A stretch of DNA of 64,000 nucleotides from Erigeron canadensis. Taxonomy: Eukaryota; Streptophyta; Magnoliopsida; Asterales; Asteraceae. The notes below the pieces were generated by a model. That model made no database searches. It was not told the DNA's origin and was given only the letters and a program-made list of their open reading frames with translations. A program made the position numbers and the translations under genes. The stretch's first letter is position 1, and every line of letters begins with the position of its first letter. Shown here one piece after another: positions 1 through 64,000 of the stretch. Location of the stretch: contig NC_057761.1 of the NCBI RefSeq assembly GCF_010389155.1, positions 59,394,587 to 59,458,586 on the forward strand. The letters run 5' to 3'.

Positions 1-1530
1 AAAAAAACATATAGGTTACTCCAAAAGTCATACAATCATTAATTGTGAGCATTATAGGTGATTATCATTCTTGGTATAAGGTATACTTATTTTTGTTAAG
101 AAAAATGGCATATTCTTCTAAATATTAGTCTAAAATAAAAATTATTTTAAAATGACAAAATATGTGAATCTCATTAAACCTCTTTTCTATTTTTGTGTTT
201 TGATTTTTCATGTCTATCATTTTGTGTTTATTGATTAGAAAATTTTTAAACTTCTTTTTCTTGAATAATTTGTTTAAATAAGATCTCCTTAATCGCAAGT
301 TCTCAACTAATGTTTATTTTATTGAGTAACTTAAGTATAAAGTAAAAAAAAAATGGGTTTAGTTATTCTCATCCTCAAATCCTCAAACCTAATGTAGAAA
401 TCAAAGGTATTCTTGTAAAGAAATTTGAAAGAAGTGACTAAAGATTATGGAGTGATTTTTACTTGAAAAGTCGAATGTGATAAGATTGAGCATAACAAAA
501 GACCAGACATGTATGGTTCATTGGTTTGGAGGTTGGCCCATATAAGCCCCAGTTTCGGCAGCTAATTCTTGGGTATCTGGGCCCAACTTTCCATCACATG
601 ACATGGATTTCCAAGGCTCCAATTACTGCCAGTTCATTTCCATTTTTTTCTACCAATATAATCTTCATCAACAAAATTCCGTTTTAAAAAGTAAGACAAC
701 AATAATAACAGCTCTAAGGGTTGTTACATACCTAAAAAGTAATCTTTTTATACATAAAAATCCAATTTTCACGTGACAAAATACAAATTTTAATGCACCC
801 AAATAATTTATACAAATAAAACTCTAAAAGGTACACTTATTCAATAACTTTTGATGCTTTCATACTCTCGAATTACCAACGTCAGTCAAAAATTTCAACT
901 ATTGGCTCGGTGCTTACCACGATCACGTTTTATTTGCCAAGATTTAGAAAGTTATTTAGTTACTGGTACATATGCACAAACAAAGACTCCAGATATTTTC
1001 AATAAGACAATGAAATCAAATGTGACCAGCCACTTATAAAAGCTAGACCAAAATTAAATCCAAATCGCACAAAATAAGACACAGTCCACATACCACACTT
1101 GCCCTTTTGCAATATTGCACTATTTTTTTTTAAAGGTAGTCCTTTTCTTAAGGCACAAAAAAAAGAGAGAAAAAAGGTTGTATGATTGTATCTACCAAGC
1201 AACTTTTTACTAGCCAGTACTATATGACGTTATACAAACAACCTGAGAGCTCACGAAAAAAAAAAATACATAAACAAAAACCAGTGTGAAAGCCCAACAA
1301 AAGTTGATGTCAACTATGCAAGCAAAAAGACCGTGCACTCCTTTAGGGCTTCTACAGAAACCCAGAAGCAGAATGAAACTTATTTACAAAATTATCTTTT
1401 TGCTATGGCGCCTGATGTGTTCTTGACATACTACCAGACAATGGATTTAATCCCTGTGTTAAGTTTGCCTAATTCTTTAATGTGTCTGTATATTGCGTAT
1501 TTAACGCTATCTACCTTCAGATTTCAGAAT
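1..1530. other. AT-rich flank with no supportable gene
   Basis: Only short reading frames (about 70 codons or fewer) without recognisable domains occur here on either strand. The right part probably contains the 3' UTR and downstream flank of the minus-strand aspartic protease whose stop codon is at 1531-1533. I see no RNA gene or transposon end that I can support. Confidence 0.55.
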
Positions 1531-4500
1531 TTAAGATACCATTAAGTGCAGTAGACTGATCATCAAAAATGAAATCAAATATGTCCAATGAATATGGCTG
1601 CCATCAGATGGTATAGAATGAGGACCTACTAAATGCACCGAACCAGTAATTTCATCCCTTAGTTTGATGCTTGAAGAACCTGAAATTAATTATATATAAA
1701 GACAATAATTAGGGTTAGTATCCTAATCATTGAAAACTATATCACTCGAGAGCAAGTCAACTTAATGTGTTACAATAAATCGGAAAAAAATGTGTATAAT
1801 AGTAAAAATAGCTTATCAGAAAGCAGAACAAAAAAATAAGACCAGCTTTATAAATTTCCGAAACTGTATTCAAAACTCACAATTATACTCGGTCCATCCT
1901 ATTGTTTGGTTTTCAAGATCATATAAGACCAGCTTATTGGATAGTACCAAATCTGCACAAAAAAAGGCAGAAGAAAGAAGCACTATGAAATGGCTGAAGT
2001 GTTAAAAACTTGAGATCCCAATATATTAATTGAAATTTCCAGATTCACATAATTAACATTGCAATATTTACTCAACCATTAAACGAAGTTATAGGTAATT
2101 TGACGTGACTATAAGATATTTACTGCTCAGTGATTATGGATTTATGGTATTAAAGTACAAAATTACAATATTAGATAGTTTGAAGATGTTGCTGAGGAAC
2201 CTACACTTATACTGAAAGCCAATATACTTATGTGAATGAAATTTATTTATTTATACTCCATCCATTCTAAAACATTTGCAGTTGATCTTTTTAAGATATA
2301 TTACTTGACTTTCAGCTCCAAGATTAGTAAACTTAATTTATTATCTGCTATAAGGCTATAAGCTATTCTAAAATATAGAGCTGACCTCCCAACAATATTG
2401 TGTCCATCGAACTTATTGAATCCAAGCCATTGTTTTGCCAGCCAAAACACAAGTAATCTTCCTGCAACATTCGAATGCAACACTGGCGTTATTAATTCAG
2501 AATAAAGGTGTGTTAGCATCTAATATATACCTCTATATAGTTATCCTAAATGCTTAGTGTTATCACTATTATCTGTTAGTACAGGTGGCAATTTCTATTG
2601 AGTTACTTATGAAATGGGTTAACCGTTAACGTGGGTTGTGTTTTAACGTGGGTTGTATTTTATCCCTAACAGGTCAAATGGGTAAAAGGAAAATAAATTG
2701 CTACATAAGAAACGGGCAACCACATTTAGTTGCAACCATCGTCCAGAAGCTTTCCTGCGCAATGGGCACCAAGGCGCGCCTAATCATGGACTTGACAACA
2801 ATACTCGTTTTCTTTATGCACATAGTTAATGAGACTTTTTTTTTGTGTGACATATAAAGCATAACAAAAGCTGCATATATAGAACAGTTCACAAAGCTAT
2901 CTCAATCTTCATTTACTCGTACATGAATTTCAAACATTTGGGGTAATGAAGTTTAAACCTTAATAGCATAGATAATCAAATGCTAAACAGATTGTATGAA
3001 TGGAATCACTTACGAAGGCAAATAAGTAATCATGAGGATAAACTTTCAAGGACAGTGAATTTTCAAAATAAAATGTAACCGCAGGAAATACATCGTCAAC
3101 ACTGCAAATATAGAATCAAAAGTTAGCTAGCCATTCCACTTTTAAATTTTGTAAGGAGAAAAAGGCCAACATATTGCAGTCAAGACCCAAGAGAATAGGT
3201 GGCAAATGGGCTGGTTAGATAACCGGTTAGGTTTACCCAAAAACTTGTTTTATCCAAAAGTTTAATTGCATAAGAGATAATTATGATTACAAATATGATT
3301 ATAAAGTTATATTATTTCGACAATAATGTACTTTTTTGTAAGATGAATTAGAATGTTTAAGCATTGATTTACACTTTAGTAATCAAGCATAAAGAAGTAA
3401 TTAAGCATAAAAACATAATGACTCCATATCCACTATACCTTCCAGAGAATTGAAAGCATGTATACTGGTCATGAAGAGTACGTAGTCTTAAATCAGGCTG
3501 CCCTGCAACAACCTAAAAAAAACCAAAAATAAATAAGAATATATGTTATACAACTGCTTAAGAAGCAACTTTTCCAGTTACACCAACAGTATAGTGCATT
3601 TAATATTTTCACCTCATTCACCAAAGAGTTGTAGATTGCATCTGGAAGATAGGCCAATGTTGTACCACTATCTATTATAGTTCTTCGCTTGTCTCCTAAA
3701 CCATGTGTATTTGATGAAAGATTTAGTAGCTGGGTACCAACTTCTATTCCCGTAACATTGGCAGAGTAATGAGGCCTATAATACAGGGAAATAAACTTAA
3801 TCTGATTAAGATGGATTGGCCTCAATGCTTCGTGAAAAATTACAATAACAGTTATGCATGCACATGTAGCCACAAAAGGACATAGATTCTTAAGTTTTCA
3901 AATGTTCAAGAGAAACATGAGATTGTAAATAAGTAACTAGACCAATGAGACGTTAGGGCTTGACTTAGAATAGGCTTATCGTGTACTATAACTCCTCCCA
4001 TGTATCATATGAACAATAGGAATACGATTTTCAGAAATCTATGTTACTCGATCACAAGAAAAACAGGCTAACAGAAAAGCAAAAGTTGGAATTCTAACAG
4101 CATAATAACTGACAATTACCCAACCAGTTGTTCATGTGGAGAGGCACCAAATAGAAATGATATAACGACTTTATCCATACGCTTATATTTCAGTGTTGTT
4201 AAAGGCGAGCGCCTCTTGGGCCTAGGCGCAAAAGGCAGGCGAGGTGCACCTCCAGCGCCTGAAACCCTGCCCAAGTCGACCATGAAAAAGGTGGTCAACG
4301 ACGGTCAACTGTGGTGGTCAACAGCGGTCAAAATGGTCAAATGGGTCAAGATTTGACCAAATCATTCAAGATCCGGCCAAATTGTGGCTAGATCTAATGT
4401 TTTCCAGCCAAAATGAGTGACCATAGTTGTTTAAGAAGATAGAAAAAGAGAGAATATAAAATGGGGGGAAGAGTTTATATATGTTTATAATAATCTAATA

Positions 4501-7500
4501 ATTTGAAGTTTTTGGTTGAAAAGTTTATATTTTTTGAATGATATTTGGTTTTATAAATGACATTTGATTTTTTTACTATTATTTTTCACTACATATAAAT
4601 ATTTTGTATTTATTTACTTAGTGCGCCTTTTTTTTTCCGGACGTGCGCTTTTTTTGCGCCTCTCGCCTTCGCCCTATCTGGGGTCTTTGCCCTTTGAGAT
4701 CGCCTTCGCTTTTGACAACTATGTTATATTTTAAAGAAAACCAGAAAGTTCCGCCTTGAATTAATTGGAAAATCTCCCTAAACACTTCATAGCAAAATAC
4801 AGACAAAAGTAACTTGTATCAGTAGAAATAGAGAATTGCGACTTACTCATCTTGGATCAAAGGCGTTGAATTAACTTTCGGCTGAACAACATGTCCAATT
4901 GCAAAAATACCACCACCATTGTCACCATCCAGACAATGTGCAAACATCTTTTTCACTTTCCCAGATGAAGCCAACTGTGAAATGATAGATGAATTTGATT
5001 TACCGAAACCAAGAATACCATCAAGAGCTTCCTCGGAAGAACCAAGGTTCCCAGATTGTCTGGCACCGCACCTGTTCAAAACAGCATCAATACAGAAACA
5101 CAAGATAAATAGAATAAAAGATCAAACCAACATAAGTACTGAAAACTAGAACTTTGCATGTATGCCTTCCACCTTAACTAGCACGGTACCCGCGCAATGC
5201 GGCGGTGATGGTTACGGTGGTCTGGAGGTGTCGGCAACTGGTGGTGATGGCGCAACTATTGGTGGTGGTGGTGGTGGCGGTGTCGAGTGGTGTAGGTTGA
5301 TGTAAATGTAATTGATGTAGAGGTAATTGATCTAAAGGGGTAATGGGATATTTTAAAAGATAAGGGACCAATGGTGTAAGTTAATTCATTAAGGGTATAA
5401 TGGTCATTTTGCATCTCTCCTTTTTTTAACTTTTCAACAAAGGTGTATAATCTTTATATAGTAGTATAGATATAGAAGTATAGAAATATAACAAGCTATT
5501 AAACGCATAAGAAAAATGCCACAAACAATGATGATAAGATGTAGCAAAAAAATCAAAGAGCAGTTTCACCTATGCATTGTGCCTATTTAAACAGTTGAAT
5601 AAAATCTTATGGTGTTATATTGGGGGGTGGGGTATAATCCTTGACTGATCAGTGCAAAGATCATTAATAAAGATTAAAAACATACCCAAATATAACACTT
5701 CCATTTGCCAGCTTAGTTTCCAAGTCACCTGACACAGTGGCATATTGGACAATATCCCTAACAAAGTAACCAATACTGTAGCTTCCATCATCATAAGTCT
5801 CTGTATATAGACAAGATGCATTGGCCTTACAACCAGGAACCGCACCACCATTGATCTCTGCACAAAACTCTTGAGAACATGTAACCATTTGCCCTGTGAA
5901 TGTATCTTGTGGATCGTATAGAGTAAGTTCCAGCTGTATTAAGCAAGGTAGGTCTAAAACTGTTAGCATTCATATGCATGAAGGTAGTACAAACAAGGTT
6001 TAAAGAATTGCAATGGTCACTTAAAATCAAAAGGTTCCACCTTACATTTTCCAACAAAGACGCAAAAACATAAGAAAAGAATAATACATTTTTTACAGTA
6101 CAATACATTTTTTTACAGCACATCGACTCTAATAGTCTAATGTATATAACATGAATTGTACATAAAAAAAATAAAAGAAAAAAGAGGAAAGAATAAGCAT
6201 ACCCCGTGATAGCCTCTCTTGGGGCACTCTCGGCACTCTATACAGTTGATCCACATTATATCGCTTCCAGTGTCTACTTGCACATAATACTCCTTCGGCG
6301 GTGTTCCAATCCCAATTTTGGCATAGTACAAACTGCACAAATACGTTTACATGTCAAACCACTAAACTAAACATCAACACATTACACAGCCATTCTACAG
6401 CTTAAACTATTGAACTGCCGTCAATCCACTTCATAAACACAACTCATTTCTAGTTAAATTCCACAAACAAAACTGCTACTAACAAGTTTTCCTCGCTAAT
6501 TCTATCTAAGAACGAAACCCTGGCTCTAGCTGAATCAGTATCTCAACTTACTTTCAGCCCTACAAAAGCCCTAATTCTAACCAAAACACGAACACGTTCT
6601 AAAAAATACCTAAAATCTCTAAGTCAAAAAACAAGAAAACAACAACAAATCACAATCAAATTCAAACTTTTATCAATATGTTTTATCACAAACACACTCT
6701 CTGTTGGACACGTGAATCCCTAGCTCTCATTGAATCAGTATCTCAACTTACTTTCAGACATACATGCCCTAATTCTAACCGAATCACGAACACGTCCTAA
6801 AAAAATACCTAAAATCTCTAAACTAACTAAAATAACAAAACCACAATCACATTAAAGCTTTTATCAATAAGTTTTATCACAAACATCCTTTCTGTTGACT
6901 ATATGAAACCCTAGCTCTCACTGAATCAGTATCTCAACTTACTTTAGCCATACATGTCCTAATTCTAACCGAAACACTAACACGTGGCAAGAAAAATACC
7001 TAAAATTTCTAATCTAACTCATAACAACAACAAAATCACAATCACATTCAAACTTTTATCGATATGTTATATCGCAAACATACTCTCTGTTGGCTAAAGA
7101 AACCCTAGTTCTCACTGAATCAGTATCTCAAGTTCATTTCAGCCTTACCAAACCCCTAACTCTAATCGAAACTCGAACAAGTACTAATAATACCTAAAAT
7201 CTCTAATCAAAATCAAAATGACTTGGGAATAAATCACAATCACATATAAAAATAATAAAGCATAAACTAAAATCACTATCAATATATATATATATGAGAG
7301 AGTAAGTATTTATATAGAATTACCCTACGGCATCAGGACGGCCGGTTCCACCGAGAGGTAGATCGACACCAGATGCTAAAATCTGAAGATGACGGAGGTT
7401 ATCATGAGCTTTAAAAAGACTTAACGACCTTTCCTTGCCGGAGAATTTTGAATTTACACCGAAAACAGCACCGCGGAAATCTCCGACGTTACTTGCAGAA

Positions 7501-7565
7501 ACGGAAACCGAAATTATTACTATTATTATTAATGAGATGATGAAGCTGCAGGTGATTTTAGTCAT
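1531..7565 (-). CDS. Pepsin-like aspartic protease (plant A1, APF/ASPR-like), ten exons
   Basis: Predicted secreted or membrane-anchored acid protease of family A1. Exons by transcription order: 7565-7324, 6332-6203, 5933-5686, 5071-4847, 3775-3613, 3512-3439, 3101-3014, 2461-2386, 1952-1881, 1679-1531. All introns are GT-AG and the joined length is 1467 nt, a clean 488 codons plus stop, which is usual for the family. The N-terminus is a hydrophobic signal peptide (about residues 6-24). The two catalytic motifs are VDTGSD (Asp101) and IIDSGTT (Asp317). Other family landmarks are YYAKIGIGTPPKEYYVQ, DGILGFG and the late block NKLVLYDLENQTIGWTEYNC. The last exon ends in a hydrophobic stretch (around HWTYLISFLMISLLHLMVS), which suits GPI anchoring as in the APF/A39-A36 group. 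Substrate is unknown. Introns hold a hAT-like element, a Helitron and a minisatellite, but no coding damage is visible. Confidence 0.9.
4191..4723. mobile_element. Non-autonomous hAT-like element in protease intron 4
   Basis: The 533-bp element is flanked by a perfect 8-bp direct repeat TTATATTT (4183-4190 and 4724-4731), the hAT target-site size. Termini are imperfect inverted repeats: CAGTGTTGTTAAAGGCGA at the left and, read from the right end, CATAGTTGTCAAAAGCGA. Subterminal regions are rich in GGCG/CGCC repeats, which contrasts with the AT-rich surroundings. No transposase reading frame is present. Confidence 0.8.
5178..5470 (-). mobile_element. Short non-autonomous Helitron in protease intron 3
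   Basis: Read on the minus strand the element begins TCTATACTACTATATAAAG and ends with the hairpin GCGCGGGTACCGTG followed by CTAG. It sits between host A and T, the Helitron insertion rule. At 293 bp it carries no gene, and part of it is a GGTGGTGGTG-rich tract. Related but more degraded copies lie near 7954, 15246, 26018 and 49284. Confidence 0.82.
6512..7210. repeat. Four-copy ~190-200 bp tandem repeat in the first protease intron
   Basis: The phrase GAATCAGTATCTCAA recurs at 6532, 6732, 6923 and 7117 (spacings 200, 191, 194). Each is followed by the same order of blocks: CCCTAATTCTAACC, AATACCTAAAATCTCTAA, and a tail with ATCACAATCA. The array lies wholly inside intron 1 (6333-7323). Confidence 0.85.
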
Positions 7566-7601
7566 TATTTTGGTGTGTTATTTGTGAGTGTTGAGAAAGT
7601 C

Positions 7602-7611
7602 TTAATATATA
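7602..7611 (-). promoter_or_regulatory. Candidate TATA box of the aspartic protease
   Basis: TATATATTAA on the minus strand lies about 37-46 bp upstream of the ATG at 7565, so a very short 5' UTR would be implied. In AT-rich plant DNA the match alone is weak evidence. Confidence 0.35.
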
Positions 7612-7953
7612 TGCCGTAGCGGAGTGGTGGAAACTTGAAGTCTTCGACGATATTGGGTGGGCCGTCGACGACGGACGACGACTGACTTGAGAGACGGTGT
7701 GGTTTTTAAAGTTTTAAAACAAAGTTTTTTATACTTTTATTAAAATGATTTTTTTACACTCCAGTTTGGTCTAAATAACGCACATCTAAAGTTGATATAA
7801 AGTTGGCCATTTGCAAAAGTTTACCAAAATTGGACCAGATAACATATTGGTTAGTCTTTTTTAAATTTTGATTAAAGGAAAGAATAATATAATTAATTAG
7901 TGATTTGAATTGTGAAAATTTGTTTGTATTTGTAACATTTTATTTTTAACATA

Positions 7954-8160
7954 CTAGCATGGTGCTCGCACAATACGGCGACGATGGTGACATATGGCGG
8001 TGACAATTGGTGATAGTGGTGACGACGAGTTGTGTAGGCTATTAATGTAAATGTAAACGGTGTAATTAATTTAAGTGTTGATAGACTGATGTTATAATTT
8101 ATTTCATCAATATTACTTTAGGTATATTATATTACACGAAAAAATTAAATAAAAAAGATG
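7954..8160 (-). mobile_element. Degraded Helitron copy (3' end at CTAG 7954)
   Basis: It starts at a CTAG and shares with the 5178 Helitron the blocks GCACAATACGGCG, a GGTGACGACGAG tract, GTGTAGGCTATTAATGTAAATG and a downstream TTATTTCATCAATATT region. The 5' TC end is not clear. It lies between the protease promoter and a second Helitron in the opposite orientation. Confidence 0.55.
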
Positions 8161-8259
8161 TTGGTTTAGAAAAAAAAAAAGGAAGAAGAAGAAAAAGAAG
8201 GGGGTTCTCGTAGAATAGCTTTCAACATTTTCAAAAATAAAAAAAAAGGCTTTTTTTTA

Positions 8260-8615
8260 TCTATATAAACAAACTACCCTCCCTAAAATTTAACAATCTA
8301 TCTTTAAAATCTCGAATTTACCATTTTAATCTATATTACCATAAAACACTTTATTCTTGTAATTCTAAAAATACCCTTAAAAAAATCTTACGCGTGTTCC
8401 TTCCCTTCCCTTAAGTTGCTCATATAGTATACCAAAAAAACACACGTGTGTTACCGAATTTAATAATCAATCAACATAAAAAATGTTCACTCTAAAATAA
8501 TAATGGTGGTAAGAAACACTTGAGTTAAATCATACATTCATGTAATAACATGGTATAGCTACTTAACCAGTGGTTTTTTCCTATATCCCGCTGCATCATG
8601 CGGGTACAAGGCTAG
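8260..8615 (+). mobile_element. Non-autonomous Helitron, plus orientation
   Basis: The 5' end is TCTATATAAACAAACTACCC preceded by A. The 3' end is the hairpin CCCGCtgcatcatGCGGG, then TACAAGG, then CTAG followed by T. The A/T target and terminal hairpin match Helitron rules. It is 356 bp long with no coding capacity. Confidence 0.8.
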
Positions 8616-9083
8616 TATTTATAAATAGGTGTAGATACATTCACTTACCATATATTGAATTTGAAAAATCTGTAGGTTAAAGCAAGTAAAGGACTTTAGC
8701 CTTTAGGTCCCAAAATTTTGAAGGTCTCGTTTTCTGATTAAATATACATTCATGATGATATGATAGGGTTTTTTTTTTTACTGTATCCTGATCAAATATT
8801 TGGATAAAAGATAATATGTTTAAAACTGATAACTCCAAGCTCTAATAAAATACTACATGTACTTTTACACCACGATGAAAGGAGTCTTATTTGTTATACT
8901 AGTCGTACATAATTTGGTTCATTTGACCAATGTATAGTATATATGTATATATCTAATCTATCACACAATATGCTTTATCTTATGCCTCTTGAACCCAACT
9001 TCAAAATTAGCGTATCCTGCATGTTAAATAACGGATACAACTAACACACAATCATATATATATACTAGTATAATTTGATCCGA

Positions 9084-10871
9084 TTAGGAAGAAGTTGAGT
9101 GAATCCTTTCAAAATTTTCCATAAGCAACTTCAAAGAAGAGATTGTTCCAGAGACCCCCAGAAGAAAGCCGATAGTAATGAGGAGCACATTAAGAGCCAA
9201 AACGGGCTTTGAGATCTCGTTCCAAAAAATCTTGATGTAAAAGACTGACGGAAGAATAAGTACAATCGCCCCAGTGACAAGCGAGCCAGTAAGGCCAAGC
9301 ACATACTGAAAGTATGGGACCATTAGGGCCAAAACGAGTATGAGTAGCAACAAAATTGAGCCAATGGTACCCCTTATGATCATCTTGGTTCGAGATGTCA
9401 TAGAATAAAGAAAACGATGTTCAAGTTGTATTGCAAAAGGTGCAAATTCTAGCGCGTATTTGGTTAATGGTGTCAAAACTGTTGCCCATAGCGCAATTTT
9501 AGTGAGGACATTGCCTCGAGGCATGCTGAGGGTAACTTGTGAATTTACTTCTGGTCCAAATAGTTTGGCACCCACGAAGCCTAAGGATGTATATAGCAAA
9601 GTCACACATGTGAAGCTCACGATTGATACCTGAAAATGGCATATTTTGACACATGAGATGAATTTGTACATATTGTATTACATTAGATAACTAGCATAAA
9701 ATAGAAATAAACAATTTATTGTCCCTGGACAAGAGAATCATATATATAATTTAAAAAATGCAATCGTTGTACCGCGTTACCTATGGTATTTGATATTTGT
9801 CATTTTGGACAACAATTTTGAGACAATAAAGGGAGTACTAACCTTGGTGAACTTGGAAGGGTCTTTCATGGCCCTATGTATATCAGGGAAAACGATATGG
9901 CCGCCGTAGCTAAAAATGTACAGGCCAGAGATGTGAGGGATGTTTCGTAGTTGGAGAGCAGGAATTGATTTATTGGCGGAGACGGCTCCAAACAGGGCCG
10001 TACACACCACCGTTACAAAAATCATTAGTGACATAATGATGCCACCTGTTGAAAGAAACGAAATAGAGGAGAGATCTCTAAGCCAGAGGCTAGGCAAGGC
10101 AATCAACACCGCGAACACGGTCAGGACTTGAGAAGTTGACAAATGTTGAGCCCATGAAAACCGGACATGGGTTCCAAGGAAGACCATGTTCAAGTTATCA
10201 TGCAACGAGATGGTGTACGAAACAAGAGACATGAAGATTTCCATGTAGATGAATGCCGCCGTTATGGCTCTTCCACGGCTCCCAAAAGCATGGTAGCCTA
10301 TATCGGTGTAGTTTCTTGTTTTCCGGTTGTTATCAAGGCATTTCCCAAGGAGGTGTGAGGTGTATGCGGCTGCGATCCCAAGAGCTATAAGTAAGAAACT
10401 TGAAATCCACCCTCCATTTTCTAGTGCATATGGTGTTGAGAGTTGGCCGAGACCTATATATATTAGACATGATCAAAATATAACAATGGTTAAGTTAATT
10501 AGCATATATATGATTTTGTAACACGTATACAATTAAATTGGTTATTTTTCGATACTATATACTATACCTATGAGCATTCCGCTCATATTAACAACGGAAT
10601 CAAGGAATGAACTATTGGCTTCAACCGGGCATGCCTCTGCTTCATTCGCCTCGTTCTTAACCGTAGACTGCAACTCTTCACCGCCGTCATCATTATCATT
10701 TCCGCATTTGCAAAACTTCTTGCCATCTTCTAGACAAGTTTCACAACTATCAACCCAATTCACTGCAAAATTCGCTTCATGGGTTGGCTCGGTTACCGAT
10801 TGCTCTTTAGAACAATCAGAACGACTACTCTTTGAGTTGTTCCATAATATGTTCGATATCTTCATTTTCAT
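9084..10871 (-). CDS. AVT1-like amino acid transporter (AAAP family), three exons
   Basis: Predicted secondary transporter of neutral amino acids, in this family usually on the vacuolar membrane. Exons: 10871-10568, 10453-9843 and 9629-9084. Introns are GT-AG and the joined frame is 1461 nt (486 codons plus stop), a normal AVT1 length. I chose the ATG at 10871 because the longer frame begins with TTG. The soluble N-terminal region (about 95 residues) is acidic and Cys-rich. The hallmark first membrane region reads MSGMLIGLGQLSTPYALENG, and about ten further hydrophobic segments follow, ending near the C-terminus. The block YIFSYGGHIVFPDIHRAMKD is typical of AAAP carriers. A TATA box lies about 115 bp upstream. 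No damage is seen, and substrate specificity cannot be read from sequence. Confidence 0.9.
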
Positions 10872-10985
10872 TATTATGTGGGTCTTTGACAAATCTCCTC
10901 AAAGTTTGGAGACAAAGAACACCAAGATTCTATTTGTTTTGAGGTTTCTTGAGTGTGTATACATGAGACAAGGATATTGAGAGGT

Positions 10986-10993
10986 TATTTATA
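10986..10993 (-). promoter_or_regulatory. TATA box of the AVT1-like gene
   Basis: TATAAATA on the minus strand, about 115 bp upstream of the chosen ATG (10871), is well placed for a plant core promoter. Confidence 0.6.
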
Positions 10994-11859
10994 GGGTGCA
11001 AAATGTGAGACATACATACGAGAATCCCGCGTTACGACCTTTAACTAAAAACGTTAAGTGTATGATATAATACTTTTTAACACGTTATTAAGTTACAATC
11101 GTATATATGGCATAAAATGTGAAACATCATGTTGAAGCATATTTTTTGTGTCACTAACTTTAAATTTTAATCGTTCTTAGTCAATTTACCTTGCTTTAAT
11201 AAGAAAAAAATTATCAACAAAAATCGCATAACGAAAGAGATTAAAAAGTTTTGTTTTTTGTTTTAAAAAAGAGGTGCTCAAATTATATCAGGCGTCCAAC
11301 CACATACAATCCCTATAAACTTAAAAAAATTAAATTGACTAGGGACAAAACTAAGATTTCAAGTTGAGATGGGTCGATTTAAAAAGTTTCAATTGATAAA
11401 TAACCTATAAAACGCTTACATGAAAAAACTACTTTCAAGGCCATATTAGCTCCATTTTTACATTTGATGCTTTTTAGTTGTATCTTACTAAGAAAGGTGA
11501 TTTGTCTAAGTTTGTGAATACAAGAAAAGGATATGTAATTTGCCATATTAAATAGATGTTGCTTGATTGAGATTTGCTAAATGCGTCTACAATTAAAGTT
11601 GTATTAAATAGTTTACGATTATTATAAATTTAGATAGTAGATTTTTAATATGGAACATGTTAAATATACCTTTAAAAGTTGTATTTAATATTTTTTTTAT
11701 ATGACTATCTATACTATATTCAAAAACAAATCAACTTTTAAACTTTTAACTTTTCAACATTATATAATATTCTTAAAAGAAATCTCAACCACACAATTTT
11801 TCTCTCTCTTCAAATCTCAACCACTTATTTTTCTCTCTTCTCCATAAATCATTTTATTC
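10994..11859. other. AT-rich intergenic DNA
   Basis: Upstream flank of the AVT1-like gene. No coding or RNA gene is seen. The right edge (11844-11859, ATAAATCATTTTATTC) is one copy of the target-site duplication of the neighbouring SINE. Confidence 0.5.
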
Positions 11860-12200
11860 TTTTTTTTTTAAAGGTGAATTTCGCTTAAAACTTCGTGTCG
11901 CGATTCTACAGCGAGAGGTCTAGCATACGTTGTCTTAACCGGGTTCGCGCTAGAGAGCTCCCTCGAAGTAGAAATGCCTATTTCAAATGCCCAATGGGGG
12001 GAAAACACCGTACTAATCCGCCCGAAGGCACGACAATTAATAGGGGTAAACCCTGTCCCCTCAGACTTGAACATGGGTATACCCAAGCTAAACCATCATA
12101 GAAGGACTACCTATATCTCAAAGTTGGTGGAATGGAGATTCGAACCTGAGACCTATAGGTCACTAGGGGAACTCCAAACCACTTCACCAACTCATCATTG
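11860..12200 (-). mobile_element. tRNA-derived SINE with target-site duplication
   Basis: Read on the minus strand it starts with a Pol III promoter: an A-box-like TGGTGAAGTGGTTTGGAG and a B box GGTTCGAATCTCC. A unique body follows, and it ends in an A-rich tail (the T run at 11860-11869 on the plus strand). It is flanked by a 16-bp repeat, ATAAATCATTTTATTC (11844-11859) and ATAAATCATTTCATTC (12201-12216), differing at one base. Length is 341 bp. A 5' relative lies at 13630. Confidence 0.85.
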
Positions 12201-13445
12201 ATAAATCATTTCATTCCTCTAATTCATTCAAAATCTTTTATTTCAAAAACTATACATTAATAAATTATAAAAATTATATGGGTGTTCTTAAAATTTCATG
12301 TTCTTTCATTAGAGATGTCATTCGATATACTTTTGACGAATTTTTAAATTCGAGGGGGTGCCTGAACGGCTAAGGCATTTGGCTATCACACTCTATAACC
12401 TATCACTTCCTATTATCTATCATACTTTATGACCTATCACCCCACCATCGCAATGTACGGGTACTTTGTCTCGTGATGGGATAAAAGGAATAGTATAGTA
12501 GAACGTCTAACGTTTGGTGGTTTTAAGACGTGCAAGCACAAAGCTATATGGCGAGTATCATTTTGAAAGGGGAAAAGGTTGAAAAATCATACTCCATAAC
12601 CTTCTAAGAGTGTTATATTAACCGAATTAAACAAAAATATGACATTATCCATCGAAAATATCCAGATATTATCTCCCAATAATAATAAAAGAGCATTCTA
12701 AAATCATTTTTGAAAAAATCACAACCCTTAGATGAAAAGCAAAAATGAATTTTAACCTTTAAATTGTTTTACTTACATTATCTATCATATTTAGATTAAT
12801 ATACTAAATCTTTAATATACTAAATTAGTAAATACTAAATTGCATTATACAATTACGTTAAATGATATTTAAATACATGTATGCCTGTATTGATGGCTAA
12901 GTCCAAAAACACAGTTTTGGTTGAATTTTCAGTTAATGATTATTCATTAGTTTTTTATAAAAACTTTTGTCGTCTTCGATATTATACTCCAAACATAAAT
13001 TTTTATAGTGTATACATTAGAATATTTAGGGTAATATATAGTGGTTTATATCTTTTGGGGAAAATAATAAGATTTAAATCTTGACATAAGAATATATAGG
13101 GCAATATAAAAGTAGAATAGATTGGTGTAAATATAATACTTGGTTAAAAAAATATATTCATTAGTTTTGAAGTATATATAAATCAGGTCTTTACATGTAT
13201 GATGTGCGACTATTGAATTAATTTCTTCAAAACTTTTAATATAAACATTTTTATCGATAAAATTTATAACGAGTAACATTTAAATACCAAAAATTTTTTT
13301 TTATGTAAACTGTATTAAAAGTATTTAAAAATCTAATACCAGACATATGAAAAAACCATACTTTTAAATTTAACAAACAAAAACTTTTAGTTAGTTTAAT
13401 TTTTTAATTACATCAATACATTGCCACGAATGATATACTACCAAA

Positions 13446-13482
13446 CTAGATTTTAGACCCGTGTCTAATACTAGACACGGGG
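13446..13482 (-). mobile_element. Helitron 3' terminus, minus orientation
   Basis: On the minus strand the order is CCCGTGTctagtattagACACGGG (a perfect 7-bp stem), then TCTAAAAT, CTAG, and host T. This is a textbook Helitron 3' hairpin end. The matching 5' TC end was not located. Confidence 0.6.
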
Positions 13483-13629
13483 TTTACGATATTATATCAT
13501 TATTAGATCTTCATACATTTAAGTCATAAAAGCTTATAATTTTGAAGATATACAATTTTAAGTGTTATATTTAATACTAATTTAGAATTTGCTGTTCAAA
13601 AAACAAAAAAAAATAGTTAGTAATTATTA

Positions 13630-13800
13630 TTGATTGGCTAATGTAGTTGTTTGGATTCTCCTGATGATTTATAGGTCCTAGGTTCAAATCATTGTTCAGC
13701 CAACTTTGAGATATAGGTATATAGTCCTTATATGAAAAATTGACTTGGTTATACTCAAGTTAGGGGGCAGGGTGAATAATGATATCATTAAATCTCAATA
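13630..13800 (+). mobile_element. Partial SINE copy related to the 11860 SINE
   Basis: It contains an A-box-like TGGCTAATGTAGTTG, the B box GGTTCAAATCA, and the downstream block CCAACTTTGAGATATAGGTA shared with the SINE at 11860-12200. The 3' part is truncated or diverged. No clear target duplication was found. Confidence 0.55.
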
Positions 13801-15245
13801 CGTGTGATTTATAAATATTAATAATAATATTATAAAAACTTAATGCTTTTATCCCGCGTATTACACGAGAAAATAATCTAGCTAATTAAGAAAGAAGAAA
13901 GAAATTAAGAGTATGCCTACAAAATTGCACAAGTTATATGAAGTTTTTCCATTCTTTATTTCAATGAGATATATAATTTTATTTTATTTTATTATTAATT
14001 TTTTTTCCTATTAAATATTCAATATTTTTGCAATGTTTTGTTTAGCTGCTGATCAAGAACACACTTATGTTTCCATCATTATATGCCCATCACAGGTTAA
14101 TTTCTTTAACGAATTAATTCGTTTATGGCTATTTGTAGTTTGCAACCGCAAAATAGTTTGTTAGTAAGTTACCAATTCAATAAATAAATATCACCGTATT
14201 CTTACACATCTCACAAAAAACAAATGTATAATTTTTATAATTTAAAATACATAGAAAATGTTTTTTTTTTTTCATGTTAGAAAAAAATTACTACTCGAAT
14301 ATCCTTCACTAATTGACTAATTGACTAAAAAAATTATAAGTATTTTAAGTGAATAAAGGGAAAAAAATAGTTTGTTTTATATAAGAGTAAATATGAAAAT
14401 GTGTTATTTTTCTTTAATATATTTTCTTTTAACATTTCTCAAAATGTTTTACACGACTGATTCGAGATGACATCAAAAGATAAATAGAAGAATCAATTAA
14501 AAAGATACATTCGCACTTAAATAACATATAAATAGTCACATTCCTGCATGATGTTAATGCATCCTTAAGATTTTCCATAAGAATCCCTCTCATAATAGTT
14601 TTTATTCGAAGTTGCTTGATGCTAATGGAATAATTCAATCCCCTCAAGTGACGCAAATTTGTGCTCTATGCTCGCATGTTGGATGCCACTGAGTAACCTC
14701 ACTTCCAAAAGCGAACCAAACAATACTAGTTTGAGAATACACTATAGCAATTATGATAGGCAGGTTATAAGGATTATTAAGTATAATTGCTCTTTAAGTA
14801 ATTATAGATAGATGCGTACACAAATCAATTTTACATTTTAGAAGTTATACTTGTTACTTTCATAGTTTCATATCATCTTTGCCCAACAATAACAAAAAGT
14901 CACTTAACGTTTACGGTTTTATATTATTATTATGAAAGATCAAATTGAAATATACTAATTTAGGTGTTAGCAATTATTGTATGATTGTATTTCTTAAGGT
15001 TTCTTCAATACTATCTTATAAAAAGCCGTTGGGTATATACTATAATTAGACATATATAAAGCCAAACATTACATTCTAACTTAAAAAGGTAAAACATACA
15101 GAAGTAGAATGGTATAAAACACAGTAATGGATTAATGAGAATATGAATAAGTGAAGGTAGGTGCGATAAGGTTGCATACTTGCATGTGACCAGAAGCGTA
15201 AATAAATGCATCCGCTATTTATCTAGTAGAAATTATTAAAACACA

Positions 15246-15455
15246 CTAGCATGATATCCATTCAACGTGGCGTTGGTCGTAATTACGGGGGACGACTTTT
15301 GGAGTGAGGGCGGCGTTGATTGGTGTAGCTAATTGATGTAAATGGTTAATGAAGTTATTTAAAAAAATAGAACACCGATAGTGTAACTTAATCATTATTT
15401 AGATTATTTTAGATAATTTTCTTATGTAACTTTTAACAAGGGCTTTTTTATTAGA
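15246..15455 (-). mobile_element. Short degraded Helitron
   Basis: CTAG at 15246 marks the 3' end in minus orientation. The body shares GATTGGTGTAGCTAATTGATGTAAATG and GTGTAACTTAATCATTA-type blocks with the 5178 Helitron. A plausible 5' end TCTAATAAAAAAGCCC, preceded by A, lies at 15455. The terminal hairpin is eroded. Confidence 0.5.
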
Positions 15456-16322
15456 TAGTATTGATAATCAATCCAATTCAACTGGCAAATGCATAACGCA
15501 CCAAAATGCTGTACTAGGTTCATCCATTGTATGATCCAATGATATTTAATTCTTGACTGATTGTTATAAAAAAAAAAAACTATTTTAACATATTTAACGG
15601 GATAATAATTGAGGTTTCTTTATGTAGGTTGGAATGAGAATTTTTTTTACTAAGATGAATTCTCAGTCCAATAACAATAAATATAAGGGCCCTAGTTATT
15701 TTGGGCTCTTAACCTACCGTCTAACCTAATAATGTTGTTGTCTGACAGTAATTTATCACGTTAAAATTTGTGATATGCTACCTTTACTTAATATGGACTT
15801 GGTTGATTAAAAGTTGAATATGTGCAAAGACACTTATTATATTGTGCTTTGTATTCTTCATGGTTATATATATTTGGATACTACAAAATATGTGTTGTGA
15901 TATATGTAGTTACTATACTTTTGTATGTTTATTTATGTTTGAAGTGGAAATCTTGTCAGATTCTGGATTCCTTGCAAGTTATAGCTTTCTTTAGATAATA
16001 TAATTTCTATATCAGAGAATTTTTGTAAATTACGTGGAATCCATCTGATTAAAGTAGACCACGTAAAATCCATATTCTTCCTTTTATTATCATTATGTTG
16101 GTCCTTTGTCCCATAAAATGAGTTAACAAATTTGATGTTATCATAATCTCATGTATGTAATTATAACAACCATGTAAATCAAATATTAAAAAAATACAAC
16201 ATTCCGATTTTCGAATATTTGAAAAAAAAAAAGTACCCAATACTTTCAATAGCAGGATGTTAACAAGTTAACAACAAAATTAATGGCTAATCTATATTAA
16301 TAACACAAAAATAAGGCAAGAA

Positions 16323-16394
16323 GCGTTTGTAGTCCAACGGTTAGGATAATTGCCTTCCAAGCAATAGACCCGGGTTCGACTCCCGGCAAACGCA
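16323..16394 (+). tRNA. tRNA-Gly (anticodon TCC)
   Basis: The sequence folds as a full cloverleaf: acceptor GCGTTTG pairing with CAAACGC, anticodon stem ATTGC/GCAAT with loop CTTCCAA (anticodon TCC, reading GGA), and T arm CCGGG-TTCGACT-CCCGG. Discriminator A is at 16394. There is no intron and CCA is not encoded. A TTTT Pol III terminator follows immediately (16395-16398). Confidence 0.95.
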
Positions 16395-16552
16395 TTTTGC
16401 TAATTTCAATCCTTTTCATGTTTGTGTTATTTTTGGATGTTAATGTTATTATTTTGTTTGAAGATGGCGAGTAAATATGATACATAATTATTTTGAAAGT
16501 TTTTAGCTATTTATGTTATGTTCGTTGTGTTTGGGATTTGATAAAATGCATG

Positions 16553-17180
16553 ACAAAGTGTTTGATGAAAGTCCACAATGATTAAACTTCCTAACTTTGA
16601 ACATGCGTAACCAGTTCTTTAAATATCGATAAATATAATTAGTGTAATGTTAAACACAGCCATCGTTACAACCCTGTCAAACAACGATACAAGTTTCAGC
16701 CACTTTTATCTCTATTCTCTGTAAATTTGTCATGATCAAACTCAGGTAATTAAGGGGGTGGTTTATATAGTAGTAAAATATAACATGGAATGACAGCCAC
16801 TTCGACTGAAACCCGACCCACTAGGTTGTATGTTGCCTGTATGATTCAATATCAATACAAAATCCATAGTTTTCTCCTTTTGTTATGCGATATATTTAGT
16901 GTAATTTTGCGTGATTATTCACTTCAGTCTAGAATGTGATTTTAAATGAAGGGGTCAATGGGTTTCATCCGGCCCCTTTCACTTTTGTAGGCTTTAAAGT
17001 TATGCCAATTAACCAACTTTAACAATGATTTTGATTATAGAAATAAAGAAATTACCAAAGATCATGCATGATGATCTTGCCAACACTTGTAATTTATCTT
17101 ACTGATGGTTTGGTTACTCGTTTCTGTTCAACAATTCTACTTCATAACATGATGATATGAAGTAACATCGATATGGACTT
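16553..17180. repeat. Dispersed non-coding block related to 32756-34170
   Basis: Shared landmarks in the same order: GTGTTTGATGAAAGTCCACA (16556 and 32759), CACTTTTGTAGGCTTTAAAGTTATG (near 16980; counterpart CACTTTTGCAGGCTATAAAGTTATG near 33739), and ATCTTACTGATGG (near 17095 and 34101). Copies differ in length through insertions, and no protein is supported in either. Confidence 0.5.
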
Positions 17181-18854
17181 AGTGTCTGGCTCTATTTTTC
17201 CCATCTCTGATAAGCCATGAGGCTTTTTTTTCATCATAATAAGGCCATTCGGTAACCTAAGAACTGGCCAGCTCAACCCGGAGAAACAAATGACAAATTT
17301 AGGGACGGATGAAAAATTGGGTTGTTATTTTAGACAAAATAACCCTAAATATGCAAAAGCTCTACCAGATCATCAAAAAATATCTTGGCAAAATCCACTC
17401 TAAAATGATGCGAGTTATATAGATAAAACCATGAACCCACATGCTTTCTCTTTTATAGGGTCCTAGATATATTATCAGCCTAGAGTAAACTAACACTTAA
17501 TTTGGATTTCTAAAGTTCCAATTAAGGAATGCAAGATTAACACAAAAACCACATTCGTTCTGCCCAACTTTCGTTTATTGAAGAAAACCAGCTCGTGTAT
17601 ATGTATCATATGAATGTTGCATCTGTAAATTTTTAGTCACACACGTATGTCAAATGAACTAGCCAGGGAACAAAACGTCTATATACAAAACAGTTCAACA
17701 GAGTGATAATGTATATACAACATTGGTAACAGCATATGACAAAATTTTATATTAGAACAAAGTAGCAAGTAATAACTTAGAAAGCAGGAAGCAAAAATAG
17801 TGAAATTAATCAAACATAAGATCCCATAACGATTGGAAGATTAATCCGTAAGGGGAACATAGATATTTAATGCAAGATACTACAGGAAAAAAAAAAAAAA
17901 AAAAAAAAAGAAGTTTGCACAGCAAAGCATAGTCATGTTGATGTTGACTCCTTCGACTTCAACAGCCTTAAGCTCTCTATCCTAAAGTAACCCCCATAAT
18001 TATCTGAGAAATCAACGAGAATAAGTGAGTAAACGGCATTATCTTTTGTACAACAGATAGCCTTTTAGCAAACAAATAAAAAGTTGTTTGACATTATATG
18101 TTAACAACATTTAACTAATCTCATATATAATTGGGTTTAAGTAGCCTGGTAAAACACACTTCCTCACAATGGTGACATGATCAAATGTATAAAGGTTTGA
18201 ATGAAATAATGCACACCTTATGAAATCAATATCAGCACAAACTGATTAGCGATACAAAGCAAGCAAACTGAAAATAACATGTACTACCACTACTTGGTCA
18301 ACTATCCCACGACCTCCTAAAAATCAGCAACTATCCTATGGAATAGGTAAAACACGACTTGTTCCTAACAAGAAAAATAAACTAGATAATAATCTAAATA
18401 AACCAATTTAACTATGACATTTATTTCAACACCCTCTCTAAATGTCATAGTGTACCATTTCCATGTTTTCCATGTTTTTGATATGCCTCAACAAACATAC
18501 TGCCTTGATGTTGTATTTCCAACACTCCCTCTCAACATCAAGCTTCTTCATTGCAATCTCCATTCTCCAAGAGTACTTCAAATGGCCAACACTCCCTCTC
18601 AAACTTCCAACTCTTTCAAAGCTCCCTTTAAGTACCATAGTCATCACTCACATCATTTAGTGTCTTTCATATATGGCTGAATCGTACTGGTTTTCAAACA
18701 ATCTTGCAAGTGACCCTCGAACTATCTTTCAAGTGATCCTCAAGCTACAAGGAAACTCAACACCCGAATCTTCCAAAGGGTTTACCAAGATTTTGTCAGA
18801 TCTTTTACCACCGCCTTCGAACGAGTTTTCCTTCCTTCGAACAACCTATTAGAC
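17181..18854. other. Intergenic DNA, 23-bp A run at 17887-17909
   Basis: No gene is supported. The uninterrupted A run could be a retroposon tail or a microsatellite; no Pol III boxes or retrogene were recognised upstream. The segment 18414-18680 has a short open frame on the plus strand but lacks family features and overlaps repetitive CACTCCCTCTCAA phrases (18524 and 18590). Confidence 0.45.
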
Positions 18855-19065
18855 TATTCCGACACACGGTGATAGCTCCCCAACACATAGAGATCATAGC
18901 CATCCCGACACGCACTCATCAATCAACTTACCAAACTATCCCGACACTGGTGATAGCTCTCCGACACACGGAGATTCATATGTTATCTTGATTACACACG
19001 GTGATAGCTCTACAATACACGAACATTCATAGTTATCCCGATACACATGATGATAGAACATCAAC
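18855..19065. repeat. Degenerate tandem array with GGTGATAGCTC core
   Basis: Variants of CCGACACACGGTGATAGCTC recur near 18858, 18944, 18968 and 18998, with a weaker copy near 19050. The neighbouring phrases CACGGAGATTCATA and ACACGAACATTCATAG also recur. Unit length is irregular (about 40-85 bp). The array stops about 45 bp before the solo LTR. Confidence 0.5.
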
Positions 19066-19110
19066 ATTGACCGGATTTTACTCGATGGTGAGATAATACT
19101 ATGATACACA

Positions 19111-19816
19111 TGTTGGGTTATATAACTATTATCAAATCAAATCACAAAGCACGCAGCGGAATATTAATTCTATGTAGTTAATTAATTAACCAAGAGAGAA
19201 AACGTGTACCTTAAATTGAAGAGAATAAAGCAAGAAACCTTTATAATAAGGTTTAAATTAAACCTCTCTACGATTGCACACACAACGTTGGAATGTATGT
19301 ATGTTAGTACTTGATCACAAACCGAACAACCTTTGTTAATCACCCTTAATATCAAACGAACCAAAACCCGAAACCCTTTGTGTTTTGTAGTTCGGCCAAA
19401 GCCAAGAGAGAGAAGAGAAGGAGAGATTTTTAGGGTTTTAGAAAACCTTATGAATTGTATGTAGAAAACAATTAACTTAGGTCTCTATTTATAGGATTAG
19501 GTATACTTGATGACCAAGTTTAGGGTTTTTGAAACCCCCTCCTTCTCCTTTTCGATCGCCCCCCCCCCCTCCTAGAATATTCTAGAGGGTTTCCTAAATG
19601 TTTCCTAATTACAACTCTCCTTCATTAAGTCTGTTAATTAAGTACCGTTAACTATTTAACATTTAACAGACGCCCGTTAGTTCTTCGTGATCAAATTAAT
19701 TAATAAATTACATTTAATATATTAATTAATTATAATTACATTCATGTTGAGGTGTGACCCCGTAGGCTTAAATACTTTTTGGACATATATTCATTTTACA
19801 TTATCATATTCTAACA
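19111..19816. mobile_element. Solo LTR of a retrotransposon (706 bp)
   Basis: Termini are TGTTGG...CTAACA (TG...CA with short inverted ends). A 5-bp duplication ACACA flanks the unit (19106-19110 and 19817-19821). No internal gag-pol region or second LTR is present, so it is most simply the product of LTR-LTR recombination. Confidence 0.8.
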
Positions 19817-19821
19817 ACACA

Positions 19822-20499
19822 ATCACGTTTAAACTTTAAAGTTTAAACCTAAGGGAGTATCCTGCACAAAATAAAACCTTTACAAAAAGAAATTGTTAGT
19901 AATGGCCCCACTTTATTTCTTGTACCATCACCATCTTTCACAGTGTAATTACAACCACTGACTACTTCCACATTTTCTTCTAAAGTATTTTGTTTAAACA
20001 TGGGATGATGAGAGACACGTGAAAGAGTAAATCAAATATATAAACTCAAACACTCTTTCTTTCTTGTCTTTTCACTCTCAGATTGCCATCTTCTCTAGCT
20101 CTTTCACTCTCACCTTCTCCTACTCATAATGTATGAATATGTTGCTGCCATCGGAAACTTAACAGTACATAATCACAATGACAAGTCAGAGAGAGATGAT
20201 GCATTCCGCCAGACTTCAGGCGCACATTCTCGGACAGATTTCAGGCACACATGGTCTACTTTGGTCTTCTTCTCCGGCGAACCACTACCATTGACGGTTT
20301 TCATCTTCCCCACCTTCTTCTCCATCCACCATCTTCCATTTACTCATGGCGGCGCAACTTTCAGGGCAGTCACACAACACCACCCTGAACCAGGTTGAGG
20401 TTTTCTTCTTCGATCGGGTTTTTGACCCTGTTTCTTCGATCGAGATTCTTCCACAACTACGATCGGATTTCTGGTCATTCTTAAAGTTTTTGTATCTTA
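19822..20499. other. Intergenic DNA with pyrimidine-rich leader-like stretch
   Basis: A short frame (20129-20398) follows a CT-rich leader but shows no domain. A competing antisense frame of the same length exists, so I do not call a gene. Confidence 0.4.
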
Positions 20500-21179
20500 G
20501 GGGGGACGGAGTGGAGGGCGGGTTGGCGAATTTATGGAGCCATACCGCCACCGGTTCCAAATTTATGGCTTAACGGTATGGTGGCCGGGTATTATACCCG
20601 CTGGTGATAAATGGAAAGAGAAGGAGGGGGAGCGTTTTCGAGGTGGACCAGGAGGAAGGAAAGAGCTCGTTAGGATCATTTTAAAAATAAAAAAAAACTG
20701 TGAAGAAAAAAACAACTGTGCAATATATTTATATATATTAAGATGCTGTGTGAATATTGCAGATGTAAAAGACGAAGACTAAATAATTGACTTAATAACA
20801 ATTTTCGTTTTAAACCCTGAAGACTTGCACTATATGTTATTTTGGTTATACAACATAACTCCATTTTCGTTAATACCCCTGTAGTTTTATACTACTTATA
20901 AATTGGGTTATAAAGTGATGGTTACAAACTTACAATTGTTACAAATTAGTTTAAAAGTATTTATAATTTATTAGTATTAATTATTTTTGTTTATATCATT
21001 AAATATTTATAATAAAAATTAAATAAATAAATTTGGGAGGGTTGAGAATTTATCGGCCGCCAGTAAAAAGGGTTGAGAGGGTTGGTTGGGAGGGTTAAAA
21101 GGTTAAATTGAGTTGGAGTGATTTTATTGGTAGAATTTGGGAGGGTTGATAAATTCTCCCTCCTCCACTCCGCCTCCCC
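20500..21179. mobile_element. Non-autonomous PIF/Harbinger-like element
   Basis: Flanked by TTA on both sides (20497-20499 and 21180-21182). Inverted termini: GGGGGGACGGAGTGGAGG at the left and, read from the right, GGGGAGGCGGAGTGGAGG (15 of 18 identical). The 680-bp interior has no transposase. Confidence 0.72.
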
Positions 21180-21356
21180 TTATGTATATGATTATCTATG
21201 TTATGGTACATTATATGAATAGATGCCACTATTAGCGTATGTTCACAAAACAAATATCATGTCTCAAATTATCATCGTCACAATATTAAATTACCGGAGT
21301 CTCTCGACTAGGTATGTTGTTAGGAAAAGACCTCTCTACTCTAGAGCTAGATTCAA

Positions 21357-21392
21357 CTTCCCCGCCGCTGCAACGCGTGGGTACTACACTAG
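21357..21392 (+). mobile_element. Helitron 3' terminus, plus orientation
   Basis: CCCCGCCGCTGCAACGCGTGGGTACTACACTAG followed by T resembles the other Helitron ends in the window (CCCGC...GCGGGTAC...CTAG|T). The 5' end was not located; much of the upstream interval is the Harbinger-like element. Confidence 0.6.
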
Positions 21393-21947
21393 TATATACA
21401 TGAGATGTTAAAGCTTGGGGCCCACGTTGGACTTTCTAGCCGACATCACATAACATAACGTTGAGCAGCTTCCTTTCCTTGTTAGTCTTTGGCCCATCCT
21501 CCTTCTCTTCTTGGTATTGGGCCGAATGAACAATGGGATGGCTAACTTGTTTCTTCTTTTGCTTCCTGGGCTCGCGCACCACAAGTCCAACACCACTCTG
21601 CCGAATTTCACTTCAAAAATATGACATATATATTATCCCACTTAACTCAAATATGGAATTTAATTCCATTGTCTCTCTTTTGGTCAAAGGCTTATAGTCA
21701 AAAAGTCAAACTATTGAGACTAAGAATTCACATGAACTTGATCGTGACGTTTCTTCTAAACTTCATAAAATTACTACTCTTTTAACTCACTAATATCATC
21801 ATCCATTAGTTGAACCTACATCACAAAGTAACATATACCAAGTATCAAAAGATCATCAAAATAATCAAACTTTAGAACATAAAAGAGATGATATCACGTA
21901 AAATAATATGTATAAAATAGACGACATCAAATCTTAAAACCAAATAT

Positions 21948-22635
21948 GACTTTGTTGTAGTTGTAGCTTGTAGTTGTAGCTTTTAGTTGTAACTGTAAGC
22001 TGTAGCTTTTAAGTGAAGCTATTAGATAGAGCTTTTATTTTTTAAAGGTGTTTGACTCTGTAGCTGTTACAAAATGACCAAAAGGGACAAAAATTTATCT
22101 CATGCTTGTTGTAGTCTTTAGATGGTTATTTACTTTGTAGTCTTTTAAGTGTAGAATTTTTCTAGACAATATAACGGCAAAGCTTAAAAATTTTAATAAT
22201 TGTAATAATATTAAATTTATAATAATCGTAATTAAATATACAAGAACTTCAAAAACATTTGTGTGTTGTTTGTACGTAAAGCAATTTGACACAAAGATGA
22301 TATGGATGAAAAATAGAAATGTGATGTTTTTATTAAAAGATCGTTGGAATAAGCATGCTTATTATTATAAAGAATATAAAATCCTAAAAGGATAGATATA
22401 TGAATGATAATACTCTGTAGAAGAGTCGTAGGGTATTGCATGAGTCATCAAAATAAGGGTGTTTGTGTAAATTTGAAGTTCAAAAGCTACATCTTCATTT
22501 GAACGTTCATTGATATAGCGTTCCAAATTAGAGCTTTTAATATTAAAATAAAAGCTACAGCCCATGCTTACCAAGCTTAGCTTTTTATTCAAATTAGAAA
22601 AGTAAAGCTTCTGAAAAGCTTCTGAAAAATTTATG
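21948..22635. mobile_element. Foldback-like element rich in AGCTTTT, flanked by CCAAATAT
   Basis: The left part repeats TTGTAGCTTTTAG-type motifs and the right part has the complementary AAAAGCTACAG / AAAGCTTCTG motifs, so the two sides can pair. An identical 8-mer CCAAATAT lies on both sides (21940-21947 and 22636-22643), as for a hAT insertion. Terminal inverted repeats are not sharp, so the family is uncertain. Confidence 0.45.
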
Positions 22636-22791
22636 CCAAATATAACCCAAGATGAGTTTTATTTAATTAACTAAAAAGGAATGGGATAAAGTAGTAGAGA
22701 TACGTATGATAAGTATTAATGATTAATTTGTTTTCCTTTTTTATGAATATTACCATATTAATAATAATGATAAAGGAAATACTAAATAAAG

Positions 22792-22911
22792 CCTTAAGGG
22801 TTGTATTTAACATGCATAAAAAAAACTTGTACCTTCCATATTAAAAGTTCGCCCCCTGATTTTCATGGTTAATGTACAAATAATTTATGCACCTTAAACA
22901 CAACCCTAAGG
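22792..22911. mobile_element. Small foldback MITE-like element
   Basis: Left end CCTTAAGGGTTGTATTTAAC and right end (read inverted) CCTTAGGGTTGTGTTTAAGG form inverted repeats about 30 bp long, continuing with ATGCATAAA / GTGCATAAA. Total length is about 120 bp. Confidence 0.55.
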
Positions 22912-23896
22912 GTTGTATTTAGCAAACCCCTAATAATAATTACCATATATTTTTATTATTAGTTTTCAGACCCATCAGCTGGACGGATAATCTTAAAAAG
23001 CATGTAAAAAATAACAAAACATGAACAAAACAAATTTAAAAGAATAAACCATTTTGTAGTAAAAGAAGAATCCATAACTAAATTAAAAGAAATGAAAAAT
23101 GACAGTAGCATAACAATTTAATATCAAATTGTAAACAAACACGAAAAAAATACCAAAAATAAAATTAAAGTGATATATAAAAAATCGTAGTTTTTTTGTT
23201 GAGAAATTTAATGAACATGATTTGTTTATTAAAGATATAAAGGAGGGGAATAATATGAATGCGAATGATTAATAAAAATTAGGTTATATATATAATAATT
23301 TATTGAGAGAGTTTTAAGGATATTAAATATCTTTAAAATTTTGAAAAAAAAATATTTTGATAGAAAAAGATTTATGATAAAGTTTTAAGTATAATTATCT
23401 ATTTAATAAGCAAGTAAAATATAAATAAAATTTAAAGAAAAAGGAGGGAGGTAAGAGTAATTAGGTCAACCGTGGAAGAAAAGCAGTTGGATCTTTCGAT
23501 CTCCTAAAGTTGTAACCAAATATAAATTCTTACCCCTTATCGTCCCAAAAAAGAAAAAAAAAAACCCTAAAAACAAATATATAACATGTTTAGAAAGAAA
23601 ACCCAAAATGTTTAGAAAAAAAAAAAATTCCAAAAATAGATATGTTGAAACTTTTAAAAAGTTATAAAAATACATACCATATATGGTTTTTTCAAATTTT
23701 ACTAAGTTACTGGGCTGGCCAAGATCAATTGTAATCTATGATGGGCCACTAAAATTTAGAGGCCGTGTCCGAGAAACCGTAACATAACCAAAAAAGAGAA
23801 TTCTATATATTGATCACAAAACCCAATCAACCCCTTTATTAATATTAATAATAATAATAATTAATAAATCGGAATAACCAATTAAGTAGGGTTTCC
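22912..23896. other. AT-rich upstream region of the F-box-Ulp1 gene
   Basis: Long A/T runs and no supported gene. The last 150 bp should include the promoter and 5' UTR of the gene starting at 23897, but no unambiguous TATA element could be chosen. Confidence 0.45.
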
Positions 23897-26800
23897 ATGG
23901 CAGAGGAGGTTGTCGCGGATAATACTGTCGAGCAGCAGATACTCTTTAGATTGGACGTGAAGAACATCACCCGGTGCAAGATCGTTTGTAAGTCATGGTA
24001 TTCTTTCATCTCCGATTCTCCTTTTGTCAACTCCCATCTCAAACATAACAATGATACCGCCGCTCGACGTACGAGGATCGTTATACAAGAAGACGAACAT
24101 CGGAACAATAATCTGGTTGGTTCTTCCAATGGCCTCGTATGCATATTTACATCCGACTACCCTAGAATTTGTGTACTCAATCCCTATACTAGAGAGATGG
24201 TGACCATGAGAAACCTCGACTTTCTTAATCCCAGTGCTTTCGTTCGAGCTATGAAACCATATCTTTATGGTTTTGGTTATGATTCGTCCTCGTATGATTA
24301 CAAGGTTATTGCAGGCGTATATAAAGAAAAGGAGAGTTTTACAAGCTTCCATTTGTCATCTTTGAAATCAGATAGTTGGAAACTTCACAAGGAAGTACAA
24401 TTGACATGTTTTCTTGCTGGTAGAGGCTCTGCCGGCATCTTATGCAATGGGGCACTTCACTGGCTTATGCGCGATCAAACTCACAAAACAGTCATACTTT
24501 CTTTTCATCTATCCAACGATGAATTTGAAGAAATTCCCACACCCGAACTTGACATATGTGAGTATGATCATAAACGTACCCGCCTCGGGATTTATAAAGA
24601 AGGTTTATGCATATTTGATGATAAAAACCGTGACCTTCCCATATGGGTAATGAAAAGCTACAAAGATATACAGTCTTGGGAGCCGTGTCTTCTCCAATGG
24701 GATAACGAAACAGCACATGACGTGGAACTGTTGAAGCTGAATTCTATTTACCGAGCCAAGGACTTTTTCAGTCATGATCTGTGTCGTTTGTCTGACATCC
24801 GAAAATATATTAGTGCCCCTGTATTTGTGCAGAGCCTTGTATCTCCCCACTTTTACAACGTCCGAAAGAGAAAGAAGGTGATCATACTAACGATGTTATT
24901 TTATCCTTTCTTTCTTTGATTATATCTTCCTATAGCTCGACAAGAACTTACTGCTACTTTCTTATTTGGTGTCAATATTTAAAATCTTAATTAGTGTGGT
25001 TTCACATATTTCCATTCTGCTAGCTGGAATTATCATAGTTTCATCTTCTGATGTTTAATTAGATGGACATCATATATATGCCTATTAATTAATTTTATGT
25101 TTGATTCAAATCCTTTTTGTTCTTAATTTCTTAAGTGTGTTAATTACCTATATATTTTTCTTGATAACAGCCATCTACTGGACCATCTCCAAAACCCGCC
25201 CGAAAAGATGTTAGACTTTCTTCCTGCAGTAAGCATTACACTTCAAAAAAACAAGCAAACAGGACTCGTGCTGATGCATTGGTAAATATAATACTTAATA
25301 CTATTATGCATGAAATTACATTGTGGTAATATATATAGGCTTTCGTAACTGATAATACTTGTTCACAGCCATCATATCATCCTCAAAAACACGAATTCGA
25401 CTACAGGACTTGTGGCGGTGATGCATTGGTAAGTATAAGAGCCTTATTCTTAATACTCTATATCATATCATGCAGGAAATATTTTGTGGTAATTAATATA
25501 GACTTTCGTAACTGACACTGTAATACTTGTTCACAGCCATGTTTTGGACGATGGCCGACATATCATCCTCAAAAACACGAACTCGAGTACATGACTGCTT
25601 GTGCTGATGCATTGGTAAGTATAAGAGCCTTATACTTAATATATTATGCATGAAAACATATTGTGGTAATATAGACTTCCGTAACTGATAATAGTTGTTC
25701 ACAGCCATCTTCTGGACGATGGCCGACATATCATCCTGAAAAATACGAATTCGAGTTGGACTATTACATTACAAGTAGGCCTATGTTTATTCAAGATTAC
25801 TATTTGAGGTGGATGAGCAGAAGTCATCCTGAAGTTGCGATGTCGCATGATAGTCGACCCGAGACTTTTTCATCACCCGTCCCTTTGTGTATAAATGTCA
25901 CTCCTATGGAGGTTATGGCTATGCTCACAAATCAGGAGCTTGAGATGACTATTTTAGCACTCTTTGTATCGTAAGTACCCTAATATGTCTTACCTTATTG
26001 TCTTACCTTATTTATATTCCCTAATAAAGTAAAAGCCCATTTTTATTTTAGGTAATTCTACCATTGAATTACCATAATTGCCCTTGACTTTTTATGTTTA
26101 GCCCTTAATGAATTAATTTACACTCTAAACCTCTATTTTAATAATTAACACTTTAAGTCCTTCTAAAAATTTCCACTATCACAATTACATCAACTTACAC
26201 TACTTGACACTGCCACCACCACCAATAGTACCATCACCGACACCACTAGACCTCCTTCATTGCGCAGGTACCATGCTCGTTATTATAATCGATATGACTC
26301 TTTAATTTTGTTGATATTAGTTTACACTATAATATATTGTTTTTTTTGTATCAGGGCTTTACATAACAACGTTGATGCAAACTTGAAGCCAAATAGATGT
26401 GCTTTTTTTAACCCGTTTGTGGTCAACGCTTTAATGTGTCAAAAGAATCCAATGGTGGTTGAAAATCATTTAAGAGAAGTGTTATCTCAACCTAACATAG
26501 ACAATTATTTGTTGCCATATCATCAAGGGTACGTATCATCATATTATGCTTATTTTTTCATGCTTGATGTTACATGTATGTATACTAACTAGTTTACGTA
26601 TTATTGCATTATTAGGAGGCATTGGTCGTTCTTTATATTGTGTCCCAATGAATTACTCGGGTTCATTTTAGATTCCTTTTCTAAGGGAAAGACCAAGGAT
26701 GACTATTCGTTACCAGACTTCATAGAAAAGTAAGAGTTTGTGTTATATCTATATATTTTATGATTGTTTCGTTTGTCAAAGTCTTAACACAACATTATCT

Positions 26801-27282
26801 TTAAATATTATTGTAGGATTATTCCCGGATTTTTTTGGTACTTGCCCAAGGTAAATTTTTATCTTTTATAATTATAATAGGTGTTGTTGGTGCATGTACA
26901 AATATATGTATGTTGGATGTTTATTGTATACTCCGTATATAATTGTTACGGAATTTTAGGTCCAACAACAAGAATCGAATTGGGAATGTGGTTACTACGT
27001 GATGCGTTGGATGTATAATTTTGTGAAATTTGAACAATATACTTTCCCGAAAATTGTAAGTAATTTCATATGTGTTGTATTATTTAATTTCCCACCCACT
27101 TACCTATTTTTTGTTTGTATTATTTAATTTGGTTCTTGCAATTAGTTTCCTTTTATTTATAAGTAGTAATTTTATTTTTGTGGGTGTAGATACCTTGGAA
27201 TGATACAAGACCTTATGAACAATGGGAATTAGATGAGATGGTTAAATTTTGGACAAATGCAATTTCGATTCCCGACGACTAA
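23897..27282 (+). CDS. F-box/FBA protein joined in frame to a Ulp1/C48 cysteine protease domain
   Basis: Model of ten exons: 23897-24877, 25171-25281, 25369-25428, 25537-25614, 25705-25970, 26355-26528, 26616-26729, 26817-26850, 26960-27055, 27190-27282. All nine introns are GT-AG, phases match at every junction, and the total is 2007 nt (668 codons plus stop). Residues about 9-45 are an F-box (VEQQILFRLDVKNITRCKIV), followed by an FBA region to about 310 and a basic VRKRKK. Residues 328-420 come from repeated small exons ending in DAL. The C-terminal half is a Ulp1-like peptidase with His559-Trp560, Asp576 (FILDSFS), Gln610 and Cys616 (NWECGYYVMRW). The F-box half would dock to SKP1 in an SCF ligase; the C48 half would cleave SUMO or another ubiquitin-like protein. 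If the first intron is not spliced, the F-box frame stops at 24917-24919 as a 340-residue protein and the Ulp1 exons belong to another gene or a transposon remnant. Transcript evidence would decide. Confidence 0.72.
25171..25760 (+). repeat. Tandemly duplicated exon-intron units inside the F-box-Ulp1 gene
   Basis: Exons 3, 4 and 5 start at 25369, 25537 and 25705, spaced exactly 168 bp. Exon 2 (25171) is a longer, diverged first unit. Exons 2-4 each end GATGCATTG then GTAA, and the following introns share TTTCGTAACTGA and TTGTTCACAG. The encoded phrase YHPQKHE / YHPEKYE recurs in exons 3-5, and GRWPTYHP in exons 4-5. Confidence 0.85.
26018..26279 (+). mobile_element. Helitron-like remnant in intron 5 of the F-box-Ulp1 gene
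   Basis: It resembles the 5178 Helitron in the opposite orientation: CCCTTAATGAATTAATTTACAC, then ACTTACACTACTTGACACTGCC, then CATTGCGCAGGTACCATGCT. The terminal CTAG is eroded to CTCG. It lies wholly inside the intron between the start of the protease region and its histidine exon. Confidence 0.55.
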
Positions 27283-27348
27283 AGTTTGAAGTATGTAATG
27301 AACTTTGACTTCATTATTAGGGATTTTATGAATTTGTAGCTAGGAACT

Positions 27349-27424
27349 TTAACTTTGTTTAGATTTTTAGGAGATGTTTAGTTCCCTTAACTTTGTTTAG
27401 ATTTTTAGGAGATGTTTAGTTCCC
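27349..27424. repeat. Two 38-bp tandem units 3' of the F-box-Ulp1 stop
   Basis: The unit TTAACTTTGTTTAGATTTTTAGGAGATG... occurs twice in direct succession (27349 and 27387). It probably lies in the 3' UTR. Confidence 0.85.
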
Positions 27425-28444
27425 TATATTCTATGTAATATTTTTATTGAGCATTAGCACTAGTGGTTTGAATTTGATTAAGTGGTTTGAATATGATTAT
27501 TGAGCAACAATTTTGGTTTTGGTATTTGGTTGTTGAGCTACAAGATTGGTTTTGGTATTTGGTTGTTGAGAAACAAGCTTAATGGAGCAACGGGTTTTTG
27601 GAAACACCTATTTTTATTTTGTTTTAAAAAATTGAATAGAGAAGTGTTATTTAAAAGGATTAGTACTTTAAAATGTAAACATCTTTACACGAATTGTCAT
27701 AGCGTGTATCGAACCTTAATCATGTGTGTTGTATGTAATGAACTTTTAAATCATGTGCGTTGCATGTATCCGACCAATAAAAAACTTACAAGTGACAGCT
27801 TATATGGTTGCCCCATATATACGGATACATATAATGCACTAGATTTGAAAGTTTATTACATACAATGCACATGAAAAAAGTTTGATACACCATATGACAA
27901 TTCATGTAAAGTTATTTACATTCTAAAATCCTAATCCCTATTTAAAATAAACAAGTTTGTAAAAAAAAAAGTTTGTAATAAAGCGATCTCTATGTGTTTG
28001 GCAGGAACATGTTATATAAAGACCTCAGTTGAATAAAAACCGGTTTCTTTGCTTAGAATAGTAGAGACCGGTCACAAAAATCCATTTGACCAGTATCTAT
28101 ACGATAAATTTGTACTAGTACAACTTTTTAATTCTCAGTGAATTCATGAAGATTTGAATAAGGCAAGTTTCATTAAAATGATTTTTCAAGGAATCATAAT
28201 GATAGCAAATTGTTTTATGTAAGACCTAGCCTTTTTTTTTTTTGTTAGACCTTGTTTAATTAGCAAATGCATATTCAGCCACCAAAGAATGGAATGTAAT
28301 ATGCAAAATACAAACCGTTACATACTTAAATGGGCTAAAACCCACCCCGGATACACAACCAATTAAACCACATAAGTTCAAAATTATTTAGAAAATAACA
28401 ACTTCATCATATTTTTCGATGCAAATTCTTTAATCAAACCTTTA
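27425..28444. other. Intergenic DNA, no gene supported
   Basis: A 124-codon open frame (27500-27874) is low in complexity, starts within a repeated TTTTGGTATTTGGTTGTTGAG phrase and matches no family I know. I do not call it a gene. Confidence 0.45.
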
Positions 28445-28579
28445 GGAGCCGTTTGAATACCAAAATTTATGAGAATCCAAATGAAATTTGAACTTTCTTT
28501 CTTGTCATGTTAGGTTAATATAGGAAATTCTAAATTCCATTCCACCCAATTCTCATAAATTCTGGGAATCAAACAACCT
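28445..28579. mobile_element. Tourist-like MITE
   Basis: Left end GGAGCCGTTTGAATACC, right end (inverted) AGGTTGTTTGATTCCCAG, with TTA adjacent on both sides. The ends resemble the better preserved element at 61834-61921. Confidence 0.5.
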
Positions 28580-28866
28580 TTACCAAGGGATATCTCCATC
28601 GTAATCGGTTTTTGTCCAACACTCTAGAATAAGTTAGTGTCCCTGTATTCGTGTCGGACCTTGTACCTTCCTATCTTAAAAAAGAGACGAAAAAGAGAGG
28701 AATGGTACGGTTGGTTCTAATATATACTACTATATAGAAATTATAACACCCATGTTCAAAGTTAAGAAAAAATTGAACACGTGAATTGTTCAAACTATAC
28801 TTAATGAGTTAAATCACCACCAACACTTAGTATTAACTTACACCATTAGTCTATTATATTATAAAA

Positions 28867-29882
28867 CTAGGTATTTTACCCGCACGATGTGCGGAAAGTA
28901 AATAACTTGCTTAATACATACATAAAGAAGGTTTTTCGGGGAAAAATATACGCATATATGGGTTCCTAATAACTGTTTAACGCATTAGTAAATCATTCAA
29001 TAAGTTTATTATAAAAAAAAAATATTAATATGATATAGTTCATGGTCTATCCCCGGATCAATACTATTTTGGGTTATTAAGTTCTATCAACAATATTTAC
29101 GTAGATTAAAAATGAAACATATCGCTCATCAAAACATTTACAATATCATCAATTATCAATATTATTTTGATTTAATTTACGTTACATTCCATCATCCATA
29201 TTTACAGTTGATTACAGTAAAACCTCTATAAATTAATAGTATTAGGACTGAGATATCTTATTAATTTATCGATTGTTGATTTTCACTAATCTCTTAAGTT
29301 GGATCTGGACAAATTATTAATTTTATCGAGGTATTAATTTATAAAGTATTAATTTATAGGGGTTTGACTGTACCTTAATGATAAGCTTAAAAAAAATATA
29401 AGCTTGCACTGCCATTTATGTTCATGGCTTTTCTTGTCATTTTAATGATAATCAGCACTGTAAATTTAGTAAATCACTTTATTATTTACTTTTGATGGTT
29501 TTCTTTCGTGTGCTACCAACTTTCTTTTCTCCTTCAACTTTTGTTAACTTCTTTGTCTTTTTATTTTTGGGACTAAATAAGTATATAGCATAATTATATA
29601 GTAAGAATATTAAATTAAAAGTAGAGATAGATTTGATAATATTTAGTTATGAAAAGCAAATATTTACCAAAGACAAAAATATATTATGGCAGTTCTAAAT
29701 TAATTTAATTTAGTGTTCATTGTTAAAGCCCACTATTGTTGCCACATTTATTTATATTTTTTTTATATATAAATAAGATAAATGTTGTAAAAAACACATG
29801 GAGATGTGTCAATATTTAAGGATAGCTTTGAATAAGGAAAATGACTAAAATGGCTAGGATAACTACTGTTTAATATATATAG
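28867..29882 (-). mobile_element. Helitron copy 1 of a head-to-tail cluster
   Basis: In minus orientation the 3' end is CCGCACATCGTGCGGGTAAAATAC then CTAG|T (28867-28870). The 5' end is TCTATATATATTAAACAGTAGTTATCCTAG near 29882. The interior is A/T-rich and non-coding. Confidence 0.65.
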
Positions 29883-29883
29883 A

Positions 29884-30512
29884 GACTTTTTACCCGCACG
29901 ATGTGCGACTATTTAAAACGATCATTTAACAAAATATATATACTTATTGGTATACGGCAGAAGAATAACCTTATAAATTAAAGACCAGTTGAAAAATACT
30001 TCATGATTATGATAAACTAACAACGAAGAAAACTGTGAAACATAGTATATATATAGATAGATTATTATAAAGGGCTATGTAATTTGAGGTGTACTTGTTG
30101 AACGTAATATATATAGTTTGATTGTGAAGTGTATATAGTAAATAGAAAAAGAAAAAAAAAAGAAAGAAAGAAAAGGTAGTAAAATATCATGGATTATGAG
30201 TCATGAATTATGAAGTGTTTATAGTTAAAAAAAAAAAGTTAAAAAATGTCATGCAATGTTAGTCGTGACTTTTTATATATGTTTGATTCATATAAATATA
30301 AATATATTTTTTATATATATGCTTTTTTTATATGCCATATTTAAAATATATGTATAATTATATTATTTAATGAAAATCTATTAGTGTGAAAAAAATTTGG
30401 AGATGCCACGTAGGATATATCCAATGTGGCATGTTTAGAGATAATTTTAATTTGAGGTGAATGGCTTTAAAAAGTCAGGATAACTATTGTTTTATTATGT
30501 GTATATGCGCGG
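29884..30512 (-). mobile_element. Helitron copy 2 of the cluster
   Basis: The 3' hairpin CGCACATCGTGCGGGTAAAAAG is nearly identical to copy 1, but the terminal CTAG is changed. The distal side repeats the 5'-terminal block AAACAATAGTTATCCTGAC. It abuts copy 1 directly. Confidence 0.5.
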
Positions 30513-30965
30513 CTAGTTATAAAGGTTATTTTATACATTAGTAAATAGGTATTCTATAAGTTTATTATGTGGAAATTGATTATGTTATAGTTCATGGTTA
30601 AATTCTGGTCACCTTTTGACTTTTCTGACATGTCAATATTACAATCACTCAACCTACCGTAGTTATTAAACACTTCTTTTGAGAACATTTACCCCAAGAT
30701 AATTTGATATCATCAACAACACCATTTGTGTAAAAATAAATCAAATGTAAATTGATAATGTAGCAAATTCTTACGTGGCAAAGTCTAAAAATATTTTTAA
30801 AATATATTTATATTATTATTTAATTATATTGTATATAAATATTCGAAAAAAATATGGAGGCGACACGTAAGAAAATTCCTACGTGGCAAAGTCTAAAAAT
30901 ATTTTTAAGTTGAGTTGGATGGCTTTATAAAGCTAGGATTCTTATTGTTTTATTAGTTGTATAGA
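30513..30965 (-). mobile_element. Helitron copy 3 of the cluster
   Basis: 5' end in minus orientation is TCTATACAACTAATAAAACAATAAGAATCC, the same type as copies 1 and 2. CTAG at 30513 may be its 3' end. The phrase ACGTGGCAAAGTCTAAAAATATTTTTAA occurs twice inside (near 30774 and 30880). Confidence 0.5.
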
Positions 30966-31438
30966 TATATCTAATACTCTCATTAAATCAAACACCTTTA
31001 TATCAATTACTTTGACCATATGATCTTTTATGTGCATTAAGTGGGTGGAAGAGTTTATATTCCTTGACCAAATTCTTTGTTCTCTATTTAAAATGCTATA
31101 AAAACTAATGCGCCATTCTTGAGTTTTTTTTTTTCTAACAAAAAAGAAATGGAAAGATAAGAAATCTTACCATTTTGCATTCTTGAGTTTTTCTCACAAA
31201 AGAAAGAAAAGTGGAATGAAGGAAAAGTTAGGGCTTTTTCAGTCAAAAACTTTATGGCCATTTTTTGTCTGATTTGGATGGAAAAGCTTACACACAACGT
31301 TAGAAGACCCATGGTGATGATGCAATACTGATGATTGTAGCAGTTGGATTGGTGTTGTTGCTGTTTAACATGACTGCGTGGGTTTCTTTCTTTCTTTCTT
31401 TTACACCATTCACAACCCAATCACTAATCCAACCCCAA
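30966..31438. other. Intergenic DNA
   Basis: No gene is supported. Overlapping short frames on both strands near 31088-31420 lack domains. Confidence 0.4.
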
Positions 31439-31990
31439 ATAATATATATTCACTTGAAAACTAAACCCAATTTAGAGAAAATCCTTTTTGTTTTAGGTGG
31501 TAGGGTGGTTGCAGGTGGTGGAAGGGGGTTTTAGGTGGTGGCTGCGTGGTGGACATGGTAGGTTTCATCCAGTTCTAAATTGTTTAGCTTTTTTATTTTT
31601 TAGTTTTCTTTCCAAACTCAAGAATGCCTTTTTTTATATGATTTTCTATCCTTTCTTCCCCTGTCTAATCTTTCTTTCTTTTTTCTTTTAATAAAACTCA
31701 AGAATATAATGTAAGGGAAAACCAAAATGCTGTTAGAAGCATGGTAGAAATCATGCTTCCCCCTCACAAAGTAATATATATTCAATTAAAAACTAAACCC
31801 AATTTAAAGAAAATCCTTTTAGTTTCAGGTGGTAGCCTGGTAGGGGTGGTTGCTGGTTGTGGAAGGGGGTTTCAGGTGGTGGCTGTGTGGTGGTTTCATC
31901 CAGTTCTAAATTATTTAGCTTTTTTATTTTTTAGTTTTCTTTTCAAATTCAAGAATGCTTTTTTTATATGATTTTTTATCCTTTCTACTC
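31439..31990. repeat. Two ~330-bp direct repeat units
   Basis: The block AATATATATTCA...AACTAAACCCAATTTA...GAAAATCCTTTT, then GTGG-rich sequence, then TTTCATCCAGTTCTAAATT and TTTTTATTTTTTAGTTTTCTTT, occurs at 31439 and again 332 bp later at 31771. The open frames inside come from the GGTGG-rich tract and are not convincing genes. Confidence 0.8.
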
Positions 31991-32461
31991 TTATCCGATC
32001 TTTCTATTTCTATTTCTATTTCTTTTAATAAAACTAAAGAATACAGTGTATCATGCTACCCGTCACAAACTCCTTTTGAAAGTTTGAATACTCTAAAAAT
32101 CATGGTAGAAAAATCATGGTAGAACACGCCATCGAGTCCCATCATCGCCTTCATCTTCCTCTTCAAAGCGTCGGAGATCTATGCTACCACCAAGCTAAAC
32201 CATTCACCAAAGAATGCAAACACATCGCCACTGCCGACAATCATCTCCGCAAGTGCTTTAGTTTTGAATATGAGGTTAAATTAGTTGAATATGACATATT
32301 TGTTAACCCAAAAAATTAAAAAGACCCAATATGAAATACTCCGTAGTTATTTATTTATTTTTATTTTTTTACTGTTAGTGTGAATTTCTGTTTGAAACTA
32401 GTAATTTTTAACTCTTTGTGGAGTTATACTAAAGAAGATGACATAGTGAATTAAAGAAAGT

Positions 32462-32549
32462 ATGTTTCTGATATTTTGACGTTCTGCAGATTTTTCATCA
32501 GAGATATGTTTCTGATATTTTGACGTTCTGCAGATTTTTCATCAGAGAT
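32462..32549. repeat. Two perfect 44-bp tandem units
   Basis: ATGTTTCTGATATTTTGACG...CATCAGAGAT is repeated without change at 32462 and 32506. Confidence 0.9.
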
Positions 32550-32755
32550 CGTTTGCCTAATATTTTTCGTTTTGTTCAATCATGATAAATAAAAAGGGTA
32601 ATGGGATTCACTAACCTTAATTCCCATTCTGATTTTTTAGTAGATTAAGTTGATAACAGTTCTCTAAGTATATCATATATCTTAAATTTTTTTTTTTTAT
32701 AAAAACACTTCAAAACGTATCAGTAACAAGACACTTGTCACAGATGGGGTGCAGT

Positions 32756-34170
32756 GCAAGTGTTTGATGAAAGTCCACACTGACAGACTTTACTCAGACA
32801 ATGTGACTGCTGTATATGGTTAATGGTTTTGTCTAAAGGTAAAATTTATGTTTGAATAATATGAATTCATCTTAAACACTCATTTATATACATTAGCTGC
32901 ACGCCATAGTATGTGTAATTTATATATATATATATATATATAAAAGTCGCACAATATGAAAAATTGTATTTGCACAGTGGAGAATGTGCATAGTGTATAG
33001 TGTTACATTGAGCATCTGATAGATGATCTCCAAAAATTTTTTTCTGTTAACATCCCGATTTTAACGTCGTTCGTATCCAGAATTTGGCTTTCAAATTCAT
33101 CTTTGAGTAGTAGTACTATATGTAGACATCTGCTTACTGTGGCTTTCAACCAACTTTAAGCTGTATGGTTCAACTATTTACCGTAGATAAGTGTTTCTAT
33201 TGCAGAATACATACTTGTTTACTAGTAAAGTAGTACAAGGTCGCCTGCCTTTTTCATAGCTTTATATAAGCTAATATATTTCTGTAAGCAGATCACTGGC
33301 AGATCGATTATTCTTTTTATCGGGTCTAATGTTCCTAATGGACACTGAAAATAATAGCTTAATATTCACTTATCTGTTCAATGCATGGGTCTGGTAGCAA
33401 AGATGTCTTCAGAAATTACTTATAGCTCTGTGACCAAACCCCTCTTATGATTATTGGGTTTTGGGTAGGCTTATTATCTTAAATACCAGTGAAACACACC
33501 CGCAAAAGCATGAGCCCATTGGAGGGACTTTTGTGACTAATGAGGTCTTGGTTAAAGCCCTGCCTCTAGTGTGCCCCGCTGTGCCAAAGGAGTTGCTTAG
33601 AGCTATTCTTTGTAGGGTGGAGATGAATTGCATGGAGCCATTCTTTGTGGCGTGGACAATGGCTGGTGCCAAAAAGGCATCCGGGGTAAAGGGTTAATCC
33701 TCTTAATTACCTGGAGGAACCAACAGTTTAATCCTCTTCCACTTTTGCAGGCTATAAAGTTATGGCCACTAATTGCTCACATTAATGATGATTTAAGAGA
33801 TGGAAATTAAGTAATTACTGAGTATAAAAGGGCAGAGCTATGTACCCGAAAAATTTCATGGTACTGTTATATCAATAATAAATTAATAAAGTTAAGTTTT
33901 TTTTTTCTTATTTGTAAATTTTGGCCTACCTTGAAATTTTTTTAGCTTATCGATGGAATAGACTTACGTAACTTAATGGCCTAAATGACCATATTTTGAC
34001 CCTTATTGGTTTTTGATTATCATTTGTCATTTTGGCCCACCTTGAAGGCTCGAAGCCAAATCCTGGCTCCCACAAAGATTATGACGGTTATGATCAATAA
34101 TCTTACTGATGGCGTAGAATTCTAGTTCAGGGAACCATGATGCTGTAGATACATTTGAAATAGACTGTAT
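32756..34170. repeat. Dispersed block paralogous to 16553-17180
   Basis: Landmarks are listed at 16553. This copy is longer and includes a 78-codon frame (33461-33697) without recognisable domain. It also has a (TA)n run near 32922-32941. It lies about 0.4 kb upstream of the F-box gene at 34607. Confidence 0.45.
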
Positions 34171-34606
34171 ATAGCTAATTCAAACGGTGATAACAGTGCC
34201 TAGCTTGTAAGTTCTCATTATCTTCTTTGCGGTTAAGATATGGTATAACGGATTTTGTTTGTATTATTTTTGATGATCTGTAGATTACACAGTTAATTGC
34301 TAAGAAGTCACAATCTATATATGCTTATAAGCACACTCTTGGTAAGTATGTGATGTTCAACGAAACCAGTAAGCGTAGATAGTAAGTTTCTAAAAGCCAT
34401 CAATGTAATTAAAATTCGCCCATGCGGTATCGTGTCCGTAAAACTTTCGGAATCATGACGTGTCTATATCTGAGTGGCCAATGGCAATTACTATACTCCC
34501 TAAATAAATATATATTCAACAAAGATATCTCCATATATCACTGACCCCCACCCCCCAACCCTTTTTTTTTCCTTTTCCATACCCAATCACCGAAACTAGG
34601 GTTTCG

Positions 34607-35680
34607 ATGGATCATCTTTCTGAAATCCATGAGCAGATACTCATAAGATTGAGTGTGAGGGATCTGATCCGATGCAAGAGCGTGTGTAAGTCATGGCTAT
34701 CTTTGATCTCTAAACCTCAATTCATCAAAGCCCACCTTAACCAAAATGATCAAATTGATCGCAAGAATGACATAATTGGACATAGAAGAATTGTTATGTC
34801 TAAATTACCTTATAACTCTGATGGAGCTTTTGAATTTGACAACTACACATTTGACTTCTGTCGAAGTCATCTACTCGGTTCTGCTAATGGTCTGGTATGT
34901 GTCTCTCTTTCCCGTACTGAAATTGTAATAGTTAATCCTTCGACTAGAGAGGTAAACAAAATAACCAAACCGCAAATTCCAGCTGAAACTGGGCCCCTCT
35001 TTTGGGGCTTTGGTCATGATTCATATGTAGATGATTATAAAGCTGTTATAGGGTATTTAAAAGATGAGAATTGTACCTGTTTTCAAGTCTTCAGTTTAAA
35101 GGCTAATACTTGGAAGATGATTGAAGAGGTAAATCATGCCTTTTCAAGTAGGATAGGTGTCTTATGCAAGGGAGCTCTTCATTGGGTTGCATATGATAAC
35201 TCATCTAAAAAGAATATAGTTCTTTCCTTTAGTTTATTGGATGAAAAGTTTGTGGAAGTCCCTCAACCTGATGATGTGAGATACCAATATGATGTCGCTC
35301 AAGAGTTTTTAATGCGTTTGGGAACTATGAAAGACTGTTTATGTGTATTTCTGCACGAATCACTTCTTGATGAATTATGGGTAATGAAGGAGTATAATGT
35401 TAAAGAGTCCTGGGAAATCATTGGGCGTGAACCTGAGGTTAAGTATGACTTCCTGCACCGCATGAAACTATTGCAAAATTATGTTCCAAATAAAGGGACC
35501 TTGAGTCGTGATATAGGGCTGTCCGATGGGAGATTGTTCATGGGGTCTCCTTTATTTGTTGAAAGTCTGGTTTCTCCTCATTTCCACAAGAGACAGAAGA
35601 GAAAGAGGCGGCAAGTAAGTTCCATGAAGAGCTCTAAGTTGGGCCTATTTGTGGCATTTCATATTCATCCTGGTCATTAA
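34607..35680 (+). CDS. F-box/FBA (CPR1-like) protein
   Basis: Predicted SCF ubiquitin-ligase substrate adaptor. The ATG at 34607 is followed by the F-box (residues about 5-45, with IHEQILIRLSVRDLIRCKSV and VCKSWLSLIS). An F-box-associated domain runs to about residue 300, with landmarks LLGSANGLVCVS, WGFGHDSYVDDYKAVIGY and GVLCKGALHWVAYD. The tail SLVSPHFHKRQKRKRRQ is basic and could be a nuclear signal. The unspliced frame gives 357 residues (stop 35678-35680). A consensus donor CAA|GTAAGT at 35615 would instead end the first exon after residue 336, at the same place where the paralogue at 23897 is spliced. A short last exon near 36403 is possible but unproven. The target protein cannot be inferred. 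Confidence 0.88.
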   Translation: MDHLSEIHEQILIRLSVRDLIRCKSVCKSWLSLISKPQFIKAHLNQNDQIDRKNDIIGHRRIVMSKLPYNSDGAFEFDNYTFDFCRSHLLGSANGLVCVSLSRTEIVIVNPSTREVNKITKPQIPAETGPLFWGFGHDSYVDDYKAVIGYLKDENCTCFQVFSLKANTWKMIEEVNHAFSSRIGVLCKGALHWVAYDNSSKKNIVLSFSLLDEKFVEVPQPDDVRYQYDVAQEFLMRLGTMKDCLCVFLHESLLDELWVMKEYNVKESWEIIGREPEVKYDFLHRMKLLQNYVPNKGTLSRDIGLSDGRLFMGSPLFVESLVSPHFHKRQKRKRRQVSSMKSSKLGLFVAFHIHPGH

Positions 35681-37168
35681 GTTATAAATCTTAATTTAGT
35701 CCAGTTTTATAGTATCGGTGACTGACATCAGTATCATATTCATTGAACCTATTGTCAAAATAGATGTAAAAGAATATCCAGTAATCTGCTGCATACTGTA
35801 ATTATCTTTTCTAAGTGGCCTATTGTCCTATGATATCACTTCTACATATCCTTAGGTTGTAACTCTCTTTAAATTCCTTAATGTGTCTTTCAATTTTTGG
35901 CTGAACATTTTTTAATATAATCCCTGATTCAGGAATGTCATTTTGTAACCCACTGACTGGAGAAGGTAATGCACAGACTGCTTATGATTATCCATAATCC
36001 TCTTTATAGTAAAACTGTACAGGAGCTGAATTGTGTAACATACAGAGGACTTGATTCTTAATTTGATGTTTGGACAAGAACGTTTGTTTAAGTGTTGGGC
36101 AGCCATTTAATACAATCACATTAGACATGGCATCCCTAATGCCTTCAAAGCTAATCATCAAGAGGCTGTAAAATCTTTTGTATCAATTGAACTATGGTTC
36201 ATTTCTTCTTTTCCTTAATGCTCTTTGCCATAAGTGTGCATTATCTTAACTAGGTTCTAAATTAATAATGATTCGGACATGCATCCGCTTGTTAGTATAT
36301 CTCTCTATCTTACATGTACAATTGTAGCAACCATTGTATGCTGTTTTCTTTTACCGCCATAGTTGGGCATATTATAATCACTTCTTGCTATAACTTTTCA
36401 GGCTATACAAAAACTTCTGTTGTAGCATTCTGTGGTGTTCCTAATGCCAATGCCAGTAGCAGTTTCAGTGCCGTTGTCAATGCAAGCGCTAGTGCTAGTA
36501 TTAGCTAGTTATGGTTCCAGAGTTCGAGAAGAAGCTGTCAAGTTGACGGAGGGGGTGACAGGTCAATGTTCTTTAATTGGTGTCCAAACTAGCAGACTTA
36601 GCTTGAAATCCCGTACCATTGGCTTAAATTTCTTGTGTTTAATGATTTTTAGAGTGTGTTCTTAAGATGGTTACTTTGTTGGAGGCTTATGCCATGTTAA
36701 TTTTTTTGTTGGATGATTTTCTTTACTTTCAGTTTTAACAAAGTTAAAGAATATAATGTGTTGTATTTTGATGTTTAGAACGAGGATATATAATAATCTT
36801 CCTATTTAATTATATTGGCCCAAGTCTATTTCTAATCAATGGGCACTAAAAGTTTGAGGCCGTTGATAAAATTAATATATAACAAAAATAAATATATTTA
36901 TGATCAAAGTTGATAAATTTTGACTTTAAAAAATTTGACAAGTTTTATAAAACGGATAGAGTAATTAATAAAAATTATATCAATGAAAAGTATATTGAAA
37001 TCTCAAAACGTCAATATATTTTATATGAAGTGTTATATAATACAAACAAATATTTTTGCGGTCAAAATTTAAAGCATAAAACTTCAAATCAAAAGTGGAC
37101 ATATAATATAAGACGGAGAGGGTAAATCATTGAAACGAGGATGTGCTATGTGGTGAATTAATGAAAAT
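35681..37168. other. Intergenic or 3' region of the F-box gene
   Basis: No gene is supported. Around 36403 a splice acceptor (TTTTCAG) could serve the upstream F-box gene. The frame 36314-36508 is a Ser/Ala-biased read of simple sequence. Near 37110 the phrase AAGACGGAGAGGG recalls a Stowaway-type end, but its partner is not clear. Confidence 0.4.
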
Positions 37169-37494
37169 CAATGTTTTAATTACCGGTATATACCGACCGA
37201 TATTACCGGTATCCCGGAACTTTCTGGTATTTTCTTGAAATTTTTTAAAAATAATTTTTATGATACTTTAATGTTTTTTTTTTTTGTTATTTATTAACTT
37301 TAAAACTATATTTTGTTATGAAATACCTATTTACTATTATTTTTTATAATTGTACTTTGACTAATTTCATTAAATTGTAACAAATTTTATAAAATTTTTA
37401 TAAAAAATACAAAAATATTAAAATAGTCGTATTGGTCGGTATTTTATAATAAAATTTTTTTTTCACATACGATCGATTTTTAAAACATGGATGG
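37169..37494. mobile_element. hAT-type MITE with ATGAAAAT duplication
   Basis: ATGAAAAT flanks the unit on both sides (37161-37168 and 37495-37502). Inner ends are CAATGTTTTAATTACCGG and, from the right, CCATCCATGTTTTAAAAA, sharing ATGTTTTAA with a small offset. Subterminal ACCGGTATATACCGACCG and its degenerate complement add foldback potential. Confidence 0.5.
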
Positions 37495-38626
37495 ATGAAA
37501 ATAGTTATTAACTTAATAATAAAATAAATTTAAGGGTATATTAACCAACAGAAATATCAAGTAAAACTTTCTTTACTTTTTTTAAAAAAAAAAAGTAAAA
37601 CTTTCTTTGTAAAAATCAACCCCCTGTCTCCTAAATACTAAAACCCTAAATTTCAAAACCCAAATCAAAGTGTGCAAAATAAGATTTCGTCAGTTATATT
37701 TTAGGCAAGGGAATTTAGCTTTTATATATGATAGAGATAGAGAGAGATATGGAAGAGATTTGCACAGCGGTTTTCAAACTCGGCGGAACAAGTTCATGGC
37801 TTCAAACTCCATATCACGGAATCAACCGATCAACAAACAAATGATGAAAATAATAATAATTTATCAGCAGCTGGTGGTATTCAAAACAAAATAGATCACT
37901 ATCAAGTTTTGAATGTTTCAAGAGAAGCTTCTCATCAAGAAATCGAATCTGCTTACAGAGAACTTGTTCGCAAGTTAGTTTACCTCCCTTCTTTCAGAAT
38001 GTTACTGTCAAAAATTGTTAATATCTGTTGTTTACTATATATAGGTATCATCCTGAAAGAGAAGCGTCGGAAGATTCGGGGCTATTCAAGGAAGTTATGT
38101 ATTCTTACAGCATTTTATCTGATCCGGAAAAAAGAAGGCAGTATGATATTTTAGGCTCTGAGGTACTTTTCCACCTTTCTGAAATTTTTATACTTCCTGT
38201 GAACATATGTGCTTGTACTATAGCCATCGTCTTGTTATTTAGGGGGTGTGTGGGAGTGCGAATAACAGTTTATTATGTTTTCTGAAAGCCTAATCACAGT
38301 TTGAAGTGTTTGCTATTAGATGCTTTTTTGCCTCTTCAAAGGGAAAAATCCTCTTATATATAAAACAAGTGAGTGATGTGTATTCTCAACACATCTTTCC
38401 AGTCTATTAAAAAAAAAATCGTATCCGAAACCCGTCATTTTTTGGGCCGGGTCCGGGTATGCGGGACTTGGGCTGGGCTGGTTATGAGGATGATATTAAA
38501 TTTTTTGCGGGTTCGGTCCGGGATGATTTTAGATTAAAACCCGCATATCCGACCCATATATACGTACCCCGCCCCGACCCAGTATACCTGATATGTATAT
38601 ATTACATTATAAAAATATCGATATTT

Positions 38627-39688
38627 GAGTTAAGTGCAAGAATGGTCCCCATATATTCGGCAATCCCTGAAGACATGTTTCAGTTGCAATGGCAGTCCAT
38701 CTCTAATGGATTTGTTAATTATTATCGTTAAGTTCTCCATGTGAGTAGCACGTGTGGGTATTAATGTCCTTCCACCTACACAACCCCAGGGGTGTTCAAA
38801 ACTATCTATATCCAAAAAGTTGGATACCGTAATTTTCGGATTCAAACTTGAATAGTATTTTTTAAAAGTTTCAAATATTTTGGATATCCGGAAATTGTTT
38901 TTTTATTTGGTTGAATTTCAAGATCCTTTTTTTAATTCAATCATACTCGAAAATAACAAAAAATTATTTACCTTTTTCTTGGTTATTTATTTATTTCTAG
39001 GATATTTATTTTTAGGATATTTGCTTCGAATATTTTTTTTCTAGTTTATTTATTTTTTTCTAAAATTCGGCTATCCGGATATCATATATTTGAAATTTCG
39101 GGGGATATCCAAGCTTCAGCTATTTGATATTCGGACATTCGAAATTTCGAATAGCGAATTTCAATATCTGAACACATATTCAAAATTTTGGATATCCAAA
39201 ATATCTGAATTTTAGAAAGAAGAAAGAAATAAATATCCTAGATATTTTCGTATATATTGAAACTAACATATCAGAATTTTTCATTTTTTTTGAGTATTTT
39301 CTTATATTGAAACTAAACTTTCCGGATATTTTTTGGATTAAAAAATATATATATTCAAATTTAAACAAAAAAAATAGAAATAAACTTTTTGGATATTTTC
39401 GAATATCCGAAATTTTCAAAAATCATTATCTGAACCCGAATCTGAAATTTAGGATATCCGAAGTTTGAATATCCAATTATTTGTGTAGGTGGTTTGACAT
39501 TAATACCCCTCACGTGCTACTCACCTGGAAACTTAACGACACTAATTAATGGTTTTGTTAGTGCGGGTCTGCGGGACCGCCGTTGCAACTGAAACATGTC
39601 TTCAGGGATCACCGTTGCTTAAAGTTTAAGAGAGAGATTGTTGTTGCAAAAAGTTTCAAACCACAGGGACCGTTCTTACATTTAACTC
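38627..39688. mobile_element. Mutator-like foldback element in pseudogene intron 2
   Basis: Left end GAGTTAAGTGCAAGAATGGTCCC, right end read inverted GAGTTAAATGTAAGAACGGTCCC. The inverted similarity continues inward with gaps (GACATGTTTCAGTTGCAA and its complement; CACGTG near 38749 and 39512). Flanks TCGATATTT / TTGATAGTT match 7 of 9, as for an aged 9-bp duplication. The middle (38860-39480) is rich in GGATATCCG/CGAATATCC motifs. Confidence 0.7.
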
Positions 39689-41473
39689 TTGATAGTTTAA
39701 TTCCAATAAGTATCTAAATGTCTGAAATGCTAATTGATTATTTTAGAATTAATAGCAAATATCTATGCTTCTTGAAATTATTAGCTTGACTGAATGAAAG
39801 TGCCGATAGATGGCTATCGTTCTAAATTTTGTGTGTAATGTCACTACAACTGAGTCTTGTAACTATATTTAGTTAATCAAATAGATTAGAGCTCTTGTAA
39901 CCATTATCACGGAAGTTAGCAGTACTGACTATATGTATAGATATATGTATATAATTAACGGATCCTTGATTACCCTTGGGGAAACCCATTACCCCCGACG
40001 GTTAGTAAGTAAATGGGGACCCGTCGGATCCGGGGACGGAGATTTTTAATCGGGTCCGGGAATCCTTAAACCCGACTCGTTGCAATCCCTGATTACATGG
40101 TAAAATTGATATATATATGTGTATATATATAGGGTTCGGAAACTGAAGACTATAAAATGTGCAATAATGTAGTTATGCTTACTATGGTTGTTTGATTATC
40201 AATATACAAGGGTCAAAATAGCGTGGAAGCTCTCTTCTTTATAATGATTTGGTCTATAACATCTTATGTATGTAAGCATATACAGTTGCAGAATATATAA
40301 TCCTAAAGAAGACGAGAAATCTTAACTTGTTACTTGATATTGTATTACACATTGTTAGCACTGACTTCAAAAAAACATAAGTTCTCCACCACGTATGTAG
40401 CTCTACTTTAAAACACATATAACCTCCTTTACTCTAAAATTTTAAAGATGTAATTCTTTCAACAAGAATGTGAATGAACATGACCCACGACACCCCATAT
40501 GTGTAATAGTTGATGTTCCCATGTGGATGAGATCCATGGCTGTGAATTTTGATGCTCCCGCACACACCGAGTCAGTAAGAATATATCAATAACATAGTTA
40601 TTATCAATTAAATATGTATTCCAGTCATGTTAAAGGCTTTTACTGGACTTCCCTTTTATTTAGGAAAAAGGCTTTCAATGGACTTGTGTCCCACTAGAGT
40701 TGCCTGATTTAGACTAATAGTATTGAATGACTTATTGTCAATCAAATAGGCACTTGATGATGAAGGCTTCGACATGGAGTTTGATTTATCAAACGCTGGA
40801 TTTATGGGTATCATTTTTGGAGTACCACTTAGGTACCTTTTTTATGCAAGTTTTACCTTTTTAAGTAAGTTCGGAGCTTATATGAAGACAAGAGTTTCAG
40901 TGAATGTTCTTGAGGAAACGTCAAATGCAACATTCACAGCCAAGCCCCTTCCAATAGGAGCATCAATTAGTGGAAAGGTGAGTATTTATCTTAGTGTTAG
41001 AGGATCATGACTCCTTTTTGTAGTTTACATATTGGTACCTTAACTAAGTTGATTGCCAGTAAACAAACAATGTGCTCATTTTTTTAGTGTTACGATTAGT
41101 GAGGATGAAGCTCAATCAGGGATTGTTGTTAGAGTTACTTCAAATGCACAAATGCAGATTTAAGGTGCTCCAAAGTTTCTCAGTTTTTTTTTTTTTTTTC
41201 CGATTTTAATGTGTTTATCATATTGTTTAATAAAATATTAATCTACGTGTAAATCTACACTGCAGCTACTCTATTTTGAGCAAGTTAATGATGGGGGCTA
41301 TAGGCTGGCATTACGGGTACTTTCATTTCTGTTATCTTTTGTTTTAGGTTTTTTAAGTAACATTGTGATAGTGACGTGTGTTTAGTGATCTTTTGCTGTA
41401 ACTACAAGTGGCACTAAGAGAAAAATGTAAGAAAAAGAGAGAGATCGATGCTATTTAACAATTAACGTTGTAG

Positions 41474-42349
41474 CCTATGTAGCACGGGGACGGCATGTAG
41501 GTGCTCGTACCCGTTTCGGGTACTTCACAGGGACGGATTCGCGTTGGGGACGGCCAGAAACGTTCCCTATACGTTTCTAGATATTTGGGGACGTTTCCCA
41601 CAAAGTTTCCAGGCCGTTTCCAGATTAGGTGGTGGTTATGTGGTTGCTTCCACCGTTTTTTCCGGCGACTCCACGTCTGGCGGAGAAGATGAATGACAAG
41701 ACAGAGCGAGAGAAAGAAATAGAGAGAAGGGAATACCTTTTAATGAGCCTTGATCTAAAAACGAATTAGGTATGGATTTATTAGTGGTGGACTGGTGGCG
41801 TAAGGAGTGATGAGCAGGAAGTGATGTTGATGATGAAAAAGAACGTGGGGAGAAATTACATTACGTAACACTACTAATAAAAGTAGGCTGCATAGTTATA
41901 TTTTAATACTTATTTTAATAAATTACAAAATATTTTCATAGTACAGTTATACTATACAGCTTTTTTAGAATTCATTATCTAAAATTAAAGAATCTGATTT
42001 ATATTATTGGGATAACTTGGATGATGTTAACATAATTTTGGTTGGATGATGTTGCTCTCACAAACCATTAAAATCATGGAGGGCTTTTTGACATGTGTAG
42101 AAATTGATTTAAGTGAGTTTGTGAGAGCAACATCATCCAACAAAGATGATATAAATCATTTTCCCATATATTATAGATATAATAGTAAGATCTAATATTT
42201 TTGGAATTTCTTCAATATACTTTTTATTTTTTATATTTTTATTGCCGTATCCTTGCCGTCCCCGTATCTTTGATTTTTGAGTTTTTCCGTTTCCCGTCTC
42301 CGTATCGTCCCCGTATCCTAATACCGTACCCGTCCCGGTGCAACCTAGG
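41474..42349. mobile_element. Terminal-inverted-repeat element in pseudogene intron 5
   Basis: Left end CCTATGTAGCACGGGGACGG, right end read inverted CCTAGGTTGCACCGGGACGG, then GGTACG-type continuation. Flanking 9-mers ACGTTGTAG / TACTTGTAG match only in part. A fragment of the same end recurs near 42668-42700 (GCGTAGCACCAAAACGGGTACGGG). No transposase. Confidence 0.6.
42041..42141. mobile_element. 101-bp foldback MITE nested in the 41474 element
   Basis: A perfect 25-bp inverted repeat: 42041-42065 begins GTTGGATGATGTTGCTCTCA and 42117-42141 is its exact complement, with a 51-bp loop. The perfect arms suggest a recent insertion. Confidence 0.7.
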
Positions 42350-44455
42350 TACTTGTAGTATTAGTACCTTTGATTTTTAGTTTGTGAAGAAACCGGATCG
42401 ATGGTATCAAATATTCGAATCCATGTGCTTTAAAATCTCTAGGAATTAAGCACAACCCAGTCTTCGAATATTATAGTTCTTTGTATACATCTATAATTCT
42501 AGTTTATATGTGGTGTGCCTTCTCATTGTTTGTTGATTATATGTCCCAAGTAAAAGTTATTTCTGAATAGAGGCTATTTAACTTGCAGATTTTGTTTGTT
42601 ATTTCAATTTTACATATAGGTATTAGTGAGATTAAGTCATCCATTACTTCTTTTCTGCCACGAGTCGCGTAGCACCAAAACGGGTACGGGTAGCCTATTA
42701 TTAGGTCGATTAAATTTGATTATTTCATTGAGCTTTATGTGTTCCTCACCGATACCTTTTGCATAATTGCATGTATAAGGGGGTTTTGAAGTTCATAAAC
42801 TCTGGAGGATGTTTAGATGTGTTTTCAGGATAGATCAATGCCGTCTTCACTCTTTCTTTTTTGGAATGTTACAGAATGTTTCTTCATTGTAGTTCTACAG
42901 TCGAAAACTTAGAAGGGGTTTGAACTTTGAATAGGCTTTTAAAACTATTTATGATTTTTGTCGGTCCTTCAGCTGCAAAGTTTGATAGCAAGTTAACTAC
43001 TCTCAAAATACATGATGCAAATCAAAGGGAAATATAGAGTAATAGAGTTTAAGGAAAGAAAGTTGCACCATGATTTAGAATGTTTAGGAATTTTTGTCCT
43101 GTGTTTACCTCCTTGATCTACTTCAAGAGGCTTTTCAACTAGAAAACTGATGCTCCTTGATGGCAGAGCAGGAAACAATAAAGTGACCGTTCACTCAACT
43201 CTTATGTAACGTGCTATTGATTCATTTGATGACACTCGTCAATTACGATCAAGGGGTAGCTTATCTACAAGATCCAATGGCCATTAAGTTTCTAGCAATC
43301 ATTTCGTACTTGAACAAGGTATTCTGAACATATCCAAGTTAGGTCAAAAAATGAATGTCAATTGCCACCATAATATGTACATAGTTATAATTTAATTGGA
43401 CAGATTATCATTACTTATCATCATAGGTTCATAGTGAGTAGGTTTGTTATTAACAGGCTGCAAGAATTTATATAATTCAATAAGTGTATTTTCTAACAAC
43501 ATTGTGGTACTGATTTCAGATGGTTGTAGACTATAATATAGAAAGTCTTAGTAAGTTTACTTATGTTCAAAGTGTTGAATTTACACATATTAGAACACGA
43601 TGTTTTTTATATATTGTGGGCTAGTCATTTATGACTAAATCTTTTGCAGGAAGATAGTGAGAAAACCGGTAAGATGACTTCTGCAGGGATGTACTTCTTG
43701 CATTTTCAAGTATACAGAATCGATTTAACTGTTAATGACGTACACATCCTTTAGACTTTCAATACATCCCCCTTTATCCCGTCATGCTTTAATTTAACAA
43801 TGAAAGTGCACTTCTGATCATCGTGCAGTTAGCAATGGCTAAGGACGATGCGGTGCCAGACCTTAAAGTGTTAGAAGGTCTTCAACCGTGCGAGGTCTCT
43901 AAACTAAAATCTGGCACTCAAATATTTGCAGTCTATGGTTAGGGAACTCTTATTTCTGTTCGATTCTCTCTTTTTTCTTTTTTTTTTCTTCCTATTCTGG
44001 GTATGTGTGTTTATGCAAAATTCGATCTATCTATCTACTTGCAGGAGATAATGGTTTCCAAACAACATCGTATACAATATAAGCTATTTGTGCCACCACA
44101 TATGAGGATACAACTCATAAGCTCAATGATATTGAGCAGCAGATTTTGAGAAAGAGAACCGAGCTACGTGAATGTGAGACAGATTACCAACAGGTATATT
44201 ATCTTCTTAAGCATTTGTGATCTACTTATTGATGTAGCTTAAAGAAAGCTATTGCTAAAGTGTAAATTGCTCCAATTACACTTTAGCATGCATAGAGCAT
44301 CATTTTTTGTGACTAAATTGCACCAATTAGCATGCATAGGGGTTCACTTTGCAAGAAAGAAAATTCATAAATCCATGAGTCATCATAAAGTGTAAATTTA
44401 TTATTACTTCCGTATATGTCATGAGATGGGTGATATTCTACTGTAATTTGTTAAT

Positions 44456-44760
44456 GGGGTTGATTATGTCCAATATAATTTTTTCTTTTGTACATCTTTG
44501 CCGATATGTTTTCCTTTTGTACATGGTTTGCCAATATTTCATTGTATATACAAAAGAAAAAGTACATTGGTCATCTAGTAATTAATCCCTTTTTAGTATA
44601 TTCTTTTGTAATATTTTAATAGGGGTTAATCATTGGATGACCAATATACTTTTCCTTTTGTACATGGCTGCCAATATTTTTTTTCCTTTTGTACATGGTT
44701 GCCAATATTTCAGTTTATTTACAAAAGAAAAAGTACATTGGTCATCTAGTAATTAATCCC
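44456..44760. mobile_element. Pair of related foldback MITEs in pseudogene intron 8
   Basis: Two units (about 44456-44590 and 44622-44760) share CTTTTGTACATGG, GCCAATATTTCA and ACAAAAGAAAAAGTACATTG, and end GTAATTAATCCC. In the second unit the left end GGGGTTAATCATTGGATGACCAATAT is the inverted form of the right end. Confidence 0.65.
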
Positions 44761-45649
44761 TTTTTAGTATAGTTATGCTACAAACATTTTTCTTTTCATC
44801 TTTTGCAGGCTGTAGAACGATTTTATGAAGTGATCAACAGACGTAACCAAGAAAAGCAGAAGGTAGCGAGTCAAATACTAAAAGACATAACTTCTAATAG
44901 TGTGTCAAATTTTTTCAGTTCGACTCTCAAAAGAATGATTAAGTCGTTAAAGAATGGCCAAAAATTTGACAATGCCAGCTGACACACATAAGCATTTTGG
45001 TATAATAGATAAGCAACTCGTATAAATATGATTCCTTGGTCTATTTTCAAAGTAACATTTTCCATGCTGGTGAACCTACATTGTTTTTCAAATTCGAAAC
45101 AGTAGCAATTTGTTTTTATATTTTCGGTAATCAACCTATTCCTTAATAATTTGCAATAGTTAATATTGTTAGAGGTTGGAAAATGGTGAGGTTGTGGTAA
45201 CTAGTCAAAATCGGTTCTGGTCAGACAACATTTTGGAGTCAAATAAAACATCCCGGGTAGGTTGACCTGGAACCATGTTTGTCCATAATCATAGTTAAGG
45301 TTTTGAACAACTAGTGTGACACTATTATGATCTTTTTGACCCTTTTTCCTAGAATTATGCCTTTATTTATTTATTTTGCCCGCTGGAAATGAACATAACA
45401 CGAGTCAAAATTGCCACCTTCTCTCATTGTTATAGGTTTGCATATACTTGGAATACTAACGGGTGGCCCTGGTCCCATTTCATACAGGTGGCTGAACTTC
45501 TAAAAAGAAAAGCCAGTATCCAATCATCGTTCACTGTAGGCAGATCTTTGGTGGTAGGTAGCGGGAGTAACTCTCTAGTTAGTAATGGAGGAAGCCACAC
45601 CGAAGTTCCTGGCGGTGAAGGTGAAACCAGCAACGATTTATACGTATGA

Positions 45650-46263
45650 AGAATTAAGGAACCTCTGATGCCAAATCCAAGAAATGCTTCAATCCTAACC
45701 TCAAAGCTACATCTGATCAAAAGTAACACTCAATCGTTTGTCCTAATGCATGTTTTTTCTTCTTTGCATAGAGGGCTTATTCATGTTCTAATGGCTGCTT
45801 GTTAATTATAATTCAATATTGTATACAGAATTTTTGGATCTTTGAGTACATTCGATATGCCATATTAATTGATTATTTTTAGTGAGGTTCATCAAGTTAT
45901 GGTGTGTTTGGATTATGAGAATGGGAATGAAGGAATCATATCATTCCATTGAAAGTGTTTGGTTCATTGATTCGGAAGTTCTCATTGATTAAACCTATCA
46001 ATTAAATTTTGATTTCACTATTTTTATTGTTATCTAAGATTCTAAGATAACTTATCTTCTCTATCTTTTTTAGGGGCTAGGTCTATTTCCAATCATCCTT
46101 TAGTAATGTGGGAAACATCCCAGAGCAACACACTAGTTGGGCCAGCAAACTCTCAGTCCATGTAATTGTATACTTGGCCCGTTATTGCAAAAATTTAGCC
46201 CGTTTTAACTCCTTAGTGGATTAGTGTAACAGGCCAGATTTTTGAATGAACTTAAATAAATAA
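45650..46263. other. 3' flank of the J-protein pseudogene
   Basis: No gene is supported. A degraded GTGTGTTTGGATTATGAGAATGGGAATG phrase (45903) resembles Tourist-type ends, but no element could be bounded. Confidence 0.4.
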
Positions 46264-47585
46264 GACTTAATTACAGAAATCGTCCCCGTCGTGAACTTTC
46301 ACTTGCAGCTTTCGTCCCTAAGTTTAATAAATTACAGTTTTAGTCTAAAAAACTTTGTCCGTCAACACTTTTGGTCCTGAGTAATAACGTCCGTTTAAAA
46401 AGCTATCACGTGACTGCCACGCGATGGGTATTTTCGTCATTTTCCAACACTGGACCAAAAGTGTAATTAACTCCCTTTTTTTTTGCATCTATCATCTTCC
46501 TCATCATCATCATCATGTAAAATCTACATGCATTTCCTTTCCTCTTCTTCATTCCCCAATTCTTAAATCAAAAGCATTCCAAGAACTTATAGATCTAAAT
46601 TATACATACATATATTCCAAATTTTTTTTTTTATCTTCATAATACTAAAGAATAAAAATGTGAACAACATCATAAAAATAATAATAAATCTCAATCATTC
46701 AATATATTCCAACAAAAATTTTTTAGATCTTTAGAACAACTTCTTCAAAACCGATGAAACAAGATCCTACCTCCTTCAAAATCGACGAAACAAGGTGGTG
46801 GCAGAAAGGGTTGATTTAATGTTGTAGGTTCAACCATTCATCTTAATCTTCTCATCTACCATCACCACAAATCAAGTTTGAAAACATATGAAATAGAACC
46901 CATCACGAATTCCCAGATCTAACAAAAATATTCTAGATCTGAAAACCATACATGATTCGGATTCAGATTGAAGAAGAGTCGTATCCATACTTTTAATATG
47001 TGAGAGATAGATATTGATAAACTTTCTTTCATTTTGTTGTTTTTAGAATTTCATTACCAAAACTATAAATCGTACCTACCTTCTTTTCCCCCTTTATTTG
47101 TTTCTCCTTTCTTTAGTTGATTTTTGTCATGATGCGAAGTTGTTTGATTGATGGATTTGATTTGTAAGCATTAGTTTGGGTTTAGATCCCTTGATTAACA
47201 TTTGGAAAAAAAATGATAAAATGTGAAATCTGGAAAAAGTATATAGATTTGGAAAAGTATATGTATATGAAGTATGTTGATAATGTGTATATGTATGCAT
47301 ATATGGGGGGAAAAATTAAAACCCAAGCAGCAACAACAACATATATGTATATATTATTAATTAAAAAAAGTTTATTGTTAGAAAAGTTAGTTACACTTTT
47401 AGTCCTTGAGGAGCAAAAGACTAAAATGCCCATCATGCGTAGGTCACGTGACTGGTAATTAAACGTCTGTTTTGAAGTTGGACCAAAACTATGGACTGAG
47501 CAAACTTATTTAGACTAAAATTGTAATTTATGAAACTTAGAGATGAAAGCTGTAAGTATGGGTGCACGAAATCTGTAATTAACTC
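46264..47585. mobile_element. Mutator-like foldback element with perfect 9-bp duplication
   Basis: AATAAATAA flanks both sides (46255-46263 and 47586-47594). Left end GACTTAATTACAGAAATCGTCC, right end read inverted GAGTTAATTACAGATTTCGTGC. Inverted similarity extends about 200 bp inward (CTTTCGTCCCTAAGTTT; CACGTGACTG; TTTTGGTC). The 1322-bp interior has no transposase and the duplication is A/T-only, so a chance component cannot be excluded. Confidence 0.75.
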
Positions 47586-48161
47586 AATAAATAAATAAAA
47601 CTAGTTAGAAGATTCGAGATTTGAACGGTGGTTTTTAAACTTACAAATATGTATCCCAGACTACATATCCAAACAGCATTTTGTGATATCATTATATTTG
47701 AACATACATAAGACAAAGTATGTAAAATGTTGAAAACGAATTAAAATACGGTAAAATCCCTCGTAATACATCAATTGTGATTAGATGGTTTTAAAATATA
47801 CGAATTGTGTTGGTTAGTATTTAGTTAATTAGTTGTTGTGATAACTAAATAATTGGTTATTTTCTATTTGTTGTTTTCAACTTTTGTAATTTATCCTTAT
47901 TATTAATACTTTACTTTTATAAAACTATATTTTATCAATTATTATTTATTAACAAAAATATTATTATTTAGCAATAAACTACAATTTTATAAAAGGTTAT
48001 TCATATTTTATAAATATTTACTTTTTAAATTTAACAAATTTTGGAATACAAGTCTCACAATATGATTTTTTTTTATTTACTCTAATAAAATAAATTTAAG
48101 AAAAGTCAAAACAAATCTATTTAATGAATATTTTATAACCAACTATTTGTAATAAGAGTAA

Positions 48162-49263
48162 GGGTAAATTACAAAAATCATATTTGAGGTTTGTTCAAAA
48201 CTACACTGGTCATACCTACAATTTAAAAATTACGCGAGCCATACCTATCGTTGTCAAAAACTTACATTGACCACACCTATCACTGACGGCTGTCAATTTG
48301 GCCGTTAAGTCAAGTCACGTGTTGTGCATGTGAGGTATCAAAACCGTAATTTCGTGTATACTCCAAGTATCATTTGTGTAATTCACCCTAATAAAATTTT
48401 TTAAAATATTTATATTTATATTTCATTTATTAAAGTGGGTAGATATTCTATATTAAAATTCACACACATACACACACATATATATTTTTTTTTAAAAACC
48501 TATTTCAAAATAAAAATTAAAAAAATTATAAAAGGATGTCATCATACGATACAAGTTTAGGCTTAGAAATTCTAAGATTAGAATAACGATTAACTCTGGA
48601 ACTTTAAACACAAAATACTACAAATTGCTAATTTTGAGATATATTCTAAAACCGTAACGAGCATTTGATATTGCTTTATCCCTCTAATCTGAGGGGGATG
48701 TCAACAAACCATACGAAAAAATTATATTGCTTTTTAAAATTATATTTTTTTAAATAGGTTTTTATTAAAAAGAATAAATCATAAATTAATAATAATATAT
48801 ATATATATATTAAAGTGAAAATTTTAGTGGTTTTGATGGTTCTCATCCTTGTTATATTTACTATACATATAACAAAATAATCATGACATGTTTAATAATA
48901 AATGCATTCTTGTATCAACTATTTTTCTTGATATACTTTTTATTATAAAAATTATTGTTTCATAATAAATGTCATACCTACCTAACTTAATAAATGAAGC
49001 ATTTTTCAAATAGAAGTCTAAAATTTTGAATAATTATTTTTATGGTGAATTACAAGGATAATACCTGAAGTATCCATGAAATTACAGTTTTGATACCTCA
49101 CATGCATGACACGTGACTTGACTTAACGGTCAAATAGACGAGCGATAGGTATGGTTAGTGTAACTTTTTGACAACAGTGGGTATGACTCGCGTAATTTTT
49201 AAATTGTAGGTATGACCAGTGTACTTTCAAACAAACCTCATGTATGATTTTTGTAATTTACCC
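48162..49263. mobile_element. Mutator-like foldback element with ~230-bp inverted ends
   Basis: A perfect 9-bp duplication TAAGAGTAA flanks it (48153-48161 and 49264-49272). Ends are GGGTAAATTACAAAAATCAT and its exact inverse at the right. Long arms pair through to about 48395 / 49030, including GTCAAGTCACGTG and TGAGGTATCAAAAC. The 1102-bp element has no reading frame worth calling. Confidence 0.88.
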
Positions 49264-49614
49264 TAAGAGTAATAATAAACTAAACAGGTACCGGCGTAAT
49301 GCAAAGACGTCGATAGTCGTGATGACGAGTGGTGGTAGTATGGTTATTAATGTAAAAATAGTTATATAAATAATGGTAGTGTAATTATTTTAAATGATGA
49401 ATGTTATAAATAATGTTATTAAGAGTATTATATGTATGTTACGTGACGATATTTAATTTAGTAAAAAAAAAAGAAGAAATATTTTGAGATTTTAAGGTTG
49501 AAAATAAAAAAAAGGGGGAAAAATAGTTTATTTGATCTAAAAGTAAAGATAAAAGATAATTGTTTAAAAATGTTTGGCTTTTAATTTAGCAATTTCCAAA
49601 ACGTTTTAGTAAAA
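49264..49614. other. Eroded Helitron-like DNA
   Basis: CAGGTACCGGCGTAATGC, a GTGATGACGAGTGGTGG tract and ATTAATGTAAAAATAG resemble the body of the 5178 Helitron in minus orientation, but the CTAG end is lost. No gene. Confidence 0.4.
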
Positions 49615-49660
49615 CTAGAGTGAAGGCCCGCGCTACGCACGGCCGGGCTTCACGGATTGT
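49615..49660 (-). mobile_element. Helitron 3' terminus next to the broken B3 gene
   Basis: On the minus strand GGCCGTGCGTAGCGCGGGCC, TTCACT, CTAG, then host T. The hairpin is GC-rich and well preserved. The element would extend rightward, toward or across the minus-strand gene at 50579-53400, but no 5' TC end could be fixed. Confidence 0.65.
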
Positions 49661-51097
49661 TTCGTACGTTTGCATGTTGTTTCTGTTCGAAGTTTTGTTA
49701 CTGAACATATATGATTCTTGTGCAGCAGGTATTATGAAATAATAGTCTAATTAAGCAATTGTTAATGTTTATTGGTTCCCAGCAAGATAAATTACTAATG
49801 TAGGGAGAAAGGATATGTAAATATGATTTATATAGTACACAATATGCATGTCTGCTTCACTTGATATCGCATAATAAGACCATGTATAGTATATTTATTA
49901 CAAAACATTACATAGTCCATGCAACAAAATACAAAGAAATCCTTTTGGTGCAATGAAGTTGATTTTCTTAACATGCCCTTTGATAAATTCAACATAACCC
50001 GAAACACAGATTTTCATTATCCACACACAATTCACATAGAACTTCAAATTGTAGTTTTTTACTGGTAACGGTTCCAGTTTGTTCAGTGAATGATTTCCAA
50101 TTAGTGATTATATGTAATCTGCAGGTATTGTTTTTGTCTTTTGTACCTTGTTTTGATTTGAGAACCGCCTTAAACAACATATGATGATAAAGAATGGTTG
50201 CTTTGTTGTAACCGTGGAGATTCTGATTTGTTGTAAATTTTGTTGGAATTATCTGTAGTAACCAAAAGTATAGTTAGTTTCCTTGATCGTGTAATAGTTA
50301 AACTGATAATAGATATGTCTTTTTATAAATTGCAATAGAAATACCAGGATATGGGTTGCGAATGTGTTGTGTTTGAGCCTCTGGTAGAAGCAAGGATTCC
50401 ATTTGTTGTGATGATGAACTTGATGGATGCACTGTTTGTTTGAACCGGTGTGTAAGGAATTACCATATAGGTTGAAAACAGTGGTTCCATAGATGATAGT
50501 GTGATCTTTAGTCTGGATCTCTTTTTGGAAAACAACCCAAAAATCATTATCAATATGGTTATGTGATGCAAAAGCCTCTCATTGTGATCCACTGAATGCG
50601 TGTGCAACTCCATTCTCATGTCCTTTCGTTCTTGGTTCATTAGCTACTCGTGGTAAATATTCTACTAAAACAACAGCATTCTGCTTTGCCCCATGCAATC
50701 TCACTGTATTGTTTCCAGTATCATCCTCTTTAAGGGTTAAGTCCGACAGAATTTGATGTGGCAAAATCTACATTTTTATAAAGAACAACAGTTAGTACCA
50801 GGTAATGGTATGATGAACTTCAATATTGAATATATTGATATATCTTGGTATGGATAACCTGCTTGCAGTAGCTTTCATAAGTTGCTTGGACCAAGCATGC
50901 GGGAATATAAATTCCACCAGGGTATGCGTGAATCTCGAGACCAGTATCGTTGAATGCGCGAACCATAAAGATAGTCCCTACACGTTGGGTAAAACAAAGT
51001 GTCTGGGTTTCTTTTAGATTTAAAGAATGGATTAATGCAGTCCATTCCTCGCCAAATAATCGGAGACAACCATCTAACATTATTTGACTGCAGACTT

Positions 51098-52593
51098 TGA
51101 TGTGTGAAAATCTAGTTAAATTAAAATCCTATAAATACTCCAAATCGTTTACCACACACAATCGGGCAGTGGACCCGTTCGTATGTAATATAGATTGAAG
51201 TAAGTAAAGGTTCGTTCCACGGAGACTAATAAGAGTTAGCGAGTTTTAAGTAATTTAAAAAAAGTTTGGTTTTTAAAGACACCACGTCATCTTGGTTTTT
51301 ATATTAAAAGTTAGTTGATTGAAAGAGTTAGAAATTCCAAAGAATTTATCGAAAAGAAAATTGTTTTAAATCAAATAAGATGAGAAGATCATCCACTTCG
51401 ACTCCATGATACACATTATTTAGGTTGCATATATTTGAAGAAACAATTCAATTATGTTGATTTTATAACCGAGAACTAACAAAGACTCACCCCGTTCCCG
51501 TCAAGTTCGTTACTTTATTAAATTCCCTTAATTAACTAGTTCCATTATTAAGACCGGTACCCCAAGACGCCTTTCATAACTTTCCAATCCAATTAATTGT
51601 TTTGGTTATTTAGATAACAATTGTGTCTATTGATTGTACCCAACCATTAACCCGTTAACCCTTATTAACTATCAATTACTTCCTACCGTACCCGTCATAG
51701 AAACAATTGCTTCTAACCAAGCAATCAAAATAACTTCTACACAACCTAGTTACCACTGAAGTTATGCAAAAACTATCCGCAATTGAGAGTTAAATAACAA
51801 AGAATTAATAAGCTAAGATTACGACACAACGTTAAATCAAATCAACTTGAATTCAAAAGATTTATGCAACCATTATTCAATGTATCACTTCATCTCAGTG
51901 GATGACGAATTATTTAGCTACTCATAATCAAAAACAAAGCACAAAGAGTAAAAATATAGAAGAACATATTGTACTAATGTGTAGAAAACAAGTAAACGCT
52001 AAGAAAATCGACAACCGAATGCCTTGGAGATCACGAACAACCCTTAGACCTTGATGGACGAAAAAGCTGCTAAGAATACCCCCAAAGAACCCTAAAGTCG
52101 ACTAGAAGTGATTGTGTGTCGAATGGGAGGGTTATGGCCTTGTATTTATAGAGTTTGCAAGAGGTCTTCACAAACCGACCTACAGGTGCGACGCACCAAG
52201 CTTCAGGTGCGGCGCACCTGACCTTGTTACCAAATTTGAAGCTGCTTGATATGCGACGCACCACAGGGTTGGTGCGTCGCACCACCCTGCTTTCCAACTT
52301 CTTCCAAGTTTCTGAATAGAAAATGCTCCGCACCTCCTTACATGGTGCGACGCACCAACCTTGTTTTCAGCCAAAACTTGTAGTTTCCATTCCATCTTCA
52401 CTCGTATGCGTCCACGAACCATCCCAATGCATCTAAAAGTCGTCCAACAGCTGTTTCTAACCATTTTACCTGTTCTAAACCTGAAATCACTATCAACACC
52501 ATCAAAGCATCGAATATACATATAATTTACACATAATTAAGCTTAAAATGTCTTAAAAACGATATGGGAATATGCATATAAATGGACATATCA
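51098..52593. mobile_element. Solo LTR (1496 bp) inside an exon
   Basis: Begins TGATGTGTG and ends ACATATCA (inverted termini). A 5-bp duplication GACTT flanks it (51093-51097 and 52594-52598). No gag-pol or second LTR is present. The left part has a run of sequence typical of LTR boundaries (AATCGGGCAGTGGACCCGTT), and the right part has a palindromic motif array. Confidence 0.82.
52185..52356. repeat. Array of GGTGCGWCGCACC palindromes in the LTR
   Basis: Copies at 52185-52197 (GGTGCGACGCACC), 52206-52218 (GGTGCGGCGCACC), 52250-52262 (TATGCGACGCACC), 52271-52283 (GGTGCGTCGCACC) and 52344-52356 (GGTGCGACGCACC). Each can form a short hairpin, and they are strikingly GC-rich against the local background. 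Confidence 0.9.
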
Positions 52594-53400
52594 GACTTCA
52601 TACATCGTTTCTTTGTAGTCGACAATCTTAAATTTGTACATAACATCTATTATTTAAAATAGACAATCAATGCACTAACCAATACACACCGCTAATTACT
52701 AACTACTAACTCGCTGTTCCAAAAAAAAATGCACTAACCAATACACTTATACTATCAAAACTGATCCAAATTTACTAAGAACATCATGTAGACACATATC
52801 AGAAAGCCATTTAAACCACAAAAAACATGGTGTCACACACTTTAAGAGTTCATTTAGTCTTATATACATCAACTAATAACATCAGTACCATAAAAGAAAA
52901 CAGAGACAGAAACCATACCAACCACATATTTGTTATCGGTTGGCACAAGTTGCTCAAATGAGCACATCTGAAAAACATAACACAAAAATCTATTAACATC
53001 ACTAGTAGACCAATGCGAAAATCCATCTTATTAGGCACAACCCTAAACCCAGCCAACGTATATAAACAACCTTCTTCCAACCTTTCAACAAACTTGAATG
53101 CCATATTATGCTTAGCAGAACAGTACATCAGATTGGACTTAACACACTTAAGTAGAAAAATTACAATACATATACCATGGATTAACACAACAAAAATTTC
53201 GTTAGCATACCTGCTAATCAGAAACGACGAAATCGGCACTCATGTAGATTCCCTTCATATTCATGACATCCCATTTGCGACAAATCATGACTGTCATAGG
53301 ACCACCTAATATCGAGCAACACACCAAACTGACTAATAGATTTACCACAAACCCTAAGGCTGTCCATCACAAAAACAAATAAAATATTAATAAGCAACAA

Positions 53401-54451
53401 ATTAAATAGGAATTACCTTTGCAGGGCACAAACTATTCCAACCAAAATGCTTCATTTATATACATAGGTTAGTAATCAACCCGACTCTTCAAGAATAAAT
53501 GGACTAAAACCGTTACAAAGAATCGAAGCAACAATGTCATTAATTGTTGGTTTTAAAAAGAAATTAATCAACCAATCATCCCTTCGTATGTATACCCCTA
53601 AGCTCATTAAATACAACACAAATACACTAACATTTATATACACACATTTCACAAAGGATTACCTTTCATCTGGGTCATCGATCGGACACCGATAAAAGAC
53701 AGAATGAAGTGGACATGAAAGGGTTTTTATCTTATTATTATTATTATCTCAATCGGGCTAAACAAAGAAAGAAGAAACAAAAAGGATTTGTATTTTTAAA
53801 ATACAAAAAAAAAAAACCCACCCTGGAGCAAGGTTAGAAAAAGAACAATATTGTTTGGGTTGGGCAAGGTTATCAAATGGATTAATGAACATATTATTTG
53901 GGCTAAACAATGGAACTATCAACTCAGCTTACATTCTTTTTCCTGAATTTCAATTAATTATATCTATAACTAATAATATATATAAAAATTTGTCACAACA
54001 ACACAATGTATATCTTTATGTCCACTTATGATAATTACATGCACATTAAGCTATAAAAGGCTTGCAATTGCCGATCCATCTAAGCAATATTTACTAACCA
54101 AGCAACAATTAATCACTCAAATATCTAAATGCAAAATGAATGCAAACTACATGATAAACGTCTAATAGAACCACAAACATACTACATCAAAATAATGAAC
54201 TCCATTAAGTATCCTAATTAAACCTCTTAAGTAGACATCGATAAAGCGTCAAGAATGCGCTAATTTTTTCATCACCATCATAAAACTTTTAGATATATAT
54301 AAATGAGGAAAAAAAATAAAAAAAAAAAGAAGAAACTTTATCCGCATAACCGCATAAATAAATCTATGTTTGGAAAATATTTCTTGTATCTCTTTAAATT
54401 AAACAAATAAAATATTTATTATTCTGTTAATCGTAGGCGATTAGGGTTTGG
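53401..54451. other. AT-rich DNA between the B3 remnant and the F-box gene
   Basis: A possible first exon of the minus-strand B3-like gene lies near 53670-53690 (ATGACCCAGATGAAAG then GTAATC). The remainder should hold the promoter of the F-box gene at 54452. No other gene is supported. Confidence 0.4.
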
Positions 54452-55645
54452 ATGTCGTCGGAGAAGGTGGGTGTGGTCGTCCTGGGCGATATACTTGAGC
54501 AAATACTGGTTAGATTGGATTTGAAGGATCTCATCCAATGCAAAAGAGTCTGTACGTCATGGCATTCTTTAGTCTCCTCTTCTCGTTTTGCTATTTCCGT
54601 TTTTATTAGTAATAAACAGAATACTAGTAATAATAAGAGGCAGAGGATCTGTATCAATGAGGATCGTTTGAGAAAGAATCTTGTTGGTTCTTCCAATGGC
54701 CTTGTATGCATCTTTACCCGCAATGCTGAAATTGTAGTAGCTAATCCCTTAACGGGAGAGTTGAAAAAACTCAAAAATCCGGAGTTGAAAAAACTCGAAA
54801 ACCCTCGTCATGGAGTACGATCTCTTTGTAACAACCTATGGTTCCTCGGTGGTTTTGGTTACGATTCATGGTCAGATGACTACAAGGTCATTTTAGGGAC
54901 ACGGCAATACGATGCGGATTTTATGCGATTCCATGTGCTTTCTTTGAAATCAAATGTTTGGAAAATTGCTGGAGAGGCAAAATGTAGTTTCATTTGTATA
55001 TCCCGGTACCCCTACTCTTATAACAAAAAAGATACTTGTGGTATCTTATGCAATGGGGCAATCCACTGGTTTGTGTTAGATCAACATAAGAATCCAATGA
55101 TTCTTTCTTTTGATTTATCCACAGAGGAATTTAAAGAAATCCCCCAACCTGATGATCCGAGTTATAAGTATACTGCTCATACTAATTACCGTCTGGGGAT
55201 GGTTGAAGAAAGTTTGTGCATATATAACGATCACCTTCCCAATTGTGCAAAATTAGTCAAAACGCGTTCTTGTCCCAAATGGGTAATGAAAAAGTACAAT
55301 GGTAAACAGGGCTGGGAACTGCTTCCACATCATGCTCAGTGGGATAATGATGTCGCACTTCGATTAAAATTGGGGATCTTTTTCAATAGTGTCAAGAAAT
55401 CCTTCTTTCATGAACGTAAGCAATGTGTACACAAGACTTCGGAATATATTAGTGCCCCTATGTATGTACAGAGCCTTGTATCTCCTCAAGTTAATGAAAG
55501 ACCAAAGAGTCCTGTATCTCCAGGGGGAGCAAAAAGTCTTCTATATCATCATGTTAGCGAGAGATCTATGAGTAATGTATCTGGACATGTTATTGGGGGG
55601 CTTAAAAGAAAGAGGCATACACAGAATGGATATCAAGAGCGGTAA
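54452..55645 (+). CDS. F-box/FBA (CPR1-like) protein, tandem copy A
   Basis: Predicted SCF substrate adaptor of 397 residues. The F-box spans residues about 10-48 (LGDILEQILVRLDLKDLIQC, VCTSWHSLVSSSRF). The FBA region follows, with LVGSSNGLVCIF, GGFGYDSWSDDYKVILGT, GILCNGAIHWFV and ILSFDLSTEEFKEIPQPDD. The C-terminus SLVSPQVNERPKSPVS is followed by an extra serine-rich insert absent from copy B, and then GGLKRKRH. The gene is unspliced. It is the closest paralogue of the gene at 58897, with long stretches of near identity such as HKNPMILSFDLSTEEFKE. Its stop overlaps a consensus donor (GAGCG|GTAAGA), so a longer spliced form is conceivable. Confidence 0.9.
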   Translation: MSSEKVGVVVLGDILEQILVRLDLKDLIQCKRVCTSWHSLVSSSRFAISVFISNKQNTSNNKRQRICINEDRLRKNLVGSSNGLVCIFTRNAEIVVANPLTGELKKLKNPELKKLENPRHGVRSLCNNLWFLGGFGYDSWSDDYKVILGTRQYDADFMRFHVLSLKSNVWKIAGEAKCSFICISRYPYSYNKKDTCGILCNGAIHWFVLDQHKNPMILSFDLSTEEFKEIPQPDDPSYKYTAHTNYRLGMVEESLCIYNDHLPNCAKLVKTRSCPKWVMKKYNGKQGWELLPHHAQWDNDVALRLKLGIFFNSVKKSFFHERKQCVHKTSEYISAPMYVQSLVSPQVNERPKSPVSPGGAKSLLYHHVSERSMSNVSGHVIGGLKRKRHTQNGYQER

Positions 55646-58213
55646 GATGGGTTCTAATTATAATGCTTTATTTCCTATATATTAGTGCTTTCATATATCA
55701 TATATACTTATATATAGAAAGACTGAGAGAGTATGGTTGACGTGAGAACTAAAAAAAAGTGAGAACCATTGTTCCCCCTTTTCTTTTCTTTTTCCAAATG
55801 CTCTGCCACCGCCGCCACCCTTAAAGGGTATTAGTAAAGGGCAGCTAGCGGGGATGATAAGGCAAAAGGGTGATTGGTGATGGAGCGATCCACTTGACGC
55901 CGCCCCCCTTAGCTTCCATGGCTTCCCCTTGTACTTACGGGCTCCGATGTTAGCCGCCATGGCTCTGCCCTGGATGGTGGCGGCTGACGGGCTCTTCCCT
56001 TGGTGATGATCAGAGATGGTGGTGGTGATCAAACACAGAAGATGCATTTCTATAATTTCCATATGATATTTGCGTATGGAAACAAGAAAGAATATACAGG
56101 ATCTACAGTTCATAAGCTTCTTTTGGTTCGTGTCGGATTGCTAGACTACATATATGATATATGTATATATATGTATGTATATTGTTGCAAAGAAGCTATA
56201 ACTTACTTAGCGTTTGCTTTCTTATCACTTATGATGCTTTCTTGACATCCCTAATCAGTTTTTGTAAAGAAATATATTAAAGATGTTATGGTGGTCTGAA
56301 GCACATGGTAGTATGGTATGTAGTCGTTTATAAACCTGTGATAGTTAAAATGAATCGTAGAAATTTACTGGCCCAAATGGTATTATCATATATTCAGCTC
56401 TTTAATTAGTCTGACATGTTTTGCATTTTATTTGTATACCTTGGTTCGCTAACTTCAGTTTGTTGACTTATCAGTTAATTAAGGGATAATAGGAGATGCT
56501 GCGGTTCCCACACAGAGGGGCGAGACTGAATTTGATGCTGTTGATTTGCTGAAGGATATACGAGGAGAACACATAGTGGTACGGGTGATCTTTGTTTATC
56601 TTTCTATTGGACCTTGTTTTAAGCATGTGTTTTTCCATTAGGGATCTATAATCCAGTTATTTCTATTATCTTGTGTTTTATGGATTTCAGTATCTGTGTT
56701 GGATGATTTCTTAAAGTGTTCCAAAATTGATACTTAGTGCGTTCATATTTATTGTCTTATGGTGATGACGGTCCTTTAAGTTAAGTATGTATAGTCACTT
56801 TAATTTTACTGTTTCCCCGTTATGGTGGTTGTTTTGCAAATTCTGGGAATGCTTGTGGGAAGATGCGTATTTTTTTTTGCCAGTATATCGATTTGGGAGA
56901 GCTTTACCGCTTTGAGTTTTTGTAAGTGGTTTCATGGCAGTCATCAATTCAATATGTAAGTGCTTGAAAGAAATGATCAACACTTGTCCTGCGTCAACCA
57001 AACAAACACAAGCAACCAGTTGAACCCGGATGTATTTTGTTGCCAGGCACCCATTACAGGGTAATTCTCATATACAAGTCTTTCCATCTTAACATTGTTT
57101 GAGTTGATAAAATAGAGGTGAGTTATTTTAGGTGTAAATGTGGGATTGATCTCATAAAATGTAAGAGGTTGTGCAAGAATCGTGTGGGTGTGAATTTTTA
57201 TCTGCTTTACATTTTATAGTTGGGTCTACCTTCCAACAGCTTATATGTCCCTTTTACTAGATTTTTGTGAAAAAGTATTATGATTACAAAAATTTGAATA
57301 TGCTTTGGGTGACTTAAGACCAATATCAGCTAAAAAGTGTAAACTGGCTCGTTACTATTTTTTGGGACAAGCTAAAGAGTAAGTTCAGGTCGGGTGACAC
57401 CAGTGCCTCAGGTTGATGTTGTGTTGTCGAAGCTTTCAAGTGCTTTGTGTTTGAAATTTTGGAAGTGCGTTCTAAAGATTGTTGATCTGCTTGTTTTACC
57501 CTTATGCTGGTTACAAATTATTTGGATGTTTTCTGTGTTCAGATTTAGCAAATGTTGAATCTTTGTCTAACTAATATTCTTAATAGGTCATGTTGTTGAG
57601 AACTGTATTCTTATAGGATCAAAACCAGAGATGGCAAATGGGTGGTTAAAGCGGGTCGGGTAATTGGCTGTGCTAACCAGGTGGGTTTTTTGTGTAGGTC
57701 AAAATGTGCCGGATTGGCCTTAAGCACTGGTTTGTTTGTTTGTATTTTATTGGAAGTGTTTGATTAAGGAAGACAAAAGTTATACCGTTACGATAGTAAT
57801 TAGTAAGAATTTACTTATATTCACGAATCAATATATGAATTGTATGCATAAATGTGTCACTCTGGGTAGTTTTCAACCTTTTCCATTATTAGCTAAGCTT
57901 TTTGTTTGAGCTATTTGACCCCCAAAGCGATGAGTTATTCAAAAATAATGAGACAGACTCGCCACATATATGTTACCACCATATATCTTGAGTTCGTGAC
58001 TAATGATGTGCGCTCATTGGATAAGATACTCCGGGTAGAGTATATCATCTTCATCTTGTACATGAACCCGATATAATGGGCCATTTTAACATTTGAGATA
58101 TTAGTTCATATAATCTACAAATCATGTACATAATGATAACCCACAAACATACAATACATATTGTGAGTTCCTTTGATAAACATTAAACTATCAGCTGAGA
58201 GTTTTGAATGCAT
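55646..58213. other. Insertion-like stretch in tandem unit A
   Basis: In unit B the F-box stop and the proton-channel stop are 340 bp apart; here the same two landmarks are about 2.6 kb apart. Downstream similarity to unit B resumes near 57956 (GACTCGCCACATATATGTT). In between, an exon-like open segment near 56490-56580 (reading ETEFDAVDLLKDIRGEHIV before a GTACGG donor) may be a captured gene fragment. A GC-rich patch lies at 55795-56010. I recognise no intact gene. Confidence 0.5.
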
Positions 58214-58637
58214 CTAAAAGCGGTTAGCAAGTTCTTTTTGCAGTTCCTCTATGATCTTGTTCTTTTTGGATATAATCCTTGTGAGTTTTTTGTTTTCTTC
58301 ATGAAACAACTCTAGCTGACACGATATGCTTGTTATGATCCGCACTTCAATAGCTTCATCCCTCGGCTCAAAAATCGCTTTCCACAACCCTCAAAACCCG
58401 CCACAAGCTCACCACAACAATTAACCTGACCTCCATACGTTCCAGCAAAATTTCAAGAACTACCATATATTATATGTGAACGGTAGTTTCTTGTTTGAAG
58501 TTTGTTTTGTTGATCCTGTTAAAAACTCCCATCTTTCCTTTAATTTGTTTTGTATGATTTTAATGGGATTTTGGATGGATACTTCGGTTGATTTTGTCCA
58601 AGTGGAAAACTATTGTGGTTCATTCTGACGAATCCAT
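58214..58637 (-). pseudogene. Decayed copy of the proton-channel gene
   Basis: Aligns with the intact gene 60286-60993 at both ends: the start codon region (58637), the GTTTTGTTGATCCTG region, the coiled-coil region (GCAGTTCCTCTATGATCTTG) and the stop. About 210 bp corresponding to 60518-60727, plus part of the next block, are deleted. This removes S2, S3 and part of S1 and leaves the S4 and coiled-coil part. It sits 3' of F-box copy A in the same arrangement as the intact gene 3' of copy B. Confidence 0.85.
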
Positions 58638-58896
58638 AAATGAAAATGTTATGTGTAAACAATTAATTGCCAAAATAAAAGTAGTTATTTAATTACGTGG
58701 CTTGTAGTCAGTTGTAGACCACTCAGTAGTCATAATAAGTAAACAGGCCTAGCTAGCTTGGAATGTGGGCTACTAGTATTGGATCAGCCCTTTGTTTTCG
58801 AATATAACCCAAAATATTTATTTTCGTTCCGCCAATCTAATTAATTTTTGTAATCTTTTGATTAACCAAATATATTTATACGGCGTTTAGGGTTTA
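58638..58896. other. Junction region and upstream flank of F-box copy B
   Basis: A/T-rich, no gene. It lies between the end of tandem unit A and the ATG of copy B, so the promoter of copy B should lie here. TATATTTATA at 58869-58878 is only about 20 bp from the ATG, too close for a confident core promoter. Confidence 0.4.
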
Positions 58897-59946
58897 ATGT
58901 CGGAGATGGTGGTCCCTGATGATATAGTTGAGCAAATACTAGTTAGATTGGATTGGAAGTATCTCATCCACTGCATGAGAGTTTGTAAGTCATGGCATTC
59001 TTTGGTCTCAGGTTTTCGTTTCGCTGTATCCCGTTTTACTTACAGGAACAGGAGAAGGCAGAGGATCTGTATCATTGAGGATCATCCGCGAGAGCATCTT
59101 GTTGGCTCTTCCAATGGCCTTGTATGCATCTTTACTCGCTATCTTGACTATATAGTGGTTAATCCCTTAACTAGAGAGTTGAAGAAACTCGAAAACCACC
59201 CTGATAATAAGGTTATCCGTCCATCCCTTGTTGGTTTTGGTTACGATTCATCCTCAGATGATTACAAGGTCATTTCAGGGAGACAAGATTATGTTAACAA
59301 GGATATGCAATTTCATATGTTTTCTGTGAAATCAAATGTTTGGAAATTTGTTGGAGAAATAGAATGTAGCTCCATTCGCATGGTCAGTTTTAATCATGAA
59401 AATAATACTTGTGGTATCTTATGCAATGGGGCACTCCACTGGTTTGTGTTAGATCAACACAAGAACCCGGTGATTCTTTCTTTTGATTTATCCACAGAGG
59501 AATTCAAAGAACTCCCCCAACCTGATGACGCCAATTATAAGAAGCCAATTGCTTTTACTTATTACCGCTTGGGGATGGTTGAAGAAAGTTTATGCATATT
59601 TCACGATCACCATCCCCGTTGTGCAAGTATAGGCCAACCGCGTGCTAGTCCCAAATGGGTAATGAAAAACTACGATAGTAGGTGGTGGGAACTGCTTTCG
59701 CATCAAGATCAGTGGGATAATGACTTCACACTCCGGTTAAAAAATCTGATATATTACAATAGAGTCAAGAAATCCTTCTTTCATGAAGGTAAACAATGTA
59801 TTCTCAATACTTTGGATTATATTAGTGCCCCTATATACGTAGAGAGCCTTGTATCTCCTCAAGTTAATGAAAGACCAAAGAATCCTGTATCTCGGCATGT
59901 TAGTGGGGGACGGAAAAGAAAGAGGAATACAAAGATTGGATTTTAG
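58897..59946 (+). CDS. F-box/FBA (CPR1-like) protein, tandem copy B
   Basis: Predicted SCF substrate adaptor of 349 residues. F-box at residues about 6-44 (VPDDIVEQILVRLDWKYLIH, VCKSWHSLVSGFRF). FBA region with LVGSSNGLVCIFTRYLDY, VGFGYDSSSDDYKVISG, GILCNGALHWFVLDQHKNPV and LGMVEESLCIFHDHHP. The tail SLVSPQVNERPKNPVSRHV ends in basic GGRKRKRNTK. No intron is needed. Its 3' end is 340 bp from the stop of the convergent proton-channel gene, so the 3' UTRs may touch. It appears to be the less rearranged of the two tandem copies. Confidence 0.92.
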   Translation: MSEMVVPDDIVEQILVRLDWKYLIHCMRVCKSWHSLVSGFRFAVSRFTYRNRRRQRICIIEDHPREHLVGSSNGLVCIFTRYLDYIVVNPLTRELKKLENHPDNKVIRPSLVGFGYDSSSDDYKVISGRQDYVNKDMQFHMFSVKSNVWKFVGEIECSSIRMVSFNHENNTCGILCNGALHWFVLDQHKNPVILSFDLSTEEFKELPQPDDANYKKPIAFTYYRLGMVEESLCIFHDHHPRCASIGQPRASPKWVMKNYDSRWWELLSHQDQWDNDFTLRLKNLIYYNRVKKSFFHEGKQCILNTLDYISAPIYVESLVSPQVNERPKNPVSRHVSGGRKRKRNTKIGF

Positions 59947-60285
59947 ACAGACTTGCAACATATATGTTGCCGTATATCTTGATTTCTTGACTATTGATGT
60001 GAGCTCATTTGATAGCATGTTCCAGTTATCATCTTCGTATATATGGCATAATTGTTGTCAATATAGGCTTTAATCATGAACTCGATATAAGGGGCCATTA
60101 ATTTCAACGATTGAGTTATTATGCACGTTAAATGAAGCGTTAAGGGCTTTGTTTAGCATTTTTTCTATTATATATAATATACAATCATGCACGTCATGAT
60201 GATCCTACAATTATGCGGACATATATTGTGAGTTAGTATGATAAACATTAAACTATCATCGATCAGTTGATAGTTTTGAATGCAT

Positions 60286-60993
60286 CTAAAAGCGTTTATC
60301 AAGTTCTTTTTGCAGTTCTTCTATGATCTTGTCCTTTTCGGATACAGTCCTTGTGAGTTTTTCGTTTTCTTCATGAAGCAACTCTAGCTGACACAATATA
60401 TTTGTTATCTGCACTTCAATAGCTTCATCACTCAGCTCAAAAACGCTTTCCACAACTCTCAATACCCGCCACAAGCTCACCACAACAATTAACCCGACCC
60501 CTACACGTTCCAGCAAAATTTCTGACAACAATGCCCCAATTAAAACCACACCATCGGCTACTAACCCCGGGCGTTTGAAAAACGAACTTCCACACCCTAC
60601 TACTAATGCCACACTCTTGGTAGCAAGAATTATCAAGATTCCAATTCCTACCCAGTGATACCAAAAATCTACTTTCTTGTTAATCTTCGTGCTTGTGGGG
60701 CAAGAAACCAGAGTTTTCGAGAGTTCAAGAACTACCATAATAAGATCAACTAGAAGCAATATGATGGCGATAATATGAACGGGGGTTGATTCTAGGAAAC
60801 TTGTTAAGTGAATTCGCCATGGTGGTTTCTTGTTTGAGCTTTGTTTTGTTGATCCTGAGAAAAACCCCCATTTTTGCCTTGTTTTGTATGATTTGACGAG
60901 ATTTTCAATGGATACTTGAATGAGTTCGGCTGATATCATCGAAGCGGAGGGCGATTGTGGTTTATCATGAGGTCGTATTTCAGATAAATCCAT
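60286..60993 (-). CDS. Plant Hv1-like voltage-gated proton channel
   Basis: Single-exon protein of 235 residues, predicted to be a four-helix voltage-sensor proton channel that forms dimers through a C-terminal coiled coil. The ATG at 60993 is chosen because the longer frame begins with TTG. S1 is about residues 72-92 and contains Asp83 (LLLVDLIMVVLEL), the position of the proton-selectivity aspartate. S2 is about 112-133 and S3 about 144-161, with Asp147 and Glu158. S4 is VSLWRVLRVVE with Arg176 and Arg179; the first S4 arginine of animal Hv1 is Ser173, a change I recall from plant homologues. Residues about 195-235 are a heptad-rich coiled coil (LELLHEENEKL, KDKIIEELQKEL). The gene is convergent with the F-box gene at 58897. 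Confidence 0.88.
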   Translation of the reverse strand: MDLSEIRPHDKPQSPSASMISAELIQVSIENLVKSYKTRQKWGFFSGSTKQSSNKKPPWRIHLTSFLESTPVHIIAIILLLVDLIMVVLELSKTLVSCPTSTKINKKVDFWYHWVGIGILIILATKSVALVVGCGSSFFKRPGLVADGVVLIGALLSEILLERVGVGLIVVVSLWRVLRVVESVFELSDEAIEVQITNILCQLELLHEENEKLTRTVSEKDKIIEELQKELDKRF

Positions 60994-61517
60994 AAATGTA
61001 AATGTATGTGTAAAAATGAATGGTGCCAATGATAACTTAATTTGATGCTAGCTAGCTTGTCATAAGTTTTTGTATAGAAAAGTTTTAAATCCATAGTCCA
61101 TACATGGTTAGCATAATTGGAAGGCAAGTAAAAGGCATTCAAAGCTTCGAGCCATTGGATTATTGACTTTGAAGTCAAGTGAGGACTTTTTGTCCATGTA
61201 GTTTTTAATTAGATAAATTAGTAAAGGTTTCATGTACGGTGTCATATGGGTACAATCATCTGGTGCGCCCATGCATCAACTTCTTTTTGCCCTCTGACGC
61301 CACTAGTGACGTCACATATCCTTTGGATGAATTATACTTCCGTCATCAGTGAGTTCACCATCATTCCAAACTTTAAAGTCAAAGTCAAAGCTAGTTAACA
61401 GTAATATTTTAATAGATCGAGATACTATTATATATATATAAACGTTTCTGAATATATTGCATGAGAAGAAGAAACCTTAATTAGGCTTGATTTACTAATT
61501 TGAACAAGAGATAAAAA
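60994..61517. other. Divergent intergenic region between Hv1-like and aldo-keto reductase genes
   Basis: The two genes are transcribed away from each other, so about 0.5 kb holds both promoters. TGACGTCAC at 61306-61314 and a nearby TGACG-type site at 61280-61320 are candidate bZIP (TGACG) elements. Confidence 0.5.
61429..61442 (+). promoter_or_regulatory. Candidate TATA box of the aldo-keto reductase gene
   Basis: TATATATATATAAA about 75-90 bp upstream of the ATG at 61518, followed by a short leader ending AAAAAATGGC. Its position suits a plant core promoter. Confidence 0.5.
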
Positions 61518-63091
<1,574 letters not shown>

Positions 63092-64000
63092 GCTGTTGAT
63101 CGCTTATACTACAAAATAACGGAAACGTTGACTGAATAAGGTTTTCAAGGCCTTGTAAGTTGAATTTTTAGCTGCTGTTTGTTTGATAGGAGCTTTGTAA
63201 GTTTGTATTGCTCCTAAATAAATCATCTTGTGCACGATTCATGTGTTTTTTGTGTACTTGTTTCTCGAATTAAGATATATTCTTCTATATCCAATATACA
63301 TTTTCAATTTTTCATAATCTTATCTGTTGGTACCTATTAAGTATTATGAAATGGTAACAGATTAACCTTTTACATACTTCAAAATAATTAATTTGTCACA
63401 ATGTTCTTTTCAAAGCAAACGGACACAAATATGCATGTGAATTTTTTAATTTTTTTTAAATACTACCTATTTTATGAAGCAACTGCATAAAACGTTGCAT
63501 TTTTATTTTTGTAACGATTATCTATTACCAATTCAAACACATTGGGCCGTTTTTTTTTTTCCAATTAAGTACTGAGTGTATTAAGTGGCTGAATGTATAA
63601 AAAATGTCTGAATTGATTAAGTAATAAATAATTAGTATATGTTTTTTTTTTGCCGAATGAACCGTCTGAATAAATAAAATTACAAATTTACCCATATATC
63701 ATATTTGTTTTTATTACAACCGAAATCTAGGGAGTTAAAACCGAAATCATAATTGTGTCACATAAAAAACACGTACCGTAGAGATAAAATATAAAACTTT
63801 TTTTTAATGACATAACTCATTTCGTTTAGGTTTTACTATAAAAATACAATATTATATTAGACCCTATCACAAACTTTATGATCCAGATAGATTTTTACAA
63901 ATTTTGATTAAATACTCAAATAGGCTCAAGATGCAATATACTCTTTATAAGTGAGCATGATCAGGTTGACTTTGATTGTACAGAAGCCTTGAGCAAAGAA
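63092..64000. other. 3' flank of the aldo-keto reductase gene
   Basis: AATAAA at 63217-63222, about 130 bp after the stop, is a likely polyadenylation signal. Beyond it the DNA is A/T-rich and no gene or bounded element is seen up to the window edge. Confidence 0.5.

Follow-up and report, generated by a model that had tools for sequence, protein, structure and literature searches.

A candidate young chimera of an F-box gene and captured CACTA transposon exons in Erigeron canadensis

The gene model and its predicted product

The window analyzed here is a stretch of 64,000 nucleotides from Erigeron canadensis (horseweed) contig NC_057761.1 (positions 59,394,587 to 59,458,586, forward strand), and coordinates are counted from its first letter. 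A gene model rebuilt from the window sequence has 10 exons at 23897-27282 on the plus strand (Table 1), which would join into 2007 nt encoding 668 residues with no internal stops, and has GT-AG borders at all nine introns. The first-pass annotation had followed an F-box/F-box-associated (FBA) frame with matching phase into a Ulp1-like domain, and the rebuilt model bears this out, including the presence of H559, D576, Q610 and C616 at the positions given there; we take these four residues to be the His-Asp-Gln-Cys catalytic set of the Ulp1/SENP peptidases. T content is mostly higher in the introns (34-53%; 47% in intron 1) than in the exons (23-41%; 30% in exon 1). If exon 1 were read on unspliced, it would reach a stop at 24919.

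Table 1. Features of the F-box/C48 locus, in window coordinates
Feature	Position	Strand	Basis
Exon 1: F-box and FBA (F-box-associated) module, 327 codons	23897..24877	+	Pfam; paralogues in window and on C4
Intron 1: putative fusion intron	24878..25170	+	Splice-site scores; paralogue and element comparison
Exon 2: linker, homologue of the linker exon of the CACTA family (P0002 residues 142-177)	25171..25281	+	Alignment versus shuffles
Exon 3: tandem duplicate of linker exon+intron unit	25369..25428	+	Absent from family copies read
Exon 4: tandem duplicate of linker exon+intron unit	25537..25614	+	Absent from family copies read
Exon 5: transposon exon, start of C48 region (Pfam match from residue 488)	25705..25970	+	Pfam; family alignment
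Exon 6: C48 domain	26355..26528	+	Family alignment
Exon 7: C48 domain, with H559 and D576	26616..26729	+	Model; family alignment
Exon 8: C48 domain	26817..26850	+	Family alignment
Exon 9: C48 domain, with Q610 and C616	26960..27055	+	Model; family alignment
Exon 10: end of C48 domain and stop codon	27190..27282	+	Model; family alignment
3′ untranslated and subterminal DNA of truncated CACTA copy	27283..28120	+	Family similarity, motif, end

Two features are absent from the first-pass annotation, namely the tandem duplication of one exon-plus-intron linker unit that gives exons 3 and 4, and the continuation of the transposon copy past the gene to about 28120.

Pfam matches to the fusion protein comprise F-box PF00646 (24 bits, cut-off 20.5; residues 14-43, the match beginning at profile position 11 of 43), FBA_3 PF08268 (23.4 bits, cut-off 20.7), the PF24750 propeller (25 bits, cut-off 25) and Peptidase_C48 PF02902 (27 bits, cut-off 20.7; residues 488-622, profile positions 2-177 of 217); F-box-like PF12937, at 23 bits, lies below its cut-off of 24.3. 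Compared with solved structures, the whole fusion retrieved just two F-box chains (E 0.52 and 0.53).

No protein with both an F-box and a C48 domain was listed among 47 matches with candidate lengths of 367-1169 aa, a range outside which an F-box-only product of fewer than 367 aa would fall; the collection includes P0005, which reads the same as the F-box protein encoded at 54 kb in the window. Three matches of 188-597 aa included no C48 protein from this locus, a best-relative search with the C48 half gave no F-box-C48 protein, and none was found among the matches listed in the literature, where most subscription papers lay outside the scope of the search. The first-pass annotation likewise knew of no described protein joining an F-box/FBA module to C48. 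Other F-box chimeras do occur among the protein matches (P0021, P0032 and P0044); in our judgement these look like annotation merges, and in-phase neighbours can therefore mislead.

The CACTA family behind exons 2-10

Exons 2-10 originate from a transposon; by homology they correspond to the 3′ portion, comprising linker and C48, of a CACTA family present in many copies. The C48 half has at least 82 exon-level matches in the genome, eight of these being the window's own, and 17 regions carrying relatives were fetched (including L029-L045, with C-terminal pieces only in L040-L045). One group of elements starts with CACTACTACAAA and ends with TGTAGTAGTG, and CACTA...TAGTG ends with 3-bp target duplications are present in all six copies viewed at both ends (L030-L034 and L037). 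L032, the one copy scanned, has an open frame with tnp2 (293 bits) and Transpos_assoc, and within the family the tnp2 and C48 exons may be spliced into one protein.

The E. canadensis protein P0002 (LOC122610198), which aligns with 77% of the C48 half plus linker at 58% identity, is encoded in L034, a copy shorter than L032, with exact 10-mers covering 425 of its 425 residues. It has Transpos_assoc and C48 domains and, per its source's list, PF26133 (presumably DUF8039). The alignment of exon 2 with P0002 scores 66 against 28.1 ± 4.9 for shuffles, none of 2000 reaching it, and exon 5 begins at P0002 residue 178; exon 1 has no similarity to P0002 (score 31, matched by 428 of 500 shuffles). Matches to the end of P0002 that carries Transpos_assoc occur in 10 of the 17 fetched regions (L029-L034 and L036-L039). 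An AlphaFold model of P0002, made with three sequences, was discarded at a mean pLDDT of 32.8.

The borders of exons 5-10 are common to the window and 10 aligned transposon copies, an alignment from which L032 (start motif not found) and L040-L045 were left out, with the exceptions that the exon-5 acceptor of L030 is TG, that the exon-7 acceptor of L035 does not align as AG and that L037 is without exon 5. The 10 copies also share the four C48 residues, and the position of the linker exon behind a phase-0 intron and acceptor is likewise a family feature. The borders that exons 5-10 share with transposon copies show that the C48 exon model did not arise by chance, and a mis-drawn C48 exon model was ruled out by the same alignment.

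The similarity of the window to the family starts at 25158, 13 nt 5′ of exon 2 (by eye, the last ~20 nt of the intron are alike), continues to 27586 and reappears intermittently at 27611-27642 and 27970-28020; a single subterminal motif, GAGACCGGT, follows at 28064 and a degenerate 3′ element end, TTTGTACTAGTA, at 28109-28120. Further upstream than its last nucleotides, intron 1 has no convincing similarity to family introns in nine comparisons, the scores being matched by 40 to 360 of 500 shuffles. Neither the 5′ end nor the 5′ half of the element was found in the window, the exact 5′ end being known for group A only of the two groups (the 5′ ends of L029, L035, L036, L038 and L039 were not recovered). 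The window copy does not have the two ends of a CACTA element and has probably lost mobility. These comparisons place its left breakpoint with an uncertainty of some tens of nucleotides.

Of the possibilities raised in the first-pass annotation, the uptake of a transposon exon set by a host F-box gene is supported, in that the C48 half corresponds to the 3′ portion of a CACTA element with many copies in this genome and the F-box exon has no match in any of the 17 fetched C48-relative regions (six of which, L040-L045, hold C-terminal pieces only). Among the matches listed, read by eye, F-box and C48 matches adjoin in the window only, the next pair being ~37 kb apart on C7. A Pack-CACTA history, with the element capturing the F-box gene and the F-box travelling inside the transposon, finds some encouragement in the capture of coding DNA by non-autonomous transposons, described as common in plants in the accessible text of PMC8903248, and in L046 on C3, a near-copy of the middle part of the window F-box exon. 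We nevertheless regard it as very unlikely, given the absence of an element 5′ end or half from the window (subject to the exact 5′ end being known for one of two groups), the clustering of the F-box exon with three paralogues in the window (at 34508, 54437 and 58891), the lack of an F-box match in the fetched regions and the lack of a C48 match in L046. Hardly any weight is given to an assembly error joining unrelated stretches: a single assembly was examined, but the left breakpoint is intronic and phase matched, the sequence has diverged from every fetched copy, and the linker duplicates occur in none of the copies read.

The fusion intron and constraint on the frame

Among the matches listed, the nearest full relatives of the F-box exon are L047 and L048 on C4 (59% and 57%). 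Both carry a donor in the C-terminal tail, in phase 0 in L047 as read by eye, and intron-like tails were also read by eye in P0011, P0019, P0022 and P0025 among 19 relatives; an acceptor-like site and the sequence following it, common to L047 and L048, were read as a small terminal exon. Pieces of window intron 1 match the DNA 3′ of the two tail donors (24952-24984, 91%; 24980-25021, 82%; 25026-25075, 84%), which puts the left breakpoint inside a probable tail intron of the F-box gene, as these two paralogues suggest.

On scores built from unfitted splice-site frequencies, the donor at 24877 (AAG/GTGATC; 2.78) is the sole donor above 0 in 24700-25170, and the acceptor at 25171 is the best in intron 1 (4.36, the runner-up being 24936 at 1.90). 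The tail donors of L047 and L048 score 4.50 and 2.76 on the same scale. Donor 24877 is not certainly native, as the alignment also permits loss of the native donor, and the 24877/25171 junction remains a model. Use of the acceptor at 24936, which would leave a 58-nt intron, was rejected on its lower score and a hydrophobic read-on. Also rejected was an independent C48 gene whose first exon would lie in intron 1, there being no donor above 0 there except 24877; a start of such a gene further downstream, in exon 4 or 5, is possible.

The strongest alternative to a chimeric gene, which we consider tentative and somewhat improbable, is that two units merely lie side by side, an ordinary F-box gene that terminates either at the 24919 stop or in some other terminal exon, next to a 5′-truncated, dying CACTA copy, with no fused mRNA and with the open phase due to luck plus recent truncation. 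The observations on transposon origin fit this arrangement equally, donor 24877 is non-consensus, and the phase match of 24877 with 25171 has a chance expectation of about 1 in 3. At 32487-32649 the window also has a stretch resembling the native end of an F-box terminal intron (score 86; 60 shuffles, 37.8 ± 5.2, maximum 54), which may be the true splicing partner of the tail donor, and neither a fused nor a C48 protein of the locus is among the matches listed. The side-by-side arrangement is harder to reconcile with 24877 and 25171 being the highest-scoring donor and acceptor in this stretch, with the apparent tail introns of the F-box relatives and with the absence of a start codon from exon 2.

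The state of the C48 frame bears on the same question. Exons 5-10 of the window have no stops and no frameshifts, whereas among 10 family copies these exons are broken in five, open in four and without exon 5 in one; L029, open over exons 5-10, has a stop in the linker exon. When the window's 62 own substitutions were placed at random, no stop arose in 4.6% of 2000 runs, or in 20.2% over half the branch. Exons 5-10 have one window-specific indel, of 9 bp and in frame, and introns 6-9 have several of other lengths; long insertions distort the counts in introns 8 and 9, which are of qualitative use only. Survival of the frame through these changes speaks against two units lying side by side; the weak constraint on the window branch speaks for it.

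That constraint was gauged by dN/dS over the C48 half, as proposed in the first-pass annotation. Pairwise values, from which exons 2-4 (because linker exon 2 misaligned), L032 and L040-L045 were left out, are below 1, at 0.42 and 0.48; on the window branch, descriptive counts of 16 nonsynonymous and 8 synonymous substitutions (a per-site ratio of 0.575, with ~3.5 to 1 expected from sites alone) are not clearly below neutral. Two other branches have counts of 26.5 to 25.5 and 25.5 to 12.5. The three codon positions carry almost even numbers of window-specific changes (22, 17 and 23 of 254, 257 and 257 sites), and the introns have 45 of 447. The duplicated linker exons, with identities of 0.83 and 0.87 against 0.88-0.92 for the introns and with 15 nonsynonymous and 2 synonymous changes, appear unconstrained, changing at intron speed or faster. 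Constraint before and after the fusion is inseparable, because the frame also served the element during its mobile phase. The F-box cluster is itself fast-evolving (dN/dS of the window exon 0.66 versus L047 and 0.84 versus L048); in a relative-rate comparison over 24170-24690 the window has 5 changes and L046 11 in 448 sites (p = 0.21).

The other possibility in the first-pass annotation was a ligase adaptor that would also edit a ubiquitin-like tag. We weigh cautiously its fullest form, the proposal of a single selected F-box-FBA-C48 protein, arisen by deletion-mediated capture of CACTA exons, that would act as an SCF ligase adaptor with its own tag peptidase and strip SUMO-like or ubiquitin-like tags from the same substrates. 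Both modules exceed their Pfam cut-offs, the four C48 residues are kept, the frame is intact and the pairwise dN/dS values are below 1. Set against these are the window-branch counts, the unconstrained linker, the fast evolution of the F-box cluster, a frame that could date from the mobile phase of the element, and occurrence at one locus in one species, and we judge the proposal improbable. As a general observation, weak constraint on the C48 branch, fast linker exons, a non-consensus first donor and the lack of any such protein among those listed all count against function.

Interpretation and comparison with known systems

The best explanation, at a probability of roughly 55%, is a young host-transposon chimeric gene, in which the tail donor of an F-box gene faces captured CACTA linker and C48 exons and is spliced to them. 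By paralogue comparison, the starting point would have been an F-box/FBA gene in a tandem cluster with an intron in its C-terminal tail, downstream of which a CACTA element with Ulp1-type exons sat. A deletion from the F-box tail intron to the element intron 5′ of the linker exon would have taken the native terminal exon together with the 5′ end and upstream exons of the element. Donor 24877 would then have come to face the element acceptor at 25171 in the same phase, so that splicing would give a 668-residue F-box-FBA-linker-C48 protein. A deletion joining the two introns is the simplest explanation, and we infer the order of events, as well as the transcript, the protein and any activity.

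If the product is translated, its F-box half would dock on SKP1 and bring in substrates, and its C48 half would contribute a cysteine peptidase domain of the Ulp1 type that retains its four residues. We expect a chimeric mRNA at some level, with the C48 half a passenger or new accessory rather than a proven enzyme. In Arabidopsis, the available text of PMC10241880 describes chimeric gene-transposon transcripts at thousands of loci and an enrichment of several superfamilies, including CACTA, in splicing events, which makes a chimeric RNA plausible here; a working fusion protein is a much larger claim. The locus is of interest as an early-stage capture in which the donor, the breakpoint and the parent element family are all visible, and it suggests that transposon exons can plug into the tail introns of fast-evolving F-box clusters. 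Translation of the fused frame would unite a ligase adaptor with a tag peptidase in one polypeptide and, were a selected fusion true, one protein could direct both the tagging and the untagging of a substrate.

The C48 half with its linker is shared with P0002, which is the transposon's own gene (in L034) and has Transpos_assoc and PF26133 in place of the F-box. As far as the consulted portion of PMC2528002 goes, the grapevine Cactavine CACTA-ULP elements have a Ulp1 region and rice has proteins with both tnp2 and Ulp1; the horseweed family similarly has CACTA ends, tnp2 (in L032) and C48 exons, but, unlike Cactavine, the window copy is without its 5′ end and upstream exons and lies behind a host F-box exon. 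The VANC/Kaonashi (KIU) genes of non-TIR MULEs likewise have a conserved Ulp1/C48 domain in a transposon gene, although in the material seen of PMC13317346 these belong to another superfamily and the partner of the domain is a transposon protein, not a host adaptor. C48 domains are also found on host genes, on multicopy plant genes in the case of NLR-C48 (PMC4759884, in part) and as jacalin-C48 in a lectin survey (PMC5485960, in part), in both cases with a partner other than an F-box.

The closest parallels in kind are the Caenorhabditis F-box A2 (with a Mariner HTH) and zebrafish F-box-KDZ CxC7 genes, F-box genes with captured transposon domains, which are reported in the accessible part of PMC12062965 together with 820 F-box proteins with potential TE or viral domain fusions; the words C48 and Ulp1 are absent from its main text. 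Like these, the horseweed locus combines a multicopy F-box gene with a DNA-transposon domain; unlike them, it is in a plant, concerns the C-terminal C48 end of a CACTA gene, and is a single fusion known from sequence alone. Capture of transposon domains by F-box genes is thus already known in worms and fish and, relative to the portions of these reports that we could consult, the C48 peptidase end of a CACTA gene appears to be a new partner, here in a plant.

Further F-box sequences in and beyond the cluster

Donor-like sites are present in the tails of the first two of three further F-box/FBA genes in the window, and the middle of the F-box exon of the predicted F-box/FBA-C48 gene (24166-24700) has a 535-bp near-copy at 86.5% identity on a different chromosome (L046), which has an internal deletion of approximately 50 nt and lacks the exon ends. 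The remnant at 28595-28702 matches L047, one of the two nearest full paralogues, at 69.6% over 115 columns, and the window's own F-box exon at 73.8% over 61 bp.

The stretch at 32487-32649 resembles the end of the last intron together with the terminal exon in paralogues L047 and L048; it is perhaps a displaced terminal exon, either of the F-box gene in the fusion model or of the 28.6 kb remnant.

Features in the window and in related regions of the same genome
Feature	Position	Strand	Remarks
F-box/FBA gene	34508-35680	plus	same cluster as window F-box exon; donor-like site in tail
F-box/FBA gene	54437-55645	plus	same cluster; donor-like site in tail
F-box/FBA gene	58891-59946	plus	same cluster
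Remnant, tail of another F-box exon	28595-28702		beyond 3' end of transposon copy; similar to L047 and window exon
L046	C3:18884000-18887400	minus	near-copy of middle of window F-box exon
L034	C8:7580600-7590500		CACTA element whose gene is LOC122610198

The transposon copy and a related element

Linker exons 2-5 (25171-25704) form a tandem array of exon-plus-intron units, in which the exons have changed at a rate at least equal to that of the introns, with 15 nonsynonymous and 2 synonymous changes. Towards its 3' end, within the part downstream of the coding exons, the copy contains a MITE-like palindrome (27657-27937) in the truncated transposon, with arms of 116 nt that are 82% complementary. 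LOC122610198, a relative of the C48 half labeled "uncharacterized protein" in the database, is the gene of CACTA element L034, which has both element ends and a target duplication.
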